Made by a program: the position numbers and the translations under genes. A DNA stretch of 64,000 nt from Roseimaritima ulvae (GTDB lineage: Bacteria > Planctomycetota > Planctomycetia > Pirellulales > Pirellulaceae), in NCBI RefSeq assembly GCF_008065135.1, contig NZ_CP042914.1:744001-808000 (forward strand). Reading direction: 5' to 3'. This document shows positions 1 through 64,000 of the stretch, piece by piece. Each line of letters starts with the position of its first letter. Position 1 is the first letter of the stretch. The notes under the pieces were generated by a model. It was not told the DNA's origin and did not search any database. It saw nothing but the letters and a program-made list of their open reading frames with translations.

Positions 1-1112
1 CCTACGGTTGCTCCTGGAATCAGACGCCGACGCTGGACACCCTGGCCGCCTCGGGGGCCGTTTTTGATCGGTGTATTGTGCCCACCGATGATCCCCTCGC
101 CGTCCTTGATGCGCTGTGGCGGCAGTTGCCCGGCGGGCATCGGTTCAGCGTGGTCAGCGATGACCGTCGAGCGGTCGAGCTGGCAGGCGGCCACGACTGC
201 TCCGAAGTCCTCTGGGTGGATGTGCCCGAAACGTCCGAGCCGGCGGACGATGTGGTGGACACGGCTTTGGCGCAGGTGTTGGCCAGTGGCATGGAAAGCC
301 TGCAGCGCAGCCAAGCCGAATCGGATCCGCCGGCCCTGGTTTGGCTGCACAGCGATTTTCTGGTTCGCCGCTGGGACGCTCCCCGCCGTCTGCTGCCCTT
401 CGACCGGTGGGCGGACGAACAGGAAGACAACGGCCCGCCTGAAGAACACGAAGCTCTTACAGCGGCCGACGAAGCCGACGCTCCGACCGATCGCATCGCC
501 AACTTTTACGAGGTGGTCGAACCGCCGCGGCTGCGCTGGGAATCGAATCACGACCCCGACGTTACGCTGGCCTGGATGCACACCTACGCCGCCCAAGTGC
601 TGTTGCTTGATCACTTGTTGTCGGTGGTTCTGGACGCTGTCGCCGACACCCCGACGCGTCTGATCGTGATCGGGACCAGCGGGTTTGCATTGGGCGAAAA
701 CCAACACTTCGGCTGCTGCGGCCCGTTGCACAGCCCGCGGATCCAAGTCCCTGTGATCGGCTGTGGTCCACGGATCCCGATCGCGCGTTGCGGCCAACCC
801 TGCACGCCGGTCGCCGCGCTGAACACGCTGCTGGGCGTGCCACAGGCCGCTGGGTCGGCCAACGAACGCGGCGATCTGTTATCGCCGGCCGCCTGGGCGA
901 CCGACTGCGCTGGCTACCAACCGTCGGTGCGGACCGTCGCCAGCGATGGGGCGGAGGGCCTGACCACGCCGGACTGGTATTATTATCGCGACGCCGAAAC
1001 GCCAATGCGGGACGGTGAGCAGCTGTTCGTCAAGCCGGATGACCGCGGCGATGTGAATAACGTGGGCAGCCGGCTGCCCGAGGTGTTGCAGCAGGTCCGC
1101 GAACTGCTGTGA
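1..1112 (+). CDS. Sulfatase-like (alkaline phosphatase superfamily) protein, 5' partial
   Basis: The frame is open from the window edge (first full codon at base 3) to a TGA at 1110-1112. It begins with a sulfatase-like stretch, NQTPTLDTLAASGAVFDR, which in the family precedes the nucleophile. In active sulfatases a C/S-x-P-x-R motif follows within about 25 residues. Here the chain continues CIVPTDDPLAVLDAL and no such motif is visible, so catalysis is doubtful. A GTSGFALGENQHFGCCGPLH segment resembles the late metal-site region of the fold. Planctomycetes carry many sulfatase paralogues, and this looks like a degenerate or non-hydrolytic one. The N-terminus lies outside the window. Confidence 0.7.
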   Translation, partial: YGCSWNQTPTLDTLAASGAVFDRCIVPTDDPLAVLDALWRQLPGGHRFSVVSDDRRAVELAGGHDCSEVLWVDVPETSEPADDVVDTALAQVLASGMESLQRSQAESDPPALVWLHSDFLVRRWDAPRRLLPFDRWADEQEDNGPPEEHEALTAADEADAPTDRIANFYEVVEPPRLRWESNHDPDVTLAWMHTYAAQVLLLDHLLSVVLDAVADTPTRLIVIGTSGFALGENQHFGCCGPLHSPRIQVPVIGCGPRIPIARCGQPCTPVAALNTLLGVPQAAGSANERGDLLSPAAWATDCAGYQPSVRTVASDGAEGLTTPDWYYYRDAETPMRDGEQLFVKPDDRGDVNNVGSRLPEVLQQVRELL

Positions 1113-1249
1113 CGAGCCTGGTTTGCCGATGAGAAACGTAGGCTAGCGGTGGCCGGCCGAGATGTGCTGCCAAATTTGTCGATATACTGCCCGTTTCATG
1201 GACTATTGCCCGTCGCATGGGCTCTGGAGCCTGGGAGGCTTGAATCATC

Positions 1250-3559
1250 GTGCTGTTGTTTGCAATCGGTAATGTGGGTTGGACGATTCTGGGCGCCCTG
1301 GCGGTGGCCTGTGTGGGGCTGGTCGTGTTGGCGGTGGTCAGTCCGCGCCGGTTTGTCCGCTTCATCGTGCGACCGATCCTGGAAATGTTGTATCGCAAAC
1401 AGGTCGTCGGTGGCGAGAATCTGCCGCGTGATGGCGGCGCCGTGCTGATCTGTAATCACGTCTCCTGGTTGGACGGCATCCTGCTGCTATGGCTGCTGCC
1501 GCGCAACGCTCGGTTCATCGTCGATGGCGGCAATTTTGATGGTCGCGTGGCCCGCTATTTGGCGTCCGCCTTCGATACGATTCTGATGACGGCCAATCCC
1601 AAATCGATCGCTCGGGCGCTGAAGACCGGCCGCGAAGGGTTGCTGCAGGGCGACCAGATCGCGATCTTTCCCGAAGGCACGATTACCCGCAGCGGACAAC
1701 TGCAAGCCTTTCGGCCCGGCGTCACCAAACTGCTCAAGGGCAATGACGTGCCGATCGTGCCGATGTGGTTGGAGGGCATGTGGGGCAGCGTGTTTAGTTT
1801 TTCCAAAGGCAAGTTCTTCTGGAAATTGCCTTCCCTACCGCGTCGCTCGCTGGCCCTGCACATCGGCAAACCGCTGCCGCATGATACGCCGCTGGAAAAA
1901 ATGCGCAGCGAAGTTCAACGGTTGGGCGCCGAAGCCATGATCGCCGCTCGACAGCAAATGCCGGTCTTGCCGCAGCGGATCATTCGTACCTGGAAACGTC
2001 GTGGCGGCCGGTTGAAGGCCGCCGATTCCAGCGGTGCCGAAGTCGGTGGTCGGCAGATGCTGATGCGAACGATCATCCTCCGCCGCTTGATTACTCGCGA
2101 AGTGCTGGACAGTCGCGACAGCGAACCCACCGTGGGCATCCTGCTGCCGCCCAGCGTGGCGGCGGTGGCGACCAACGTGGCTTTGGCTTTCGACCGGCGG
2201 ACGTCCGCCAATTTGAATTACACCGTCAGCAGTGAGGTGCTGAATCAGTGCATCGATGCAGCCGGGATCAAGCACGTTTTAACCAGTGCCAAGTTCATGG
2301 AAAAAATGGACTTCGACCTGAATACCAACCTGGTGCTGCTGGAAGAATTAAAAGACAAAGTCAGCTTGCTTGACAAACTGGTCGGCGTCGCCGTGGCATA
2401 CCTGTTGCCCTCGCCAATCGTGGACCGGATGCTGGGTTTGCAAAAGATTTCCTGCGACGACCTGCTGACGGTGATCTTCACCAGCGGTTCCACCGGCACG
2501 CCCAAGGGCGTCATGCTGACGCACGCCAATATCAGTCACAACGTCGAAGCGATCGACAAAGCGGTCCGTTTGAGCACCGAAGATGTGGTGTTGGGCGTGT
2601 TGCCGTTTTTTCATTCCTTCGGTTACGCGGTGACGCTTTGGGCCGTGCAAACGCTGGGGCCCGCCGGTATCTATCATTTCAATCCACTCGATGCGCGACA
2701 GGTCGGCAAATTGGCCGAGAAATACGGCGCGACGGTGTTGCTGGGGACGCCCACGTTCTTACGCGGCTACCTGCGTCGGATCGAACCCAAACAATTTGCC
2801 AAGATGGATGTGGTGGTGGCCGGAGCGGAAAAGATGCCCGCCGATCTGTTCGAAGCCTTCGAGAAAAAGTTCGGCGTCCGGCCCGTGGAAGGCTACGGGA
2901 CGACCGAGCTCAGTCCGTTGGTGTCGGTCAACATTCCGCCCACCCGCTCATACGCCAAGTATCAACCCGACCGCTCTGAAGGATCCGTCGGCCGGCCGCT
3001 GCCCGGGATCAGCGCCAAAGTGATATCGCCCGATGACGGGGTGGAGTTGGCGGCGGGCCAAGACGGGATGTTATTGGTTACCGGTCCCAACGTGATGAAA
3101 GGTTATATGGGCCGCGAAGACTTGACGGCCGAAGCGGTTCAAGACGGCTGGTACGTGACCGGTGATATCGCCAATGTGGATAAAGACGGCTTCCTGCATA
3201 TCACGGGACGGCTGAGCCGGTTTTCCAAAATCGGAGGCGAAATGGTGCCCCACATCCGCATCGAAGAAGAACTGGATCGGCTGCTGGGCGAAGGCCAAGA
3301 CCCGGACGAAGATCAGTTGCGGGTTTGCGTGACGGCCGTGCCGGATGAGAAAAAAGGCGAACGCCTGATCGTGTTGCACCTGCCCACCGACAAAGACCCC
3401 GATACACTCCGCCAAGGTCTCCGCGACGCCGGCCTGCCCAACCTATTTGTTCCCAGTCGTGACTCGTTCATCGAAGTCGCCGAAATTCCCCTGCTGGGAA
3501 CCGGAAAGCTGGATCTGAAGGGAGCCCGAGACGCCGCCGCCGAAGCGGTGGGGGAGTGA
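1250..3559 (+). CDS. Bifunctional PlsC acyltransferase / acyl-ACP synthetase (Aas-like)
   Basis: A 769-residue fusion. Residues about 60-230 are a PlsC-type lysophospholipid acyltransferase: NHVSWLDG gives the H-x4-D motif and IFPEGT the second block. Residues about 260-765 are an AMP-forming acyl-activating enzyme with TSGSTGTPKGVML near 410, the motif EGYGTTELSP, and TGDIANVDKDGF. The architecture matches E. coli Aas (2-acyl-glycerophosphoethanolamine recycling) without the MFS domain that some homologues carry. The protein should act at the inner face of the cytoplasmic membrane. A hydrophobic N-terminal segment (residues 5-35) precedes the PlsC domain. The start is a GTG about 11 nt after GGGAGG. 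It is convergent with the prepilin peptidase gene. Confidence 0.88.
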   Translation: MLLFAIGNVGWTILGALAVACVGLVVLAVVSPRRFVRFIVRPILEMLYRKQVVGGENLPRDGGAVLICNHVSWLDGILLLWLLPRNARFIVDGGNFDGRVARYLASAFDTILMTANPKSIARALKTGREGLLQGDQIAIFPEGTITRSGQLQAFRPGVTKLLKGNDVPIVPMWLEGMWGSVFSFSKGKFFWKLPSLPRRSLALHIGKPLPHDTPLEKMRSEVQRLGAEAMIAARQQMPVLPQRIIRTWKRRGGRLKAADSSGAEVGGRQMLMRTIILRRLITREVLDSRDSEPTVGILLPPSVAAVATNVALAFDRRTSANLNYTVSSEVLNQCIDAAGIKHVLTSAKFMEKMDFDLNTNLVLLEELKDKVSLLDKLVGVAVAYLLPSPIVDRMLGLQKISCDDLLTVIFTSGSTGTPKGVMLTHANISHNVEAIDKAVRLSTEDVVLGVLPFFHSFGYAVTLWAVQTLGPAGIYHFNPLDARQVGKLAEKYGATVLLGTPTFLRGYLRRIEPKQFAKMDVVVAGAEKMPADLFEAFEKKFGVRPVEGYGTTELSPLVSVNIPPTRSYAKYQPDRSEGSVGRPLPGISAKVISPDDGVELAAGQDGMLLVTGPNVMKGYMGREDLTAEAVQDGWYVTGDIANVDKDGFLHITGRLSRFSKIGGEMVPHIRIEEELDRLLGEGQDPDEDQLRVCVTAVPDEKKGERLIVLHLPTDKDPDTLRQGLRDAGLPNLFVPSRDSFIEVAEIPLLGTGKLDLKGARDAAAEAVGE

Positions 3560-3755
3560 GGAGGCAGGGAGACAGGGAGGCAGGGAGACAGGGAGACAGG
3601 GAGACAAGGAGACAAGGAGACAAGGAGACAAGGAGTGAGGAGTGAGGAGTGAGGAGTGAGGTTTCGGAGGACGTAAGAAACGTCCGCTTGGGCCTTATTC
3701 TCTCCCACTCTCCTTGTCTCCCTGTCTCCCTGTCTCCTCACTCCTCACTCCTACA
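3560..3755. repeat. Low-complexity inverted repeat between convergent genes
   Basis: The left arm (about 3560-3660) repeats GGAGACAGG/GGAGACAAG units and then GAGTGAG units. The right arm (about 3708-3752) is the same vocabulary in reverse complement (CTCCTTGTCTCC, CCTGTCTCC, CTCACTCCTCACTCC). The arms can fold into a long hairpin lying just after the stop of the acyltransferase gene. The prepilin peptidase frame reads into the right arm, so its last ~20 residues are repeat-derived. It may act as a bidirectional terminator, but there is no classical U-tract. Confidence 0.85.
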
Positions 3756-4918
3756 CCGCCCTCCCGCTCCGGCGGCACCGGTTGGGGCCGAAGCCACAGC
3801 GACAGGGTGGCCACGGCGAAGGCGGACAGCAGGATTACCCAGGGAGCGGCGTGGGTGCTGGGCCAATAGGGCAGCGCATCGAGCCACCGCCAAGCGGCCA
3901 ACTGCAGTGACAAGGCCGCCGGCAAGGCGATCGCCAAGCGGGCAAAGCCGTCGCGGTTGGGCAGGAACCGCTGCAGGTTGATCGCGATCAGGCAAGCCAA
4001 AATCGTGACGCTCAACAAACCCTGCCAGCCGACCACGATACCCGGCAGGGCCAGCATCGCCATCAAGTCCAACAGCCGCGCGGTGTCTTTGCCCAGCGGG
4101 TCGAGTTTAATGTCTGCCGAAGGAAACATCGACAACGCCATCGCTCGCGCCAACACGGCCGCCGCCGCTGTCCCGGTGATCACTCGCAGCAACGCCGACA
4201 GAAAGCCGTTCGCTCGCCACGTCGGCTCTACCGTGACCTGCCAGGAAACCACTTGCAGGGGCGGCCAAGCCAACATCGGCAAGGCCACCAACACGAAGCA
4301 CCAGACCAGCAAAGGACGCGGCAATCGCACCCCGTCGACGCGGATCAGTCCCACCGCCCAACTGCAGGCGACGGCCAACATGTGGCAGACGCCGATGGCG
4401 AACGCGGCCGTCCAGACCTGCGGCATGTGTAAAGCGCCAAACGAATATCCACTGCCCGGTTGATAGGGCAGGTTGATGCCGGCCAGGTACAGTTCCATGA
4501 TGCCCACCAGCGTCAATGACAAGCCCACGGCCAGTTCCACGATCGGATATCGCGGGGCGATCGGCAGGCGACAGCGTCGGCAGCGGCCCTGCAGCGCCAG
4601 CCAGCCAAACACGGGGATGTTATCGCGGGTGGCAATTTTGTTGGCACAGAATGGGCAACTGGAAAAACCCCCCACGCCGCGGCCCAGCGGCAACCGATAG
4701 GCCACCACATTCAAAAAACTGCCGATCGCCGAGCTGACCCAAAACAACCACGCCAGCACCACCAAGTCCACGACTCGCGGAATCAACAGATCGCTGAAAT
4801 CCAGAAAGCTCTGACGCGACAGGATCCAGGCACTCAACAGCACGTAAAGTGATGCGACGGCGGTCATCGCCAACAGCGGAATCCACAAAAAGCGATTCCA
4901 ACGACGTCGCTTGGGCAT
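3695..4918 (-). CDS. Prepilin peptidase (A24 family), divergent
   Basis: A 407-residue polytopic membrane protein. The N-terminal half carries the methyltransferase/DiS_P_DiS signature: GSFLNVVAYRLP, two CxxC pairs (CPFC, CRRC), RDNIPVFGW and RYPIVELAVG. The C-terminal half should hold two catalytic aspartates. RVDGVRLPRPLL fits the first. The second, normally GxGD-x-KL, appears as PSADIKL, so the aspartate is kept but both glycines are replaced. It should cleave and methylate pseudopilin leaders such as those encoded at 36-44.5 kb. The last residues (REGGVGVRSEETGRQGDKE) are translated from the neighbouring low-complexity repeat and are unlikely to be functional. Confidence 0.8.
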   Translation of the reverse strand: MPKRRRWNRFLWIPLLAMTAVASLYVLLSAWILSRQSFLDFSDLLIPRVVDLVVLAWLFWVSSAIGSFLNVVAYRLPLGRGVGGFSSCPFCANKIATRDNIPVFGWLALQGRCRRCRLPIAPRYPIVELAVGLSLTLVGIMELYLAGINLPYQPGSGYSFGALHMPQVWTAAFAIGVCHMLAVACSWAVGLIRVDGVRLPRPLLVWCFVLVALPMLAWPPLQVVSWQVTVEPTWRANGFLSALLRVITGTAAAAVLARAMALSMFPSADIKLDPLGKDTARLLDLMAMLALPGIVVGWQGLLSVTILACLIAINLQRFLPNRDGFARLAIALPAALSLQLAAWRWLDALPYWPSTHAAPWVILLSAFAVATLSLWLRPQPVPPEREGGVGVRSEETGRQGDKESGRE

Positions 4919-4956
4919 GCGTGGTAAGTATCGAATGAGTGGAGGGCGACGGGGCC

Positions 4957-5024
4957 GTAGCCGAAGTCGCCAAGACTTTGGACGGCTGGGCGGGAAAAAT
5001 CCAAACTCTGGCGAGTTCGGCTAC
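4957..5024. repeat. Inverted pair of GTAG hairpins
   Basis: Copy one at 4957-4982 reads GTAG then CCGAAGTC, loop GCCAA, then GACTTTGG. Copy two at 5001-5024 is in reverse orientation, with stem CCGAACTC/GAGTTTGG. The two copies differ in the stem but each remains self-paired. They lie between the prepilin peptidase start and the ispG stop. Confidence 0.85.
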
Positions 5025-5079
5025 AAGATTGGGCTGCAAATTAGGGCGACAACGTGCTTCGCAGCGTTGTCTGTTCGGC

Positions 5080-6213
5080 TTAACGAGTGGCGATGATCTG
5101 GTCCAATTCCGCTTTCAGTCGCGGCAGGATTTCGTCGTAAGGAAACGCGCCGATGGTCTGTTCGCCGCGTTTTAAGTTGACGACTTTGGGACCGCACCAC
5201 AGTCCCAGATCGGCATCGTCGGTTTCGCCGGGCCCGTTAACGCGGCAGCCCATCACGGCGATCGTGATCGCATGTTTTTGCGCGTATCGAGTCAGTTCTT
5301 TGACGTCGGCGGCCAGTTCGACAAAGGCTTCGTTTTCCACCCGGCTGCAGCTCGGGCAGCTGATAATGTTCAGCTCGTCGCGGTTCAGCCGGACCACGCT
5401 GCGAACGCGGCCGGCGGCGATGTCGTCGATGATTTGCTGTCCCGCCGCGATCTCTTCGGGTTTGCGATCATTGGGCACCGTCAACGACACCCGCACGGTG
5501 TCTCCGATGCCTTTGCCGATCAACTGTTCAAAGGCCACACGGGTTTTGATGATCCCGTCGGGCGGCATCCCGGCTTCGGTGACGCCCAGGTGCAGCGGCA
5601 CATCGGGACGTTCGGCGGCAAAGCGTTGGTTGACCTCGATGACCTTGTCGGGATCGCTGTCCTTCAGCGAGACGACGTAGCGGTCGAAATCCAGCGAGTC
5701 GACGAAGCGACAGTGTTCCAGGGCGCTTTCCAGCATCGGAGTGATGGAATCTTCGGCGTCGTATTTTTCTTTTTTGGCCGGGTCGACGCTGCCGCAATTC
5801 ACCCCGATGCGTACCGCGCAGTCGTGGCGTTGCGCTTGTTCGATGATGAATCGCACCTTGTCCTGCCAGGGACGGTCTTTCTGGTGGTGGTACAGGTGTC
5901 CGGGGTTGTAGCGGATTTTGTTGACGTGGGGGGCGACCAGTTCGGCCAGCCGAAAATTCTCCTGCAGGTCGACCGCCAGGTTGGCTTCGGTGTGTTGGCG
6001 AAGCTCCGCCAAGGCTTCGGCGTCCTTGACGCTGTCGACGGCCACTCGCACCACCCCGGCGCCGGCGGCGTGCAGGGCGTTGGCCTGGGCGGCGGTGGCG
6101 GCGACGTTCTGGGTCTTGGTAGCCGTCATGCTTTGCACGGCAATGGGGTGTCCACCGCCGATCTGGATGGTTCCGATCGCGACCGTGCGGGTGGGGTTGC
6201 GCTGGATGGTCAT
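5080..6213 (-). CDS. ispG: 4-hydroxy-3-methylbut-2-en-1-yl diphosphate synthase
   Basis: IspG (GcpE) converts MEcPP to HMBPP in the MEP isoprenoid pathway, using a [4Fe-4S] cluster. The 377-residue length and the start ([16 protein letters not shown]) are typical of the compact bacterial form. The TIM-barrel part includes RYNPGH and NCGS segments. The C-terminal cluster ligands are visible as SCPSCSR and, after about 30 residues, [11 protein letters not shown]. The start ATG overlaps the stop of the upstream membrane protein gene (ATGA, 6210-6213), so the two are probably translationally coupled. Confidence 0.96.
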
Positions 6214-7349
6214 GTTGCGTTTTCGTCTCGTCGGTGGGGGCGGTCGCGGAGGCGGTTGCTGACGCGTTTAAGCACGGCTTTGTCGGCCGCCGATAGGGAG
6301 TCTAATCCATTTTGATGCACACGCATCAGGATACCGTCCAGCTGTTGGTCGTCGGCCGCTTCTTCGACCTCGCGTCGCCGCACCGCTCGCAACCGCCGGC
6401 GAGTGTTCCAGTGTTGCCATGATTTAAGCGGAGAAACGCGGTCAGCGGTAGCCGGGCGTCGCTTGGCAGGGGAAGTTTTGTCCGCAGAAGACGTTCCGGC
6501 AGAGGCGGAATCGGATGAGCGGGCGTGGGAGCCGGCCCGCCGATACGGGGTGGGCGGGTCGATCGAAGAAGATCGCGACACCCAGCAGGCCACGCCCACC
6601 AGGGTCAACCAGGGCCAGATCGCGGGAGTCGCGCCGGGTTGGACCCACAACGCGATGGCCCCGGCGGTAGTCCAGCCGATGGCCGTGATTCCCAGCGCCA
6701 GCCGGATCGCCGCGGTACGCCGCAATTGGGGCTGACGAGCGACCATCAAATCGACCGTGGCAGTCAGGGCCTCGCGGCCGTGGCAGCCCGGCAGCGGCAG
6801 GGTTTGAGCCGCCGCTTGCAAGGTCAGCACCCACACGCAAGCGACCAGCACCGATGTGGCGGTTAATTGTCCGGTCAACTCCGGCGGCAGCAGCGAAATC
6901 CCGGCCCAGCCATGGCCGTGGGGCGGCATGGCGGCCAACGCCGTGGCCATGCCCAACGTCAGCAAAGGCACGGCCAATGCCAAAATCAGCCGCGGACCCA
7001 CCGCCGCGGTGACACTGCCCCAACTGCCAAAGGCCCGCAGCGTCACGTCCCGAGAATTCCCGCCCAAAACGCGACAAGTTCCGATCCGCACCAAGGCCTG
7101 AAACAGCGCCCCACCGATCAAAGAGGCCGCCAGGATGCCCGCCAGTACCGGCAGATCGGCATTGCCCGGCCGTGTTCGCCACAACCAACCGCCAGCCAGT
7201 ATGCAGGCAAAAGCGATCGGCAAACTGTAGCCGACGCGAATTTGGGTCTCGCCCCAACGCCCCACCGGCAACGAATATCTCAGCACGTCCATCCGCGGGG
7301 ACGGGGGGTAGTCGGGGCTGAGGTCATCGCGATGGCTGACGCGGGGCAT
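6210..7349 (-). CDS. M50/site-2-protease-like membrane protein lacking the catalytic motifs
   Basis: A 379-residue protein with about six hydrophobic segments in the first 260 residues and a polar, arginine-rich C-terminus. [20 protein letters not shown] followed by [12 protein letters not shown] lines up with the M50 pattern 'HELGHALAARRxGG..VREVTLLPxGG', but the HExxH zinc motif is replaced by FQALV. A later [14 protein letters not shown] lines up with the 'NLLPxPLDGGR' motif with Asp replaced by His. The C-terminal [20 protein letters not shown] segment resembles a short tail found in planctomycete rhomboid-like proteins. I chose the ATG at 7349; a TTG lies seven codons upstream. It is coupled to ispG. 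Confidence 0.6.
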
Positions 7350-7406
7350 GAAAAACAACGACAGGAACAAAGGAAGGACAGCAGTTCACCAGTAGCCGAT
7401 CTCGCC

Positions 7407-7600
7407 GGGACGTCAATTGTATTACTGCAGCATTGGACCTTGAGGCCACTTACTTCACCCTCCTTTTCAAGGAGGGTCGAGCCTTAGCGAGGGGAGGTTT
7501 TTATGATTTTTGCAGCGGCGCGGTCGCCCTCTCCTCGCTGACGCTCGACTCTCCCAGAGGGAGAGTGAAGTCATACCGTCAATAATACATTTCACGTCCC
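7407..7600. repeat. Palindromic interspersed element, copy C
   Basis: About 194 bp running from GGGACGTCAATT to the end ACATTTCACGTCCC. It contains an internal palindromic core (CACCCTCC...GGAGGGTCGAGCCTTAGCGAGG and CCTCGCTGACGCTCGACTCTCC...GAGAGTGAAG). The same core occurs at 11334-11524, 28037-28244 and, in fragments, at 27268-27386 and 35783-35830. No coding capacity was found. Confidence 0.85.
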
Positions 7601-7672
7601 CCAGAGATTGGAGGTCTATCCGTTATTGTACGCAGCCGTGCAATCCAAAGTTTTGTCAGGGGCTGAAATCTG

Positions 7673-7965
7673 CTGACTCTACCGGAATCTATGTACGCGT
7701 CCGGTAACGATTGGTCAGGCTTCGCACAGCCGAGCAATCGTTTAACCCCTAGCCGCAGGCGTCGGCGAGGGCAAGCGAAAATGTTGGCGACTTTGTCGGT
7801 GATATCGAACGAATCGCGTCGACTTCTATAATTGGACGCTGACGCCTGCGCCTGCGGAGGCTGCTAAATCAGTCGCTCCACGACTAAGTCAGCAGCCTCC
7901 TGCGGCTACGGGTTATATGCTTGCTCGCCTTTGGACGGCCCATACATAGATTCCGGTAGAGTCAG
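7673..7965. mobile_element. MITE-like element with perfect 23-bp terminal inverted repeats
   Basis: The 23 bases at 7673-7695 (beginning CTGACTCTACCGG) are the exact reverse complement of 7943-7965 (ending CCGGTAGAGTCAG). The 293-bp interior has no credible gene. It carries a second nested hairpin, GGAGGCTGCT near 7856 pairing with AGCAGCCTCC near 7890. It is followed directly by a heptamer tandem array. No transposase is present in the window. Confidence 0.8.
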
Positions 7966-7971
7966 GAAATT

Positions 7972-8095
7972 TGAAATCTGAAATCTGAAATCTCAAATCT
8001 CAAATCTCAAATCTCAAATCTCAAATCTCAAATCTCAAATCTCAAATCTCAAATCTCAAATCTCAAATCTCAAATCTCAAATCTCAAATCTCGCG
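7972..8095. repeat. Heptanucleotide tandem array (AAATCTC)n
   Basis: About 17 tandem copies of a 7-bp unit, AAATCTG drifting to AAATCTC, ending in GCGTCTC units just before the rlmN stop codon. A similar 7-bp array with unit GTGAGGA occurs at 35631-35706. It is likely to be variable in length through replication slippage. Confidence 0.95.
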
Positions 8096-8111
8096 TCTCG
8101 CGTCTCGCGCC

Positions 8112-9191
8112 CTATTCCGCGTTGCGGTTGCGTCGCAGTTGCCCGCAGGCGGCGTTGATTTCGCTGCCCTTGCGTTGCCGGAACCGCACGTTGACGCCCG
8201 CCGATTCCAAGGTTTCGCGGAAGGTTCGCAGCTGCCCTGCCGAGGGGGTTTGGTAGGGCAGCCCGGCGACCGGGTTGTAGGGGATCACGTTCAGCAGGAC
8301 CGGCCGCCCCCGCATCAATTTGGCCAGCTGACTGGCGCATTGAACGCTATCATTGACGCCGCCCAGCAGCACGTATTCGAACGTCAGCCGTCGCCCGCTG
8401 GATTCGAAATAGCGGCCCGCAGCATCCATCACCGGCTGCAGACCGACCTTGCGATTGACCGGTACCAGGCGGCTGCGGAGTTCGTTGTTGGGCGCGTGTA
8501 GGCTGACTGCCAGGTTGTAGGGAACCGCGTGCCGCGACAGCCGGTCGATCGCGACCGGCAATCCGACCGTGCTGATCGTGATTCTGCGGGGGCTGATCCC
8601 CAGCCCGTCGGGGCTGCGAGCGACATCCAGCGCCGGCAAGACGTTGTTCAGATTGGCCAGCGGTTCGCCCATGCCCATCATCACGATGTGGCTGAGCCGT
8701 TCGTCGACCGGCAGCCGGCCCTGCAGCCGCAGCATCTGCTCGAGGATTTCACCGCGCGTCAGATTGCGATCGACGCCATCGAGGCCGCTGGCGCAGAACA
8801 CGCATCCCATCGCACAGCCCACTTGGCTGCTGACACAAATGCTGCGTCGGCTGCCATCACGGAGCAGGACGCATTCGATTTCGCCGCCATCGGGCAGCCG
8901 AACCAGCAGTTTTTCGGTGCCGTCGGGGGAGGTTTCTTCTTTAACGACCGAACTGCGATAGATCACAAACCGTTCGGCCAGCGATCGCCGCAGGCTTTCC
9001 GGCAAATCCGTCATCTCCACAAAATCGACCGCTCGCTGACGGTAAATCCACTGCCAGATCTGTTTGCCGCGAAACGATCGCTGGCCATGTTCGGACAGCC
9101 AGGTCGTCAATTGAGCGGGCGTCCAATCCAGCAAATGTTCACGCTGGTCGGTGGCGGGCGGAGCGTCGGCGAGGGGAAGCGAATGGATCAT
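8112..9191 (-). CDS. rlmN: 23S rRNA (adenine-C2)-methyltransferase / dual rRNA-tRNA methylase
   Basis: A radical-SAM enzyme that methylates A2503 of 23S rRNA and A37 of some tRNAs. The 359-residue length is typical. The cluster motif CAMGCVFC is the expected C-x3-C-x2-C. The preceding RRSICVSSQVG segment and the C-terminal AACGQLR supply the two extra conserved cysteines of the mechanism. MMGMGEPLANL is the SAM-binding GGE-like region. It is transcribed alone. The 3' end abuts the AAATCTC heptamer array, and the last residues (RRNRNAE) are variable in the family. Confidence 0.95.
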   Translation of the reverse strand: MIHSLPLADAPPATDQREHLLDWTPAQLTTWLSEHGQRSFRGKQIWQWIYRQRAVDFVEMTDLPESLRRSLAERFVIYRSSVVKEETSPDGTEKLLVRLPDGGEIECVLLRDGSRRSICVSSQVGCAMGCVFCASGLDGVDRNLTRGEILEQMLRLQGRLPVDERLSHIVMMGMGEPLANLNNVLPALDVARSPDGLGISPRRITISTVGLPVAIDRLSRHAVPYNLAVSLHAPNNELRSRLVPVNRKVGLQPVMDAAGRYFESSGRRLTFEYVLLGGVNDSVQCASQLAKLMRGRPVLLNVIPYNPVAGLPYQTPSAGQLRTFRETLESAGVNVRFRQRKGSEINAACGQLRRNRNAE

Positions 9192-9309
9192 CGGCAGCGG
9201 GGGCAGGAGGAATTCCTTAAACTGTAACCGCTGGTCAGCCGTTTCGTCACCCAGACGGTTTCACTGAATGCGGTCTGGTAGTGGGTACGAATGGGACGGC
9301 TTAACAAAT

Positions 9310-9796
9310 TGCAAAATTTAAAATGAGAATTGAAAAATGCAAAATGGGGCAGTTAAGGGGCGGCATGGGGAAGATCTAGAGGAGCGTCTATTGGATTTCG
9401 CTGCCCGTGCAGGCAAAGTCGTTGATGCCTTGCCGAGTACTCGACTGGGACGGCATATCGCAAGCCAATTGGTTCGCAGCGGCACCTCGCCCGCTCCGAA
9501 TTATTCAGAAGCCTGCGCGGGAGAGAGCATCAAGGACTTTATTCACAAATTAGGAATCGCGTTAAAGGAACTTCGTGAATCTCGGTCATGGATCAAGTTA
9601 ATCCTCAAAGCCGACCTGTTGCCTGAACACCGCATGTCGGGTTTGCTGGATGAGGTCAATCAGCTTTGTAATATCATCGGTAAATCCATCGTGACAGCCA
9701 AAGTAAACCAAGCCCGGCCCACGCAGCCACGAGAAACTTGAGGTCCAACCCCACTCCCCCATTTTGCACTTTGCATTTCTCATTTTAACTTTTGCA
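9310..9796. mobile_element. Inverted-repeat cassette enclosing a four-helix-bundle gene
   Basis: The A+T-rich 40-bp left arm (9310-9349) and the reverse complement of the right arm (9757-9796) match at 36 of 40 positions by eye. Both arms are built of TGCAAAATG/TTAAAATGAGAA words. They enclose only the 9337-9741 reading frame. The base composition is clearly lower in GC than the flanking genes. Similar four-helix-bundle genes occur as intervening sequences in 23S rRNA genes, so this may be a small mobile cassette. Confidence 0.7.
9337..9741 (+). CDS. Four-helix-bundle protein (S23/IVS-encoded type)
   Basis: A 134-residue all-helical protein. The RSGTSPAPNYSEACAGES segment followed by DFIHKLGIALKELRESR matches the S23/four-helix-bundle family (the 'RS..S...NIaEa......f...l.iA..S..E' pattern). 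These proteins are often encoded in rRNA intervening sequences or as stand-alone copies. Their function is unknown. The ATG used here lies inside the left inverted-repeat arm, so the first ~5 residues are repeat-derived. Upstream of the start there is only A-rich sequence. Confidence 0.8.
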   Translation: MQNGAVKGRHGEDLEERLLDFAARAGKVVDALPSTRLGRHIASQLVRSGTSPAPNYSEACAGESIKDFIHKLGIALKELRESRSWIKLILKADLLPEHRMSGLLDEVNQLCNIIGKSIVTAKVNQARPTQPRET

Positions 9797-9844
9797 TTTC
9801 CTCTTCCCATTCCTGATTCACCATCACTCCCCCACCAAAACCAC

Positions 9845-11029
9845 ATGTCTGCCACCATCGATACCGACGCGGCTCTGGACCGCTTTCTGCAGCTAACCGC
9901 GATTCCGGGACCCAGCGGGAAGGAGAAAGCGGTGGCCGCCGAAATCGTCCGCCAGCTGGAAGCGGCCGGCGCCGACTCCTCGGCGATCCAGTTCGATGAC
10001 GCTCACCGGCGCACGCGGATGAGCGGCGAAGTGGGGAATTTGATCGTGCACTTGCCGGGCACCGTCGAGGGGCCGACGACCCTGCTGACCGCCCACATGG
10101 ACACCGTTCCGGTGTGCGTCGGCAGCCAGCCCACGGTCGACGGCGAGTACGTCTATAGTGCCGCCGATGGGACCGGACTGGGAGCGGACAATCGCGCGGG
10201 CTGCGCGGCGTTGTTGACGGCTGCCTGTGAGCTATTGTCCGGTAACCAGCCCTACCCGCCGCTGGTGCTGTGCTGGTTTGTGCAGGAAGAAATCGGTCTG
10301 GAAGGCTCGCGAAATATGAACGCCCAGCTGATTGGGCCGCATCATCGAGCCATCAATTTTGACGGCGGGACAGTGGAAAAGTTGACGATCGGCGCGATCG
10401 GTGGCGAGCGCATGACCATCGACGTACAGGGCATCGCTTCGCACGCCGGCGTGGCTCCCGAACAGGGCGCGAGCGCCATCGTGATGGCTTCCGAAGCCAT
10501 CGCATCGCTGCACCGCGACGGTTGGTTGGGGTACGTTCGCCGGCCTCAGGGTGGCGAAGGCCGTTCCAATATCGGCGTGTTTCAAGGCGGCGACGCCACC
10601 AACGTGGTCACGCCGCATGTGCACCTGCGTGCCGAAGCTCGCAGCCACGATCCCGAAGTCCGCACGGCGATCGTGTCCGCCATTCGCGACGCCTTTGAGT
10701 CGGCCGCTGCGGAAGTACAAAATGCCGACGGCCAGGGCGGACGCATCACGTTCAGCTCCCACGTCGATTACGAAGCGTTTTGCTTGGATGAGCAAGGGCC
10801 CAGTGTGAGTGCCGCCCAGGCAGCTGTGTCAGCCGTCGGTCGCGAACCGCTCCTGAATATCAGCAACGGGGGGCTGGACGCCAACTGGATGTTTCGCCAC
10901 GGCATCCAGGCCGTCACGCTGGGCTGTGGCCAACGCAACGTGCACACCGCCGACGAACGCTTGTGCATCCCCGATTACTTGGACGCCTGCCGGATTGCCA
11001 CCGCGGTCGCCAGCGGTCAAACCCCATGA
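9845..11029 (+). CDS. M20-family (PepT/YqjE-like) metallopeptidase
   Basis: A 394-residue cytosolic di-zinc peptidase, probably a tripeptide aminopeptidase. Visible ligands in order are the His/Asp of TAHMDTVPV, the Asp of GLGADNRAGCAAL, the Glu pair of WFVQEEIGLEG, the Asp of NFDGG and the final His of NVHTADERL. The central dimerisation domain carries GIASHAGVAPEQG. I took the ATG at 9845 because homology begins right after it (LDRFLQLTAIPGPSG); the open frame runs 27 codons further upstream into noncoding sequence. Its stop overlaps the start of the next gene by ATGA. Confidence 0.9.
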   Translation: MSATIDTDAALDRFLQLTAIPGPSGKEKAVAAEIVRQLEAAGADSSAIQFDDAHRRTRMSGEVGNLIVHLPGTVEGPTTLLTAHMDTVPVCVGSQPTVDGEYVYSAADGTGLGADNRAGCAALLTAACELLSGNQPYPPLVLCWFVQEEIGLEGSRNMNAQLIGPHHRAINFDGGTVEKLTIGAIGGERMTIDVQGIASHAGVAPEQGASAIVMASEAIASLHRDGWLGYVRRPQGGEGRSNIGVFQGGDATNVVTPHVHLRAEARSHDPEVRTAIVSAIRDAFESAAAEVQNADGQGGRITFSSHVDYEAFCLDEQGPSVSAAQAAVSAVGREPLLNISNGGLDANWMFRHGIQAVTLGCGQRNVHTADERLCIPDYLDACRIATAVASGQTP

Positions 11030-11277
11030 TGAAAGACGATGACGAACTGTGCCTGTGCTTTCATGTCAGCAAACGCAAAGTCGTGAACTACATCCGGCTG
11101 CACCGGCCCAAAGTCGCCAGTCAGTTGAGTGAATGTTATGGCGCCGGCACGGGATGTGGCTGGTGTCGACCTTTTCTGCGCAAGTTAATGGAAAGCAGCC
11201 AAGCGGAAAACGTCGATTTGCCCAGCCCCGACGACTACGCCCAACAACGCCAAACCTACCGCGACGACCAGAAGTAA
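11026..11277 (+). CDS. Small (2Fe-2S)-binding BFD-like protein
   Basis: An 83-residue protein with the bacterioferritin-associated ferredoxin (Fer2_BFD) pattern. Two cysteines in ELCLCFHVS are followed about 35 residues later by GTGCGWCRPFL, giving a C-x-C...C-x2-C cluster site. The intervening helix (VVNYIRLHRPKVASQLSECY) fits the fold. It overlaps the peptidase gene by four bases and so is co-translated. Its redox partner is unknown. Confidence 0.85.
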   Translation: MMKDDDELCLCFHVSKRKVVNYIRLHRPKVASQLSECYGAGTGCGWCRPFLRKLMESSQAENVDLPSPDDYAQQRQTYRDDQK

Positions 11278-11284
11278 TCCATGG

Positions 11285-11575
11285 TCGTTGTTCGCTCCGC
11301 GAACACAACGAAAAGAACAGCCGTTGTTCGCCCGGGACGTCAATTGGTTTACTGCAGCATTGAACCTTGAGGCCTCTTACTTCACCCTCCTTTTCAACGA
11401 TGCTCGAGCCTTAGCGAGGGGAGGTTCTTATCGTATTAGCCGCGGCGCGGTCGCCCTCTCCTCGCTGACGCTCGACTCTCCCAGAGGGAGAGTGAAGCCG
11501 TCAATCATTCATTGCACAGCCCCCGCGAACACAGCGAAATACGTTATGTTCGCGGAGCGAACAACGACCAAGAAG
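11285..11575. repeat. TCC-loop palindromic repeat split by a second element
   Basis: The outer halves read GTCGTTGTTCGCTCCGCGAAC (11285-11305) and GTTCGCGGAGCGAACAACGAC (about 11548-11571) and are reverse complements. Intact, compact copies of this class are at 36968-37025 and 50803-50911. Here the two halves are separated by the palindromic element at 11334-11524. The right half also supplies the region just upstream of the oxidoreductase gene. Confidence 0.8.
11334..11524. repeat. Palindromic interspersed element, copy D (nested)
   Basis: About 190 bp, similar along its length to copy C at 7407-7600. They share GGGACGTCAATT, TTACTGCAGCATTG, the GAGCCTTAGCGAGGGGAGG core, and GCGCGGTCGCCCTCTCCTCG with its downstream hairpin. 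It begins and ends inside another palindromic repeat, which is flanked by GTTCGC/GCGAAC at the junctions. Confidence 0.85.
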
Positions 11576-11583
11576 GAAAATAT

Positions 11584-12660
11584 ATGACCCCCATTCGTAT
11601 TGCTGGCATCTGCTTTGAACACTTTCACATGGGCGACCTGCTGGCGATGGCGGACGCGCATCCGCAGGTGGAACTGGTGGGAATCTGTGACGAACAGCCG
11701 CAGCGGATGCAGGAGGCGATCGCCAAGTTTGGCTTCACCGACCAGCAGGTGTTCAACGACTATGCTCAGTGCCTGCAAACCACGCGTCCCGACGTGGTGG
11801 TGCTGTGCCCGGCAGCCGCCGATCACGGCGTCTGGACCGAACGGGTGATGGAGTTTGGGGCGGACGTGATTATCGAAAAACCGATGGCCGCGTCGCTGGC
11901 CGAAGCCGATCGGATGATCGCCGCCGCCGAACGGGCGCAGCGGCGGTTGATGATCAATTGGCCGCTGGCTTGGTACGACACCCACCGGACCACCTATCGG
12001 CTGATCCGCGAAGGCCGCATCGGCGATGTGATCGAAGTCCACTACTACGACGGCAATCGCGGGCCGCTGTATCATGCCGCGGACAAGCGGGAAACGACGC
12101 TGGAAGAAATCGCTCGCGCCAAACCCACCAGTTGGTTTTATTCTCGAGCTGCCGGCGGTGGTTCGGCGCTCGACTACTTGGGCTACGGCACGACTCTGGG
12201 CAGCTGGTTTTTCGGCGGTCAAAAACCGATCGAAGTCACCGCCACGGTCGATCAGCCGGAGGGGTTGGAAGTCGACGAGCACTGCATCGCGGTGGCTCGC
12301 TACGCTAGCGGGCTGAGCAAATTCGAAACCCGCTGGGGCACGTTTACCGATCCCTGGACCCATCAGCCGCAACCGCGATGCGGGTTCGTGATCGTGGGCA
12401 CCGAGGGCACGATCGGTTGCTTTGATTATGCACCCAGTGTGACGTTGCAGACTCGCGAGCATCCGGCCGCGGTGGAAGTGCCCAACGATCCGCTGGAGCC
12501 AGAAGTCCGCGATCCGATCCGTTATTTTCTGGATCGTCGTGACAAGCAGTTGCCGATCGAAGGGCCCTGTAGCCCCGAAATTTCTCGGCTCGGCCAACAG
12601 ATCGTCGACACCGCCCTGGCCAGCGCAGAGCAAAAAAAGACGTTAGCGTTGCTGCCGTAG
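11584..12660 (+). CDS. Gfo/Idh/MocA-family oxidoreductase
   Basis: A 358-residue NAD(P)-dependent sugar-type dehydrogenase. The N-terminal Rossmann fold lacks an obvious textbook GxGxxG, reading IRIAGICFEHFHMGDLL, but then shows VELVGICDEQPQRM, VVLCPAAADHG and the family hallmark VIIEKPMAASLAEADRMI. The C-terminal alpha/beta domain includes GGGSALDYLGYG in place of the usual GGG.LxDxGxH. The substrate is not predictable. I chose the ATG at 11584, preceded by AAGGAAA. Planctomycetes carry dozens of these paralogues. Confidence 0.9.
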   Translation: MTPIRIAGICFEHFHMGDLLAMADAHPQVELVGICDEQPQRMQEAIAKFGFTDQQVFNDYAQCLQTTRPDVVVLCPAAADHGVWTERVMEFGADVIIEKPMAASLAEADRMIAAAERAQRRLMINWPLAWYDTHRTTYRLIREGRIGDVIEVHYYDGNRGPLYHAADKRETTLEEIARAKPTSWFYSRAAGGGSALDYLGYGTTLGSWFFGGQKPIEVTATVDQPEGLEVDEHCIAVARYASGLSKFETRWGTFTDPWTHQPQPRCGFVIVGTEGTIGCFDYAPSVTLQTREHPAAVEVPNDPLEPEVRDPIRYFLDRRDKQLPIEGPCSPEISRLGQQIVDTALASAEQKKTLALLP

Positions 12661-13036
12661 ACGGCAAAAATCAGCCGCGAAGCGGCGGCGTCATGTAGCC
12701 ATGGGCGCGAGCCCATGGAACTGGGGGAATAACACACCGCAAAGTCCCAACGAGACGACATCGCTTTGCGGCCGCCGCGGACTGCTGTCGCCCCGTTGGC
12801 TGATGATCGGATCGCTCGGGCATGTATGTTTGCTCATAGGGAAATTTCTTTCCGGTTTTTCAAAAACCGGCCTTGACGCGTTTCGCTGCGGCTTGGTACT
12901 CCCCGCCCACCGACTCGTATTTCCGGTCAAGGATGGCTGGGGAGTGTAAAGGACGAGAAAGGGCATGTTTGCTGCGTCGCGGGTGTCGTGCCGTGAGTGA
13001 AATGCACCAACACAATCGCGAAGAAGGAGAGTCGCG
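12661..13036. other. Intergenic region, 376 bp
   Basis: It contains the GTAG-type hairpin at 12695-12718 and AAGGAGA at 13024-13030, the ribosome binding site of the secretin gene. A weak dyad (CCGGTTTTTCAAAAACCGG) lies near 12851-12869. No convincing gene is seen, and the secretin promoter should lie here. Confidence 0.6.
12695..12718. repeat. GTAG hairpin, perfect 8-bp stem
   Basis: GTAG is followed by CCATGGGC, loop GCGA, then GCCCATGG. It is a fully paired member of the family described in the findings. It lies 35 bp after the oxidoreductase stop. Confidence 0.85.
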
Positions 13037-16000
13037 TTGACTAGGACCACAAGATTCAAACACTGGTTGGTGGCGGCCGCCTGCGTGGCGACGCTGGCCT
13101 CCCACTCCCCGCCCTCACAGGCACAAGCACCGCAGGGTTCGTCGCTGGCCATGCCGCCATCGTCGAACAACGCGTCCCTGACGCGCGGCCAGGAGCTGCT
13201 CAGCGGCGCGCAGGCCGCGCTGGGTAAACGCGATCTGGCTGCGGCTGTGGGGAACTATCGAGAGATCGCTGCCCTCACCGCCCAGCAACCAAGCCTTCGC
13301 GCCGGAGCTGCCGCATTGCGGAAGGCTCTGATTCAACACGGCATCGAAGCCCAGTTGTTACCGGCCGTGGCCAACGCCCCAGCCGGTTCACCGGCAACGT
13401 CCGGTTCCCCGGCGGCCAACCCTGTCACCGCTGACGCGGCTTCGCAACAGGTGTTGCAGCTGATCGCTCAGTCGCAGATGGCTCTGGATAAAGGCGATGT
13501 GCAAGCGGCCGTCAACTTGACCAAACAAGCCAAAGCGGTTCGCCTTAGCCAGGAACAACTGGCCAAGGTGCAAACACCGCTGTGGAAAATGACGCTGGCC
13601 GTCGACTCGGCAGCCAAACGTCGCGGCCTGCCCGGCGTAACCGGTCCCGTGCCCCAAGCCACCGGTTTCCCGGTCGTGCAAGCCGGCGCAGTGATGCCTG
13701 CCGGCGGCAGCGCCACGGCTTCGGCCGGCGATATTCGCCGAGCGGACTACAGCAGCCAAGCCACCGGCCCAGCTGCCGCGACGCCGGCGCAAGCCACCGG
13801 CCCGGCCGTGCTCACCGCTCCGCCCGCCGCTCAGCCGGTCAACGACCAAGAAGGCCTACGACTGTACCAGCAAGGTGTGGAAGCCTTGTCGGCCGGTCGA
13901 TCCGAGGAAGCTCGCCAGTTGTTCGTCCAAGCCTGGCAGTATGAGAAGACTCTGGATGTCGAAACCCGTCGCCAACTGCAGGCCAAGTTGCAATTGATGC
14001 AGCAGCCCGCAGCACCGCCGATGGGGCCCAACGGCGAACTGTCCGCACTCGCGCAGGTCGACCAGGAAACGCTTCGCAATCGCCAGCGATTGTATCGCCA
14101 GGTGACCGCGGAATTGGGCGTGGCCTACAACGACCGCATTAATAAACCCATCGAATCGCTGGGTCGCATCAACAAACTGCGAGCCACTGTGGTCGATTCC
14201 GACGTCGATGAATCGGCCAAGAAAGCCCTGTTGGCGATGGTGGATCGTGCGATCGGTGAACAGCAAAAGTACGTCGAAGAAAACCGAGCCGACATCGAGC
14301 TGGGAATTCGCAACGATCAGATCCGCTTGGATCTGGAAAACGAACGCAAAATGCGACTCGAAACCGACGACATGATCGCGGAAAAAGTCGAAATGTTCGA
14401 CCAACTGATGCAGGAGCGTCGATTTGCCGAAGCTTTGGTGGTCGCCAAGCAGGTGCAAGCCCTGGCGCCCGGTTCCACAATCGGCACCCAAATGATGCTT
14501 TCCAGCCGTACGCAGGTGCGTCGACTGAACGCTCAGGACGTGATCGATCGCAACGAAGGCGCGTTTGTCGACTATCTACTGGACGCTCAAGACCTGAACA
14601 TGGTGTCTCCCGACCAGAGCATGGCCTTCCCCGATGCGGACGCCTGGCGCGATCTAACCGGCATGCGTGCCGGGTTGAATCGTGGCAATGATTCGCTGAG
14701 TGCCGCCGAGCAGGAAATCAAACGTCTGCTAGAAACCAAGGTGGATGTCAAATTCCGCAAGCAGCCGCTGGGCGAAGTGCTCAAAACGCTGGAGATGGTC
14801 ACCGGGGTTCCGTTATTCATCGACGAAAAGGCTCTGGCCACCGCCCGGGTGGACAGCAGCACTCCGGTCACGCTGGACCTGACCAGCCAGATCTCCTTGA
14901 AGAACGCCCTGAACCTGATCTTGGGTCAGTTTGATTTGACCTATGCGATCGGCAACGACGTGTTGCAGATCACGACCAACGAAGTCAAACGTGGGCAGTT
15001 GCAGGTGCGGTACTACAAAGTGGCCGACCTGGTCACCCCGATCCCCAACTTTGCCACCAGCTATGAAGATGGTTTGGCCGGGGCGTTGAAAGCCGCCTAC
15101 CAGATGAACACCGCCTCTAACACGGTGCAGTACGCTCCGGTATCGGCGTTCGGATTGGCTGGCGAACCGAGTCCCATGGCGGTTAACCAGAACCCCAATA
15201 TGCTGGCTCAGTACGGCAATCCGATGAACGCCATGTCGCCGATGATGCCCGGTGCGTCGGCGCCCATGCGAGGTGCCGCAGGTGGTGGTTCGCTGGCCGA
15301 CTTTACGCAGATTATGCAACTGATCGAAACCACCATCGCGCCCGATACTTGGGAAGCGATGGGGGGACCGAGCACCATGGCTCCTTACGCTCAGAACCTC
15401 AGTTTGGTGGTCAGCACAACCAGTGACGTGCACGACCAAATCCTGGATCTGTTGGCCAACCTGCGTCGTCTGCAGAACCTGCAAGTGACCATCGAAGTCC
15501 GCTTTATCTCGCTGTCCGACTCGTTCTTCGAGCAGATCGGCGTGGACTTTGACGTGGCCTTCGATGACAACGTGACCGATCTGCCGGCCGATGACAGCGG
15601 CAACTCGGTCGCCGTCGGCCTGTCGGGCCCGGGTCGTTCGTTTACGACCGACTTGGACCTGCGGTTTGAGAACAATAACTTTAACGTGGCACCGATCTTC
15701 GGTGGCGTGGACGCCGGGGCTCTGAGCACGTTTGGGTTTGCGATTCTCAGTGACATCGAAGCCTTCTTCTTCGTGCAAGCCGCCCAGGGCGACAACCGCA
15801 CGAACGTCATGCAGGCACCCAAGGTGACCCTGTTCGACGGTCAGTCGGCATCGATCCAAGACGTTTCGCAGCGGCCCTTCGTGACCAGTATCTCGCCGGT
15901 GGTGGGAGACTTTGCGGTCGCCCAGCAGCCGATCATCGTGGTCTTGAATGAAGGTACGGAACTGAACGTGCAAGCGGTGGTCAGCGACGATAAACGTTTC

Positions 16001-16435
16001 GTCCGCCTGACGCTGGTGCCGTTCTTCAGCCAGATCGGCGACGTGGACACCTTCACGTTCACCGGCAGCAGCACCAGTTCCTCGAGCAGCGAAACCGTCG
16101 ACCCCGATACCGGAGAGCCGATCGAGAGCGATGATTCGGAAGTGGTTACGCAAGGTTCGACGGTGCAGTTGCCGACGTTCGCCTTCACCAGCGTCAACAC
16201 CACCGTCAGCGTTCCCGACGGTGGCACGATTCTGCTCGGCGGCATCAAACGTCTGCGAGAAGGCCGCGGTGAACGTGGCTTGCCGATCCTGAGCAAGCTG
16301 CCGTACATCAACCGCCTGTTCCGCAACACGGCCATCGGCCGCGACGCTTCGAGTCTGATGTTGATGGTGACGCCGCGAATCATCATCCAGGAAGAGGAAG
16401 AAATCGCCCAAACCGGGTTCGACCCCAACAACTAG
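13037..16435 (+). CDS. Secretin (type II/IV secretion outer-membrane channel), GspD-like
   Basis: A 1132-residue outer-membrane pore protein. A signal peptide occupies about residues 1-30 (LVAAACVATLASHSPPSQAQA). Residues 40-560 are helical, Ala/Gln-rich and TPR-like, with a charged coiled-coil section. Residues about 565-650 look like an STN/N0-type domain (FRKQPLGEVLKTLEMVTGV). The C-terminal secretin domain ends with VPDGGTILLGGIKR, LPILSKLPYINRLFRN and MLMVTPRIIIQ. A Ser-rich insert (SSTSSSSSETVDP) lies before the last strands. The start is a TTG six bases after AAGGAGA; the next ATG would cut off the signal peptide. It probably serves the pseudopilus operon at 36-44.5 kb, which lacks a secretin. 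Confidence 0.9.
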   Translation: MTRTTRFKHWLVAAACVATLASHSPPSQAQAPQGSSLAMPPSSNNASLTRGQELLSGAQAALGKRDLAAAVGNYREIAALTAQQPSLRAGAAALRKALIQHGIEAQLLPAVANAPAGSPATSGSPAANPVTADAASQQVLQLIAQSQMALDKGDVQAAVNLTKQAKAVRLSQEQLAKVQTPLWKMTLAVDSAAKRRGLPGVTGPVPQATGFPVVQAGAVMPAGGSATASAGDIRRADYSSQATGPAAATPAQATGPAVLTAPPAAQPVNDQEGLRLYQQGVEALSAGRSEEARQLFVQAWQYEKTLDVETRRQLQAKLQLMQQPAAPPMGPNGELSALAQVDQETLRNRQRLYRQVTAELGVAYNDRINKPIESLGRINKLRATVVDSDVDESAKKALLAMVDRAIGEQQKYVEENRADIELGIRNDQIRLDLENERKMRLETDDMIAEKVEMFDQLMQERRFAEALVVAKQVQALAPGSTIGTQMMLSSRTQVRRLNAQDVIDRNEGAFVDYLLDAQDLNMVSPDQSMAFPDADAWRDLTGMRAGLNRGNDSLSAAEQEIKRLLETKVDVKFRKQPLGEVLKTLEMVTGVPLFIDEKALATARVDSSTPVTLDLTSQISLKNALNLILGQFDLTYAIGNDVLQITTNEVKRGQLQVRYYKVADLVTPIPNFATSYEDGLAGALKAAYQMNTASNTVQYAPVSAFGLAGEPSPMAVNQNPNMLAQYGNPMNAMSPMMPGASAPMRGAAGGGSLADFTQIMQLIETTIAPDTWEAMGGPSTMAPYAQNLSLVVSTTSDVHDQILDLLANLRRLQNLQVTIEVRFISLSDSFFEQIGVDFDVAFDDNVTDLPADDSGNSVAVGLSGPGRSFTTDLDLRFENNNFNVAPIFGGVDAGALSTFGFAILSDIEAFFFVQAAQGDNRTNVMQAPKVTLFDGQSASIQDVSQRPFVTSISPVVGDFAVAQQPIIVVLNEGTELNVQAVVSDDKRFVRLTLVPFFSQIGDVDTFTFTGSSTSSSSSETVDPDTGEPIESDDSEVVTQGSTVQLPTFAFTSVNTTVSVPDGGTILLGGIKRLREGRGERGLPILSKLPYINRLFRNTAIGRDASSLMLMVTPRIIIQEEEEIAQTGFDPNN

Positions 16436-16476
16436 ACGTTGGCAAGTCGGCCCCGCCAAGGGACGCCATTTTCAAG

Positions 16477-16508
16477 AAACGCCCGTCGGGAAACCGCCGG
16501 GCGTTTTT
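16477..16508 (+). terminator. Rho-independent terminator of the secretin gene
   Basis: AAACGCCCG and CGGGCGTTTTTT form a GC-rich stem with a short loop, followed by a run of six T. It lies 42 bp after the secretin stop. Confidence 0.9.
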
Positions 16509-16514
16509 TCGTAA

Positions 16515-16537
16515 GTAGCATGACTCTCCGAGTCGTG
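16515..16537. repeat. GTAG hairpin, TCC loop
   Basis: GTAG, then CATGACTC, loop TCC, then GAGTCGTG. The 8-bp stem contains one G-T pair. It lies directly after the terminator. Confidence 0.8.
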
Positions 16538-16727
16538 TAGAAAACGTTGCGCACTTCTCTGGAGGGGACAGTAGCTGGGCGCCAAACCAGCACGCCCACG
16601 CTAAAATCGCCTCGGGGAATTTCCCCTCACCCCCAGCCTGGCCTGGCCTGGTGAAAATTCGTAATCCTTTGCGGTGGTCGCCCTGAACCAAGTTGGCTCT
16701 ATCGTGGGGACGCGAGCGAATTCCGGT

Positions 16728-16805
16728 CCCCCCTCCCCCAAAACGGTCGCGGTCACGCCTATTGAGATGGATACCTCTAGCGCGACCATTTTGGGGGAGA
16801 GGGGA
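16728..16805. repeat. CCCCTCCCCCAAAA palindromic element
   Basis: The left end CCCCCTCCCCCAAAACGGTCGC pairs with the right end GCGACCATTTTGGGGGAGAGGGG around an A/T-rich centre. The same end words occur at 27865-27974 and, in variant form, at 27639-27757. It is noncoding. Confidence 0.8.
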
Positions 16806-16868
16806 CACGTGTCGCCCAGCCGTTTCTAAACCGCCTAGACAACCACCACGCAATCATTTTTACCAGGC

Positions 16869-16954
16869 CAGGCCGGGGGCCCATGCTACGGGGCGGATGC
16901 TGCTTACACGGGCCGGGGACCCATGCTACTAACACGGGCCGGGGGCCCATGCTA
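16869..16954. repeat. Three tandem GTAG hairpins (GGGCC stem) in reverse orientation
   Basis: Three copies end in CCCATGCTAC at 16889, 16929 and 16954. Each folds as CACGGGCC or a close variant with GGCCCATG around a CCC-type loop. The rest of the 16436-17059 gap holds no other recognisable feature. Confidence 0.85.
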
Positions 16955-17059
16955 CGGGGTGGGTGCTACTTGGGGCGAACGATTGCCGGGGCGGCGCGGT
17001 TGGTTTACAGTGGCAGAGCCCGGCGAGGGTGTCATTCCGTCCTTTGGTTTGCGTGAGTT

Positions 17060-17431
17060 ATGATCGTTTTTCAGTGTGAGGAATGTGGCACCCAATTGCA
17101 GGCGTTGGACGAGAACGCTGGTAAGAAAGCTCGCTGCCAGTGCGGAGCGGTGATGCCGGTTCCGCCCCTGTCGTCGCCTTCGCCCGCCGCCTTCGATCCC
17201 GCTCCATATCAACCCTCCGATCCCTTGCCGACGCTCGATGAGTATCCGCCGGTGGCGCCGAGCGGTTCAAGCGGTCCGAGCGTTGGATCGATGATGTGGG
17301 GCTTTTGTTTGATGGCCGGCGGGGTGCTGTGGTTCGTGGCTTCGCTGGCCAACGGACGCACCTCCGCATCGGCGATCGTGCTGTTCATCATTGGTCTGTT
17401 TCGCGTCATCGGCGCTTTCAACAAAGAATAA
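17060..17431 (+). CDS. Small zinc-ribbon membrane protein of unknown function
   Basis: 123 residues. The N-terminus is a zinc-ribbon-like FQCEECGTQLQALDENAGKKARCQCG with a C-x2-C...C-x-C pattern. A Pro/Ser-rich linker follows (about residues 35-75), then two hydrophobic segments at about 77-95 and 102-118. Proteins with this zinc ribbon-linker-TM layout are common in planctomycetes, and no function is known to me. Its stop codon is immediately followed by the ATG of the GTPase gene, so the two probably share a transcript. Confidence 0.75.
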   Translation: MIVFQCEECGTQLQALDENAGKKARCQCGAVMPVPPLSSPSPAAFDPAPYQPSDPLPTLDEYPPVAPSGSSGPSVGSMMWGFCLMAGGVLWFVASLANGRTSASAIVLFIIGLFRVIGAFNKE

Positions 17432-18658
17432 ATGGGTTCTATGCACCCTTGCGAGCCTGCTTTTGCTGCCCTGGTTTGTGAACTGACCGGGGTCGGCCGC
17501 GGTGGGGTGGCGACCGTCGCGGTGTGGGGCCAAAACGCCCTCTGGCAGCGTTACCTGCAACCGTTTTTCCGCCCCGCGCGGTCCGGTGCCCTGCCCCGCC
17601 CCGGAGACATCCTGTACGGCACCTGGCACGCCGCGGGCCGTGAACAGGCGGCCGGTGAGAGCGTGGTGGTGACGGCGATCGACTCCCAACACATCCAAGT
17701 CCACTGCCACGGTGGGCGGGCCGCCGTCGAATCGATCATGGCCGATATCGGCTCAACCGGAGCAGGACGCTGTGAGTGGCCGCAGTGGTTGGCCGCCAGC
17801 GGGTGTTGTCCTTTGGAAATCGAAGCTCGACAAGTGCTGGCGACGACCGACACCCGCCGCACCGCCGCGATCGCTCTGGATCAGCTCCGCGGCGCCCTCC
17901 GCCGGGCCGCCGAGTCGTGGCTGCAAACCCTGCAAAGCGATGCTGCTCAGCTGCCTGCCGTGCAGCGGGCCGTCGCCGACGTGCTGCGTTGGACTCGGTT
18001 GGGAAAGCACCTGGGCCGACCCTGGCAAATCGTATTAGCGGGCGCCCCGAATGTGGGCAAAAGCAGCTTGCTGAATGCCCTCCTTGGATACCGCCGAGCG
18101 ATCACTTTCGACCAACCCGGTACGACTCGCGATGTCGTTTCGGCCGATACCGTGCTGGACGGTTGGTCGGTTTCGCTGGCCGACACCGCCGGCCTTCGCG
18201 ATGCCGGCGACAGCATCGAAAACCAGGGCGTGCAACGCGCCCGGGCCTCGATCGATGAAGCGGATTTGGTGCTGTGGGTGCATGACGCGGCCGACCCCGC
18301 CAAAGCGATCCCTGATCCGGCCGGGCGGACGGACTGCTTGATCGTAGACAACAAAATCGATCTGGTACCCGATTTCTCCGCCGCCGCCAATCGGCCCTAC
18401 GAAGCCGTCGCGGTCTCGGCCACCAGCGGACAAGGCATGGCAGAACTGATGCAGCGGATCGTGCAGACATTGGTCCCCGAATTGCCGCCGGCTGGGCAAG
18501 CCATTGCGATTACCGATCGCCAAGCAGAATGCCTGAACCGAGCCGTGCGAGCGGACACAGCCGCGTCGGCTTGCGCCGCCCTCGAGCAACTGCTCGCCGG
18601 CCGCAGCGAAGACGCTTGGCTGCCGCCCCCGCCAACCAGTCCCTGCGAGACGTCATGA
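17432..18658 (+). CDS. MnmE (TrmE)-like GTPase lacking the C-terminal cysteine motif
   Basis: 408 residues. The order is a divergent TrmE N-terminal (tetrahydrofolate-binding type) domain, a helical region, and an inserted G domain. All five G motifs are present: GAPNVGKSS near 204, TTRDV near 230, DTAGLRDAGDSIENQG near 250, NKID near 306 and SATSGQG near 329. MnmE with MnmG modifies the wobble uridine of certain tRNAs. Canonical MnmE is about 450 residues and ends in FC(I/V)GK, whose Cys is important. This protein ends AWLPPPPTSPCETS and lacks that motif. It is either a specialised paralogue or a truncated orthologue. The next gene overlaps by ATGA. Confidence 0.8.
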   Translation: MGSMHPCEPAFAALVCELTGVGRGGVATVAVWGQNALWQRYLQPFFRPARSGALPRPGDILYGTWHAAGREQAAGESVVVTAIDSQHIQVHCHGGRAAVESIMADIGSTGAGRCEWPQWLAASGCCPLEIEARQVLATTDTRRTAAIALDQLRGALRRAAESWLQTLQSDAAQLPAVQRAVADVLRWTRLGKHLGRPWQIVLAGAPNVGKSSLLNALLGYRRAITFDQPGTTRDVVSADTVLDGWSVSLADTAGLRDAGDSIENQGVQRARASIDEADLVLWVHDAADPAKAIPDPAGRTDCLIVDNKIDLVPDFSAAANRPYEAVAVSATSGQGMAELMQRIVQTLVPELPPAGQAIAITDRQAECLNRAVRADTAASACAALEQLLAGRSEDAWLPPPPTSPCETS

Positions 18659-19371
18659 TCGTGCGTCCGCTCTACGCCGCCACGATGTTGCTGGCGATTG
18701 TGGCTGGAGTGGTGATTCTGCGGTTGCGGCAGCGTTCGCTGGGGCTGACGACCGAGCAGCGTTGGATGCTGGGCTTGGGCGCGTTTTGTGGGGGCATGAT
18801 CGGGGCCAAGCTGCCGTTCTTGATCGTCGATGGCTGGCAACAGGGCTGGTCGGCTTCGCTGTGGTTAGCCGATGGCAAAACCATCTTGGCGGGAATTGTT
18901 GGGGCTTATTTCGGAGTCGAATTCGCCAAGTGGACGGGCCGGATTGATATCAAAACCGGCGACTCCTTTGCCGTTCCCGCCGCGGTTGCCGTGGGCATCG
19001 GCCGCATCGGCTGTTATCTGGGGGGCTGCTGTTACGGGGCCGCGACCACGCTGCCCTGGGGCCAAGTCTTTCCAGGTTCCGGCGACCTGCAACCGCGGCA
19101 TCCGACGCAGCTGTACGAAGCCGGCTTCCATTTGACCTGTGCCTTGTTGCTGTGGGGGCTCGATCGCGGCGGCTGGTTGCGGCACCAGCATATGAAGCTG
19201 TATTTGCTGTGCTATTTGGGCTACCGCTTCGTGACCGAATTCATTCGCCCCGAACCTCAGGTGCTAGCAGGCCTCACCCTGTATCAGCTAGCAACGATCC
19301 CTCTGGCGTTGTTATTTGGGGTGCTGTGGTGGCGTGATAGCAAACCGGCGCCGATTCGTCTTCCTGAATAA
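18655..19371 (+). CDS. lgt: Lgt-like prolipoprotein diacylglyceryl transferase
   Basis: A 238-residue membrane protein with about seven hydrophobic segments. The core reads VGIGRIGCYLGGCCYG, then LPWGQVFP, RHPTQLYEAGF and GYRFVTEFIRPEPQ, which is the Lgt family order. Lgt attaches diacylglycerol to the lipobox cysteine of preprolipoproteins. The usual GNFxNGE signature is replaced by GCYLGGCC, a variant seen in many Lgt-family homologues, so the exact donor and acceptor are less certain. It starts at an ATG overlapping the GTPase stop. Confidence 0.75.
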   Translation: MIVRPLYAATMLLAIVAGVVILRLRQRSLGLTTEQRWMLGLGAFCGGMIGAKLPFLIVDGWQQGWSASLWLADGKTILAGIVGAYFGVEFAKWTGRIDIKTGDSFAVPAAVAVGIGRIGCYLGGCCYGAATTLPWGQVFPGSGDLQPRHPTQLYEAGFHLTCALLLWGLDRGGWLRHQHMKLYLLCYLGYRFVTEFIRPEPQVLAGLTLYQLATIPLALLFGVLWWRDSKPAPIRLPE

Positions 19372-19443
19372 GCCGCGGTTCGCTAAAACCGGGATCACGC
19401 CCTACTTGGTTCTGTTTCCCAGCCGCTTATTCCTTCGCTCATC

Positions 19444-21441
19444 ATGCAAGACTTTCGACGCGTTCTCCGCTTGGTCGCCAAACGCCGCTGGACGCTCGCC
19501 GGATGTTTGGGAACGTCGTTGTTTGTCGCCATGCTGTGGGGGCTGAACATCGGGGCCTTGTATCCGATGGTGGAAATCGTCTTCAAAGGCGATGGCGTGC
19601 CGGGGTATGTGGAGCAGGAACTGGTCAACAGCCGCGAGCGAATTGCCGAGTGCGAACAGGAAATTGCGGCCCTGAACGAACGGCTCGAAGACAAGCCCGC
19701 GATCGAACAACGCAATCGACTGGAGGTCAGCCGCGACCTCGCGATCGCTCGCCGCAAAGCTTACGAACAAACGGTTGCATCGCTGGTTCGTTTTCAGCCC
19801 TACGCCCAGTATTTACCTGAGACCGCGTTTGGCACGCTGGGGTTGATGATCAGTTTATTGATCGTCGGCACGCTGCTGAAACTGGTGGCCCTGGGCGTGA
19901 ACATGATGCTGGTTCAGGACCTGGCGATGCGAGCGGCCAACGACGTTCGCTCGTTGTTTTTTCGCAAAGCGTTACGGTTGGACCTGGATGAATTTGGCGA
20001 GACGGGTTCGGCCGGTTTGACCAGTCGGTTGACCAACGACATCGGGCATTTGAACGGCGGCGTGACCGTGTTGCTGGGCCGGTTGGTACGGGAACCGCTG
20101 AAGATGATCGTCTGTTTCAGCGGAGCCGCATGGGTTTGCCCGCGGCTGTTGTTGTTGGTGATGGTGGTGACGCCGCTGATGGTCTTGGTGATGCACGCGC
20201 TGAGCCGCAGTATTCGCCGAGCCAGCCGCCGCGTGATGGACGAAATGACTCAGTTGTACGGAACCCTGAACGACGCCTTTTCAGGAATCCGAGTGATCAA
20301 AGCGTACAATACGCAGGCCTTCGAACGAGCTCGGTTTGAACGCAGCGTGCAGGCCTACTACGGCCGTTCGATGAAGATGGCGTTGTACAACACCTTGGCC
20401 CGTTCGGTTTCCGAACTTCTCGGGCTGGGCATGGTTTGTATGGCGATTCTGGCGGGCGGTTATTTGGTGATCAATCGCCAGACGGAACTGCTGGGACTGC
20501 ACATGAGCGACAAGCCGCTCGATCCCGGTGCGATGTTGATGTTCTTTGGGTTCCTGATCGGCGCCTCGGATCCGGCACGCAAGCTGTCGGATGTGTGGAG
20601 CAGTTTGCAGCGCGGCATCGCGGCGGCGACGCGGGTTTATGAAGTGATCGATCGTCCGGTGCGAGTGACCGAACCGGTGCGTCCTCAGTCGACCGCTCGT
20701 CCGCACCAAAAAATCGTGTTCTCAAACGTCTCGTTCCGCTATCCCAGTGGGCCGCCGGTGCTCAACGGCATCGATTTGGAAGTTCCTCACGGCCAGACAT
20801 TGGCGGTGGTCGGTCCCAATGGATCGGGCAAAAGTACGCTGATCAGTTTGCTGTGCCGGTTCGACGATCCGCAAGCCGGTGAAGTTCGCTTGGACGACGT
20901 CTGTTTGACCAAAATGTCGCTGCGGAACCTGCGCCGTCGGATTGGCTTGGTCACCCAGCGCACCGTGCTGTTTGACGATACGATTCTGAACAATATTCGT
21001 TACGGCATGCCGCGGGTCTCGCGCGAGGAGGTCATCGAAGCGGCCAAGCGAGCATATGCGGATGATTTTATTCGCGAAAAAACCGAGCACGGCTACGACA
21101 CCCTGTTGGGCCAGTCCGGGGTTCGGTTGAGCGGGGGGCAGATGCAACGACTGGCTCTGGCGCGCGCGTTTTTACGCAATCCCGATATCCTGATTTTGGA
21201 CGAAGCGACCAGTCAGATTGATATGGAAAGTGAAGCCCTGATTCACAACGCGCTGAGGCAATTCCTGGTCGGCCGCACCGGGATCATGATCACCCATCGC
21301 CCCTCGACGCTAGCGTTGGCGGACAAAATAGCGGTCTTGGAAGCGGGCCAATTAACCGATCTTGGCGATCACAATGCGTTGTTGCTGCGTAATAGCTTCT
21401 ATGGCAGTCTGTGCGGCAGCGAAGCCGCCGAAGCGGCGTAA
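19444..21441 (+). CDS. ABC exporter, fused permease-ATPase (MsbA/lipid-flippase type)
   Basis: 665 residues. The N-terminal ABC type-1 transmembrane domain is unusual in having a coiled-coil insert (about residues 55-115, EQELVNSRERIAECEQEIAA) between the first two membrane segments. It should project to the periplasmic side. The nucleotide-binding domain has Walker A GPNGSGKST near 457, signature LSGGQMQRLALARA near 561, Walker B ILILDEATSQID near 581 and the H-loop ITHRPST. It probably works as a homodimer exporting a lipid or hydrophobic substrate. The substrate is unknown. Confidence 0.88.
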   Translation: MQDFRRVLRLVAKRRWTLAGCLGTSLFVAMLWGLNIGALYPMVEIVFKGDGVPGYVEQELVNSRERIAECEQEIAALNERLEDKPAIEQRNRLEVSRDLAIARRKAYEQTVASLVRFQPYAQYLPETAFGTLGLMISLLIVGTLLKLVALGVNMMLVQDLAMRAANDVRSLFFRKALRLDLDEFGETGSAGLTSRLTNDIGHLNGGVTVLLGRLVREPLKMIVCFSGAAWVCPRLLLLVMVVTPLMVLVMHALSRSIRRASRRVMDEMTQLYGTLNDAFSGIRVIKAYNTQAFERARFERSVQAYYGRSMKMALYNTLARSVSELLGLGMVCMAILAGGYLVINRQTELLGLHMSDKPLDPGAMLMFFGFLIGASDPARKLSDVWSSLQRGIAAATRVYEVIDRPVRVTEPVRPQSTARPHQKIVFSNVSFRYPSGPPVLNGIDLEVPHGQTLAVVGPNGSGKSTLISLLCRFDDPQAGEVRLDDVCLTKMSLRNLRRRIGLVTQRTVLFDDTILNNIRYGMPRVSREEVIEAAKRAYADDFIREKTEHGYDTLLGQSGVRLSGGQMQRLALARAFLRNPDILILDEATSQIDMESEALIHNALRQFLVGRTGIMITHRPSTLALADKIAVLEAGQLTDLGDHNALLLRNSFYGSLCGSEAAEAA

Positions 21442-21481
21442 TCGCGGTTTCCCCCGGCGGGAAGCCTAGGCTACGTGGAAC

Positions 21482-21544
21482 GTAGCGACGCTCGGCAGAG
21501 CGTGGGGATTGGGCAGCTCCCACCGTCTGGCGACGGTAGCTACG
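21482..21544. repeat. Paired GTAG hairpins
   Basis: Copy one (21482-21504) has the CGCTC/GAGCG stem. The inverted copy (21520-21544) has the CCGTC/GACGG stem. They are separated by about 15 bp and lie 40 bp after the ABC exporter gene. Confidence 0.85.
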
Positions 21545-21646
21545 GCGCTACACTGCGCATTCATTTTCCCGAAAAATCTTGGCGGGGTATGGCGGACAAT
21601 GGCCATTTTCCAAGTAACCCCCAGATTGAAAGGATGGAATTTAGAT

Positions 21647-21850
21647 ATGGTTGCGTTTCCGCAAGCGAACCCGGATGACGATGCGATGGTAGACCCTACC
21701 CCGCAAGAAATCCGCGAACGATCCCGAGCGATACGGCAACGTTGGAGCGAACGGACCCGCAAACGCCGCCGTGTGCTGACCCGCGACCCCAACGCTTGGT
21801 CGGTACCCATGATCCCGGTCGACGACATCGCCGCCGCCCTCACCCCGTAG
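21647..21850 (+). CDS. Small basic protein of unknown function
   Basis: 67 residues: a short acidic lead (FPQANPDDDAMVDPTPQEI), a highly basic helix (RERSRAIRQRWSERTRKRRR), then a tail (WSVPMIPVDDIAAAL). The 'TPQEI..R...I...WS...R..R' pattern resembles a small protein family I associate with planctomycetes, of unknown role. It could bind nucleic acid, but that is a guess from charge only. In-frame ATGs exist upstream (21599), but that stretch reads through repeat-like sequence. AAAGGA precedes this start by 11 bases. Confidence 0.55.
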   Translation: MVAFPQANPDDDAMVDPTPQEIRERSRAIRQRWSERTRKRRRVLTRDPNAWSVPMIPVDDIAAALTP

Positions 21851-21856
21851 CCCCCT

Positions 21857-21927
21857 CGTAGCCGAAGTCGCCAGGCTTTGGACCCCACACTCCCCCGCCC
21901 CCCGTAGCCGAAGTCGCCAGACTTTGG
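21857..21927. repeat. Two direct GTAG hairpins (AAGTC stem)
   Basis: Copies at about 21857-21880 and 21904-21927 both read GTAGCCGAAGTCGCCAG followed by GCTTTGG or ACTTTGG. The first has a compensated G-T pair. They are in the same orientation, 47 bp apart. Confidence 0.85.
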
Positions 21928-22014
21928 ACACTCCACTCTGGTAGCTCGAACTGCTACGGCCAGTACAATCGATCGGGTCTCTGTTTCGTTGAACCCGTCA
22001 TTGGTTGGCTTGCC

Positions 22015-23976
22015 ATGCAGATCCGCCCCGCTACCGTCTGGTCATGTCCCCTCCTGCTAGCCGCCGCGACGCTGTTCGTTTGGGGTGGGCTGTTCGTGCC
22101 GGCAGTCACTGCCGCTGACAAGGCGAACGCCAAGGCAGCTCCGCCCAACATCGTCTACATCATGGCCGACGAGCTGGGGTACTACGAACTGTCCTGCATG
22201 GGCAATCCCCATATTCAGACTCCCCACATCGATCGGATGGCCAAGCAGGGTGTTCGGTTCACCCAGGCGTTGGCCGGGTCGTCGGTCTGTGCACCCACGC
22301 GGGGGTGTTTGATGACGGGCAAGCACAGTGGTCACACTTCGGTGCGTTCCAACGGTGGCGGGACGCCGCTGCGAGCCGGCGAGGAAACGATCGCTTCGAT
22401 GTTGAAGCCGGCCGGATACGCGACGGGCGGGTTTGGCAAGTGGGGCTGCGGCGGACGTGGTTCGACGGGCGTGCCGGAAGAGCATGGTTTCGATGTGTTT
22501 CTCGGCTACTACGATCAGGTCCACGCGCACTCGTATTATCCGCCTTACATCGTTCGCAACAGCGAGGAAGTGCCGTTGGCGGGCAACAAGGGAGGCAGCG
22601 ACGGCGATACCTATTCGCATTACGTGATCGTCGACGCCGCGCACGACTTCATTCGCGAGCACCGCGATCAACCGTTCTTCTGCTACATGCCGATCACGCC
22701 GCCGCATGGAATTTTTGACATTCCCGACAGCGATCCGGCTTGGCAGATCTACAAAGACAAAGACTGGCCGGAGCAAGCCAAGCGATACGCGGCCATGGTC
22801 TCGATGGTCGACCGTCAGGTGGGCGAGACGCTGGAGTTGCTCCGCAGCTTGGAGCTGGACGACAACACGATTGTGTTTTTCTGCGGCGACAATGGCGGCG
22901 CCGATTATTTTTCCAGCAAAGAATATCCACGCGGCTTTCACGGTGCCAACGTGCATCCGGAAACCGGTGTCGAGTTTCGCGGCAAGAAAGGCAATCTGTA
23001 CGAAGGTGGTTTGCGGATTCCAATGATCGTTCGCTGGCCCGGGCACATTGCGGCGGGTCGAGTCAGCGACCTGCTGTGGTACTTCCCCGACGTGATGCCC
23101 ACGGTCGCGGAGCTGGCGGCCGTCAAGGTTCCCAGCGACCTGGATGGGATGTCGATCGTTCCCGAACTGCTGGGCGCCGAGACGGCCGGTCGAGCTCAAC
23201 CGCAGCACGATTTTCTGTATTGGGAATTGGGTCAGCAGATCGCCGTTCGTCAGGGCGATTGGAAAGCCATTCAGCCGGGCAAAGGCAAGCCGTGGGAGCT
23301 GTACGATTTGGCCACGGACGTCAGCGAAACCAAGGATTTGGCCAAGCAGCAGCCGCAGCGTTTAGCCGCTATGCAGCAATTGGCCGCCGCGGCTCACGAG
23401 CCGGTCGAGGAAGGCACGTTTCATAATCGCGAAATCCACGAAAAGGATCGTTTGGCCAAGTACGGTGGTCGTCGGCCGGCGCCACGCAAGCGTGGCAAGC
23501 CGCTGAAGATCGACATCCCGGCGGCTGGTTTGGTCCCGACAGATCAGCTGAAGGTCGCCGCGTTTAGCAGCCAGAACGCGTCCAACGGCAAGCTGGCAAG
23601 CAACGCCATTGACGGCGATGCCAATACGGTTTGGCATTCGCGGTTTACGCCGGCTCCGGTTCCCGCACCGCACTCGTTGGTGATCGACCTGGGAGCGACC
23701 TATGAAGTCTCGGCCCTGTGGTATGTCGCTCGTCAAGACGGGGGCTGGAACGGGACGGTCGCCGACGTGCAAGTGTCCGTGGGCGACGATGTGAAAGATT
23801 GGGGCGATGCCAAGCCCGTGAAGGTAACGTTAGAAAAGACACGCCAACCACAGGCGATTAAGTTGCCCGCGACGCGTGGTCGATACGTCCGCATCGAAGC
23901 GTTGAGCGAAGTCAACGGCGGCCCCTGGGCCAGCGCCGCGGAAATCGCCGTGGAAGGCAGCAAGGGGAACGAATAA
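22015..23976 (+). CDS. Secreted sulfatase with C-terminal discoidin (F5/8 type C) domain
   Basis: 653 residues with a signal peptide (about 1-34, ending PAVTAAD). The family N-terminus NIVYIMADELGYYELSCMG is followed by SSVCAPTRGCLMTGKHSGH. CAPTR is the C-x-P-x-R motif that is converted to formylglycine, so the enzyme should be active. GYATGGFGKWGCGG and FFCGDNGGADYF supply further active-site residues. Residues about 515-650 are a galactose-binding-like discoidin module (ASNAIDGDANTVWHSRF, SLVIDLGATYEVSALWYV, RGRYVRIEAL). It probably desulfates polysaccharide in the periplasm or outside the cell while held to the glycan by the discoidin domain. Confidence 0.92.
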   Translation: MQIRPATVWSCPLLLAAATLFVWGGLFVPAVTAADKANAKAAPPNIVYIMADELGYYELSCMGNPHIQTPHIDRMAKQGVRFTQALAGSSVCAPTRGCLMTGKHSGHTSVRSNGGGTPLRAGEETIASMLKPAGYATGGFGKWGCGGRGSTGVPEEHGFDVFLGYYDQVHAHSYYPPYIVRNSEEVPLAGNKGGSDGDTYSHYVIVDAAHDFIREHRDQPFFCYMPITPPHGIFDIPDSDPAWQIYKDKDWPEQAKRYAAMVSMVDRQVGETLELLRSLELDDNTIVFFCGDNGGADYFSSKEYPRGFHGANVHPETGVEFRGKKGNLYEGGLRIPMIVRWPGHIAAGRVSDLLWYFPDVMPTVAELAAVKVPSDLDGMSIVPELLGAETAGRAQPQHDFLYWELGQQIAVRQGDWKAIQPGKGKPWELYDLATDVSETKDLAKQQPQRLAAMQQLAAAAHEPVEEGTFHNREIHEKDRLAKYGGRRPAPRKRGKPLKIDIPAAGLVPTDQLKVAAFSSQNASNGKLASNAIDGDANTVWHSRFTPAPVPAPHSLVIDLGATYEVSALWYVARQDGGWNGTVADVQVSVGDDVKDWGDAKPVKVTLEKTRQPQAIKLPATRGRYVRIEALSEVNGGPWASAAEIAVEGSKGNE

Positions 23977-23997
23977 CTTTTAACGTTCAACTTTCCC

Positions 23998-24080
23998 GTA
24001 GCCGAACTCGCCAGAGTTTGGATGGGCTGCCCGGGACGATAGGCCACGATTCCTTTCGTAGCATGGGCCCCCGGCCCGTG
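23998..24080. repeat. Two GTAG hairpins of different stem class
   Basis: The copy at 23998-24022 has the AACTC/GAGTT stem with loop GCCA. The copy at 24058-24080 has CATGGGCC/GGCCCGTG with loop CCC. They lie after the sulfatase gene. Confidence 0.85.
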
Positions 24081-24125
24081 TGACCCATAGGGATTTTTAA
24101 TGACAGATTTCCACGGGCCAGGGGC

Positions 24126-24280
24126 CCAGGGCTGTAAGGGTGTCGTCAAACGTCGCTTTTCCCGGCTTTTGCAGGAAAGTCAAAAATCAAATTCTCAGAT
24201 GCATGGTTGTGTTTTACGAGAAAAGGCCGTTTTCATTGTGTTTCTTACCCTTACAGCCCTGGGCCAGGGGCCCATGCTAC
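24126..24280. repeat. Inverted-repeat unit between sulfatase and purU
   Basis: The 16 bases at 24126-24141 (CCAGGGCTGTAAGGGT) are the perfect reverse complement of 24247-24262. The right arm runs straight into a reversed GTAG hairpin ending GCCCATGCTAC at 24280. The 105-bp interior is A/T-rich and noncoding. Together with the preceding hairpins it fills the 316-bp gap. Confidence 0.75.
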
Positions 24281-24292
24281 GAAATCTCCCAC

Positions 24293-25153
24293 TTACTTCC
24301 GCGCGATCACGCGATGGAAGTGCAGCTGCACCTCTTGGTCCACCACCCGCCGCACGCCTTCGGCTAAGCAGATCGGTTCGTTTTCGGCTTCGCCTTGCGC
24401 GATGATCGACTTCAGCGGCGTGCCGGGATCGACCGAGAAGGTGCGTTGGTTGATGATCTGATTGCCGGCATCCAGTTCGGGAATGATGAAGTGGCAAGTG
24501 GCTCCGTAGGTCAGCATCCGCACGGCATAGGCATCGTGGTAGGGGCGAAACCCGGGGAAGCCGGGCAGCAGACCGTGGTGTAGGTTGATGATCCGGCCGC
24601 CGGCAAATTGCCAGCAAGTGCTGGCCGGCAGGACTCGCATGTAGCGGGCCAGGACCACGTAATCGATGTCGAACTCGTCCAGCACGTCCACCATCGCGGC
24701 GTCGTCGGCTTTGCCCTCGGCGTCGCCGATACAGCGAAACGGCACATCGAATTCAGCGGCCAACCCCGCCAGCTTCTTGCGATTGCTGATCATCACCGGC
24801 ACTTCGGCACGGATCTGTTCGTCGCGAACCGCTTGCAGCACGGCTCGCGGGGTGTGCGGCACATAGGTCCCGCAGACGGCCAGCCGGGGCAGGCCCTCGC
24901 GCGCCGCTGGGCTCCACACGCGGATCGCCAATTTGGTGTACTCGCCGATCTGCCGCATGGCGTCGACGATCGCGGCGTAACCGGTTTGCTGGGGATCAAA
25001 AACCGCGCGACACAGCATGGCAAACAGCTGCTCTTCGTCGTGGTCGTACATTTGGATTTCGGCAATCCGCGCCCCCTGGCCGGTCAGGTAGTGTATGATC
25101 GGATCGGCCAGCCCCGAGTTGTCCGGGCCCAAGGCGGTGATGACGACTTCCAT
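24293..25153 (-). CDS. purU: Formyltetrahydrofolate deformylase
   Basis: 286 residues. It hydrolyses 10-formyl-THF to THF and formate, balancing one-carbon pools. The N-terminal ACT domain (VVITALGPDNSGLADPI) is followed by the formyltransferase fold: MISNRKKLAGLAAEFDVPF, DYVVLARYMRVLP, then INLHHGLLPGFPGFRPYH with the catalytic His, and ELDAGNQIINQ with the catalytic Asp. Length and order match PurU. Between the N- and C-domains, GLPRLAVCGTYVPHTPRAVL diverges from the E. coli sequence. It is a monocistronic gene divergent from the YkgJ-type gene. Confidence 0.92.
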   Translation of the reverse strand: MEVVITALGPDNSGLADPIIHYLTGQGARIAEIQMYDHDEEQLFAMLCRAVFDPQQTGYAAIVDAMRQIGEYTKLAIRVWSPAAREGLPRLAVCGTYVPHTPRAVLQAVRDEQIRAEVPVMISNRKKLAGLAAEFDVPFRCIGDAEGKADDAAMVDVLDEFDIDYVVLARYMRVLPASTCWQFAGGRIINLHHGLLPGFPGFRPYHDAYAVRMLTYGATCHFIIPELDAGNQIINQRTFSVDPGTPLKSIIAQGEAENEPICLAEGVRRVVDQEVQLHFHRVIARK

Positions 25154-25246
25154 AGTGGATCAACCCTGTTCGATTACGGTAGGCTATGCTAGCCTGCAAG
25201 TGTATTTTGCATTGCATAACGTACCGGATGGGGAGCCCCCACGACA

Positions 25247-25687
25247 ATGACGACCGCACTACCGATCAAACCTCGCCGTTCGCAGGTTGCCGACGTGGCG
25301 AACCTGTGTGAGTACTGTACCGCCAAATGCTGCCGTTATTTCGCCCTGCCCATCGACGAGCCGGATTGCCGCAAAGATTTCGACTACATTCGCTGGTATC
25401 TGTTGCACGACCGGGCCAGCGTGTTCGTCGACGAAGGCGATTGGTATCTGTTGGTGCATACGACCTGCAAACACCTGCAAGATGATCATCGCTGTGGGAT
25501 CTACGAAACCCGGCCGCAAATCTGCCGCGACTACACCACCGACGGGTGCGAGTACGAAGATGACTGGGTGTATGAAAAGTACTTCGAAACGCCCGAGCAG
25601 ATCGCCGAATACTGTGACGCTCGATTTGGCCCCGAACCCGGACAAGGCGTGCGCAGTCGTAAACCAACCGGCCTGCCAATGGTCTAA
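25247..25687 (+). CDS. YkgJ-family cysteine cluster protein
   Basis: 146 residues of the UPF0153/CxxCxxCC family, thought to bind Fe or Zn. The pattern CEYCTAKCCRYFALPIDEPD, TTCKHLQDDHRCGIYETRP and CRDYTTDGCEYE carries the expected cysteines. The YETRPQICRDY segment is the family hallmark. Function is unknown. It starts 93 bp from purU on the opposite strand. Confidence 0.88.
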   Translation: MTTALPIKPRRSQVADVANLCEYCTAKCCRYFALPIDEPDCRKDFDYIRWYLLHDRASVFVDEGDWYLLVHTTCKHLQDDHRCGIYETRPQICRDYTTDGCEYEDDWVYEKYFETPEQIAEYCDARFGPEPGQGVRSRKPTGLPMV

Positions 25688-25730
25688 CCGCCGATACTCG
25701 CCCGCAAAGTAGCACGGCCCCGCGTTTCAA

Positions 25731-25834
25731 GTAGCATGGGCCCCCGGCCCGTGTGTTAAGTACCATGGGGCCCCGGCCCGTGTTCGCCAGCCCCCTCCGA
25801 CCAGTACAGTACACGGGCCAGGGGCCCATGCTAC
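25731..25834. repeat. Cluster of GTAG hairpins (GGGCC stem)
   Basis: Forward copies at 25731-25752 and 25760-25782 and a reverse copy at 25812-25834. All use the CATGGGCC/GGCCCGTG stem. The second has GTAC in place of GTAG. They occupy the gap upstream of hisS. Confidence 0.85.
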
Positions 25835-25884
25835 GGCCGAATCCTTCACTACCACTGTCACCACCCTCTATTACAACTCGCCAG

Positions 25885-27216
25885 ATGATCACGCCTCGGA
25901 CTTTAAAAGGATTTCGCGACTACCTGCCCGAGGTGATGATCCCTCGCGAGAGTGCGATGCAGACGGCGCGGACCGTATTTCGACGATACGGGTTCTGTCC
26001 CATTGATACGCCAGCGCTGGAGCACTTGGATGTGCTGACCGGCAAGGGCAGCGACGAAACCGATCGCCAACTGTATCGCTTTGTCGACAACGGCGGCCGT
26101 GACGTGGGTATGCGTTTCGATTTGACCGTGCCACTGGCACGCTTTGTCGCGCAGCACATCGGCAAGCTGGGCACGCCCTTCAAACGCTACCACCTGGCTC
26201 CGGTATGGCGCGGCGAAAACACGCAAGCCGGACGTTATCGCGAATTCATGCAGTGCGACTTCGATTGTGTGGGCACGCAGTCGGTGGCCTCGGACATTGA
26301 AACCCTGCTGATCATCCACGATCTGATGACCAGCTTGGGTTTCGAGCGTTTCAAAATCCATATCAATAATCGTCAGGTGCTGACCGGATTGTTGGAGCGA
26401 CTGGACTTGGTCGAGCAGACTTTGCCGGTCCTGCGATCGCTGGACAAACTGCCCAAGATTGGCGTCGAGAAAACCGCGGCGGAAATGTGTTCGGCCGCCG
26501 GCGTCACGCCCGACCAAGCCGAGCAGGTGCTGAAGTTGGCCGCCTGTGAAGGTACGCCGGAGGAAATCCTGGCTCAGCTGCCGGCGGTGATCGGTGACAG
26601 CGAAACGGCCGTCGCCGGGATCGAGCGGTTGCAACAGTTGTTCGCCGGCGCGGCCGCCGCCGGAGTGCCCGCTGAACGGTTGAAACTGGATGTCTCGATC
26701 GCACGTGGTTTGGACTATTACACCGGAGTGATTTTCGAAACTTTTCTGGACGATCTGCCCAAAATCGGTAGCGTTTGCAGCGGCGGCCGGTACGACAACT
26801 TGGTGTCCACATACAGCAAGCAGTCGTTGCCCGGCGTGGGCGCCTCGCTGGGGCTGGATCGTTTGTTGGCGGCCATGGAGCAATTGAAGATTTTGCCCGC
26901 CGTCCGCACCACCGCTCCGGTGTTTATCGCTTACTTCGACGGCGATCGGCTGGACGCTTACCTGCGTTTGGCCGCCACCGTGCGAGCAGCTGGGATCGGC
27001 GCGGAACTGTATCCCGAGCCGAAGCGATTGGGGCAGCAGTTGAAGTACGCCGACAGTCGCGGCTTCCGTATCGCTCTGATCGCCGGTGGCACGGAGCTGG
27101 CCGAAGGACGTTGCCAAGTGAAAGACCTGCAAGCCAAATCGGCCGAGGACGTGGCCTACACGCCCGAGCAGCCCGAGCAATTGATCCAAGCCATCAAGCG
27201 GATGTTGGCATCCTAA
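25885..27216 (+). CDS. hisS: Histidyl-tRNA synthetase
   Basis: 443 residues, class II aminoacyl-tRNA synthetase. It starts with the family N-terminus ITPRTLKGFRDYLPE. Motif 2 region YHLAPVWRGENTQAGRYREF and the histidine-binding ARGLDYYTGVIFE are present, with motif 3 around LPGVGASLGLDRLL. The C-terminal anticodon-binding domain follows (VFIAYFDGDRL to the end). The ATG at 25885 is the first residue of family homology; the open frame extends upstream only through repeat sequence. Confidence 0.96.
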   Translation: MITPRTLKGFRDYLPEVMIPRESAMQTARTVFRRYGFCPIDTPALEHLDVLTGKGSDETDRQLYRFVDNGGRDVGMRFDLTVPLARFVAQHIGKLGTPFKRYHLAPVWRGENTQAGRYREFMQCDFDCVGTQSVASDIETLLIIHDLMTSLGFERFKIHINNRQVLTGLLERLDLVEQTLPVLRSLDKLPKIGVEKTAAEMCSAAGVTPDQAEQVLKLAACEGTPEEILAQLPAVIGDSETAVAGIERLQQLFAGAAAAGVPAERLKLDVSIARGLDYYTGVIFETFLDDLPKIGSVCSGGRYDNLVSTYSKQSLPGVGASLGLDRLLAAMEQLKILPAVRTTAPVFIAYFDGDRLDAYLRLAATVRAAGIGAELYPEPKRLGQQLKYADSRGFRIALIAGGTELAEGRCQVKDLQAKSAEDVAYTPEQPEQLIQAIKRMLAS

Positions 27217-27226
27217 CGAGGCTCCT

Positions 27227-27250
27227 GTAGCTTGACTCTCCGCGTCGAGT
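27227..27250. repeat. GTAG hairpin downstream of hisS
   Basis: GTAG, CTTGACTC, loop TCC, GCGTCGAG, with one internal mismatch. It is placed 11 bp after the hisS stop and may stabilise the transcript end. Confidence 0.7.
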
Positions 27251-27267
27251 AATTCGGTGCGTGCCCT

Positions 27268-27386
27268 ATTCCCTTGGGACGTGAAAAGAATAGGTGACGG
27301 ATTGGCTTCACTCTCCCAGGGGGAGGGTGAAGCAAGATGCACCAGCGTCAAATACGTCAGTAATACATTTCACGTCCCAAGGGAAT
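27268..27386. mobile_element. Short MITE-like element A, perfect 19-bp terminal inverted repeats
   Basis: The ends at 27268-27286 (ATTCCCTTGGGACGTGAAA) and 27368-27386 are exact reverse complements. The element is 119 bp. Compared with element B at 28037-28244, the terminal ~45 bp on each side are essentially the same and the central palindrome is missing. A shared right flank (CAGCCAATAGCCGGTGGGC) follows both. Confidence 0.9.
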
Positions 27387-27638
27387 TACAGCCAATAGCC
27401 GGTGGGCAGCGAATCTTCCCGACTTAGAGAGGGGCGCATCCTACGAGCCGCGTTGTGAATCACAGCTTTTTTCGTCTCTGACGTCAGAATTGGACAAGGT
27501 GTCGACGCTCTGGAAAGCTAGCTGCCAGAAAAGCGGCCTGGGATAGGATCGCTGCGCGAAGTACGCCGAAGGCGTTAAAGCCAATAGCCGGCGGTCGAGC
27601 GCAGCGACCACCGCCGGAAAAGACGCGACAAAAATCGG

Positions 27639-27757
27639 GCTCCCCTCTCCCCCGAGCAAGCTTGGGGTGGTGCAGTGGATATCGAATAGACAGCCAGCTC
27701 TGCCCATCTCTTCGCGTTGGTTTCCGGAGCTTGCTTGGGGGAGAGGGGCTGGGGGTG
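27639..27757. repeat. Palindromic element with CCCCTCTCCCCC ends (variant 1)
   Basis: CCCCTCTCCCCCGAGCAAGC near 27642 pairs with GCTTGCTTGGGGGAGAGGGG near 27730. It is related to 16728-16805 and 27865-27974. Confidence 0.8.
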
Positions 27758-27864
27758 AGGGGGAATTCCACGAGGCGATTTCTGCGTGGGCGTGCTCGTT
27801 TGCCGCTAGTCTGTCAGCTCTCACACGGCTCACCTGGACTGCGCGGTCGCCCCCTCACCCCCAG

Positions 27865-27974
27865 CCCCTCTCCCCCAAAACAAGCCTTTATAGCGGTGTC
27901 GATTGACCTAGAAAACGAACGGTAGCGTTGGAATCAAACCTGTTATTTGCAAGCTTGTTTTGAGGGAGAGGGGA
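27865..27974. repeat. Palindromic element with CCCCTCTCCCCC ends (variant 2)
   Basis: CCCCTCTCCCCCAAAACAAGC pairs with GCTTGTTTTGAGGGAGAGGGG, with one mismatch in the arm. The interior contains no gene. It lies inside the 27.2-28.3 kb repeat island between hisS and the MFS gene. Confidence 0.8.
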
Positions 27975-28036
27975 GCCAGATTTTCGCTCGTTTGTTTCCG
28001 GTGGTGGCGCTGCGCTGACCACCGGCTATTATCTGA

Positions 28037-28244
28037 AATTCCCTTGGGACGTGAAAAGAATAGGTGACGGATTGGCTTCACTCTCCCCCTGGGAGAGTCG
28101 AGCCTAAGCGAGGAGAGGGCGACCGCGCAACGATTCTTGCGGATCCTCCCCTCGCTTAGGCTCGACCCTCCTTAGGAAGGAGGGTGAAGCAAGATGCACC
28201 AGCGTCAAATACGTCAGTAATACATTTCACGTCCCAAGGGAATT
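28037..28244. mobile_element. MITE-like element B, perfect 20-bp terminal inverted repeats with palindromic core
   Basis: The ends at 28037-28056 (AATTCCCTTGGGACGTGAAA) and 28225-28244 are exact reverse complements, within a longer imperfect inverted repeat that includes CACCGGCTATT and AATAGCCGGTG outside them. The centre holds CTCGAC/GTCGAG hairpins of the same core as copies C and D. It is the long form of element A, which lies 650 bp away in the same orientation. Confidence 0.9.
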
Positions 28245-28310
28245 ACAGCCAATAGCCGGTGGGCTACGAATCTTCCCGACTCGGAGAGTCAGGCTACGAA
28301 TCGACGGTCG

Positions 28311-29591
28311 CTACGATGCGTCGGCATCGGTGGCCGGAACTTCGAATTTGGCGAACACGCTGGCCAGTGCGGCGGCGGCGGCGAACAGCAGGCCACTGCC
28401 CAGCAGAAACGGGGCTCCGGCGAAAATAAATCCCGCTGCTCCGGAAGTGAAATAGCTGAACAAGCCGCTGGCGAACAGCACCGGGGCGATGATGTTGGTC
28501 AGGCTGACCAGCGAGGTCAGCGCACCTTGGACTTTGCCCTGATCACCGGCTTCGACCGATTCGGCCACCATGCTCTGGATCGCTGGACCGGCCAATCCGC
28601 CCAGCGAGCCGAAGATGATGATCGGCGGCACCATCCAGCCCGATTCAGCTAACGCATATCCCAGGAAAGCGGTCGCCGAAACCAGTGTGGCGAACACCGC
28701 CACGCGGCGTGGTCCAAAGCGATGAATCACCGGCCGTACCAAACCGCCCTGCACCAGCGCCGCCATCAGGCCAACCAGGCCCAGCGTCATGCCATTGGTC
28801 AATGCGCTCCAGCCGTAGCGGAATCCGGTGTGCAGCACCCACACGTTTTCCAACCCCCGCTGTGCCAGCGAAGCCAGCACGAAGGGCACGACCAAAGCCG
28901 CCACGAACGGATAACTTCGCAGGAACCCGATCGACCCCAGCGGATTGGCTTTGGAAAGACGCAGCGGTCCGCGATGTTCCGGCGATAACGACTCCGGCAA
29001 AATAAAGTAACCGTACAGGCCGTTGATCAAGGCCAGTGCGGCCGCCACGAAAAACGGTAACCGTAAACTGAATGCACCTAAGAAGCCCCCCAGAGCGGGA
29101 CCGACGATGAACCCCAATCCAAACATCATGCCCACAAACCCAAAGTTACGCGCTCGGGTGTCCGCGTTCGAAACGTCGGCGATGTAGGCGTTGGCGGTCG
29201 TGAAACTGGCGCCCATCACGCCGGCGATCAGACGCCCCAGAAACAACCACTCGATCGTCGGCGCAAACCCTTGGATCAGAAAGTTGACTCCGAAACCAAA
29301 CATCGAAGCCAACAAGATGGGGCGTCGCCCAAAGCGGTCGGACAATGCCCCCACCAGGGGCGCCAACATGAATTGCATCAGCGAGTAAGACGCCATGATC
29401 ACGCCCAGGTAACGGCCCGCCGTGTAGGCTTTGCCGCCGACCATCTGCTTGACCAATTCCGGCAACACCGGGATCACCAGCCCAATGCCCAACACATCGA
29501 TAAAGATGGTCAGCAGGATAAACGTCACCGCGGCGGTTCGCCGTGGCTTGGTAAGCGGTGATGGAGGCTCTGATTCGCCCAAGCGTGTCAT
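28311..29591 (-). CDS. MFS transporter, TetA/DHA1-like drug:H+ antiporter type
   Basis: 426 residues with 12 predicted membrane helices. The family motifs are clear: ILLTIFIDVLGIGLVIPVLP in helix 1, the loop 2-3 motif GALSDRFGRRPILL, GRLIAGVMGASFTTANAYIA, and motif C-like GFIVGPALGGFLGAFS. The closest family I recognise is the TCR/TetA group, but in an environmental planctomycete the substrate is open. No TetR-type regulator lies next to it. I chose the ATG at 29591 because helix 1 follows after a short polar lead; the frame extends 16 codons further upstream. Confidence 0.85.
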   Translation of the reverse strand: MTRLGESEPPSPLTKPRRTAAVTFILLTIFIDVLGIGLVIPVLPELVKQMVGGKAYTAGRYLGVIMASYSLMQFMLAPLVGALSDRFGRRPILLASMFGFGVNFLIQGFAPTIEWLFLGRLIAGVMGASFTTANAYIADVSNADTRARNFGFVGMMFGLGFIVGPALGGFLGAFSLRLPFFVAAALALINGLYGYFILPESLSPEHRGPLRLSKANPLGSIGFLRSYPFVAALVVPFVLASLAQRGLENVWVLHTGFRYGWSALTNGMTLGLVGLMAALVQGGLVRPVIHRFGPRRVAVFATLVSATAFLGYALAESGWMVPPIIIFGSLGGLAGPAIQSMVAESVEAGDQGKVQGALTSLVSLTNIIAPVLFASGLFSYFTSGAAGFIFAGAPFLLGSGLLFAAAAALASVFAKFEVPATDADAS

Positions 29592-29750
29592 ATAATCCTG
29601 AAGACCTGAGGGCAGAAAACAACTCTGACTCGCTCCCAAGCCTAGCGGCTCCCCGCGGCCAGGGCGAGCACCGGCAACTGTTCGCTGTGGGAGTGGTCAA
29701 TTATGATCACCGGTCCGTACTCGGCCGTTCCATCAAATCAGAGGTAAACC

Positions 29751-30599
29751 GTGCGTTTTTGTCGTTATCAGCTTTCGGACCAATCCACCGGAATCGGACT
29801 TGTCGTCGAGGACCGGATCGTACCCCTGCAGGACATCGATCCCGCGCTGCCCACCGATATGGACAGCCTGATGGCCATGCAGTCGGCTCAACTTGAACGG
29901 CTTGCCGCTGGCTGTAACCTGCCGGGACTGAGCGGTTCGGTCAAACTGTTGGCCCCGCTCGCGGCTCCCGAGAAAGTGGTCTGCGTGGGGCTGAACTATC
30001 GCGATCACGCCATCGAAACGGGGGCTGAAATCCCCTCCGAGCCGGTGGTCTTCAACAAATTTCCCTCGGCGTTGATCGGGCCCGGAGACACCATCGAATT
30101 GCCGGCCGAAAGTAAACGCGTCGACTACGAAGCCGAATTGGTGGTCGTGATCGGCAAGACCGCGCGGCACGTAAGCGAAGACGAAGCCATGGAGTACGTG
30201 TTTGGCTACTGCTGTGGCAACGACGTCTCGGCGCGCGATTGGCAGAAAGGCACGCCCGGTGGGCAGTGGTTGTTGGGCAAGACGTTTGATACCTTCGCGC
30301 CGCTGGGACCCTATCTGGTCCATAAATCGGTCGTCCCCGACCCCGGCAAGCTGCGCGTCCAATTGCGGCTCAACGGCGAAACCATGCAGGATTCGACGAC
30401 CGAGCAATTGATCTTTTCGATTCCCCAAGTCATCGCTCATATCACACAAGTCGTGACGCTGCGGCCGGGCGATGTGATTTACACCGGCACGCCACCGGGT
30501 GTTGGAGACGCTCGTACGCCTCCGGTGTATCTATCCGCAGGCGACGTCTGCGAGGTCGAGATCGAAGGCCTGGGAATCCTTCGTAACGAGTGTAAATAA
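29751..30599 (+). CDS. Fumarylacetoacetate hydrolase family protein
   Basis: 282 residues. The FAH C-terminal fold is visible from KVVCVGLNYRDHAIETGAEI onward, with metal-binding acidic residues in the YEAELVVVIGK segment and VFGYCCGNDVSARDWQ. QLIFSIPQVIAHITQVVTLRPGDVIYTGTPPGVG is the family hallmark. Members include acylpyruvate hydrolases, 2-keto-3-deoxy-fuconate lyases and ureidoglycolate lyase-like enzymes, and the substrate cannot be fixed from sequence. It starts at a GTG seven bases after GAGG. Confidence 0.9.
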   Translation: MRFCRYQLSDQSTGIGLVVEDRIVPLQDIDPALPTDMDSLMAMQSAQLERLAAGCNLPGLSGSVKLLAPLAAPEKVVCVGLNYRDHAIETGAEIPSEPVVFNKFPSALIGPGDTIELPAESKRVDYEAELVVVIGKTARHVSEDEAMEYVFGYCCGNDVSARDWQKGTPGGQWLLGKTFDTFAPLGPYLVHKSVVPDPGKLRVQLRLNGETMQDSTTEQLIFSIPQVIAHITQVVTLRPGDVIYTGTPPGVGDARTPPVYLSAGDVCEVEIEGLGILRNECK

Positions 30600-31031
30600 G
30601 TCCGTGACACGGGCCGTAGCGACGCTCGCCAGAGCGTGGGAGTCCGTGGCGCGACGTAGCTACGCTGCTCCGAAAATGGCGTTGCCGGCGAAGTATAAAG
30701 AGCGAATTTCGTGTGCTTGGCGATGTCGACTGGGAAATAGATTAGGCCCGGAGGGCCGGCATAGTCTTTGCCGGGGGTGTAAACCCCCGGTAAACGTCCT
30801 TAACTAAACAAAGGCCCGGAGGGCCGACACAACCTTCACGGATTTGCCACGAAAACCGCCGCTGTGTCGACCCTCCGGGCCTGAGTTCCCGGAATGGAGG
30901 CGCGGTGATTGTCCTCTCGCGTTTTCATCATTCAGGGTGCCGCGAAGCGGAATGACGACTCGCCAGAGCGTGGGCGCTGGAGTCGAGCGTCCCCCACACG
31001 GTTTGTCAGCCTGGAAAGGCTAACGTACGGC
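30600..31031. repeat. Repeat-rich intergenic region, 432 bp
   Basis: It holds one GTAG hairpin at about 30613-30635 (CGCTC/GAGCG stem) and two direct copies of AGGCCCGGAGGGCCG (near 30745 and 30813). It also holds the same motif inverted near 30868 (ACCCTCCGGGCCTG), a GGGGGTGTAAACCCCCGG hairpin near 30773, and a partial GCCAGAGCGTGG copy near 30965. No gene is seen. It separates two convergent genes. Confidence 0.75.
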
Positions 31032-32627
31032 TTACCTTTGCCGCTGGGGAACTTCGCGTTGTTCGTATTGGCGGCGGAGGTCGTCAAATTGCTCGATCGC
31101 GTCGGTGAACTGCGTGATCAGCTGCGGGTCCCAGTGCGTGCCGCTGCCGCCCCGCAGGATCTCCGCGGCTCGCTCCACGGGCATGCCTTGGCGATAGGGG
31201 CGGTTGCTGGTCATCGCATCAAAAGCGTCACAGACCGCCAGGATGCGGCCGTCCAGCGGAATGTCCGTACCGGCTAAGCCATCCGGATAGCCTCTGCCGT
31301 CGAAACGTTCGTGGTGGTACAGCACGCCCGGCAAGACTTCGGCCAGTGCATCCAGTTCGTGCAGGATTCGCCAGCCGGCTTCGGTATGGGTTTCGATAAT
31401 CTTGCGTTCCTGCTCATCCAGCTGGGCTGGTTTTTGTAAGACGCCGTCGGGGATTGCGATTTTGCCGACGTCATGGAGCAGGCCGGTCAAGTAAATTTGC
31501 TCACAGTGGGCGGCCGAACAACCGTGCAAGCGAGCCAGATGGCGGGCGAACCGAGCGACGCGTTCACTGTGCCCGCAGGTGTAGGGATCACGGGCTTCCA
31601 CGGCGTTCACCAAAGCGCGAATCACATCGGTGAACAACGCCTCTTTCTGACGCAGCAAGTCCAGGTTGTGGAACTGGGCCGCCAACTGTCCGACGATGGT
31701 TTCCGCCAACGAAGCTTCCTCGGTGGTGAAGCCGGCTTGGGCCCAGGCCACGGTTTCGATTTCCTGACAATCGCAGGCCAGCACCCAGGCGTGCAACCGC
31801 TCACGGCTTCGGCACTCCAGCAGAATAAATTCGTTCACGTCCCCAGTGTCGCAATCCGGGCTGCTGCGGCAGTCGTTTTTGACCACGGGCATGCCCATTG
31901 CTGAGTTTTCAAAACGTTGCACCAGGGCGTGCAGCTGCGGCACGCTGAGGGCTTCCTCGGCCGTCCACCAATGCTCGCCAAAATGCCGCTCGTCGTCGCT
32001 GAACAGAATCGCCACGGTGCGAGCGGTCAGGCCTTCAGTCAGTTTTTCCAAAGTCGACTGCGCCACCTGTTGACGGGTTTGCGGTTCGGCGGATAGCTGC
32101 AAATTGGTAGCCAGTGAGCGGATCAGAGAGATTTCTTCAAAGTCGCTGGCGACTTGATGGACCAGCGACTGGACTTCGCTGAACAACGATTGGTTTTCTT
32201 CTCGCAGTGAAGCCGTTTCGGTTTGTTGCACCTGAGAGTCGTGTCGCAGCTGGTGCAGTTCCAGCAGTGACTGCGCATGCTGCGCGGTAAGGTGGGCCAT
32301 GGACGGAGTCTGGCTGGTCCACCACAACACATGAAAGCGTTGGCCGGAAGTGGGGATGGCCAGAGCGGTCTGTACACCGGTGGAGGTCGTGGATGAAATC
32401 ACCTTTTGCGGTGTCAGCAATGCACTGCGCTGCAGAGCCGGCAGCAGCCGATTGTCCGCCGCGTCCGTGGAGCTGGTAGTGGCGGGCAGGACGGCGGGGG
32501 CACAGGCCGCCGTCGAACCATCCACAAGGTGGTCCTGTACCGGTATCTGAAACGCTTCGTTCAGGCTGCTCAAGAACGCGGCGATGTTCAGGTTGGTCGT
32601 CAAAGGCGGTGTGGGGGATGGTTTCAC
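31032..32627 (-). CDS. HD-GYP domain protein (putative c-di-GMP phosphodiesterase)
   Basis: 531 residues, soluble. An N-terminal region of about 150 residues is unassigned, followed by a short coiled coil (QLRHDSQVQQTETASLREEN), a probable GAF-like sensor region (about 190-320) and a C-terminal HD-GYP domain. The domain has HSERVARFARHL, the intact HD dyad in LLHDVGKIAIPDG, a later HH pair and GRGYPDGL. It should hydrolyse c-di-GMP. I chose a GTG at 32627, ten bases after GGAG and 19 bases after the preceding response regulator gene. The longer open frame would overlap that gene. Confidence 0.88.
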   Translation of the reverse strand: MKPSPTPPLTTNLNIAAFLSSLNEAFQIPVQDHLVDGSTAACAPAVLPATTSSTDAADNRLLPALQRSALLTPQKVISSTTSTGVQTALAIPTSGQRFHVLWWTSQTPSMAHLTAQHAQSLLELHQLRHDSQVQQTETASLREENQSLFSEVQSLVHQVASDFEEISLIRSLATNLQLSAEPQTRQQVAQSTLEKLTEGLTARTVAILFSDDERHFGEHWWTAEEALSVPQLHALVQRFENSAMGMPVVKNDCRSSPDCDTGDVNEFILLECRSRERLHAWVLACDCQEIETVAWAQAGFTTEEASLAETIVGQLAAQFHNLDLLRQKEALFTDVIRALVNAVEARDPYTCGHSERVARFARHLARLHGCSAAHCEQIYLTGLLHDVGKIAIPDGVLQKPAQLDEQERKIIETHTEAGWRILHELDALAEVLPGVLYHHERFDGRGYPDGLAGTDIPLDGRILAVCDAFDAMTSNRPYRQGMPVERAAEILRGGSGTHWDPQLITQFTDAIEQFDDLRRQYEQREVPQRQR

Positions 32628-32646
32628 GACGGTCAGGCTCCGCGGT

Positions 32647-33048
32647 CTACGACAAAGGCGTCGCCGGTGTAACGTTTGAGGGCAAACATTGTTGCAGCGT
32701 GCGAACAATGTCTTTGGGACTGAAAGGTTTGGCGAACAGGGCTTGGATGTCCAGTTGTTCGACGATGCCGGTGGCTTGTAACTCCAACTGGCGGCCGGTG
32801 ACCAGGATGAACGGCACGCCAGCATGCGTGGTGGAGCGGCGGATCTGTTCGCACAGTTCGACGCCGGTCATGCCCGGCATTTCGTGATCGCTGAGCACCG
32901 CGTCGGGCTGGCAGTCTTGGAATTGTTGCCAGGCCGCGGTGCCGTCATTGGCCACGCTGGTTTGAAAACCGGAGGCTCGCAATTTATACGACAGCACGCG
33001 AGCCAGTCCGGGGTTGTCTTCAGCGATCAGGATCAGGGGAGCAGACAT
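32647..33048 (-). CDS. Single-domain response regulator (CheY-like receiver)
   Basis: 133 residues, one REC domain and no output domain. The acidic pair E10-D11, phosphoacceptor D54 (VLSDHEMPGMTG), the Thr of FILVTGRQ and the conserved Lys of LFAKPFSPKD are all visible. It lies between two HD-GYP genes, so it probably relays phosphate from the operon's histidine kinase. Confidence 0.93.
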   Translation of the reverse strand: MSAPLILIAEDNPGLARVLSYKLRASGFQTSVANDGTAAWQQFQDCQPDAVLSDHEMPGMTGVELCEQIRRSTTHAGVPFILVTGRQLELQATGIVEQLDIQALFAKPFSPKDIVRTLQQCLPSNVTPATPLS

Positions 33049-33115
33049 GATGGGCGTAATACGGTTAGCGGGAGTGGGCGGCGGAGCAGCCGAGACGACA
33101 GGTCAGAGCTGGGGG

Positions 33116-34225
33116 TTACGTCGCCGGGGCTTCGGCGGCGGTTGAGTCGGTGCCAAGTAGGTCGGTGGCGGGTGAGTCGTGCGAGCTGATGAACTGCTCC
33201 ACCAGTTTCGGATTGTGGGTACCGTTGACGGCTCGTTCTCGCAGGATCTCGAGCGCTTCCTGATGCGACTTGGCGCGTCGGAACGGACGGTCATTGGTCA
33301 GCGCGCTGTAGACGTCGACGATCCCGACAATTTGTGCGTTCAGCGGGATCTCGTCGCCTCGCAGGCCGTCGGGGTATCCGGTGCCATCATAATGTTCTTT
33401 GTGATGACGGATCGTGGGCAGCACACTTTTCAGCGGCTTCAGCGGGGCGCAGATGTCACAGCCCACACGGGGATGTTGGTGGAACAGGGCGCGTTCTCGA
33501 GGGGTCAGCGGTCCGGTCTTCTCCAGAATCGAATCGGGGATCGCGATCTTGCCCACGTTATGCAGGATGGCACCGTACCGCAGGGATTTTAATTCGGCGC
33601 TATCGAAGCCCAAAAACTTGCCAAAGTCGACCGCATAGTTGGCCACCTGTTCGACATGCCCACTGCTGTAGCCGTCTTTGCACGCGACCGCTCGCGCCAA
33701 TGCCATGGCCACGCTTTCGGCACCGATCATTTCGGCGTTGTGGCTGTGCATCCGAGTGATCGAGCGCAGTCGCACGGTCAATTCGGCGCGATTGATGGGT
33801 TTGCTTAAAAATTCATCCGCTCCCGCTTCCACCGCCTCGGTGACATCTTCGCCGTTGCTGGAGGTGGTCAGGATCACGACCGGGATGGTGCGGAACTGCA
33901 TATCGGCTTTCAGCCGCCGGCAGACTTCCAAGCCATCGATACCGGGCAACCGCGCGTCCAACAGGATCGCATTCGGTTCGGGCCGTTCTTGCACTTTGCG
34001 CATTGTCTCGTTGCCGTCGCCGGCTTCGATGATGTCGCAGTCCACCGCCAACAGGGCATGTTTCAGCAGTTTGCGAATGGTGGCGTTGCCATCGGCGATC
34101 AGGACACGCGTGCGGCCGGTGACGTCGGCCGCGGCACCGGAGAAGGCTTCGGTCAGTTGAGCGGAATGTTTGTTGACGTGAGCGTCCAATTGTTCCGCCG
34201 AAACGGGCGATAACGTATCAGGCAT
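33116..34225 (-). CDS. Response regulator with HD-GYP output; HD dyad altered to HN
   Basis: 369 residues. The receiver domain has phosphoacceptor D90 (ILLDARLPGIDG) and Lys in EFLSKPINRAE. A C-terminal HD-GYP domain follows, with GTGYPDGL intact and an HH pair in IRHHKEHYDG. The dyad that gives the family its name reads ILHNVGKIAIPD: the codons are CAT AAC, so Asp is replaced by Asn. That Asp is a metal ligand in the family, so c-di-GMP hydrolysis is expected to be weak or absent. The protein may act as a phospho-switched binding or scaffold protein. Confidence 0.9.
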   Translation of the reverse strand: MPDTLSPVSAEQLDAHVNKHSAQLTEAFSGAAADVTGRTRVLIADGNATIRKLLKHALLAVDCDIIEAGDGNETMRKVQERPEPNAILLDARLPGIDGLEVCRRLKADMQFRTIPVVILTTSSNGEDVTEAVEAGADEFLSKPINRAELTVRLRSITRMHSHNAEMIGAESVAMALARAVACKDGYSSGHVEQVANYAVDFGKFLGFDSAELKSLRYGAILHNVGKIAIPDSILEKTGPLTPRERALFHQHPRVGCDICAPLKPLKSVLPTIRHHKEHYDGTGYPDGLRGDEIPLNAQIVGIVDVYSALTNDRPFRRAKSHQEALEILRERAVNGTHNPKLVEQFISSHDSPATDLLGTDSTAAEAPAT

Positions 34226-34273
34226 GATTCGATTTCTGCATCGGAGAATGAAGGGCGGGAGAAGACGCTGGGA

Positions 34274-35443
34274 TCACAGCGCACACGATTCGAGCGTCAA
34301 CACCGCGGGCGTGGGCGTTTCACAGGCGGCCTCGGTTTCCTCTTCGGGAGCCACGGCCACACGCGGCAGGCGGACGGTAAACATCGTGCCGGCGCCGACC
34401 ACGCTTTCCACTTCGACATCTCCACCGTGCAACTGGGACAGATGACGGATGATCGCCAGCCCCAGTCCGGTGCCGATGCCCTGGTCGGCGATGGCGGCTT
34501 GGTAATAGGGTTCAAACAAGTGTTGCAGGTGTGCGGACGCGATGCCGCGACCGGTGTCGCGAACGGAGATCCGCAGGTGTTCGGCGCCATCGGGACGAAC
34601 CCGCACAATCACCGAGCCGCCGTCGTTGTTGTATTTGATGGCGTTGCTAAGCAGGTTCAGTAGGATCTGGCGGAGACGCAGCGGATCGGCCGTGATCTCA
34701 TGTAACTCGGGGTCCACCTGCGCGGTTACGCTGACATTGGCCAATGCCGCGCGGGGGCTGATCATATGCACGCATTGTTCGACCAATTCCAGCAAGGCCA
34801 CCGGTTCGGGAGCGATCCGGATCATGCCGGCTTCCGCCTTGGCGTAGTCTAGGATGTCGTTCACCAAATCCAGCAAGTGGTGAGCCGCTTCGTCGATATC
34901 GGAAACGAATTCACGCTGGTCGTCCGACAAGCTGCCGGTCGAGCCATCCAATAGGGTTTCGCTGATGGCGGTAATCGTCGACAGTGGCGTGCGAACTTCA
35001 TGCGATGTCCGCCGTAGGGCTTCGGCTCGCATGGCGATCAGCTGCGTCTCGACCCGCTGTTTTAACTCACGCTGTTTTTCGGTTTTTTGCAGTTGATAAC
35101 TGGCCAACAGCAAACGAATCGTCAGATATAGCAGGGCTCCTAAGCCCAGCATGTCGCGTGCCGCGTCGAACACTGGATGCCAGGTGTCGGGCCGAGCCGC
35201 ATAGTACAGCTGGGCAAACATCGTGGCCCCGATCAGCGTGACCACTGCTGCGGCCAGGCCGATGGCTTTACGGCGAACCAACGCATAGGCGGCCGCCACC
35301 GACGTCAGGTAGTAGACGATCAAATACAAGCGGTCTTCGAAGGCGTTGGAATGCGCGATCGCGACAAAGGCGACAACCGCCAGCAAGATGGCAGTGTCCA
35401 GGTTGAAGTACTGTCGCCAGGAGTTGGACGTGGGTTTGTTCAT
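34274..35443 (-). CDS. Membrane sensor histidine kinase
   Basis: 389 residues. Four or five N-terminal membrane segments (about 18-125) form a compact sensor with no large periplasmic loop. A short coiled coil (QKTEKQRELKQRVETQ) leads to the dimerisation domain with H148 in SHEVRTPLSTI. The ATPase domain has NLLSNAIKYN, VRDTGRGIA and GTGLGLAIIRHL. It is the first gene of a four-gene operon whose other members are a REC-HD-GYP, a REC and an HD-GYP protein, so it probably feeds phosphate to both receivers. Confidence 0.93.
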   Translation of the reverse strand: MNKPTSNSWRQYFNLDTAILLAVVAFVAIAHSNAFEDRLYLIVYYLTSVAAAYALVRRKAIGLAAAVVTLIGATMFAQLYYAARPDTWHPVFDAARDMLGLGALLYLTIRLLLASYQLQKTEKQRELKQRVETQLIAMRAEALRRTSHEVRTPLSTITAISETLLDGSTGSLSDDQREFVSDIDEAAHHLLDLVNDILDYAKAEAGMIRIAPEPVALLELVEQCVHMISPRAALANVSVTAQVDPELHEITADPLRLRQILLNLLSNAIKYNNDGGSVIVRVRPDGAEHLRISVRDTGRGIASAHLQHLFEPYYQAAIADQGIGTGLGLAIIRHLSQLHGGDVEVESVVGAGTMFTVRLPRVAVAPEEETEAACETPTPAVLTLESCAL

Positions 35444-35630
35444 CGGGTTGCCTTGGCTGTAGCAAAAAGATCAGGTCTCCATGACCGAGGGTCGCCTGTG
35501 TTACCCCTCTGAAGAAAGGTACGCTACGGTTAAGCGGTGGTCAGCGATTGAGCCATTTCTAAAAAATTGACGGCGGCGTAAGGGCGGACCCAGAGGGTTG
35601 TGCGGGTTTTTCTGTGGAGGGGGGGCGGGA

Positions 35631-35706
35631 GTGAGGAGTGAGGAGTGAGGAGTGAGGAGTGAGGAGTGAGGAGTGAGGAGTGAGGAGTGAGGAGTGAGGA
35701 GTGAGG
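35631..35706. repeat. Heptanucleotide tandem array (GTGAGGA)n
   Basis: About 10 uninterrupted copies of GTGAGGA. The same unit occurs in the 3560-3755 inverted repeat. It is a likely slippage hot spot. Confidence 0.95.
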
Positions 35707-35782
35707 CGGGCCTGGCTGTGGCTCGCTGATTTAACCCGCAGGAGCCTACTGACTTCGTAGCATTGGATCGCTAAACGGTTTC

Positions 35783-35830
35783 ACTTCACCCTCCCCCTGG
35801 GAGGGTCGAGCGTCAGCGAGGGGAGGGTGC
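35783..35830. repeat. Fragment of the C/D/B palindromic core
   Basis: TTCACCCTCCCCCTGGGAGGGTCGAGCGTCAGCGAGGGGAGG matches the core of the elements at 7407 and 28037, without their ends. Confidence 0.75.
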
Positions 35831-35978
35831 AATGCGATTAAGTCAGGTGTCTCCGCAGTAGCCTCTGGACGCTCTGCCATTGCGATTCAACATGCCAGGC
35901 TCCGCAGGCGCAGGCGTTGTCCGCCAATCGCTACCAATCAACGCGAGCGCGATCCGGCCCTGCTCTGCTGCTCCGCAG

Positions 35979-36386
35979 CTAGAAATGCGTGGGCAGGGCC
36001 AACAGGCCGCTGGCATCGTCGATGCGTTGCACGTCCACGGTCCATTGGCTGCCGGTTCGCGTGTAGCGAATCGAGTAGGCTTGCCGCTGCGTTTCGCCGG
36101 GAGCCACGAATTGCAGGCCGTAGATCGACGGATTGTTCGGCGGCGGCCCCGACTCGGCGATTTCTAGGGCTTGCGCCAGAGCAAACAGCGGTCCGCGATG
36201 ACGCGCTTCGGCCGCCACCACCGCTTCCTCGATCCGCAACGCCGCGCTCAGCCGTCGCTGGTGCACCGCCGCCATGCCCAACATCGCGATCAGCACCACC
36301 ATCACGATCAGCATCGCAAACCCACGGCGCGGAGGCCGTCGGCGTGCGGGGCGAGCAGGAACGTGGGGCGGGCGTGTACGGGACAT
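35979..36386 (-). CDS. Pseudopilin-like protein, last gene of the T2SS operon (GspK position)
   Basis: 135 residues with a basic, proline-rich lead (RPPHVPARPARRRPPRR) and then a type IV pilin-like segment GFAMLIVMVVLIAMLGMAAV. It lacks the Glu at +5 of ordinary pilins, as GspK proteins do. The protein is far shorter than a true GspK, so the assignment rests on position and the leader. Its ATG shares one base with the stop of the gene before it (TGATG), so they are coupled. The open frame extends upstream but overlaps that gene. Confidence 0.65.
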   Translation of the reverse strand: MSRTRPPHVPARPARRRPPRRGFAMLIVMVVLIAMLGMAAVHQRRLSAALRIEEAVVAAEARHRGPLFALAQALEIAESGPPPNNPSIYGLQFVAPGETQRQAYSIRYTRTGSQWTVDVQRIDDASGLLALPTHF

Positions 36387-36928
36387 CAGGGTAGATCGGG
36401 GGCGGAGATGTGGTATTCGGCGGGGAAGGCTTCGGCGGCGGTGGTGCAAGTCACGGAAATCTGTCCGCCGGTCAGCTGGAACTGAACGCTTGCCAAGCGG
36501 TCGGCCAGCAGCAGCATGGAACCCGTTTGGGTATCGATCCGCCGCAGACACTGGTCGGCAAACTCATAGCGGATGACACGGTCGGGCGACGACCAACTGG
36601 CCGCGCCGTCGCCATCGCCGTCGTAACACAACCATAGTTCATCGCTGCCGACGAGTTGCCGGCCGACAAGCGTCCAGCGGTTGCGCGAGCCGTCGTGCTG
36701 ATCCGGTAGCGCCCCGGCCAAGTCGCGACGCAGCGATTCCACCACCATGCGGGTGTCCATTGCTTGTCGCGTCTGGGCGATCGAATCGGCCAGCGTGCGA
36801 GTCATGGTGTGGCAGAAACTCGACGCGCCCAACACCACCATCACCGACATCATCGAAGCGATCGAAACTTCCAACAGGCTCATGCCGCGGCGGCGGGAAC
36901 GCGGCGTTTGGGTTCGGCGGTTGATCAT
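36386..36928 (-). CDS. Minor pseudopilin, GspJ-like
   Basis: 180 residues. The prepilin leader is RSRRRGMSLLEVSIASMMSV, with Glu at +5 after the cleavage site, followed by one hydrophobic helix. The periplasmic part carries VVESLRRDLAGALPD, typical of GspJ ('L..Dl..a'). It is the eighth gene of the operon. The 5' neighbour is separated by 101 bp that hold a TCC-loop palindrome. Confidence 0.75.
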   Translation of the reverse strand: MINRRTQTPRSRRRGMSLLEVSIASMMSVMVVLGASSFCHTMTRTLADSIAQTRQAMDTRMVVESLRRDLAGALPDQHDGSRNRWTLVGRQLVGSDELWLCYDGDGDGAASWSSPDRVIRYEFADQCLRRIDTQTGSMLLLADRLASVQFQLTGGQISVTCTTAAEAFPAEYHISAPDLP

Positions 36929-36967
36929 TTGGTTTTCAGTTTTTGGGACATCGAGCGGAAAATCTGT

Positions 36968-37025
36968 GTCGTTTTTCGCTCCGCGAAAACTGCGAGAACG
37001 TTACTTTCGCGGAGCGAAAGACGAC
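36968..37025. repeat. Compact TCC-loop palindromic repeat
   Basis: GTCGTTTTTCGCTCCGCGAAAAC and GTTACTTTCGCGGAGCGAAAGACGAC face each other across about 10 bases. Each half is itself a hairpin with loop TCC or GGA. It lies between the gspI-like and gspJ-like genes. Confidence 0.85.
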
Positions 37026-37029
37026 CATG

Positions 37030-37809
37030 CTAGGGCGTCCGGATGCGGATGGTGCATGACGCTTGGGTATCGCTTGCCGGCGTTAGCGAGCGGACCGAGA
37101 CGACTTCCAGAGGACGTATCATGATCGCGTTAGCGGCCAGGTAGCCGGGCGAAGATGTATCATCGACCAACCGTACCCGCAGCGTTCCGGATACGATGCG
37201 AACGGTTCCCAATCGCTCCCACGTCTGGCCGTCGTAGCTGTAATCGTTGGGAAACAGGCGTTGATTGATTTGTGTGCTATGCACCACCGCGGTATCGTCG
37301 TAAATGCGAAACGGGGCGGCCGGGTGCCAATAGCTGCGGGCTGAATGCGTTGTGTAGACTTCGTAATAACCGGCCGGCACATCGGTGAATTGCCACTGAG
37401 CATAGCTGCCGTAGGTGCCGGAGGTGTAATGCCAAACCAGTTGGCTGCCATAGGCCAACGGATCGTAATAGGTCACCCAGTACTGATAGCCGCCGGCAGC
37501 GGCGTGGGTGCGGAAAGCCGGATAGCCGGACCGGCTGCTTATCAGTTGCGGTCTGCGGTGCGGCGTCAGCGGCGCAGCGGCAGATGCAGACACGTCGGCC
37601 AGGGCTCCCAAGCGGCGATGCCAATCCCCATCCACGGGCGCCAAATAGATCGGTTCGCTCGACGTTAATCGCTCGGCTACTCGGGTTGCTTGTCGCGACT
37701 GAATCACCACCAGGGGCGCCAGCCCGCTGATCCCCACCGCCAACAAAACGGCCGCGACCTGGACTTCCAGGTACGAAAAACCGCGGCGGGAATGGGGGGC
37801 GGGATGCAT
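37030..37809 (-). CDS. Minor pseudopilin (GspI-like) with golvesin-like C-terminal domain
   Basis: 259 residues. The leader HSRRGFSYLEVQVAAVLLAV is a class III signal with Glu at +5. Residues about 125-250 do not resemble GspI. YWVTYYDPLAYGSQ, AQWQFTDVPAGYYEVYTTHS, APFRIYDDTAVVHSTQINQ, WERLGTVRIVSGTLRVRLVD and AANAIMIRPLEV follow the order of the golvesin/xanthan-lyase-type C-terminal module ('a.Wtp.lpaGrYeVyv.....apYtI.h..g...v.vdq....W..LGtf.f..g...v.l...v.aDAvrf'). This suggests a pilus tip subunit with a carbohydrate- or surface-binding domain. Confidence 0.7.
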   Translation of the reverse strand: MHPAPHSRRGFSYLEVQVAAVLLAVGISGLAPLVVIQSRQATRVAERLTSSEPIYLAPVDGDWHRRLGALADVSASAAAPLTPHRRPQLISSRSGYPAFRTHAAAGGYQYWVTYYDPLAYGSQLVWHYTSGTYGSYAQWQFTDVPAGYYEVYTTHSARSYWHPAAPFRIYDDTAVVHSTQINQRLFPNDYSYDGQTWERLGTVRIVSGTLRVRLVDDTSSPGYLAANAIMIRPLEVVSVRSLTPASDTQASCTIRIRTP

Positions 37810-37856
37810 CGTGATGGACGCTCGTCAGAGCGTGGCAAGGGGGAAAGGTCGGTGGG

Positions 37857-38396
37857 TCAAAATCCGGGCGTCAGCGTGGTCGTGGCCGCGGCATTGCTCA
37901 CCGCGCCCGACATCGCGCCGGTTTGGTCGATCTGGTAATTCCCGCTCCAGTCGCCGCTGCCCCGGCGGACCGCGCGGGCGACAAAACCGCTGGCATCCGC
38001 CGAAACGATTTCGTACTGGTAACGGACGCTCGGCGGCGCCGTGGCGGCTTCGGTGGCGGTCAGGTAATCGGCGTCGATCAGCCCGGCATCGCGCAGCTCC
38101 ACGATCGAGTCGGCATAGCTGCGATGTTCCAGCCAGTAGAACCGCTGTGCGTTGTACAACGAACGCAATCCCGCTCCGGCGATATCCGCATGCGTCTGTT
38201 CGACCGTCTGCCGCAGCGGCGAGACCGACATGCTGAGCAGGATCGAGAGCACGACCATCACGGTCAGGACTTCCACCAGCGTCAGCCCCCGCCGCCGAGC
38301 GTGGGACGTAGCTACGCTCGCCAGAGCGTGGGTGGGGTCGGCGGCGCTTGGGTCCACCGTCTGGCGACGGTAGCTACGGGAGTGGCTGTTTCGCAT
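37857..38396 (-). CDS. Minor pseudopilin, GspH/G-like, with repeat-encoded leader
   Basis: 179 residues. The prepilin motif RRRGLTLVEVLTVMVVLSIL begins only at residue ~34. The preceding 33 residues (RSYRRQTVDPS... THALASVATSH) are translated from two facing GTAG hairpins (38308-38377). Prepilin leaders are usually 6-25 residues, so this one is extended by the repeat. The start ATG shares a base with the gspF stop (TGATG), which supports it. The mature part has one N-terminal helix and a short beta domain. Confidence 0.8.
   Translation of the reverse strand: MRNSHSRSYRRQTVDPSAADPTHALASVATSHARRRGLTLVEVLTVMVVLSILLSMSVSPLRQTVEQTHADIAGAGLRSLYNAQRFYWLEHRSYADSIVELRDAGLIDADYLTATEAATAPPSVRYQYEIVSADASGFVARAVRRGSGDWSGNYQIDQTGAMSGAVSNAAATTTLTPGF
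38308..38377. repeat. Paired GTAG hairpins inside a pseudopilin leader
   Basis: Copy one (38308-38331) has stem CTACGCTC/GAGCGTGG. The inverted copy (38354-38377) has stem CTACCGTC/GACGGTGG. Both use loop GCCA. They are wholly within the first 30 codons of the gene at 37857-38396. Confidence 0.9.
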
Positions 38397-39493
38397 CAGT
38401 TCACCTTGCCCGCCATTTCGAACATTGGAATGTAGATCGCCAACATCACGACGCTGATCACGGCTCCCATGGCCATAATGATCACGGGTTCCAATAGTTT
38501 GGACACGCGGCCCATAAAGGCTTGTGTTTTCTCGCGGTAGTAGGGCGCGATTTCGGACATCACGGGGCCCAGTTGAGCGCTCTGTTCACCAACGCGTACG
38601 GCATTGACCATCATCGGCGTGAACAGCCCGCTTTCGGACAGTCCTTCGGCCAGGCTGCGTCCGGCGGCCAAGCGGTTGCGGGCATGCAGGATGGCATCGC
38701 GGTAGGGAGGTTGGCCGCGAAACACGTTGCCCAACGAATGCATGGTTTCCAACATCGGGACGCCACTTTTCAGCAGCAACGCCAGGTTGGAAGAGAAGCG
38801 GTACATGGCCGACTGGATGACCAAGTCACCGACGATGGGGATGGCCACCATCCAACTGGTCGATCGTCGTCGCCCGGATTCGGTTTTCAGCCAACGCCGG
38901 GCGAAAAAGCCGCCCACCAGCAGACCGCCCAGAATATAGATCCCATACTTGGCGATCAGGTCGCTGGCATCCATCACAAACAACGTGATCCCGGGCAGCG
39001 TGGCGTTCATCTCTTTGAACATGTTGCCGAAGGTGGGCACCACAAACCACAGCATGATCATCACCACCAAGACGGCGACGACCATCAGCACCAGAGGATA
39101 GATCAACGAGCCGATGAATTTACCGCGGGCTTCGCTGGCCTCGCGGATCTGCTGATTCAGGTCACACAGCACCTGATCCATTTTGCCGGTCGCTTCGCCG
39201 GTGGCCACCATCGCCACCCAGTGCGGTGGAAACAGGTCCTCGGCGGTATCATTCAGAGCGGTATGCAGCTGGCTGCCCGACGAAACCCGCTCGGCCACCT
39301 CGTCCAGGATTTCTTCCAGCCGTTCGCTTTGACTTTGTTCGGATGCCAGTCGCAGGGCTTGCAGCATCGGCGTGCCGGAGGCCAGCAACGAGCCGAATTG
39401 CTGGAAGAACGTCATCTTGTCGTCCAGCTTCACGCGGCGGTGTCGTCGCGCGGAGACTCGAGCATGTTGCAACATCCAGCCATCAAGACTCAT
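38396..39493 (-). CDS. gspF: Type II secretion inner-membrane platform protein
   Basis: 365 residues with two T2SSF domains. The first starts FFQQFGSLLASGTPMLQALR. The second holds RFSSNLALLLKSGVPMLETM and later VGEQSAQLGPVMSEIA. Three membrane segments lie at about 140-165, 185-205 and 335-360. The N-terminal domain is about 30 residues shorter than E. coli-type GspF. The platform transmits GspE motion to the growing pseudopilus. It lies 21 bp after the gspE stop. Confidence 0.92.
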   Translation of the reverse strand: MSLDGWMLQHARVSARRHRRVKLDDKMTFFQQFGSLLASGTPMLQALRLASEQSQSERLEEILDEVAERVSSGSQLHTALNDTAEDLFPPHWVAMVATGEATGKMDQVLCDLNQQIREASEARGKFIGSLIYPLVLMVVAVLVVMIMLWFVVPTFGNMFKEMNATLPGITLFVMDASDLIAKYGIYILGGLLVGGFFARRWLKTESGRRRSTSWMVAIPIVGDLVIQSAMYRFSSNLALLLKSGVPMLETMHSLGNVFRGQPPYRDAILHARNRLAAGRSLAEGLSESGLFTPMMVNAVRVGEQSAQLGPVMSEIAPYYREKTQAFMGRVSKLLEPVIIMAMGAVISVVMLAIYIPMFEMAGKVN

Positions 39494-39514
39494 CGTGGTT
39501 CCCCCCTGCCCCGG

Positions 39515-41914
39515 TTAGTGCGTCTGCACGGTGATGCTAAGCGCTTCTTCCAGGCTGGTGACACCGGCCACCACTTTTTGCATAGCGCTTTGGGCCAGCA
39601 GGCTGGTGCCGTTGGCAATCGCCGCCTGTTGCAATTGATCCAGCGATGCGCCGCTTTGAATTAATTGGCTGAGTTGGTTGGTCACGCGGACGATTTCAAA
39701 GATCGCGACCCGGCCTCGATAGCCCGTTTCACGGCACTGGCTGCAGCCCACGCTGCGCATCAGCGTGGTGCCCGGTTGAATGCCATAGCGAGCATAGTCG
39801 GCGTCGTCCAGGCGGTACGGCTGGCAGCATTCGATGCACAGTTTGCGGATCAGTCGCTGGGCGACCAGCAATCGCAGGGTGCTGGCTAACAGAAAGGGCT
39901 GGGCGCCCATATCTTGTAGTCGCGTGACCGAGGACAGAGCGTCGTTGGTGTGCAGGGTGGACAGCACCAGGTGTCCGGTCAATGCCGCCCGCAAGCAGAT
40001 TTCGGCCGTTTCATCATCGCGAACTTCGCCGACCATGATCACGTCCGGGTCCTGTCGCAGGAAGGACCGCAGCGAACTGGCGAAGGTCAGGCCAACCTGC
40101 GAGCGGGTCTGCACCTGATTGATTCCGCTGAACTTAAATTCCACCGGATCTTCCACGGTGCAAATGTTGGTTTCCGCGTCGTTGAGATGTTTTAAGCAGG
40201 AATACAACGTGGTACTTTTACCGCTTCCCGTCGGCCCGGTGACCAGGATCAAGCCGTGTGGACTGCGGATCGATTCGACCAGGTCGCTGTATTGGCGATC
40301 GTCCAAGCCGAGCGCGAACAGGTCGTGAGGCAGTGCGTTTTTATCCATCACCCGCATCACGATCTTTTCGCTGTGCACCGTCGGGCAGGTGTTGACTCGC
40401 ATGTCCACGCGACGCTCGCCGGTCCGCAACGCAATCGCGCCGTCTTGAGGGATGCGGCGTTCGGCGATGTCCATTTTGGCCAGCACCTTCAAACGTGAAA
40501 TCACCGACGGCAATAGGCTCAGCGGTGGCGGCGTGACTTCCGTCAGGGTGCCGTCGATACGGATTCGAACGCGACAGGAGTCCTCGTAAGGTTCGATGTG
40601 GATATCGCTGGCGCCGGTCTGCAAGGCTTGCTCGAAGATGGCGTTTACGTAGCGGATGATGCGGCCGTCACGTCCGGGCGGCGGTGGTTGATCGAGGTGC
40701 ACGACCTCTTCGGCTTCCTGAGATTCTTCATCTCCCGCTTCATCCTGTTCCTCGACCTCCTCGATATTGGGGCGGCCGACGACGTTGACAGCTTCGGACC
40801 AGTTACCCTCTTCGTACAACACGCTCAGCAGGCGTTCGATGACGGTTAGGGGAGCGAACAGGGCCCGCATTTTGCGGCCTGTCAACAGTTTCAGCTCATC
40901 GGCCAGCAGCAGTGATTCAGGCGCGAAAATGGCCACTTCGAGGGTATGCCCGTCATCGTTCAACGGGGCGATCAAGTGGTCGCGACACAACCGAGCGGGC
41001 AATAATTCGGCGACTGTGTGGTCGACCGGCGGCGGTTGGTCGATCGGCGGGTCAAACAGCGGCAGCAGGTAGTGTTGTGAATAGGCGGCGGCAATCTGCG
41101 ACTCATCGGCCAGGCCGGCCCGGATCACCGATTCTTCCAGCGAGACATCTTCTTTGCTTTGCGCGTCCCAGAGCTGTTCCAGTTTGTCGGGGTCCAAGCG
41201 GTCCATGGTGTCCAGCAAACGCAGAATCAGAGGACAGCTGCCCGACGCCGTGGAGGCTGGCGGTTGGGGAAGCGTTAGAGGGCTGTTCACAGAGTGGCTC
41301 CGGTCGCGAGGTCGTGCTGAGGAGGTTGAGGGAATCATCACTGGCGGTTCATCCCCGCCCGTTGTCAGAGGGCCCGATGACGGAACGGTCGCTCCGGGGA
41401 ACGCCGTATCGCTCGGTGCCGCAGGACGACTGCCCCGCTGCGGAAGACGGACTTCCAGCTGGGCCGGGCCACATCGGATGATCACATGTGGATCGGCGAT
41501 CTGCGCCACCTGGCAGGCCCAGGGGAATTGCCCCCGCTGCAGAACCACGTCGCCGACGCTGCGTGGACGCCCATTGATGACCGCCCATTGCCGGCCGCCG
41601 GCGGAACCGAAGCCCTCTAACTGGATATAGGCCAACAGTTCCTCCGAGGTCGGTGGGGAGGGGCCCGCTTTTTGAGGTTCCTCGACCGCGATGGTCGGCA
41701 GCGCCTGCGTTGCCGGTTGTAGGACCGCGGCGAAAGGATCCAGCGTCGGCCGGGCGACTTGGGCGACGTCCAGATCTTTGTCTTTCCAACGCGCCGCGCG
41801 GGCGATCGAGGTCGGTTGGTCTTCAAACCACGCCGGGTTGGCCGGCCAGCCGCTCCAGACCGCCACCGTCAGCACCACCGCTGGCGGCAGCAGGCGTATC
41901 ATCGTGGGATTCAT
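39515..41914 (-). CDS. gspE: GspE ATPase fused in frame to an N-terminal GspC-like membrane/HR domain
   Basis: The open frame is 799 residues. Residues 5-22 are a membrane segment. Residues about 90-160 (LLAYIQLEGFGSAGGRQWAV... INGRPRSVGDVV ... HVIIRCGPAQLEVRLP) look like the periplasmic HR domain of GspC. After a Pro/Ser linker comes a complete GspE: N-terminal domain, Walker A GPTGSGKSTT near 558, a Walker B region DPDVIMVGEVRDDETAE, and zinc cysteines CIECC...GCSQC. One chain would put the ATPase outside the cytoplasm. A GTG at 41290, seven bases after GGAG, is in frame and would make a 591-residue GspE of normal size. Internal initiation is therefore likely. Confidence 0.85.
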   Translation of the reverse strand: MNPTMIRLLPPAVVLTVAVWSGWPANPAWFEDQPTSIARAARWKDKDLDVAQVARPTLDPFAAVLQPATQALPTIAVEEPQKAGPSPPTSEELLAYIQLEGFGSAGGRQWAVINGRPRSVGDVVLQRGQFPWACQVAQIADPHVIIRCGPAQLEVRLPQRGSRPAAPSDTAFPGATVPSSGPLTTGGDEPPVMIPSTSSARPRDRSHSVNSPLTLPQPPASTASGSCPLILRLLDTMDRLDPDKLEQLWDAQSKEDVSLEESVIRAGLADESQIAAAYSQHYLLPLFDPPIDQPPPVDHTVAELLPARLCRDHLIAPLNDDGHTLEVAIFAPESLLLADELKLLTGRKMRALFAPLTVIERLLSVLYEEGNWSEAVNVVGRPNIEEVEEQDEAGDEESQEAEEVVHLDQPPPPGRDGRIIRYVNAIFEQALQTGASDIHIEPYEDSCRVRIRIDGTLTEVTPPPLSLLPSVISRLKVLAKMDIAERRIPQDGAIALRTGERRVDMRVNTCPTVHSEKIVMRVMDKNALPHDLFALGLDDRQYSDLVESIRSPHGLILVTGPTGSGKSTTLYSCLKHLNDAETNICTVEDPVEFKFSGINQVQTRSQVGLTFASSLRSFLRQDPDVIMVGEVRDDETAEICLRAALTGHLVLSTLHTNDALSSVTRLQDMGAQPFLLASTLRLLVAQRLIRKLCIECCQPYRLDDADYARYGIQPGTTLMRSVGCSQCRETGYRGRVAIFEIVRVTNQLSQLIQSGASLDQLQQAAIANGTSLLAQSAMQKVVAGVTSLEEALSITVQTH
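41281..41301 (-). promoter_or_regulatory. Candidate internal ribosome binding site and GTG start for gspE
   Basis: Read on the minus strand, GGAG is followed by CCACTCT and GTG (GTG at 41290-41288), in frame with the ATPase. It separates the GspC-like part from the GspE part at residue 209 of the long frame, within the Pro/Ser linker. Confidence 0.55.
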
Positions 41915-42459
41915 GTCCGCTCCTTCAGCATCAAGACCGTCAATTGCAACGACGTTTGACTGGGGTCTCTTTGATCCGCCGTCATCACGAAGGAGTCCAT
42001 TCGCAGCAGTAGGGAATCGTTGTTGATTTTCTGCAACACTTGATCCAGGGCAGCAAACGAGCCGGTTAGTTCGATTTGCAGTCGCACCGCTTCGTAGGGA
42101 CCCAGGCGAGCGGCCGCTTCAGCGTCCAGTCGAACCAGGTCGGCCGCGGAGTTGCGGATCACGGTTAGCATGTGGTTCAGGACCGGGTCGGTACCGCTGC
42201 CGGTGATCAGCCGCGGAGTCAATTCCGCCACGCGGCTGTCGAGCAACGCAACCTGTTCGGCGGTAGCGATCTGCTGCTTCCATTGCCGCAGCTCGCGGTG
42301 GCCGCGCTGAAGTTTGCCGTGGCTGGGTTCGCCGATGACAAAAAACATCAAAGCGGCAAAACCGCCGGCCACCAGCAGTCGCATGCGGAAGGGCTCCCGC
42401 AGCGAATCGGCCAACGCGGCGCATTCGCTCCGCCAGTTTTTTTGGGGTTTGCTTGCCAT
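41911..42459 (-). CDS. GspM/PilO-like assembly protein
   Basis: 182 residues. A cytoplasmic lead is followed by one membrane helix (MRLLVAGGFAALMFFVIG), a coiled coil (HRELRQWKQQIATAEQVALL) and a ferredoxin-like periplasmic domain containing QIELTGSFAALDQVLQKINN, the PilO/GspM pattern. It pairs with the GspL-like protein upstream. It overlaps the start of the GspC/E gene by ATGA. Confidence 0.75.
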   Translation of the reverse strand: MASKPQKNWRSECAALADSLREPFRMRLLVAGGFAALMFFVIGEPSHGKLQRGHRELRQWKQQIATAEQVALLDSRVAELTPRLITGSGTDPVLNHMLTVIRNSAADLVRLDAEAAARLGPYEAVRLQIELTGSFAALDQVLQKINNDSLLLRMDSFVMTADQRDPSQTSLQLTVLMLKERT

Positions 42460-42470
42460 GGCTGGATTCC

Positions 42471-43946
42471 TTACCGCTCCTTTGCTTTCTTGCTGGCCAG
42501 CATGACCACGGAAAATTCGGCTCCATCGATCCCGGTCTGTTGTTGGCGGGTCCGGCGAACGTCGCTCAGTTCGATGTGCGGGAAGGCTTCGGCGAGCGCC
42601 GGCTGGGCACGCAGTTGTTCGACAAAGCGGTCGAGCGACGCCGGCACGTTGCCCTCGTCGTCCAGGCTGCAGGTACCACGTAGGACCAGCGTGGCGGGCA
42701 TCGAGCGACTGGATTTTTTTTGGTTTCGCAGCGCCGCGGAACCACGGATTTCGGTCAGCTGGGTATGCGGCGGCAGTTGGTTCACGATTGTCCGCAGATG
42801 AGGCGCCCAGTGCACTCGGTTGTCCAAGAATTTGCTCAGGTTGGCGGCTTGGGCTTGCAGCTCAGTTTGCCGCGCTCGCACGTCCGCATGGCTGTCCAAC
42901 GCTACCGGCGAGGTGGCCAGCAAGGCGGTTCGCTGGGCGGTTTGGTCGTTATGACGAAATTGCAGGGACAGAAATAAAATGGCTGCCACCGCAGCGTAAC
43001 CGACGACTTCCCGCCAGGGGATCAAGTCCCACAGTGGCGTCGCCGCACGGTGGATACGAGCCAAGTCGAATTGGCCGGGTTCACCGGCCAATAGGTTATC
43101 GGCTAGGGCCCGCACCATGCCCGGCGCGTCAGCGGCCGGTTCGTCCAGCCACCGCAGTTCCACCGGCAGTTGGCTGTGCAACCACTGCATATCGATCAAC
43201 GGACGCAGTTCTTTGCGACCATGCAACACGATCCGTTCCGGGGCCTCGTTCAATCCACAGGTCGAAGCGCCTGTGATCGCCGCCCGCACCACGGATACGA
43301 TGCCCGAGGCTTCATCACCGGGAGGAAGATCCATTTCGTGCCAGTGCACCGGAGTGAAACCTTTGCAGATCACCGCTAGGATACGTTCACGGCTGAGAAT
43401 CACGCGGGTGATGGTTTGGTTGCCGCGATCTTTTGTATCCACGCGAGCCGCGGCGGTACACAACGCGGTGGCCATCGGTTCGATCTGTTGCAGACTGTAA
43501 CCGGCGGATTCAATCGCTTGGCGAATGGAATCGATCCGCGAGGAAGGTGCCGCGATGATGCTGGCGACCGACCGCCGTTCCGGTTGCCAGTGCAACACGT
43601 CGATTTCCAGTCGGTCCAGACGCACCGCGGCGCTGCGCAACGATTCCCGCAACAGCACGCGCGGGGATACGCTGCCGGCGCTGGTGGCCGTGGGCCGCGT
43701 GGCAAAATAGGTTTCGCCGGTGGGCAATCCGGCAGCCACCGGCGTGTCGGTGGACAGTCCGGTAAACTGGGCCAGCAGTTCCAAGACCGCTTGATCCAGG
43801 CCGGCCTGGCCAATCGGCTGGCTGACCTGTTGGTGCCGAAAGCGACCAAGCAACGTGCGGGACGCCTGGCAGCCATACAGGATGCCATCTTCAAACAGAA
43901 TGCCGATTGCGGAGCTGGTCATACGGTGCGGAGCTTCGCCATTCAT
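42471..43946 (-). CDS. GspL-like protein (PilM-type ATPase fold plus PilN-type domain)
   Basis: 491 residues. Residues about 10-290 have the actin-like PilM/GspL cytoplasmic fold (AIGILFEDGILYGCQ, SIIAAPSSRIDSIRQAIESAGY). A single membrane helix lies at about 317-335 (VVGYAAVAAILFLSLQF). It is followed by a coiled coil and a PilN-like periplasmic domain ending RQQQTGIDGAEFSVVMLASK. It would recruit GspE to the membrane. An alternative ATG lies eight codons downstream. A perfect hairpin separates it from gspG. Confidence 0.78.
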   Translation of the reverse strand: MNGEAPHRMTSSAIGILFEDGILYGCQASRTLLGRFRHQQVSQPIGQAGLDQAVLELLAQFTGLSTDTPVAAGLPTGETYFATRPTATSAGSVSPRVLLRESLRSAAVRLDRLEIDVLHWQPERRSVASIIAAPSSRIDSIRQAIESAGYSLQQIEPMATALCTAAARVDTKDRGNQTITRVILSRERILAVICKGFTPVHWHEMDLPPGDEASGIVSVVRAAITGASTCGLNEAPERIVLHGRKELRPLIDMQWLHSQLPVELRWLDEPAADAPGMVRALADNLLAGEPGQFDLARIHRAATPLWDLIPWREVVGYAAVAAILFLSLQFRHNDQTAQRTALLATSPVALDSHADVRARQTELQAQAANLSKFLDNRVHWAPHLRTIVNQLPPHTQLTEIRGSAALRNQKKSSRSMPATLVLRGTCSLDDEGNVPASLDRFVEQLRAQPALAEAFPHIELSDVRRTRQQQTGIDGAEFSVVMLASKKAKER

Positions 43947-43967
43947 CGGATACGACCCCCCGTGCTA

Positions 43968-43991
43968 AGACACTCCTAAGCAGGAGTGTCT
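43968..43991. promoter_or_regulatory. Perfect 10-bp hairpin between gspG and gspL
   Basis: AGACACTCCT, loop AAGC, AGGAGTGTCT. It lies 23 bp after the gspG stop with no T-run on either side. A stable hairpin after the major pseudopilin gene may protect its mRNA or attenuate reading into the operon, giving more GspG than the other subunits. Confidence 0.6.
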
Positions 43992-44013
43992 GGTGATGGA
44001 CCCCAGCGGTGGC

Positions 44014-44457
44014 TTAGGTGCCTTGCGGATCGATGTCTGCGTCGATCGTGCTGGAGGCGGCGTCATAGCCATCATGGGTGAAGGTGACCGTGTAGGCCCC
44101 GTAACCACTGCTGGCACCGGAGCGGGTCAGGGTCAGCGTCCAGCTGTCTTCCATGGAGCCGGTGGAACCGGCGGCAACCGTGCCCACGGTAAAGTACTTG
44201 GGGGCGACCTGTTCCATGTCCAATTCGGTCAGGTCGGTGGCGTAGGTGCCTTGGCGTGCTTGGTAGCGTTCCTGAGCGGCCCGTACGCTGGCGCAATACT
44301 TGAAGGCCTCCGAGGCTTTCGATCGCTCCACACTTTTCAACATCCGGGGGACGCCAAAGGCGGCCAAGACGCCGATGATGATGACCACCACGGACAACTC
44401 GACCAGCGAGAAGCCGCTGCGACGTCGGGCCTCGCGACAAACTAGAACTTGGGACAT
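44014..44457 (-). CDS. gspG: Major pseudopilin, first gene of the T2SS operon
   Basis: 147 residues. The class III leader ends RRRSG, with mature protein FSLVELSVVVIIIGVLAAFG and Glu at +5. It has the GspG-type RMLKSVERSKASEAFKYCAS helix and ends in a short beta domain with a Tyr/Gly-rich loop (GASSGYGAYTVTFTHDGYD). I chose the ATG at 44457, ten bases after GAGG; the frame is open 17 codons further upstream without a binding site. The C-terminal Ca-binding loop of GspG is not obvious. Confidence 0.87.
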   Translation of the reverse strand: MSQVLVCREARRRSGFSLVELSVVVIIIGVLAAFGVPRMLKSVERSKASEAFKYCASVRAAQERYQARQGTYATDLTELDMEQVAPKYFTVGTVAAGSTGSMEDSWTLTLTRSGASSGYGAYTVTFTHDGYDAASSTIDADIDPQGT

Positions 44458-44802
44458 TTCGGTGTTTCCTCGAACTGGATTTCGGAATCGTTGCAGCCCA
44501 ACGTCCAAGCGACGTTGATCGTGGTTGCCAATTCACAAACGGCCCTTTACCGTTTGCACACCATTTCTTAGGTGCGCCAGAGGGGTGCGGCAGTTCCACC
44601 TGGGAAAAAAGGCCAGCGGGGCCCAGAAGCAAGACCGATGGTAACGGTCACGCCGATTCGTAGCCTAGGCTTCTAGCCTGGGAAGCAGGGAACGCAGGAG
44701 GCAGGGAGAGCCATTGAGCGGTCGCGTGGCGAGCGAAGGGAGAACCGGCGTTGCGTTCGCGTTGCGTTGCGTTGCGTTCGCGGAGCGAACGACGACCTTG
44801 CG
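44458..44802. other. Intergenic region, 345 bp
   Basis: It should contain the promoter of the T2SS operon near 44460-44600, but I could not pick one with confidence. At 44749-44797 it holds a degenerate TCC-loop palindrome with GTTGCGTTGCGTTGC tandem pentamers next to TTCGCGGAGCGAACGACGACC. No gene is seen. Confidence 0.6.
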
Positions 44803-47796
44803 TTATTGGATGGCGTCGGTGATGGCGCTGCGGAGCTGCTCGAGGGTGCGGGCCCCGCCGCCGACGAACAGATGCGTGATCTGGCCCTGCCGGTCGATGA
44901 CCACCGTTTGCGGGATCGCGGAGGCCTGATACCGCTCGGCGATGTCTCCGGTTTCGTCCATTGCCACAACGGTATCGAGTTTCAGCCTTTCCAGAGCCTG
45001 CTGAATCCGCTTTTCGGATTCCTGCAGATTGACGGCGATCAACTGCACGCCCTGACCGTCGAACTCGCGAACCATTTCGTCCACGTTGGGCATCGCCTGC
45101 ATGCACGGCCCACACCAGCTAGCCCAGAAATCCAACACGATCACATCGCCCTGATGATCGCTCAGCCGGTAGTTTTCACCGCTCAGCAGCCGCAGTTCGA
45201 AATCCGGTGCGGGCTGGCCGACCAGTTCCGATGATTTGCCCGATGGGCCTCCGCCGGGCGAACCGGAGCCGCCGTCGCGAAACACCATCGGGTCGGGCGC
45301 GTGCGTCAAACGCCAACTGGCAAACGGCAGGTTGTCGGTTTGCGTGAAAATCCGTCCGCCAAACACCAGCCGGTCGACGTTTCGGATGTCTTGGCTGCAA
45401 GGCCCCAGATACTCGTTGGTGCCGGTGATGATACCATCGGCTACCTGTTGGGCGACAAAGCTCAACCGCGTACCATCGCCGCGGACCACCTGCACCAGGC
45501 CTTCAAAAACCGCGTCGGCCGGTGGCGACGTGTCGTCGCCCGCTGCCGCAGCTTGCTCCTCCGCTTCGGCGCCATCGTCCGCCGCGGCGGTGCCGTCCGA
45601 CTGCAGGATTTCATCTTCGTGCAGCCAAATAACCTGAGCGACATATTGCCGAGGGATCTGCTGCGTATCCAACCGAGTTTCAATACTCAGTGTGTCCTCG
45701 TTCATGCTCTGCAATCGCCCCCGCAAGTAGTCGCCGTCGATGGACACGATCAGATGGGTCGGAGGATTTTTGCGTCGCATTCGCGGTACGGTCAGCAGAC
45801 GTTGCTTTCGCTCGTCGGCGACCGGGTTGCCCGACAGGCTTTCCAGTTCCACAGCGCGAATCTGGGCATGCGGTACGAGGGCTTCGATATCACCTTTGCA
45901 GCGAACCTTGATGCCGACGTCGTCGATCGACAGGACTTCACATTCGACCGTGTCGCCCGCCCGCAGATGCAGTGTGCGTTTGGAAGGATCGGTCTTCTTT
46001 TGCTTTTTCTTCACAGGCGAGATGACCCTTCGGACGCCATTCGCGATCACGATCTGTCCTTCCACCCCAGCCATTCGCATTCCCATCCCGGCACCCCGAA
46101 AGACGATTCCGTGCTGCGAGGCGTTCTGGACGGTCACGACGGTGGTGTCACGGTAGATCATCTCGGCCACGGCATCGCGGCGCAGTGGACTGGCGTTTTG
46201 TGCCAAGGCCGGAGCGAACACGAAGCAAGAAGCGGGACCATCGATGCGGCCATCTTCAAAACCGCCCTGCAGGATCGTGTCGCTGGTTTCCAGCCGGCCG
46301 ACGCGGGATTTCAGCTCACGCGTTTCGACGGGGTGGTTGTCCAGCACGACAAAGTCGCGGATCTCGGCAATGGCAATCGCGATGGGTTCGGCCAGTTCCT
46401 CCACCGACAACCACATTTTCTGCTGTTCGACTTTTTTCAATTGCCCAACCAGACGCATGCCTCGGTGGGTCACCACCGACAACCGGGCGGTGGGTGGTTG
46501 GTCGGCGTCGGCTTCGTCGCCGGTATCATCCGCCGCGACCGCTTGCAGTGGTTGCAACACGATTCGCGCGACCTGTTCGGAGGGCACGCGGCGGGTTTCG
46601 TTGCCTTCAGAAAACACCAGCGTGCGGCCCTTGTCTTCGCTAGCTTGCAAACGGCCCTTGAAGGATTCGTCGTTGTCCAGCCAAACCAGCGTGTCGGTTT
46701 GCTCAGCGGCGTCGAACATTTCGGCGCTGCCGGCGCGGACACTGATCGCCTCCAATCGCGAGTCCCCGCGAATGTTTTCGAATCCAAACCCACTTTGCGC
46801 AATCGCGTCTGGGTCGCCACCCAAATCCAGGTCGGCGGCGACGCGGCCATCGCTGCCCAAGACCATGGCACGGTGATTGGTTTGATCTAACAACACGGTC
46901 AGCTGGACGTATCCGGGGACCGAGTCGATGGTGCCGATTGGAGTCACGCCAGCGGTATCCTCCCGCTCGCGCAGCAACACCAATTCGTCGCCCCAGACTT
47001 CGATTTGGAAACCCGAGAAATCATCAAGAGCGTTTGCGTCGTCCGCATCGACGCCGAAGCAGAGACGAAAGTTGGGGTTGTCGTCCCAGCCGACTTTGAC
47101 GTCGATTGAACATTGTGGCGGCAACCGTACGTCGCCGAACACCGAGGCGCCCGGATGGGATGTCGCCAGGACGCTGCCCGCGTCGTTCCATGCGTCCGCT
47201 GGTTGAGCCTGCCATTCGCTCAGGTCCCGCGGACCGACGTACAGCCGGTCTTCGCCATCGCGCCAACGGAATAAACGCTGTACGCTTTGCCTTCGCAGGG
47301 CGAGTTCGCCGAAGGTCTCGGTGGCCAAGCGAATCGTGTTGTCGTCAATGCTTATTAAATCGCCATACAACAGTCCGCCACCGACCAACTGCAAACCGAA
47401 CTGTCCCTGAGCAGCGGCCGGTTGGTCGGTTGTGGGATACGAAACCGAAACCACTGAGGGGAGGGGGAACTGGAACGGTTCAGTGAAGGCGGGATGGTTC
47501 CAGTGCAGCGCGCGGCCGTCGGGTGAATCGCTGATCGTACCGGTGGCATATTGTTGATCGCCCAGTCGCAGCATACCGGCTTCGTCAGCACGCGCGAGTG
47601 CGGCCGGAACGATCAACAGCATCGTAGCTACCGTCGCCAGACGGTGGTTGCGTCGCGGTTCCCACGCTCTGGCGAGCGTAGCTACGACTGCTGTAGCTAC
47701 CATCGCCAGACGGTGGGACAGCGGCTTTCCCACGCTCTGGCGAGCGTAGCTACGGGTAGCGGAGAAATCGGGGGCGGAGAAATGGATTTTTCGCAC
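44803..47796 (-). CDS. Large exported protein with C-terminal thioredoxin (TlpA-like) domain
   Basis: 997 residues. The first ~60 are built from GTAG-hairpin translations (RSYARQSVG, HRLAMVATAVVATLARAW, HRLATVATMLLIVPAALARA). The last of these forms the hydrophobic core of the signal peptide. The long middle contains repeated beta-rich segments such as SVSYPTTDQ, TLVWLDNDESFKGRLQASED, RTLHLRAGDTVECEVLS and HLIVSIDGDYLRGRLQSMNE, resembling small SH3-like units. Residues about 850-990 are a TlpA/ResA-type thioredoxin with FWASWCGPCMQAMPN and the cis-Pro SAIPQTVVID. The start is a GTG six bases after the upstream stop. It is the last gene of the MoxR operon. Confidence 0.82.
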   Translation of the reverse strand: MRKIHFSAPDFSATRSYARQSVGKPLSHRLAMVATAVVATLARAWEPRRNHRLATVATMLLIVPAALARADEAGMLRLGDQQYATGTISDSPDGRALHWNHPAFTEPFQFPLPSVVSVSYPTTDQPAAAQGQFGLQLVGGGLLYGDLISIDDNTIRLATETFGELALRRQSVQRLFRWRDGEDRLYVGPRDLSEWQAQPADAWNDAGSVLATSHPGASVFGDVRLPPQCSIDVKVGWDDNPNFRLCFGVDADDANALDDFSGFQIEVWGDELVLLREREDTAGVTPIGTIDSVPGYVQLTVLLDQTNHRAMVLGSDGRVAADLDLGGDPDAIAQSGFGFENIRGDSRLEAISVRAGSAEMFDAAEQTDTLVWLDNDESFKGRLQASEDKGRTLVFSEGNETRRVPSEQVARIVLQPLQAVAADDTGDEADADQPPTARLSVVTHRGMRLVGQLKKVEQQKMWLSVEELAEPIAIAIAEIRDFVVLDNHPVETRELKSRVGRLETSDTILQGGFEDGRIDGPASCFVFAPALAQNASPLRRDAVAEMIYRDTTVVTVQNASQHGIVFRGAGMGMRMAGVEGQIVIANGVRRVISPVKKKQKKTDPSKRTLHLRAGDTVECEVLSIDDVGIKVRCKGDIEALVPHAQIRAVELESLSGNPVADERKQRLLTVPRMRRKNPPTHLIVSIDGDYLRGRLQSMNEDTLSIETRLDTQQIPRQYVAQVIWLHEDEILQSDGTAAADDGAEAEEQAAAAGDDTSPPADAVFEGLVQVVRGDGTRLSFVAQQVADGIITGTNEYLGPCSQDIRNVDRLVFGGRIFTQTDNLPFASWRLTHAPDPMVFRDGGSGSPGGGPSGKSSELVGQPAPDFELRLLSGENYRLSDHQGDVIVLDFWASWCGPCMQAMPNVDEMVREFDGQGVQLIAVNLQESEKRIQQALERLKLDTVVAMDETGDIAERYQASAIPQTVVIDRQGQITHLFVGGGARTLEQLRSAITDAIQ
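47624..47752. repeat. Four GTAG hairpins in two facing pairs, inside a coding sequence
   Basis: Copies lie at 47624-47647, 47662-47685, 47693-47716 and 47729-47752, alternating in orientation with 12-14 bp between paired copies. The stems alternate between CGCTC/GAGCG and CCGTC/GACGG, both with loop GCCA. They lie within the first 60 codons of the gene at 44803-47796. Confidence 0.9.
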
Positions 47797-47802
47797 GATG
47801 AC

Positions 47803-48927
47803 TTACCGCTCGTAGATGGGAAGAAAGCGAAAGTTGAGGGCCATCGCTAACAGCGACAGCGAAGTATCGGCCGCGGGGCCTAATTGCCCTTTAAAACTAC
47901 CGTCGGTTTGCTGGATGGTTTTCAGTTGGCGAACCAGTCCGGTGTTCCACTTCTCCCACGACTCCACATCGCCCTGGAATAGGGCTTGGGCCTGGTAGTA
48001 CCGCGTGTACTCGGGCCAGTTGCGCGGGGTTTGTTCCAGATTGCTGGTCAGGTACTGCACGGTGGCCTTGTACTTGGGCAAATCTTTGCGGCGGGCGACC
48101 GAATAGACCAGCGAAGCGATGGAGCTGCGGGCCAGGGAATCGCCCATCCCACCCATCCCGCCGCTGTAGCCGACTTGGCCACCGTCGGAGGTCATGCTAG
48201 TGAAATAGCCGATGGCCCGATCGATGGCTTTGTCGGGGACTTCGATTCCCGCGTTGCGAGCGGCCAACAAACTGACCAACACGGCGCCGCTGACCGAGGT
48301 GTCGGCGTCTTGAGCTTCGGGAGAATAACGCCAGGCGCCGAAGGGGTTGTCCTGCTGGGAGGTCAACGAGGCTCGCACGGCCAGCTCCAACGACTCGGCA
48401 AGCGACCGCATGTCTTCGCCCACCCATTCGCGATCGTCGACCGTACCGTAAGCTTCCGCCAGGGCCAGGGTCGCAAATCCGTGATGATACATGCTGTTGC
48501 CAAAGTAGCCGGTGTTGGCGTCTTGCCCCCGAATCACGGCCTGTAAACCCTTGCGGATGTTGCCGGCATACTGACCAAAGTTGGGGTCTTCGCCGGAAGC
48601 CAGAAAAGCCATCACGGCCATCCCGGTTACGCCCGGCCCCTGATGCGAGGATGTTTTCCAATCGCCGCCCGTATCCTGCGTTTGGGCCAGGTATTTTAAG
48701 CCGCGTTCGTACATCTCCCTCACATCGCGGGGAACCACCTCACCGTAACGCTGACCGGGCAGCTGGGCCATGACCGTGGTGGGCAGGAACAGGATCGCGG
48801 CGAATATGCCGATCAGAAACGCTGGGCGAGCGCACATTTCGTAGCTACCGTCGCCAGACGGTGGTTGCGGCGCCGATCCCACGCTCTGGCGAGCGTAGCT
48901 ACGGAGGGCGGGGGGAACCCTATTCAT
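47803..48927 (-). CDS. Exported prenyltransferase/squalene-cyclase-repeat protein
   Basis: 374 residues. The alpha/alpha-toroid (terpenoid cyclase-like) repeats are clear: RGLKYLAQTQDTGGDWKTSS, GLQAVIRGQDANTGYFGNSM, NPFGAWRYSPEAQDADTSVS, and VQYLTSNLEQTPRNWPEYTR. No catalytic DxDD motif of squalene-hopene cyclase is present, so it is probably a binding or scaffolding protein. The ATG at 48927 is seven bases after AAGGA and overlaps the upstream stop. The next 25 codons are translated from two GTAG hairpins, and only then does the signal peptide CARPAFLIGIFAAILFLPTT appear. A second ATG at 48837 lacks a binding site. Confidence 0.83.
   Translation of the reverse strand: MNRVPPALRSYARQSVGSAPQPPSGDGSYEMCARPAFLIGIFAAILFLPTTVMAQLPGQRYGEVVPRDVREMYERGLKYLAQTQDTGGDWKTSSHQGPGVTGMAVMAFLASGEDPNFGQYAGNIRKGLQAVIRGQDANTGYFGNSMYHHGFATLALAEAYGTVDDREWVGEDMRSLAESLELAVRASLTSQQDNPFGAWRYSPEAQDADTSVSGAVLVSLLAARNAGIEVPDKAIDRAIGYFTSMTSDGGQVGYSGGMGGMGDSLARSSIASLVYSVARRKDLPKYKATVQYLTSNLEQTPRNWPEYTRYYQAQALFQGDVESWEKWNTGLVRQLKTIQQTDGSFKGQLGPAADTSLSLLAMALNFRFLPIYER
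48841..48902. repeat. Paired GTAG hairpins inside a coding N-terminus
   Basis: Facing copies at 48841-48864 (stem CTACCGTC/GACGGTGG) and 48879-48902 (stem CTACGCTC/GAGCGTGG), 14 bp apart. They are read as RSYARQSVG...PPSGDGSYE in the gene at 47803-48927. Confidence 0.9.
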
Positions 48928-49786
48928 CGATTAATCCTTGTTGACGAAGGAAGGCGATGTAGCCGCGGCCTTGTTGCGCATACTTTTTAAACGCTTCATG
49001 TTGGGCTTCGTCAAACAGACCGTCGATCTCCGATTCATCGATCTGCGACATGCGATAATGCATCAGATATTTCAAATAGCCGGAAGCGATTTTGGCCGGC
49101 GGGGCATACTTTAGAAGCAGCGCGGATAATCGCTCGCGTTGCTCATGCGTCAGCGGAATCATGTGTTCGAACTCGACCATCGCCACGCGGACGGCGGCAA
49201 CCGCGCGGCGTTCGGCTCGCAGTTCCGCCTCCCGTTGGTAGCTCTTGCGTTGCTGATCGGTCAGCGTTTGCTGCAGCACTTTGTGGAACAGCGACTGCTC
49301 GTCGAACAAGCCTTGGTTTAATCGCTGCTGCAGGGGCTGGATGTCCTGAAAGATCTCGTTCATCTTCTGGCGATCGTAACGCAGTTCGTTAAACCGGTCG
49401 CGGCGGATAGCGACTTGGTCAAAGTAACGTTTCACGTCGCCACGACCAGCCAGTTGCAATTGTTGCTGTTGGGATTCGGTCAGGTCATGGTCGCGAACCG
49501 CTTCATCCAGCAGCACGCCCAGTTGGGCGGCCAAGCGTTTGCGGCAACCAGCTTCATTCTGAGCGGTTTGGAACATCCAGGAATCAAATTGACGTTCCGA
49601 AATAGCAGGTTGCGCACGGGCGACGACTTCGCTGTAAGCGACGTTGGCGATAAATAGTGTCGCGAGGCATGTAGCTACGCTCGCCAGAGCGTGGAGACCG
49701 CGCTGGGCCCACCGTCTGGCGACGGTAGCTACGAAGGTTGTAGCCACGCCAGCGTTTGCCAAGGACGCAATGGGATTCGGTTTCAT
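48920..49786 (-). CDS. Exported protein of unknown function with LTxxQ-like motifs
   Basis: 288 residues. The N-terminus contains two GTAG hairpins read as VATVARRW and HALASVAT. The latter merges with CLATLFIANVAYS to form the signal-peptide core. The mature part is helical, Gln/Arg-rich, with LTESQQQQLQLAGRG, LTDQQRKSYQREAELRAE and LTHEQRERLSALLLKYA. These LTxxQ-type motifs are typical of periplasmic Spy/CpxP-like helical proteins, but no true homology is claimed. It starts at an ATG overlapping the upstream stop (ATGA). Confidence 0.72.
   Translation of the reverse strand: MKPNPIASLANAGVATTFVATVARRWAQRGLHALASVATCLATLFIANVAYSEVVARAQPAISERQFDSWMFQTAQNEAGCRKRLAAQLGVLLDEAVRDHDLTESQQQQLQLAGRGDVKRYFDQVAIRRDRFNELRYDRQKMNEIFQDIQPLQQRLNQGLFDEQSLFHKVLQQTLTDQQRKSYQREAELRAERRAVAAVRVAMVEFEHMIPLTHEQRERLSALLLKYAPPAKIASGYLKYLMHYRMSQIDESEIDGLFDEAQHEAFKKYAQQGRGYIAFLRQQGLIDE
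49671..49732. repeat. Paired GTAG hairpins inside a signal-peptide region
   Basis: Facing copies at 49671-49694 (CGCTC stem) and 49709-49732 (CCGTC stem), 14 bp apart. They are located in codons ~18-39 of the gene at 48920-49786. Confidence 0.9.
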
Positions 49787-50928
49787 TGGTTCGCTTGCTC
49801 CTGTTTCTCGGCGGCGACTGCCGCGGCGGCCTGCTCCAACTGTTCGATACGCAGTTCGAACGCGGCTTCTTGTTCCTGAGCGGCTTTTGCCTGCTGCGCG
49901 CGCTTGATCGCATCCGCTGCTGCGGCGGCTTCCAACTGAGCTTTGATGGCATCGCCGCCTTTGGCGACCGCCTTGGCGGTGGCTTCCGCTTCGGCTGCCG
50001 CTCGGGCTTCGGCCTCGGCTTTTAACTCCTCGGCGTTTTCCCAAAGCGGTTCATCAAAAAAGTTGCGCGACTGGTTGAAGTAGGTATAGGAATGCGATTT
50101 GTTGGCCAATTTCCAAACCGCCTTTTGGCTGTCGGTCAACAGCGGCAGGACCAGTTCTTCGGGGACCGCGGGCACGGTAAACACCTGACCGCTGTTAAAG
50201 CGAATTGAGACGGCGTGTTGCCACTTGCTTTCGAAGGTCGCTTGCAGCTCGTCGTATTGCTGTTGTGACAATCGCAGTTGGCTGTCTAGTTGGGAGAGGA
50301 TGTCGTCGATCAAGGCGGTCTTTTCCGCCTGATCGCGATACTCCCATTCGCGCTTGAGTTTTGCCAATTGCTGTTCGTTGAGATGTTTGTCGGTACAGTC
50401 GCGAGCGGCCTGACGAATCGTGGCCTGCATGTCACCGCGTTGGCCATTGCCCTGTTGTTGTACGAAAGCTCCGTTGACCTGCAGCACGACTCGTCCGTTG
50501 AGGATGTTGTTGTGTTGCCCGGCCAAATCCATCAACTTGTTTTCCGCGTCGGCGGCGATCGCTTTTCGCTGTGCGTCGGTCAGTTTGGTGGCCCGGCGAA
50601 TGAAGGCCAGTTCAAGGTTCATGGCCGGTCGCAGGCGTTCGACCATTACCCGTTTGCGTTGGTCAGCGGCTTTAGCGGCTTTGTTCCTGTCGCCGCGGAG
50701 TGCTTCCGTGACCGCTTCGAATTTCGCCTCATCCGCCACGACCCGAATCTTCTCTTGAGCCCCCGCCGGGACGGCCAGGCACAGCATCACCAAGAGCAAC
50801 AAGGTCGTGTTTCGCTCCGCGAAACCAACGCAAAATTTGGGCGTTCGCGCTACTTTCGCGGAGCGAAAGACTATTGTTTTTCGCGCTACTTTCGCGGAGC
50901 GAAAGGCGACCATGGGGAAACGGGTCAT
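49783..50928 (-). CDS. Exported coiled-coil protein of unknown function with repeat-encoded N-terminus
   Basis: 381 residues. Residues 7-40 read AFRSAKVARKTIVFRSAKVA and then GFAERN, translated from TCC-loop palindromes. The hydrophobic signal segment LLLLVMLCLAVPAGAQ follows. The mature part has LTDAQRKAIAADAENKLMDL and an LTDSQKAVWKLA motif similar to its downstream neighbour. It ends in a long Ala/Glu/Lys-rich coiled coil (about 285-381, ELKAEAEARAAAEAEATAKA). The start ATG overlaps the stop of the large gene upstream. It may be a distant paralogue of the 48920-49786 product. Confidence 0.7.
   Translation of the reverse strand: MTRFPMVAFRSAKVARKTIVFRSAKVARTPKFCVGFAERNTTLLLLVMLCLAVPAGAQEKIRVVADEAKFEAVTEALRGDRNKAAKAADQRKRVMVERLRPAMNLELAFIRRATKLTDAQRKAIAADAENKLMDLAGQHNNILNGRVVLQVNGAFVQQQGNGQRGDMQATIRQAARDCTDKHLNEQQLAKLKREWEYRDQAEKTALIDDILSQLDSQLRLSQQQYDELQATFESKWQHAVSIRFNSGQVFTVPAVPEELVLPLLTDSQKAVWKLANKSHSYTYFNQSRNFFDEPLWENAEELKAEAEARAAAEAEATAKAVAKGGDAIKAQLEAAAAADAIKRAQQAKAAQEQEAAFELRIEQLEQAAAAVAAEKQEQANQ
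50803..50911. repeat. TCC-loop palindromes, two and a half copies, inside a coding N-terminus
   Basis: GGTCGTGTTTCGCTCCGCGAAAC is followed by two direct copies of CGCGCTACTTTCGCGGAGCGAAAG or a close variant. Each folds as CTTTCGC/GCGAAAG around GGA. It occupies codons ~6-42 of the gene at 49783-50928. Confidence 0.88.
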
Positions 50929-53900
50929 TGGACTTGCTCCAGTTGGTTGAAGTAGCGATCCAAGCCGGCGCGGAATTCTTCCGGTAGCGCGGGGCCGCTT
51001 TCCCCGGTAGCTTGGGACACGCCGTGGTCTTCACGGACTTCGTTTTTATTGATCCCGGTCCCCATCAGTACGATGGCCGTATCGGTGGTTGTGCCCCCGC
51101 CGCCGCCGCCGGGCGTCGAACCGCCACCACCGCCTCCCCCCTTGGGGTTGATGCGTTCACTTTGCAACAATCGCTCGATGACTTCGGTTTCCGCTGCGAT
51201 GGCCGCCATCCCGGTGTCGCCGTCGCGGAGGATGTCGGTGGCATCGTTCATCACCGGTACGACGCCGTCGAGCAGTTTTAGGTCTTTGGCAAACCGCTGG
51301 GCTCCTTCGGGCAAAGCTTCGATGGCTTCGATGACTTCGATGATTCGTCCGGCCAGTTGATTCTGTTCGCTGGCCAGACGTTTGGCCTCGCCCTCGTGTT
51401 TTTCCGCGTCAACTACTTCGCGGGCTTGCTGGGCCACGCGGGTTTCCTCACGCAGATTCATTTCGGCTTCCAGCACTTGCAAGACTTCCAGCACCAAGGA
51501 AGGAGGCAAACTACCGGGCGATTTGCCGCCTGGGCAACTGCCGCTGCTGGCCGGATCGACCAGGTCTTCGGCCCAGCGGTCCATGGCATCGGACCAGTAA
51601 TCACACTGAGCAACCGAAGTGGCTTGTTCGGCCACCAGGTCGGTGCCCAATTGCCGCAGGCTGCCGATCACGTCCTGTTCTTTCATATCGTCGAGGATCA
51701 TTTTGAACTGCGTCAACCGACGGCGTTCAAAGTAGGCTTGCATGTCATCCATGATCAAGGAAACGGTGCGAGCACTCTGGTGTTCCTGCTCCTGCAGCTC
51801 CGTCAGCTTGGCGGCGGTTTCGGTTTCATCCGGGACCTCTTCGCGTCCGAAGGTGTCGGTCAGGTCATCGGTCAGATGGCCGCCGATCAGGTACTGATGA
51901 CGCGAGGCGGCTTTAAGGCGTTTGACCAAGGTGCTGCCTTCCAGGTTGCCCAGGATCTGATTCAACTCGTCGGCAATCTTTTCGAATTCGGCTAATAGGT
52001 CGCTTTGTTCCTCGACGGCCTGGTCGACATTCTCATTGGCCGGCGGCGGAGGTTCTGCCGGTTCGCCACCGGGGCCGATGAGGGTGGTTTTGACCAAGCC
52101 CAACGATGGCTGAGAGGGTTTTTTCTTGCCGGGTTCGGATTCGCTTTCGGCCGGTTCGTTGGCGGGTTGTTGATTGGATTCGATATCCGCGATGCTGGGC
52201 GCGGGAGGTGTTTTCGGCGTGTCTTCTTCTTCCGACTCGCTGCCCTGCCCCGAGCCGGTGGCCTGCACCTTGCCGACCGCGGGGCCGCTGGGTTTGGGAG
52301 TACTGGAGACCGTTTTGGGTTGGTTGGCGGCTTCTTTTAACAGTTCCGCCACGGTGGGCATGCGGTTGCCGGAGATGTCTTTCAAGACCTGCAGCATTTC
52401 GGCCCAGCGGTCGAGATGCCCAACACCGATTTCCGGATTGCGAGCGGCCTGCCGCACCAGTTGTTCACCAGCCGCGGTCAGCTTTTCCAAGCGTCGACCG
52501 TTGGCGCGTTCGGCTTCCGCTTGACGGGCCAGTTGGCGACGCGTCTCGGGGTTATCCAGTTGGTCGGCGTCCAGTTCGCGAAATTCTTTGTTGGTTTCAA
52601 ACAGTTGCCGTTCGCGGTCGCGGACTTCCAACGCTTTGCGGTGCCACTTGTTCAACTGCTCCGCCATCCAGATGGCGTGTTGATCGGGCGTCAGCACGTA
52701 CACGGTGTAGGCCGCGGAGTAAACCGGTGGTCGGTCGGGTAGATAGTCTTCCGCCCAGATCCTCAGCTGCAGGGGCTGGGCGGGGATGCCCAAGGACTTG
52801 GCCGAAAAGGTGCCTTGGACTTCCATGCTGGAAGCATCCGGACTGCCGCCCGCCAAGGCTCGACTGCCTTCGGTGGGGGTTTCCACATAAGCGGCATCGA
52901 GGCTCGACCAGTGGATGCCCACGCGGCGGACACCAAAGTCGTCGCTGGCTTTGATTTTAAAGTTCAACAATTCCGAGTCCAGGATCACGCTGGTCCGCTG
53001 TAGGTCTTCACAGATCACCGTCGGCGGTTCGTCATCATGGGCCTCGATCGAAAGTGCAAAGGGTTCTCGACCGGCCAGTCCAAATTCGTCCTGCCAGTCC
53101 AGTTTTAGATTCACCAAAGCATCCACCCGGGCCGGTGAGGCGGCAAACCGTTCGCCCTCAGTGGCAACTGGTTGTTCGTTGACGCGGGCTTCCGTCAGTG
53201 GGCGACTGGCTGCGGCCGACACGGTGGCACGGCTGCCTTTGACCAGCGAGACGCTGCCGCTGCGGAGATCTTTTTCCAGGGGTTCGGGCAGTTGCAGATA
53301 GTCGGGCAACGAAACCTCGGCCATCAGCGAACGCAGTTCGGGTCGCAGTTTGGGTTGCACGTCGATGCGATGCACCGCGTCGCCGACCCGTACTTCCAGC
53401 TGGCTGTCTTCGATCAATGGCGGCAAGGTAAAGGAATAGCTTTCCTTCACCATTTCGACGTCGAGTGGTCGTTGCGAGCCGATTGTGACGCTGGCCGTAT
53501 CGGGGTGCCACTGCGTGCTGGGAGCCAACTGGACCTGCAAGTCGAAGGGTTCGCCATGAGCCACGACCATTTGTTCGGGAAGCGGTTCCAGGTGCGTGAA
53601 GGTGTAACGCGGCGTCGGTTTCCAGGGGGCCAGAAAGCGAGCCCAGGCATTGGAGGTTGCCGCGGGGAACAGCACCAACAGGACCACAGCCCCGCCGGCG
53701 GCAACCAGTGCGGCGGTCGCCCAGCTGCGGTATCGCGAGGGCGGCGTGGCGGCGCGAAAATCTCGCTTGTTGGATTCTTCGGCAACTTGTTTGACGGCCG
53801 CGGCGCACAGCGCCAGCGAACGGTGCTGCTCGGCTTCGTTTTTCGTTAACTCGATGACCCCCAACAGTTGGTCACCCAACTGCGGCATCTTGTGGCTCAG

Positions 53901-54185
53901 CAACCGCGCCAATTGTTCGGTGCGGCGATGTCGCCAGACCCAGCGATGCAGGAACCAGGGCACCATGCCACAGCCCACCACGGCGCCCAGAAAAGCCAAG
54001 ACGCGAATCGCTGCCGGGGTGTCGAAGAAGCGATCCAGCAGAAAGACAAACAGGAAGCCCAGCAGAACGCCCACGATGGCCATCGCCACCGCTTCGATCA
54101 TTTTGATCTTCCAAACCACCTGTTTGTATCGATCCAGCTGGTTCTCCAATGACTTAGGAACCGTCAGTTTTGGTTGATCGCTCAT
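50925..54185 (-). CDS. Large DUF4175-like membrane protein of the MoxR/vWA operon
   Basis: 1086 residues. Two membrane helices lie near the N-terminus (about 31-52 and 60-85) and one at about 160-180. A long periplasmic part follows, with beta-rich Ig-like stretches to about residue 510 (EPLPEQMVVAHGEPFDLQVQ, SLMAEVSLPDYLQLPE). Then come helical segments, a Ser/Glu/Pro-rich linker (about 640-720), more helices and a poly-Gly tract (GGGGGGGSTPGGGGGG) near the end. The architecture and place in the operon match the large DUF4175-type proteins found next to MoxR and Bat-like proteins. Function is unknown. Confidence 0.7.
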   Translation of the reverse strand: MSDQPKLTVPKSLENQLDRYKQVVWKIKMIEAVAMAIVGVLLGFLFVFLLDRFFDTPAAIRVLAFLGAVVGCGMVPWFLHRWVWRHRRTEQLARLLSHKMPQLGDQLLGVIELTKNEAEQHRSLALCAAAVKQVAEESNKRDFRAATPPSRYRSWATAALVAAGGAVVLLVLFPAATSNAWARFLAPWKPTPRYTFTHLEPLPEQMVVAHGEPFDLQVQLAPSTQWHPDTASVTIGSQRPLDVEMVKESYSFTLPPLIEDSQLEVRVGDAVHRIDVQPKLRPELRSLMAEVSLPDYLQLPEPLEKDLRSGSVSLVKGSRATVSAAASRPLTEARVNEQPVATEGERFAASPARVDALVNLKLDWQDEFGLAGREPFALSIEAHDDEPPTVICEDLQRTSVILDSELLNFKIKASDDFGVRRVGIHWSSLDAAYVETPTEGSRALAGGSPDASSMEVQGTFSAKSLGIPAQPLQLRIWAEDYLPDRPPVYSAAYTVYVLTPDQHAIWMAEQLNKWHRKALEVRDRERQLFETNKEFRELDADQLDNPETRRQLARQAEAERANGRRLEKLTAAGEQLVRQAARNPEIGVGHLDRWAEMLQVLKDISGNRMPTVAELLKEAANQPKTVSSTPKPSGPAVGKVQATGSGQGSESEEEDTPKTPPAPSIADIESNQQPANEPAESESEPGKKKPSQPSLGLVKTTLIGPGGEPAEPPPPANENVDQAVEEQSDLLAEFEKIADELNQILGNLEGSTLVKRLKAASRHQYLIGGHLTDDLTDTFGREEVPDETETAAKLTELQEQEHQSARTVSLIMDDMQAYFERRRLTQFKMILDDMKEQDVIGSLRQLGTDLVAEQATSVAQCDYWSDAMDRWAEDLVDPASSGSCPGGKSPGSLPPSLVLEVLQVLEAEMNLREETRVAQQAREVVDAEKHEGEAKRLASEQNQLAGRIIEVIEAIEALPEGAQRFAKDLKLLDGVVPVMNDATDILRDGDTGMAAIAAETEVIERLLQSERINPKGGGGGGGSTPGGGGGGTTTDTAIVLMGTGINKNEVREDHGVSQATGESGPALPEEFRAGLDRYFNQLEQVQ

Positions 54186-54204
54186 TCGGTCTGTCCTTTA
54201 TTGA

Positions 54205-56397
54205 TTAAATCAATCCGACTGCTTTCCGCCCGATCCAAAACACGCCCAGCAGAAAAATCATTCCACCGGCCACCAATGGATGGCTCCACAACTGCACCCG
54301 TCGCACGGCCGGAGGCGGATCCGGTAGCGTTCGCAAGGCGTTTTTGATGGAGTCCAAATGGTTCATTTGAATGACCTGACCACGGGTCACCCGGGCGATC
54401 TCTTCCAGCACTTCCGGCCGCGCCGGTTTGCCCACGCGTTCCAACGCCGCCCCTTGTACAAACAGCGAAGTCTCCAGTGTGGCACCTGTCTGCTGGCAGG
54501 CAAGTGTGACCGCATGTTTACCGGCTTCCTGGGGGGAAAATCGACCCGCAAAGGCGCCCCATTGGTCGCCTTGGGACGCTAGCTGCACGGTTTGTCCGCG
54601 TCCGGAAGGTCCCACGATCCGCGCCGTGACGTCGCCGTCGGAGAGCGGTTCGCCGCTGTTTTCCATGACGTTGGCCGTGAGCGTGACCGTCTGACGGACC
54701 TGCGGTTGTTCGGGCGAATAATACAGCCGCATGGTTTCGCCTTTAGCCATGTTGCGCTGATAGGCCATCCAGCGAACGACTTGTCCCCAGAACCGGTAGT
54801 GGTACAGGTCCTCCACGCCTTTGCGCCATCGCCAGGCACCGTCGGTACCCATGAACAACACCTTGCCCGCGCCATAGGTGCGGGTAGCCAACAGCGGCAG
54901 GCGGCCGTATTCGTTGGAGATGTCTTTGTGGACGGCCAACACTTCACTGCCCGCCCGCGCCCGAGTCACCGGGGCGTACCACTGAAAGCCCGGCAGCCCT
55001 TCCCAGACTTCCACGTTGTCGTCGCGGGTATCGGCCAATTTGGTCAGCAGGCTCCGCCGTCCAAGTTCCGTCAATTCAAAATGGCTGGGCGTTCGCGAAC
55101 CCCAACCGTCCGGTTGCAAGGCATCCATCACCACCGGGTACAGTTCCGACAACTTGGTTTCCAGCAAAGAGAACTGGCGGCCCTGCCAACCGGGGATGAA
55201 CACCAGTCCGCTGGCCTGGTGTTCGACCAAGCCTTTGAGTTGTTCGCATTGCAGGTCGGTCAGCTGGTCATCTTCGATCCCCACGTCGCCCAGAAAGACC
55301 ACGTCGTACTGCGACAGTTCATCACGGCCGGCGGGAAAGTCTTTGATGTAATCGGCGTTGCCACCGCCGGTCTTTTCCAGTTTGGGATGGAATAGCAGGC
55401 AGGAAACTTCGATGCCCGGGTCACGCGACAGAGCATTTCGCAGATAACGATATTCCCATCGCGGATAGGATTCGATCACCAACACGCGGAGCTTTTCTTC
55501 GCGGATCGAAATCGGCGCGGTCATTTGGTTGTTTTCGGCCAGTGTCTCGCTGCTGTGTTTGGGGATTTCCAGGGTCAGCGTGAAATCGCCGGTCGAACTG
55601 GGTTTCCAGATAATCGCGTCGCTGGTGCGTCCCATGGCCAGGATGCGGATGTCTTTGCTGATCGTCTCGCCGTCGGACGAACGCAGTACGATGGTGGTTT
55701 GGTAGTCGCGTGGCAGCGCGCTTTCGATGGTCAGCGGGATCCGCACCGCTTTGCCGCCGACGCCCACGGTGGGAACGTCAAAGCTGAGCAGTTCGACGTC
55801 GGGCAGTTGGCTGTCGCGGCCCGCCGGAACAGCAAACACCGGAACGCCTTTGGAACGCAGGCGAGCGGCCGCGTCGACCGGCGGCGCGCCGATGTTCCAG
55901 TCGCCGTCGGAAGCCAGCACCACGCCCAGCAAGCTGGATTGTTCGTCGATTACATCGCTGAGTGGTTTGGCCAGGTCCGAGCCTTCTTCGCTATCGCTGC
56001 CGGCAAAGGGCTGGATGACCACATTCATGCGTTCTTCCAGCGACTGCCAGGTTTCCGGTTCGGTCAGCGCTGCAATTGCTTGTTTACGCGGAACCGGAGG
56101 GCCCGATTCGCCGATCTGGCCGTCGACCGTGTCCATGCTGGCCGAGGCGTCATATAGCACGGCCACGGTGGGTTTTTCTTGGGGGCGATACTGCTGGACC
56201 CATTCCGGTTGATTCAACAGCAGCAGAGCCAGAACGATCAGCGTCAATCGCAGCAGTTCCAAAGCGCCGATGGCGCGGCGGTATCCACTGCGTCGCCAAG
56301 CCGTGAAACAAAACGCGGCCGCGGCGCTGACCAGCACGACCGACAAAAGCAGCGTCCACAGCGACCATTCGAAGGTCAGAGCTTGGGTGGAATTCAT
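54205..56397 (-). CDS. Membrane protein with vWA-like and glutamine-amidotransferase-like domains
   Basis: 730 residues. It is anchored by two N-terminal helices and one C-terminal helix (LVAGGMIFLLGVFWIG). Residues about 75-200 form a vWA-like domain with VAVLYDASASMDTVDG as the metal site. An Ig-like domain follows. Then a class I glutamine-amidotransferase-like region (VLVIESYPRWEYRYLRNALS, YDVVFLGDVGIEDDQL, GLVFIPGWQG) appears without an evident catalytic Cys. The ATG at 56397 overlaps the stop of the BatA-like gene. These proteins accompany MoxR-DUF58-BatA and are thought to act in envelope stress or chaperone-like roles. Confidence 0.8.
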   Translation of the reverse strand: MNSTQALTFEWSLWTLLLSVVLVSAAAAFCFTAWRRSGYRRAIGALELLRLTLIVLALLLLNQPEWVQQYRPQEKPTVAVLYDASASMDTVDGQIGESGPPVPRKQAIAALTEPETWQSLEERMNVVIQPFAGSDSEEGSDLAKPLSDVIDEQSSLLGVVLASDGDWNIGAPPVDAAARLRSKGVPVFAVPAGRDSQLPDVELLSFDVPTVGVGGKAVRIPLTIESALPRDYQTTIVLRSSDGETISKDIRILAMGRTSDAIIWKPSSTGDFTLTLEIPKHSSETLAENNQMTAPISIREEKLRVLVIESYPRWEYRYLRNALSRDPGIEVSCLLFHPKLEKTGGGNADYIKDFPAGRDELSQYDVVFLGDVGIEDDQLTDLQCEQLKGLVEHQASGLVFIPGWQGRQFSLLETKLSELYPVVMDALQPDGWGSRTPSHFELTELGRRSLLTKLADTRDDNVEVWEGLPGFQWYAPVTRARAGSEVLAVHKDISNEYGRLPLLATRTYGAGKVLFMGTDGAWRWRKGVEDLYHYRFWGQVVRWMAYQRNMAKGETMRLYYSPEQPQVRQTVTLTANVMENSGEPLSDGDVTARIVGPSGRGQTVQLASQGDQWGAFAGRFSPQEAGKHAVTLACQQTGATLETSLFVQGAALERVGKPARPEVLEEIARVTRGQVIQMNHLDSIKNALRTLPDPPPAVRRVQLWSHPLVAGGMIFLLGVFWIGRKAVGLI

Positions 56398-58472
56398 GAT
56401 TCGGTGACGCTCCGCCGACGAGGCAAACACAGGGCGGCTTCGACGATCATGGCGACGACCATCAGCACCAAAAATAAACGCCAGATCTCTTGAACTAGCG
56501 AGTGGAGGTTGCCGGCGGTGTCATCCACGCGAGAAAAATCCAAACCGCCAAACAGGGTTTGCAGCTTGGCATCGCTGACCATTGCCGTGGCATCTTCGGC
56601 GACCGATCGATTGACCGCCACCAATTGTTCATCCGTGCGGTAGACGCCCTGATGAATGCCGTACTCCGAGGAGATGGCGTCGTCGGTGGTCGACACCGCA
56701 CGCCAGTTTTCCGCCTGCACGGTGCCGGCAATCAGCGTCCGCGTATCGCTCAGCGCCGCGGCGCCCTTGCGGACCGCTCGTTGAATCGCCACGTACAACA
56801 CCACGCCGTCTCGGGCCAGCGATGAATCCAAAGGGCTGGGCGTGGTGGTGCAGAAATAAACACCCAACGGGCCGGAATCGCCATCGTCGCTGGTGTCGTT
56901 GTCATCATTTGCCGCAGCGTTGTCCGCCGCGCCATCGCTTGCCGCGTCATGATCTGCCGAGGCGGTGGGTTGGTTGGCGTTGGGGGGCGCGGCGCGGACC
57001 AGCAGGGGCCGGTCACCATCCAGCGAGGCCAGCGGAATAAAGGGGCCTTCGATTCCCGCGTAGTTGCTAATTCGCAGTTGGCCGACCGGCAGCGCGGAAC
57101 CGCTGAGCGTATTGGCCAGCAGGTCTTGATCGCCACGCCACTGGGCCACCGCGACGGCCTGTTCAGCTTGATTCCAGGGCCGCCAGCGGATCCCAAACAT
57201 TTGGGCGTCGGAAGGATTGCGGGGCGGGAAGAATATCACCTGTCCGCCAGCTTTGACGAACGATTCAACTTGCGGGCGTTCTTCATCGGAGGGCAATTCA
57301 CCCTGCCATAGCAGCAGCGAGACTTCTTCCCAGGCCACGGTCCCCAGTTGGCTGCGTGGGACCTGTTCGGCGCGATGGGGCACGTTTGGATCGGAAGCGA
57401 TTTCAGCGGCCAGCTGCAGCGGTCGCGCGGCCTGAGGTTCGTCGGCGACCAGGATGGTTTTTCGTGGCGGAGGATCGTCAAACACAAAATAGGCGTCGTT
57501 GTCGGCGGGGTTGGCATCGGCGGGAATCGATACCCGCCCCCAGCCGCGTTGTAGTTTGTCGTCGATGGGGATCGGATGGTCTTTTAATTCCGCGTTGCCG
57601 CCCGACAGCGAAACGCTCCACTCCGACCGGGCGCCGTCGATTTCAAACTGCAGCGGAATTTTTCGAGCTTCCACCGTTTCACTGCCTCCGCGGATCCGCA
57701 ACGAGACCAATAGATTGGTTTGATCACCGCGGGTTTGACGCCGCACGTCGGTGACGCGAAGCGAAAGGTTGTCGGGGGCTGGATCCCCGTAAGCCAATAG
57801 ATTGATCTTGGTGGTTTGCGGCAACTCTTTGAAGGCGTCGCGAATCGCGGCCCAGCGACCGCTATCGGAATTCCAGTCGCTTTCTCGCAGGTCCGACACG
57901 ATCCAGATATCGGCCCGCCCCACGCGGTTGGCTTTGACGTAGTCGTAGGCTTCCTGCAGCATTCCGGCCAGATCGGCCGTGTTGTCGGCGGCCGCCGTGT
58001 CGGGAGCTTCGGCCAGATCGTCGATCGATTCAAGTTCACGAACCTGCCCGTCGCCGCTGTCGATCAAGACCAGCCGGGCCGATTGCAAGGTTGAAAGTGC
58101 GGCCACCAGTTGTTGTCGAGCGGTGTCCAGTTTGGAGCTGGCCGTGCCGTCGCCGATCTGTTGCATGCTGGGCGAACGATCCAGCAGCACCAACGTCGTG
58201 TCGGCGGCGCCACCGGCGGTGGCGCCCAACCAACCGCTGGCCAGCGGACGGCTGATCACAAACAACAGTCCCGCGATCGCCAACATCCGAAAGGCCAGGA
58301 TCAGCCACTGCCGCAGTCGAGCGTAGCCGCGGGACATGCGGTTGGCGGCCAGCAGAAACATCATCGCCGCCCAGGGCATCGTCTGGTAACGACGTTGATT
58401 GATCAGGTGAATGATCACCGGCAAGGCCACGATCGGCATCGCCAGCAGCATCCAGGGTTGCAGAAAACTCAT
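56394..58472 (-). CDS. BatA/vWA-domain membrane protein
   Basis: 692 residues. The BatA N-terminal signature PWMLLAMPIVALPVIIHLIN opens the protein. A second membrane helix follows (LAIAGLLFVISRPLASGWLG), then a vWA domain with TLVLLDRSPSMQQIGDG as the metal-binding DxSxS and WIVSDLRESDWNS. The rest is periplasmic with an acidic low-complexity insert (ASDGAADNAAANDDNDTSDD). A final helix lies near residue 665. The start overlaps the DUF58 gene by ATGA. It probably works with MoxR and DUF58 as a membrane complex. Confidence 0.85.
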   Translation of the reverse strand: MSFLQPWMLLAMPIVALPVIIHLINQRRYQTMPWAAMMFLLAANRMSRGYARLRQWLILAFRMLAIAGLLFVISRPLASGWLGATAGGAADTTLVLLDRSPSMQQIGDGTASSKLDTARQQLVAALSTLQSARLVLIDSGDGQVRELESIDDLAEAPDTAAADNTADLAGMLQEAYDYVKANRVGRADIWIVSDLRESDWNSDSGRWAAIRDAFKELPQTTKINLLAYGDPAPDNLSLRVTDVRRQTRGDQTNLLVSLRIRGGSETVEARKIPLQFEIDGARSEWSVSLSGGNAELKDHPIPIDDKLQRGWGRVSIPADANPADNDAYFVFDDPPPRKTILVADEPQAARPLQLAAEIASDPNVPHRAEQVPRSQLGTVAWEEVSLLLWQGELPSDEERPQVESFVKAGGQVIFFPPRNPSDAQMFGIRWRPWNQAEQAVAVAQWRGDQDLLANTLSGSALPVGQLRISNYAGIEGPFIPLASLDGDRPLLVRAAPPNANQPTASADHDAASDGAADNAAANDDNDTSDDGDSGPLGVYFCTTTPSPLDSSLARDGVVLYVAIQRAVRKGAAALSDTRTLIAGTVQAENWRAVSTTDDAISSEYGIHQGVYRTDEQLVAVNRSVAEDATAMVSDAKLQTLFGGLDFSRVDDTAGNLHSLVQEIWRLFLVLMVVAMIVEAALCLPRRRSVTES

Positions 58473-59380
58473 CGCACTCCTCGGCCGCGAGTCCGCCCCA
58501 CCAAAAACCGCATCAAGGACTGTTCGTAGGGTTCGTCGATGCGCACGCGGTGGTAGTCCACACCGGTTTCTAAAACGACTTTTTGCATCTGAGTCAGGTA
58601 GTCATGCAGGGCTGACTGGTAGCGGTCGGCGATGGTGTTGGGTTCGGCAAAGATCGCCGCGCCGCCTTCCATGTCCAAAAATCGCGTGGGTCGCTGGAAG
58701 GTGAAATCCAATTCGGCCGGGTCGAGCAACTGAAACGCCGCCAAGTCGTGTTTGCGGAATCGCAAGTGTTCGAAGCAGCCGCGGAGTTCTTCCGGGGGCA
58801 GGAAGAAGTCCGAGATGACCACGATCAAGGCTCGCTGTCGAACCGTTTCGGCCAGTTCATGCAGGACCGGGATCAACTGGGTGGGACCGTCCGGTTGGGC
58901 CTGTTCCAGGGTGTCGAACACCAGGGACAGGTGGGCCGCGTTGCGTTTGGGCGGAATGCTTTTGACGATCCCGTCGGCCACGCAGGACAGTCCCACGGCG
59001 TCACCCTGCTGCACGGCCAGGTAGCCCAAGGCGGCGGCCAGCCGCCGTGCGTATTGGATTTTGGTGCTTCCGTCGCTGCCGAAATCCATCGAGCCGCTGG
59101 TATCGAGGACGACACAGCAGCGGAGGTTGGTGTCGGCTTCGAATTCTTTGATGTAGAACCGATCGCTGCGCCCGTAGGCTCGCCAGTCCAGCCGTCGCAG
59201 GTCATCGCCGGGGACGTACTTGCGATACTCGGCAAATTCCACGCTGGCGCCGCGGTGCGGGCTGGCGTGCTTGCCCGACACGTTGCCTTGCATGGCGCGG
59301 CGGGCAAACAACGGCATTCCCGCCAAGCGTGCCAGCACTTTGGTGTCGAGAAACTCTCGCGGTTGTCGATCGGCAAACAT
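58469..59380 (-). CDS. DUF58 (vWA-like) protein
   Basis: 303 residues, soluble. The DUF58 core GASVEFAEYRKYVPGDDLRR followed by LDWRAYGRSDRFYIKEFEAD is diagnostic. It then reads into a vWA-like fold with VVLDTSGSMDFG and ALIVVISDFFLP. It is regularly encoded next to MoxR ATPases and is thought to be their partner. The ATG at 59380 shares a base with the moxR stop (TAATG). A longer open frame exists but overlaps moxR. Confidence 0.92.
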   Translation of the reverse strand: MFADRQPREFLDTKVLARLAGMPLFARRAMQGNVSGKHASPHRGASVEFAEYRKYVPGDDLRRLDWRAYGRSDRFYIKEFEADTNLRCCVVLDTSGSMDFGSDGSTKIQYARRLAAALGYLAVQQGDAVGLSCVADGIVKSIPPKRNAAHLSLVFDTLEQAQPDGPTQLIPVLHELAETVRQRALIVVISDFFLPPEELRGCFEHLRFRKHDLAAFQLLDPAELDFTFQRPTRFLDMEGGAAIFAEPNTIADRYQSALHDYLTQMQKVVLETGVDYHRVRIDEPYEQSLMRFLVGRTRGRGVR

Positions 59381-60426
59381 TAGGACTCGTTCGATTCCTC
59401 GACCAACCGACGGATGATATCTTTGGCTGCAATGCCTTCGGCTTGGGCGGCAAAGGTCGTGATTACGCGATGGGTCAGCACCGCCGTGGCGACTTCTTGA
59501 ACGTCCTCCAAGCGGACCATATAGCTGCCCATCAAAGCGGCTCGCGATTTGGCCCCCAGGATCAGGTTCTGCACCGCTCGCGGACCCGCACCCCAGGAGA
59601 CCAGCGGCGGCAACCAATCCGGTGCGGTTTCACCTTGTGGACGTGTTTTGCGAACCAATTGGGCGGCATAGGTGTAGATGTGATCCGGTACGGGAACGCG
59701 ACGAACGAGGGCTTGATGTTCGATGATTTGTTCACCGGTCAACAGATGTTTCAGTTCTGGCAACTCGCCGCCGGTGGTGGTCTTGGCGATCTGGATCTCT
59801 TCGGCTTCGTTGGGGTAGTCCAGTTCGATCAGCGACATGAAGCGGTCCAGTTGAGCTTCGGGCAGCGGATAGGTGCCCTCTTGTTCAACGGGGTTTTGGG
59901 TGGCCAGGACCATAAACGGCGAGGGCAAATGAAAGGTCTTGCCGACCACCGTGACGCGTTGTTCCTGCATCGCTTCCAGCATCGCAGCTTGCGTTTTAGG
60001 GGGGGCACGGTTGATCTCGTCGGCCAACACGATGTTGGCGAACACGGGGCCTTTGACGAAGTGGAACTCGCGGCGGCCTTCGGCGTTGTCTTGCAGGATG
60101 TCCGTGCCGGTGATGTCCATGGGCATCAGGTCGGGCGTGAACTGGATGCGGCTGAACTGCAGTGACATGGTTTCGGCCAGTTTGCTGACCAGCAGCGTTT
60201 TAGCCAGCCCCGGAACCCCCATCAGCAGTGCGTGGCGGCGGGCAAATAAACAAATCGCCAGTTGGTCGATGACGGACTGTTGCCCGACGATCACGCGTCC
60301 CAGTTCCGCCTTGAGCTTGGTATGAGCTTCACGTAGGAAATCGATGGCCTGGACATCGTTATCGCTCAGTTGAGCTTCACCACCGGGAGTGGCCCCACCG
60401 GATGGTGCTGTGGTCGCTTCAGACAT
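59380..60426 (-). CDS. MoxR-family AAA+ ATPase
   Basis: 348 residues. Walker A is LMGVPGLAKTLLVSKLAE, Walker B is IVLADEINRAPPKTQ, and sensor 1 is MVLATQNPVEQEGTYPLPEA. The C-terminal lid domain contains the family's VRRVPVPDHIYTYAAQLV and SWGAGPRAVQNLILGAKSRA. MoxR ATPases act as chaperones for cofactor insertion or complex assembly together with vWA proteins. It is the first gene of a nine-gene operon, and the 286-bp upstream gap (60427-60712) should contain its promoter. Confidence 0.94.
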   Translation of the reverse strand: MSEATTAPSGGATPGGEAQLSDNDVQAIDFLREAHTKLKAELGRVIVGQQSVIDQLAICLFARRHALLMGVPGLAKTLLVSKLAETMSLQFSRIQFTPDLMPMDITGTDILQDNAEGRREFHFVKGPVFANIVLADEINRAPPKTQAAMLEAMQEQRVTVVGKTFHLPSPFMVLATQNPVEQEGTYPLPEAQLDRFMSLIELDYPNEAEEIQIAKTTTGGELPELKHLLTGEQIIEHQALVRRVPVPDHIYTYAAQLVRKTRPQGETAPDWLPPLVSWGAGPRAVQNLILGAKSRAALMGSYMVRLEDVQEVATAVLTHRVITTFAAQAEGIAAKDIIRRLVEESNES

Positions 60427-60712
60427 AAAACTCTCAAGGGGGGGAAGTCAAGTCAGGTTGGCGGCAGTCACATCCACAAAGACGCTGTCCTAAGGATGCG
60501 TGTTCCGAAATTCTGCAGAGCAGTCCCCAGTATATGCCAAGCGACCCACATTTGGGGGATTCCCAGGAAACGAATCGTCAGAGAAGCTGCTACCATGGAC
60601 GTAGGCTTGAACCAGGGCAAATCAGCGGGCCAGAGATGCAATCGAAGTTGCATGGATAGGGCAACCGTTCGTGACATCCGGGGCCAGGAAGAACGGATTC
60701 CGTCCTGCATCG

Positions 60713-61819
60713 CTACCGACCGATGAAAACGCCATTATTTTGCTTTGCCAAATCCTGTAGGAATTTGCCGTAAATTTCGTCAAGGTAATCGCCCATTGCA
60801 ATCGTATTGATGGTTACCCGTTTGTCTGGATTGGCTTGTTGGCAGTACTCCAGGATCCATTGGGCTGCCTCGGTGGCGCGTTCCTCTTCGTCGTTGCGAA
60901 TCGACTTGTTTTCTCGGTCATTCGGGGCCCCGTCGCTGAACAGGACAATGGTGTCTATCCCGTTCAGGGCAAATGCCTTGGCTAGCGCGGCTCGCGTATT
61001 GGTCGTGTACTGCGGCGTCAGATTGTCGATGAACTGCACGGCTTCGGTGCGGTTAGCTTGGGTGGCAGAGACTAATTTTCCTTCCCACCCAGGGACTTCT
61101 CGCGGCATGTGGTTGAATTCGATAACGGTGAACGTTTCGAAGTTCAGGGACGTCACCCAAGCCGCCAGCAAGCTTTTATATTCGGCGTAGCGGACGTTGG
61201 CCCGTTGGCGTGATTCAGCGGACAGATCATTTCCAATTCTTGACAGGCTTTCGGAAGTATCAAAAAGGAATGCGACGTTCTTCATTTCACCTTTCAGACC
61301 AATGACGCCGCTCATTTGGGCACGCAACGCAGCAAAGCCGGTTCGCATCCGCATCAGGTTTTCGGTAGCCCGCTGCAGGTCTTGTTTGCTATCTGTCAGA
61401 GCTTGGTTGGCTTCGGCAATACCACGTTTGGCATCGGCCAGCTGCGCAGATAGTGCGTTTTGTTGAGCTTTACTCGCGACTTCGGCGGCTTTCATCGCGT
61501 CGTTTGCGCCTCGTCGTTCTGCTTCCATCTCGGCGATTTTACGCGCCATGTCACTTTTTATATTGGCCAGTTCCCGATTGGCCGAGTCAAGATTATTGGC
61601 CAGTTGTTTCTGTTCGGCAGTCAGTCCCGCTATCAGTTTTTTTCCGCTCTCCAGGTCTGCTTCCAAGGCTTCTTTGGTTTGGATAAAGGTGCCCGCTTGT
61701 TGTTGTTGATGATTGACCGCATACAGCAATAGCAGGAGCACACCGCCGAGTGCGCAGAACGCAACATCTAGAAATGATAGGCCAAACGAACTGTTCGCTT
61801 CCCGGGTACGTCTCAGCAT
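60713..61819 (-). CDS. Membrane-anchored vWA protein with periplasmic coiled coil (2)
   Basis: 368 residues. The single N-terminal membrane segment is FGLSFLDVAFCALGGVLLLL, with an Asp just inside the helix. A long coiled coil follows (about 40-165, including EALEADLESGKKLIAGLTAE). The vWA domain has NVAFLFDTSESLSRIG, conserving D-x-S-x-S, a Thr in NTRAALAKAF, and DTIVLFSDGAPND. It is encoded 18 bp after the other vWA gene and ends the FHA/ExbB/vWA cluster. The Asp in an FLDV context recalls the stator-plug subunits ExbD and TolR, which also have one N-terminal helix. Confidence 0.8.
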   Translation of the reverse strand: MLRRTREANSSFGLSFLDVAFCALGGVLLLLLYAVNHQQQQAGTFIQTKEALEADLESGKKLIAGLTAEQKQLANNLDSANRELANIKSDMARKIAEMEAERRGANDAMKAAEVASKAQQNALSAQLADAKRGIAEANQALTDSKQDLQRATENLMRMRTGFAALRAQMSGVIGLKGEMKNVAFLFDTSESLSRIGNDLSAESRQRANVRYAEYKSLLAAWVTSLNFETFTVIEFNHMPREVPGWEGKLVSATQANRTEAVQFIDNLTPQYTTNTRAALAKAFALNGIDTIVLFSDGAPNDRENKSIRNDEEERATEAAQWILEYCQQANPDKRVTINTIAMGDYLDEIYGKFLQDLAKQNNGVFIGR

Positions 61820-61837
61820 GATGCCATCTAGGGTTGA

Positions 61838-62599
61838 CTATAGACTGGTGTTGGCTCCACCACCGATCGCCGCCAGGTTTGACAGAAAGCTACTGTCGAC
61901 CTTCTCGCCGATCGCAACGGTGTTTAAAATGATCGAATCTCCTTGAGCGGCCACAAAATCAACTAATTCCTGTTTGTATCGATCCGAAGCTGCGGGATCG
62001 TCATCAGCCAAGGGGATGCCGGCAGCATTCACGCTGGGGTCTCCGTCGGTGAATAAGATGATGGTGTCAACACCGGGTAAACCGTAGGCCGCTTGCAGGG
62101 CTTTATAGGTGTTGGTCATGTTTTCGGCGCGGAGCGTGCGGACATGTGCACAGGCGCGTTCGACGTTGCGATCGGAGTGTTCGAGCATGCGGTTCGGTTG
62201 CCAGACGTGAGCCTCATGGTTGAAGCTGACCACGTTAAAATCTTCGGACGGCAACTCTGTGATTTTTAGGCAGAACTGATTGAGGTAGTGCTCCGGGATG
62301 GCGTTAGAATCCTCCGACTCTGCCATGCTTCCGGAAACGTCGATGACGTAAACGACGTGCTTCAAGTTGCCTCCCAGGCCCGTTAAAGCTTTCTGAAGTT
62401 GAGCTAACCGCTGGACGTTTTCTTGCGCGGCATCTCGTTCCGTTTCCGCTTGCTGCTGTTTGTGTTGTGCTTCTTGAACGATCTGCTGGCTTCGTTCTTC
62501 CATTGCCAAGAGCAGCAACAGGGTCCCCCCCAACGCGCAGGAAATGACGTCCAGGAATGACACGCTGAAGACTTGAACGTCGCGGCCTCGTATTCGCAT
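61838..62599 (-). CDS. Membrane-anchored vWA protein (1)
   Basis: 253 residues. The N-terminal helix is FSVSFLDVISCALGGTLLLL, closely matching its downstream partner. A short coiled coil (SQQIVQEAQHKQQQAETERD) comes next. The complete vWA domain has VVYVIDVSGSMAESED (metal-site DxSxS), the Thr in AENMTNTYKAL, and DTIILFTDGDPSV. It lies three bases after the ExbB-like gene. The vWA faces the periplasm if the helix is oriented as in ExbD. Confidence 0.82.
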   Translation of the reverse strand: MRIRGRDVQVFSVSFLDVISCALGGTLLLLLAMEERSQQIVQEAQHKQQQAETERDAAQENVQRLAQLQKALTGLGGNLKHVVYVIDVSGSMAESEDSNAIPEHYLNQFCLKITELPSEDFNVVSFNHEAHVWQPNRMLEHSDRNVERACAHVRTLRAENMTNTYKALQAAYGLPGVDTIILFTDGDPSVNAAGIPLADDDPAASDRYKQELVDFVAAQGDSIILNTVAIGEKVDSSFLSNLAAIGGGANTSL

Positions 62600-62602
62600 C
62601 CG

Positions 62603-63415
62603 TTACTCCTTCTTGATGTGCATGCGGTGAACGAATCTTTTCATACATGCTTCCAGCACGCGGACCAGCAAAGAGTCTTCGTCTGCTTGGACCCGATGGA
62701 CGAAATACATCAGGATCAAACTCAATACCAAGGCTACGAATGTGGTGTCGAAGGCGGTACTTAGGTGACCCGCCGCAGCGGAGATTAGCGACTCTCCTTC
62801 CGCGTCCTGGCCAAACACACCCATAGCTTCGCCAATGCCCATCACGGTGCCCACAAAACCGATCGAGGGAATGGCCCAGGCCAAGTATCGAATGGTTGCG
62901 TACTGCGATTCCGTTTCTGCCTGAATGATTTCCGCATGGGACTCGAGCGCTGCGCTAACGTCCTCAGCCGACCAATTCGCTCGGGCTCGCTGCAAGGCGG
63001 TTCCTAATAGGAGGTTGATCATCGACGGATCCGTCTGGTTGGGTTGGTTCATGGCTTGACGCAACTGCAACGCATCTTCTGGCAGCAACAGGGTTTGGTC
63101 ATCGGGGCTCAACATGGATTCATCAATTTTTTGGGACTGCACGTTCACAAACCGCCACCGCGCGGCCAGCGATGCCAGGGCGGCCCCAAATGCCATTAGC
63201 GTGAACAGGTTGATCCAGTGTTGCATCGATCGCAGCATGATCGGAACACTAGCGGGACTTGAGACGTTTTCGGGGCCCACCACCCATTGAACGCCCACGA
63301 ATTGAAATAGCAAGATATGCCCAATCACAAGCCAGAAGATTCCCCCGAGAGCAGCTCCGATCAACAACGGTCCCAGAGATGCGGGCTTAGGCGAAACGGA
63401 TGATGAGTTAGCCAT
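62603..63415 (-). CDS. MotA/TolQ/ExbB-family proton channel protein
   Basis: 270 residues. Helix 1 is at about 16-38 (LLIGAALGGIFWLVIGHILL), helix 2 at about 70-88, and two C-terminal helices lie at 175-200 and 220-245. The channel signature IPSIGFVGTVMGIGEAMGVF and the following HLSTAFDTTFVALVLSLILM match the TolQ/ExbB domain, including the conserved Thr residues of the proton path. A cytoplasmic loop of about 85 residues lies between helices 2 and 3. No ExbD/TolR gene is present. The two vWA proteins downstream take that position. Confidence 0.85.
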   Translation of the reverse strand: MANSSSVSPKPASLGPLLIGAALGGIFWLVIGHILLFQFVGVQWVVGPENVSSPASVPIMLRSMQHWINLFTLMAFGAALASLAARWRFVNVQSQKIDESMLSPDDQTLLLPEDALQLRQAMNQPNQTDPSMINLLLGTALQRARANWSAEDVSAALESHAEIIQAETESQYATIRYLAWAIPSIGFVGTVMGIGEAMGVFGQDAEGESLISAAAGHLSTAFDTTFVALVLSLILMYFVHRVQADEDSLLVRVLEACMKRFVHRMHIKKE

Positions 63416-63472
63416 GTATCTGCTACAGTCGCAAAGAAGTTTGAGTAAGAAAGAAAAGCGGTTGTGGACGCT

Positions 63473-63510
63473 CTACTGGGAAGCAAAACGACTACTGGGA
63501 AGCAAAACGA
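63473..63510. repeat. 19-bp perfect tandem duplication at a stop codon
   Basis: The bases at 63473-63491 are repeated exactly at 63492-63510 (CTACTGGGAAGCAAAACGA). The duplication includes the last codons and the TAG of the FHA gene, so the stop region is copied just downstream. It looks like a recent slippage event. Confidence 0.9.
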
Positions 63511-64000
63511 AACGTGGGCCCCGACTCGCCCAGTTGAAACTGGTCGCCGTTTTGAATGCGATGAATGGAGATGCGTTCGCCGTTGACGAACGTTCCGTTG
63601 GTGCTGTTGAGGTCTTTGAGGAAGTACTCACTCTTGCGTTTCAACAACACGCAATGTTCAAATGACAGTTCTGGGTACTTGTCGGATGGAAAGGACCATT
63701 CGGCTTTGGGGCTGCGGCCAATTAGCAATTGCGCCCCAACGACACGTTTCTCATTCGTTTCGACAATCGTAATTGCGGCGGGGGTCGGAACCCGTCCGGC
63801 TGCTAGGGAAACGGGAAGGTCTCGCAACACGGGAATCACATCCATCGATTCCGAGACTTCCAATAGAGCCGTCCAATACGCGCCGGTTTCCGTGTCGATG
63901 GCCTCGTACAAATCGGCGTTGTCCAGGCAGTTCGATTCGGTGGTGGCGGCACATAATCTCGCCGTGCCCGCCGCAACGGAGTCAAGAGAACAGTGGATGG
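63492..64000 (-). CDS. FHA-domain protein, 5' partial
   Basis: The frame is open to the window edge (169 codons visible). The C-terminal ~90 residues are a forkhead-associated domain, a phosphothreonine-binding module: LLIGRSPKAEW, LSFEHCVLLKRKSEYFLKDL and NSTNGTFVNGERI carry the expected Gly-Arg, His and Asn residues. FHA normally has Ser-x-x-His at the second site, and here it is SFEHC. The N-terminal part (YEAIDTETGAYWTALLEVSE) is unassigned and may belong to another domain. It is the first visible gene of the FHA/ExbB/vWA cluster, suggesting control by Ser/Thr phosphorylation. Confidence 0.82.
   Translation of the reverse strand, partial: IHCSLDSVAAGTARLCAATTESNCLDNADLYEAIDTETGAYWTALLEVSESMDVIPVLRDLPVSLAAGRVPTPAAITIVETNEKRVVGAQLLIGRSPKAEWSFPSDKYPELSFEHCVLLKRKSEYFLKDLNSTNGTFVNGERISIHRIQNGDQFQLGESGPTFRFASQ

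Follow-up and report, generated by a model that had tools for sequence, protein, structure and literature searches.

A TolQ-like channel with two Asp-bearing vWA partners in a GTPase-centric operon of Roseimaritima ulvae: a candidate ion-driven trans-envelope motor

At the end of the window, a 64,000-nucleotide stretch of the Roseimaritima ulvae genome (contig NZ_CP042914.1, positions 744,001 to 808,000), a TolQ/ExbB/MotA-like channel gene is followed by the genes for two vWA proteins, each with a single N-terminal SFLDV..CALGG helix. We lean slightly towards the reading that the locus encodes a trans-envelope motor, driven by protons (or ions), as part of a GTPase-centric signalling system of the conflict type; it is the gene neighbourhood alone that suggests a conflict or defence role. 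The features concerned are as follows.

63492..64000, minus strand: C-terminal part, with the FHA domain, of an Hsp70-like and FHA protein; the gene runs on outside the window to 64946 (L024:4493-5947; whole protein 484 aa)
62603..63415, minus strand: TolQ/ExbB/MotA-like channel subunit, 270 aa (PF01618, E 6.3e-13)
61838..62599, minus strand: vWA-a, 253 aa, with a short N-terminus, one TM helix, a coiled coil and a vWA domain with DVSGS / TNT / TDG (VWA_3, E 1.1e-10)
62501..62557, minus strand: predicted pore helix of vWA-a, residues 15-33, with Asp17 of FLDV (from hydropathy and conservation)
60713..61819, minus strand: vWA-b, 368 aa, with a short N-terminus, one TM helix, a long coiled coil and a vWA domain with the metal-site residues DTSES / TNT / SDG
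61724..61780, minus strand: predicted pore helix of vWA-b, residues 14-32, with Asp18 of FLDV (from hydropathy and conservation)

The channel and its two partners form a compact set. The channel scored 49 bits against a curated PF01618 cut-off of 22.9, in agreement with the earlier note, which had placed a MotA/TolQ/ExbB channel beside vWA genes; a PDB search with the channel as sole query gave no match. Gaps of 76, 3 and 18 bp separate the FHA, channel, vWA-a and vWA-b genes, and the next gene, MoxR, lies 286 bp on. Both vWA proteins begin with F-x-x-SFLDV-x-x-CALGG-x-LLLLL, which confirms the proposed shared FLDV helix motif, and both have one TM helix by hydropathy. When vWA-a and vWA-b are aligned with 25 of 145 vWA-type matches, 27 sequences in all, the F, D, C and G of the motif never vary. 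The ExbD/TolR-type context, an N-terminal TM helix with Asp in hydrophobic-hydrophobic-Asp-Val, is present in each as FLDV. The vWA domains also keep their metal sites, as had been claimed. No Pfam vWA model matched vWA-b at E<=0.01; across its vWA part it resembles vWA-a (E 4.3e-15) and retains DxSxS, TNT and SDG. Because the two proteins are homologous, their shared N-terminal motif is not a chance likeness. They group together on a tree with 97 local support; both branches are long, and a recent duplication is not established.

Comparison across genomes supports the view that the paired Asp-bearing helices would stand where ExbD or TolR would stand, since a channel lies within 5.5 kb in 78 of 89 helix-bearing loci and Thr190 and Thr225 of the channel, which align with TolQ T145 and T178, are invariant in 38 sequences (the window's own and 37 of 53 listed channels). 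Similarity of the vWA part or the helix, and not the channel, had guided the choice of loci (the best 80 of 154); 101 were scanned for the helix, and the 12 without a helix match were left out of the 89. Two helices occur in 69 of the 78. The co-occurrence of TolQ-like and FLDV-vWA genes that the earlier note expected is common; among the loci without a nearby channel, two intact ones, L129 and L131, carry the helix pair and no channel was found in 20 kb. On the tree, first- and second-position partners fall into separate clusters (6 and 9 label changes; shuffled labels give about 55), and a loose string match found DxSxS in 153 of 165 cases. ExbD was found in none of the 77 fetched helix-plus-channel loci by an HMM built from eight own-genome ExbDs, whose reach is unproved. 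PF02472 (ExbD) occurs at eight places in the R. ulvae genome, the closest (935277-935654) about 128 kb from the channel match at 806672-807013, so the absence of a nearby ExbD/TolR partner extends beyond the edge of the window. Among the relatives, the closest channel found (44% identical, in L147) has a single partner without a vWA domain.

The helices are unlikely to be relics of a canonical ExbD. PF02472 matched neither vWA-a nor vWA-b, hhalign of the helix and full vWA alignments against ExbD gave probabilities <1%, and in a ranking by a vWA-trained helix model seven ExbDs stood at ranks 26-117 of 215 (p 0.011), a weak enrichment; an ExbD origin was rejected, and the lack of detectable homology weighs against the motor reading. 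It is improbable, in our view, that the channel and vWA proteins conduct no ions and serve as a static scaffold or a signalling receptor. Ion flow is so far a prediction, and two loci of the window's own genome (L025 and L026) have a first-partner helix without Asp. Against this, Asp is present in 165 of 166 helix matches (by a model trained on Asp-bearing helices, which favours this result) and both threonines are invariant, which is unexpected if ion handling had been lost. The earlier proposal of a proton-driven channel-vWA machine in place of ExbD/TolR gains support from comparison and is partly supported overall.

By homology, the channel subunits of such a motor would form an inner-membrane pentamer, with one vWA-a and one vWA-b helix in the pore as a heterodimer and the ion carried on Asp17/Asp18 as in ExbD, TolR and MotB. 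The neighbourhood alone suggests that ion flow would turn or pull the pair, and that the coiled coils would pass this motion to periplasmic vWA heads binding a target via their metal sites. The motor core is not new. A Mol Biol Evol 2025 study of TPH-vWA motors, in the portion available (PMC12204202), predicts motors in which a heterologous TPH-vWA pair accompanies a TolQ-like channel and TolR/ExbD is lacking; its AF3 models place the helices within the pentamer and the Asp close to a ring of threonines. The claim that no described system has this composition consequently fails for the core: the window has a TolQ-like gene beside a heterologous TM-vWA pair with the helix Asp and no tolR/exbD, which is the gene arrangement of these motors. 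That text names mainly Proteobacteria and Verrucomicrobia, whereas the window is planctomycete, with kinase-DO-GTPase, GAP1-N2, FHA, Hsp70-like and trypsin genes accompanying the core in one operon. The words kinase and GTPase are absent from the available main text of PMC12204202, and 'fha' occurs there only in FhaC.

By its predicted proteins, the window operon is a GAP1-N2 GTPase-centric system of the kind described in the available part of PMC7159879, where planctomycete systems have a DO-GTPase with Zn ribbons, GAP1-N2/GAP1-M and a GYF protein, and where vWA, Hsp70 and kinase themes appear in other lineages. Further genes of the operon, outside the window, code for a kinase-DO-GTPase fusion, GAP1-N2, a double-FHA protein and an FHA-TM-trypsin protein; Pfam recovers kinase, GAP1-N2 (E 6.6e-17), GAP1-M (E 9.5e-13), FHA and trypsin domains. 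The DO-GTPase component is present, judged by similarity. The kinase fusion itself stays below the Pfam DO-GTPase2 cut-off (0.0012); the C-terminal half of the protein matches those of L252 (1.1e-82), L260 (4.7e-83) and L262 (3.5e-90), which pass it. DO-GTPase2 is detected at E<=0.05 in eight of nine proteins at this position, and not in that of L249. A 178-aa operon gene resembles the N-terminal part of a protein of about 1000 aa at the same place elsewhere (4.6e-19; we label it FN-position), and Pfam FN3 is found in neither the gene nor its counterpart. The window departs from the published system in that its DO-GTPase is fused to a kinase and its operon ends in a channel and a helix-vWA pair; the available text of PMC7159879 has no MotA, ExbB, ExbD or TolQ.

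Phosphorylation would provide the link between switch and motor. The FHA protein reported beside the channel does bear an FHA domain (residues 408-473), and the window holds just the C-terminal part of a protein whose N-terminal part is Hsp70-like (family profile, DnaK E 8.2e-19). With one kinase and three FHA-bearing genes in the operon, the suggested link to Ser/Thr phosphorylation is supported. From the neighbourhood only, we picture the kinase-DO-GTPase and GAP1-N2 as a switch in the cell. The double-FHA, Hsp70-like-FHA and FHA-TM-trypsin proteins would recognise the sites phosphorylated by the kinase and would assemble on or gate the motor; the FHA-TM-trypsin protein may carry a periplasmic protease as output. 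The ATPase activity of the Hsp70-like proteins is doubtful because their phosphate motifs are degenerate or altered. Relative to the DnaK motif, which we take as the reference, the window protein has Ser in place of Asp in the second phosphate motif, and gammaproteobacterial members have a degenerate first motif (alignment of 33 of 39 matches and the window's own). Pfam FHA is found in 17 of 34 Hsp70-like members scanned.

An export or surface-assembly machine, in which the motor, FHA, kinase and Hsp70-like proteins serve periplasmic clients and trypsin or FGE domains act as maturation enzymes, would also use these parts. It is compatible with the Hsp70-like adaptor, the protease and the FGE (sulfatase-modifying-type) domains encoded close to the motor, and with a below-cut-off NCBIfam match to the T6SS TagH FHA. 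We give this reading little credence, since no secretion ATPase, outer-membrane channel or T6SS gene was noticed among the eight operon genes and two divergent ones.

An Agl-Glt-like or Tol-like envelope force machine for gliding, adhesion or envelope maintenance, steered by phosphorylation and GTPase switching with no conflict role, is rather unlikely but has a precedent. In Myxococcus xanthus the AglR channel has two different ExbD/TolR-family partners, AglQ and AglS, and the bitopic GltG, with a cytosolic FHA domain and a periplasmic part, interacts with AglR in a bacterial two-hybrid assay (available part of PMC3169522). The window has the same plan of one channel, two different single-helix partners and an FHA-TM-periplasmic protein, and its FHA part gave a weak, below-cut-off match to the NCBIfam GltG model. 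Relatives in other phyla lie beside PEGA/FGE and lipoprotein-like genes. In contrast to the window's partners, AglQ and AglS match Pfam ExbD and lack vWA heads; the gene table passage of PMC3169522 lists no DO-GTPase and no GAP1. The helix is also rare, unlike a housekeeping machine, with a profile match at E<=0.001 in 3 of 31 genomes of the family, including the window's own.

Other GAP1-N2 loci bear on the conflict-type motor reading. We read 39 of 91 places, a non-random set with six taken for a channel match on the same contig and strand. A channel with two different single-helix proteins, in the window's order, occurs in 10 of the 18 fuller loci (six of six picked for a channel match and 4 of the other 12), and all 10 channels have GFIGTV and AFxTT. 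No motor occurs in the remaining 8, one of which (L256) ends at a contig end just after GYF, nor in the other 21 loci read. The motor may be viewed as a variable module because it lies downstream of the GYF gene in nine loci and before the GTPase gene in one. Single-sequence queries from L249 matched the window locus at the DO-GTPase-position (6.4e-98), GAP1-N (4e-38), FN-position (4.6e-19), GYF (8.7e-9) and channel (1.7e-22) proteins. The vWA-trained helix model ranked seven GAP1-type helix proteins top among 215 other TM N-termini, after 129 N-termini with >=15 bits had been set aside as vWA partners without individual check and with 20 of 364 receiving no score. In single-sequence searches, vWA-a and vWA-b found no GAP1-type helix protein, nor the reverse.

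These loci raise a wider reading, which we hold tentatively and at somewhat less than even confidence: DO-GTPase/GAP1-N2 conflict systems would use the ion-driven rotary motor as an exchangeable output module. The GTPase switch (here with a kinase) would activate a channel whose heterodimeric axle works the cell envelope, and this would be the second combination, after Zorya, of a 5:2-type motor with immunity-like signalling. In Zorya, ZorAB is a 5:2 ion-driven motor within a defence system; it differs in the long cytoplasmic tail of its channel, the window channel having 270 aa, and in the peptidoglycan-binding ZorB (available part of PMC11890865). The window channel matched PADLOC ZorA models weakly (6.6e-5), ZorC/D/E gave no match among six window-side and seven L024 proteins, and the first helix protein of L249 had a weak ZorB match (6.2e-4) among 17 mostly coiled-coil matches. 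PADLOC assigned the window and L024 proteins to no specific defence system, and membership of a known defence family was set aside, the window proteins having only weak ZorA and coiled-coil matches. Among the seven L024 proteins, kinase models including PD-T4-6 matched the kinase (5.6e-65) and an RT-protease model matched the trypsin-like protein (2.5e-11); we read both as cases of a domain in common, not of a common system.

It appears that no publication has yet connected the motor with a GTPase system of the conflict type. This connection would join two lines of work, the predicted TolQ-vWA motors without known function and the GTPase-centric systems without known output; as far as searched, papers of either line do not mention the parts of the other. 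If the reading is right, the motors acquire a regulator and the GTPase systems something to drive, and the prediction is that a heterodimeric, ion-driven axle is controlled by phosphorylation and by GTP. With so many naturally occurring examples of what is presumably a 5:1:1 motor, the loci also allow one to ask why the two halves of the axle differ. The motor can do without the GTPase switch, as GAP1 and GTPase seeds found no match in 98 vWA-type loci. Hsp70-like/FHA, kinase or PEGA-FGE genes are frequent neighbours of the channel-vWA set in Proteobacteria and Verrucomicrobia; the 77 helix-plus-channel loci include an Hsp70-like gene in 42, a kinase in 22 and PEGA/FGE-type genes in 54, counted with helix, kinase, Hsp70 and FGE models trained partly on the same loci. 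The upstream proteins were aligned as 79 of 168 listed.

The operon seems to be an accessory of its genome. A congener (G458) lacks it, as expected of an accessory system. The MoxR-DUF58-BatA genes downstream were rejected as part of the system, the congener having that operon (MoxR 89% identical) beside unrelated genes. G+C through the operon is 0.52-0.61 against about 0.60 around it, suggestive at most of foreign origin. The two genes that flank the operon lie far apart in the congener, at 1995547 and 6800360.

Four closely spaced minus-strand genes at the end of the window encode a TolQ-like channel, two vWA proteins and an Hsp70-like/FHA protein, and sequence features suggest that the channel and the vWA pair probably form the core of a motor.

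60713-61819, minus strand: vWA-b, similar to vWA-a (E 4.3e-15)
61838-62599, minus strand: vWA-a (Pfam VWA_3, E 1.1e-10)
62603-63415, minus strand: MotA/TolQ/ExbB channel (Pfam MotA_ExbB, E 6.3e-13)
from 63492, minus strand: Hsp70-like/FHA protein, which runs past the window edge and is 484 aa when whole (Pfam FHA, E 2.8e-17 for the whole protein)

Both vWA proteins are laid out as Arg residues, a single predicted N-terminal TM helix, a coiled coil and then the vWA domain; vWA-b gave no vWA match in the Pfam search. Their metal sites are kept, as the earlier note had stated, with DxSxS and the Thr and Asp residues present in both domains. Because the N-terminus is basic, the vWA heads would lie in the periplasm. 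The operon starts ~8.7 kb past the window edge, in the stretch L024, and runs in the order kinase-DO-GTPase, GAP1, double-FHA, FHA-TM-trypsin, Hsp70-like-FHA, channel, vWA-a and vWA-b.

L024: kinase fused to a DO-GTPase half (Pkinase, E 6e-41)
L024:8458-11157: GAP1-N2 and GAP1-M protein with one TM helix and a repeat-rich outer part
L024: double-FHA protein with a weak Zn ribbon
L024: FHA-TM-trypsin protein, whose His, Asp and Ser, as read from the sequence, stand in contexts resembling those of trypsin
divergent, 183 bp from the operon: 178-aa gene and GYF-type membrane protein (GYF_2 slightly below the cut-off, E 1e-5)

The C-terminal half of the kinase protein resembles DO-GTPase proteins that themselves score above the Pfam cut-off. 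Besides its TM helix, the GAP1 protein has a long run of GDSATAP-type repeats, with ~300 aa more after them.

Relatives were collected in one scan of genome contigs from 84,980 species with vWA-a and vWA-b as queries, of which the best 80 of 154 were used; 18 planctomycete stretches from the matches of other searches brought these to 98 loci, and three own-genome stretches to 101. The SFLDV-type helix was present in 89 of the 101 loci, and its Asp in 165 of 166 helix matches. The proposed co-occurrence with TolQ-like genes held for 78 of the 89 helix loci, which have a same-strand channel within 5.5 kb (two helices in 69, one in nine), and failed at L129 and L131, two intact loci with the helix pair in which no channel was found across 20 kb. 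In nine of the 11 channel-less loci, the first detected helix lies ~1.5 kb or less from the contig start. L129 also carries kinase and Hsp70-like genes. Among the 77 fetched loci with helix and channel, where contig ends limit the view upstream, profiles built within this analysis detected PEGA/FGE-type proteins (54 loci), Hsp70-like genes (42) and Ser/Thr kinases (22), but no ExbD. Pfam applied to 79 of the 168 upstream proteins listed gave FGE (20), PEGA (19) and Pkinase (6). Pfam FHA was found in 17 of 34 Hsp70-like proteins, whose shared profile matches DnaK in the PDB (E 8.2e-19).

Ion coupling is established to require the TolQ threonines and the ExbD/TolR Asp (PMC12204202). Channel residues T190 and T225 (window numbering) are invariant in 38 sequences and align, weakly (E 0.022), with T145 and T178 of a solved TolQ, and F15, D17, C21 and G24 of vWA-a are invariant across 27 partner proteins. 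A tree built from 165 partner proteins needs 6 label changes for the first position and 9 for the second, versus ~55 when labels are shuffled (0 of 500 shuffles as low as observed); therefore, the pair is old and its order mostly kept. The two window proteins cluster together on this tree, but on long branches.

The own genome (a single contig of 8.2 Mb) has MotA_ExbB at 10 places and ExbD at 8, the nearest ExbD lying ~128 kb from the window channel, which confirms that the channel has no ExbD nearby. Elsewhere in this genome, at L025:4820-9366 and L026:3049-6685, two further channel genes each precede a pair of unlike single-helix proteins. In both clusters the first-partner helix lacks the Asp (FPFLAV..., LFPFLSI...) and the second keeps it, apparently giving a one-Asp heterodimer. 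Five planctomycete loci (L173, L174, L177, L181 and L182) have a channel with one SFLDV- or SFIDV-type partner, possibly homodimer versions, and kinase and/or FHA genes nearby (own profiles, not Pfam).

Motors also recur in GAP1-N2 loci of the order Pirellulales, where GAP1-N2 was found at 91 places in 71 of 146 genomes. The window channel as query retrieved short channels (~290-320 aa) sharing contig and strand with six of these places. Besides the window's own, 39 of the 91 places were examined, namely these six and 33 others; the DO-GTPase, GAP1-N2, ~1000-aa and GYF proteins all matched in 18, and no channel was found at any of the remaining 21. A channel with two different single-helix proteins occurs in 10 of the 18 fuller loci (the six picked and 4 of 12 others), with GFIGTV and AFxTT kept in all 10 channels and partner helices of the types FAFQDI.TSV.G and LFLDTICNTFGG. 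Single queries from one such locus, L249, matched the window locus with the DO-GTPase-position (6.4e-98), GAP1-N (4e-38), FN-position (4.6e-19), GYF (8.7e-9) and channel (1.7e-22) proteins, and neither of its helix proteins matched anything there. A helix model trained on vWA partners placed GAP1-type helix proteins at all of the top 7 ranks among 215 other TM N-termini. Profile comparison joined the two GAP1 helix types at 98.7% and the vWA helix with them at 93.8 and 74.8%; no helix type joined with ExbD (<1%).

Control of the motor by the kinase/GTPase/FHA set is likely because of the operon structure and the recurrence of Hsp70-FHA and kinase in other phyla and of GAP1-N2 in the order. A role in conflict, taken over from the GAP1-N2 literature, is a guess; a 5:2 motor in defence has precedent (PMC11890865). 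An envelope role like that of Agl-Glt fits nearly as well, and AglR with AglQ, AglS and the FHA protein GltG is the best working parallel (PMC3169522). The earlier note knew of no described system with this make-up; for the motor core this does not hold, since a TolQ/TPH-vWA motor was already predicted in PMC12204202, whose text lacks "kinase" and "GTPase" and has "fha" solely as FhaC. GAP1-N2 systems, including planctomycete GYF genes, are described in PMC7159879, in a text without MotA, ExbB, ExbD or TolQ. Term searches found no TolQ, MotA or vWA in the text of another DO-GTPase paper (PMC11237479), and no vWA, kinase or GTPase in that of PMC12905483, which cites PMC12204202. Among the papers listed in searches of open-licence texts, we found no other description of a motor combined with the GTPase system.

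The channel-vWA operon is accessory. The helix profile matches in 3 of 31 Pirellulaceae genomes, the window's own and two others in which the matches are weak and in long open frames, and has no match in the congener G458; vWA-a matches (E<=1e-10) occur in 3 of the 146 genomes of the order, the window's counted. A separate aerotolerance-type operon at 50925-60426 of the window comprises MoxR, DUF58, a BatA-type protein and two large proteins; the order of its first four genes is conserved in G458 and in a second genome, G455, and in G458 it adjoins other genes. The closest operon relative among those found is L147:1691-9845 of Planctomycetaceae bacterium IP29b_bin.91, with a kinase-FGE fusion, a double FHA-like protein, an FHA-TM-protease-like protein, Hsp70-like-FHA, a channel and one SFLDV protein, which has a weak DUF2135 match in place of vWA. 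At the loci L187 and L188 (genomes G089 and G055), long coiled-coil genes are followed by vWA proteins whose helix is of another kind (WISTTDMFLLLW, WISSNDVTLLTM), perhaps a further helix-vWA family.
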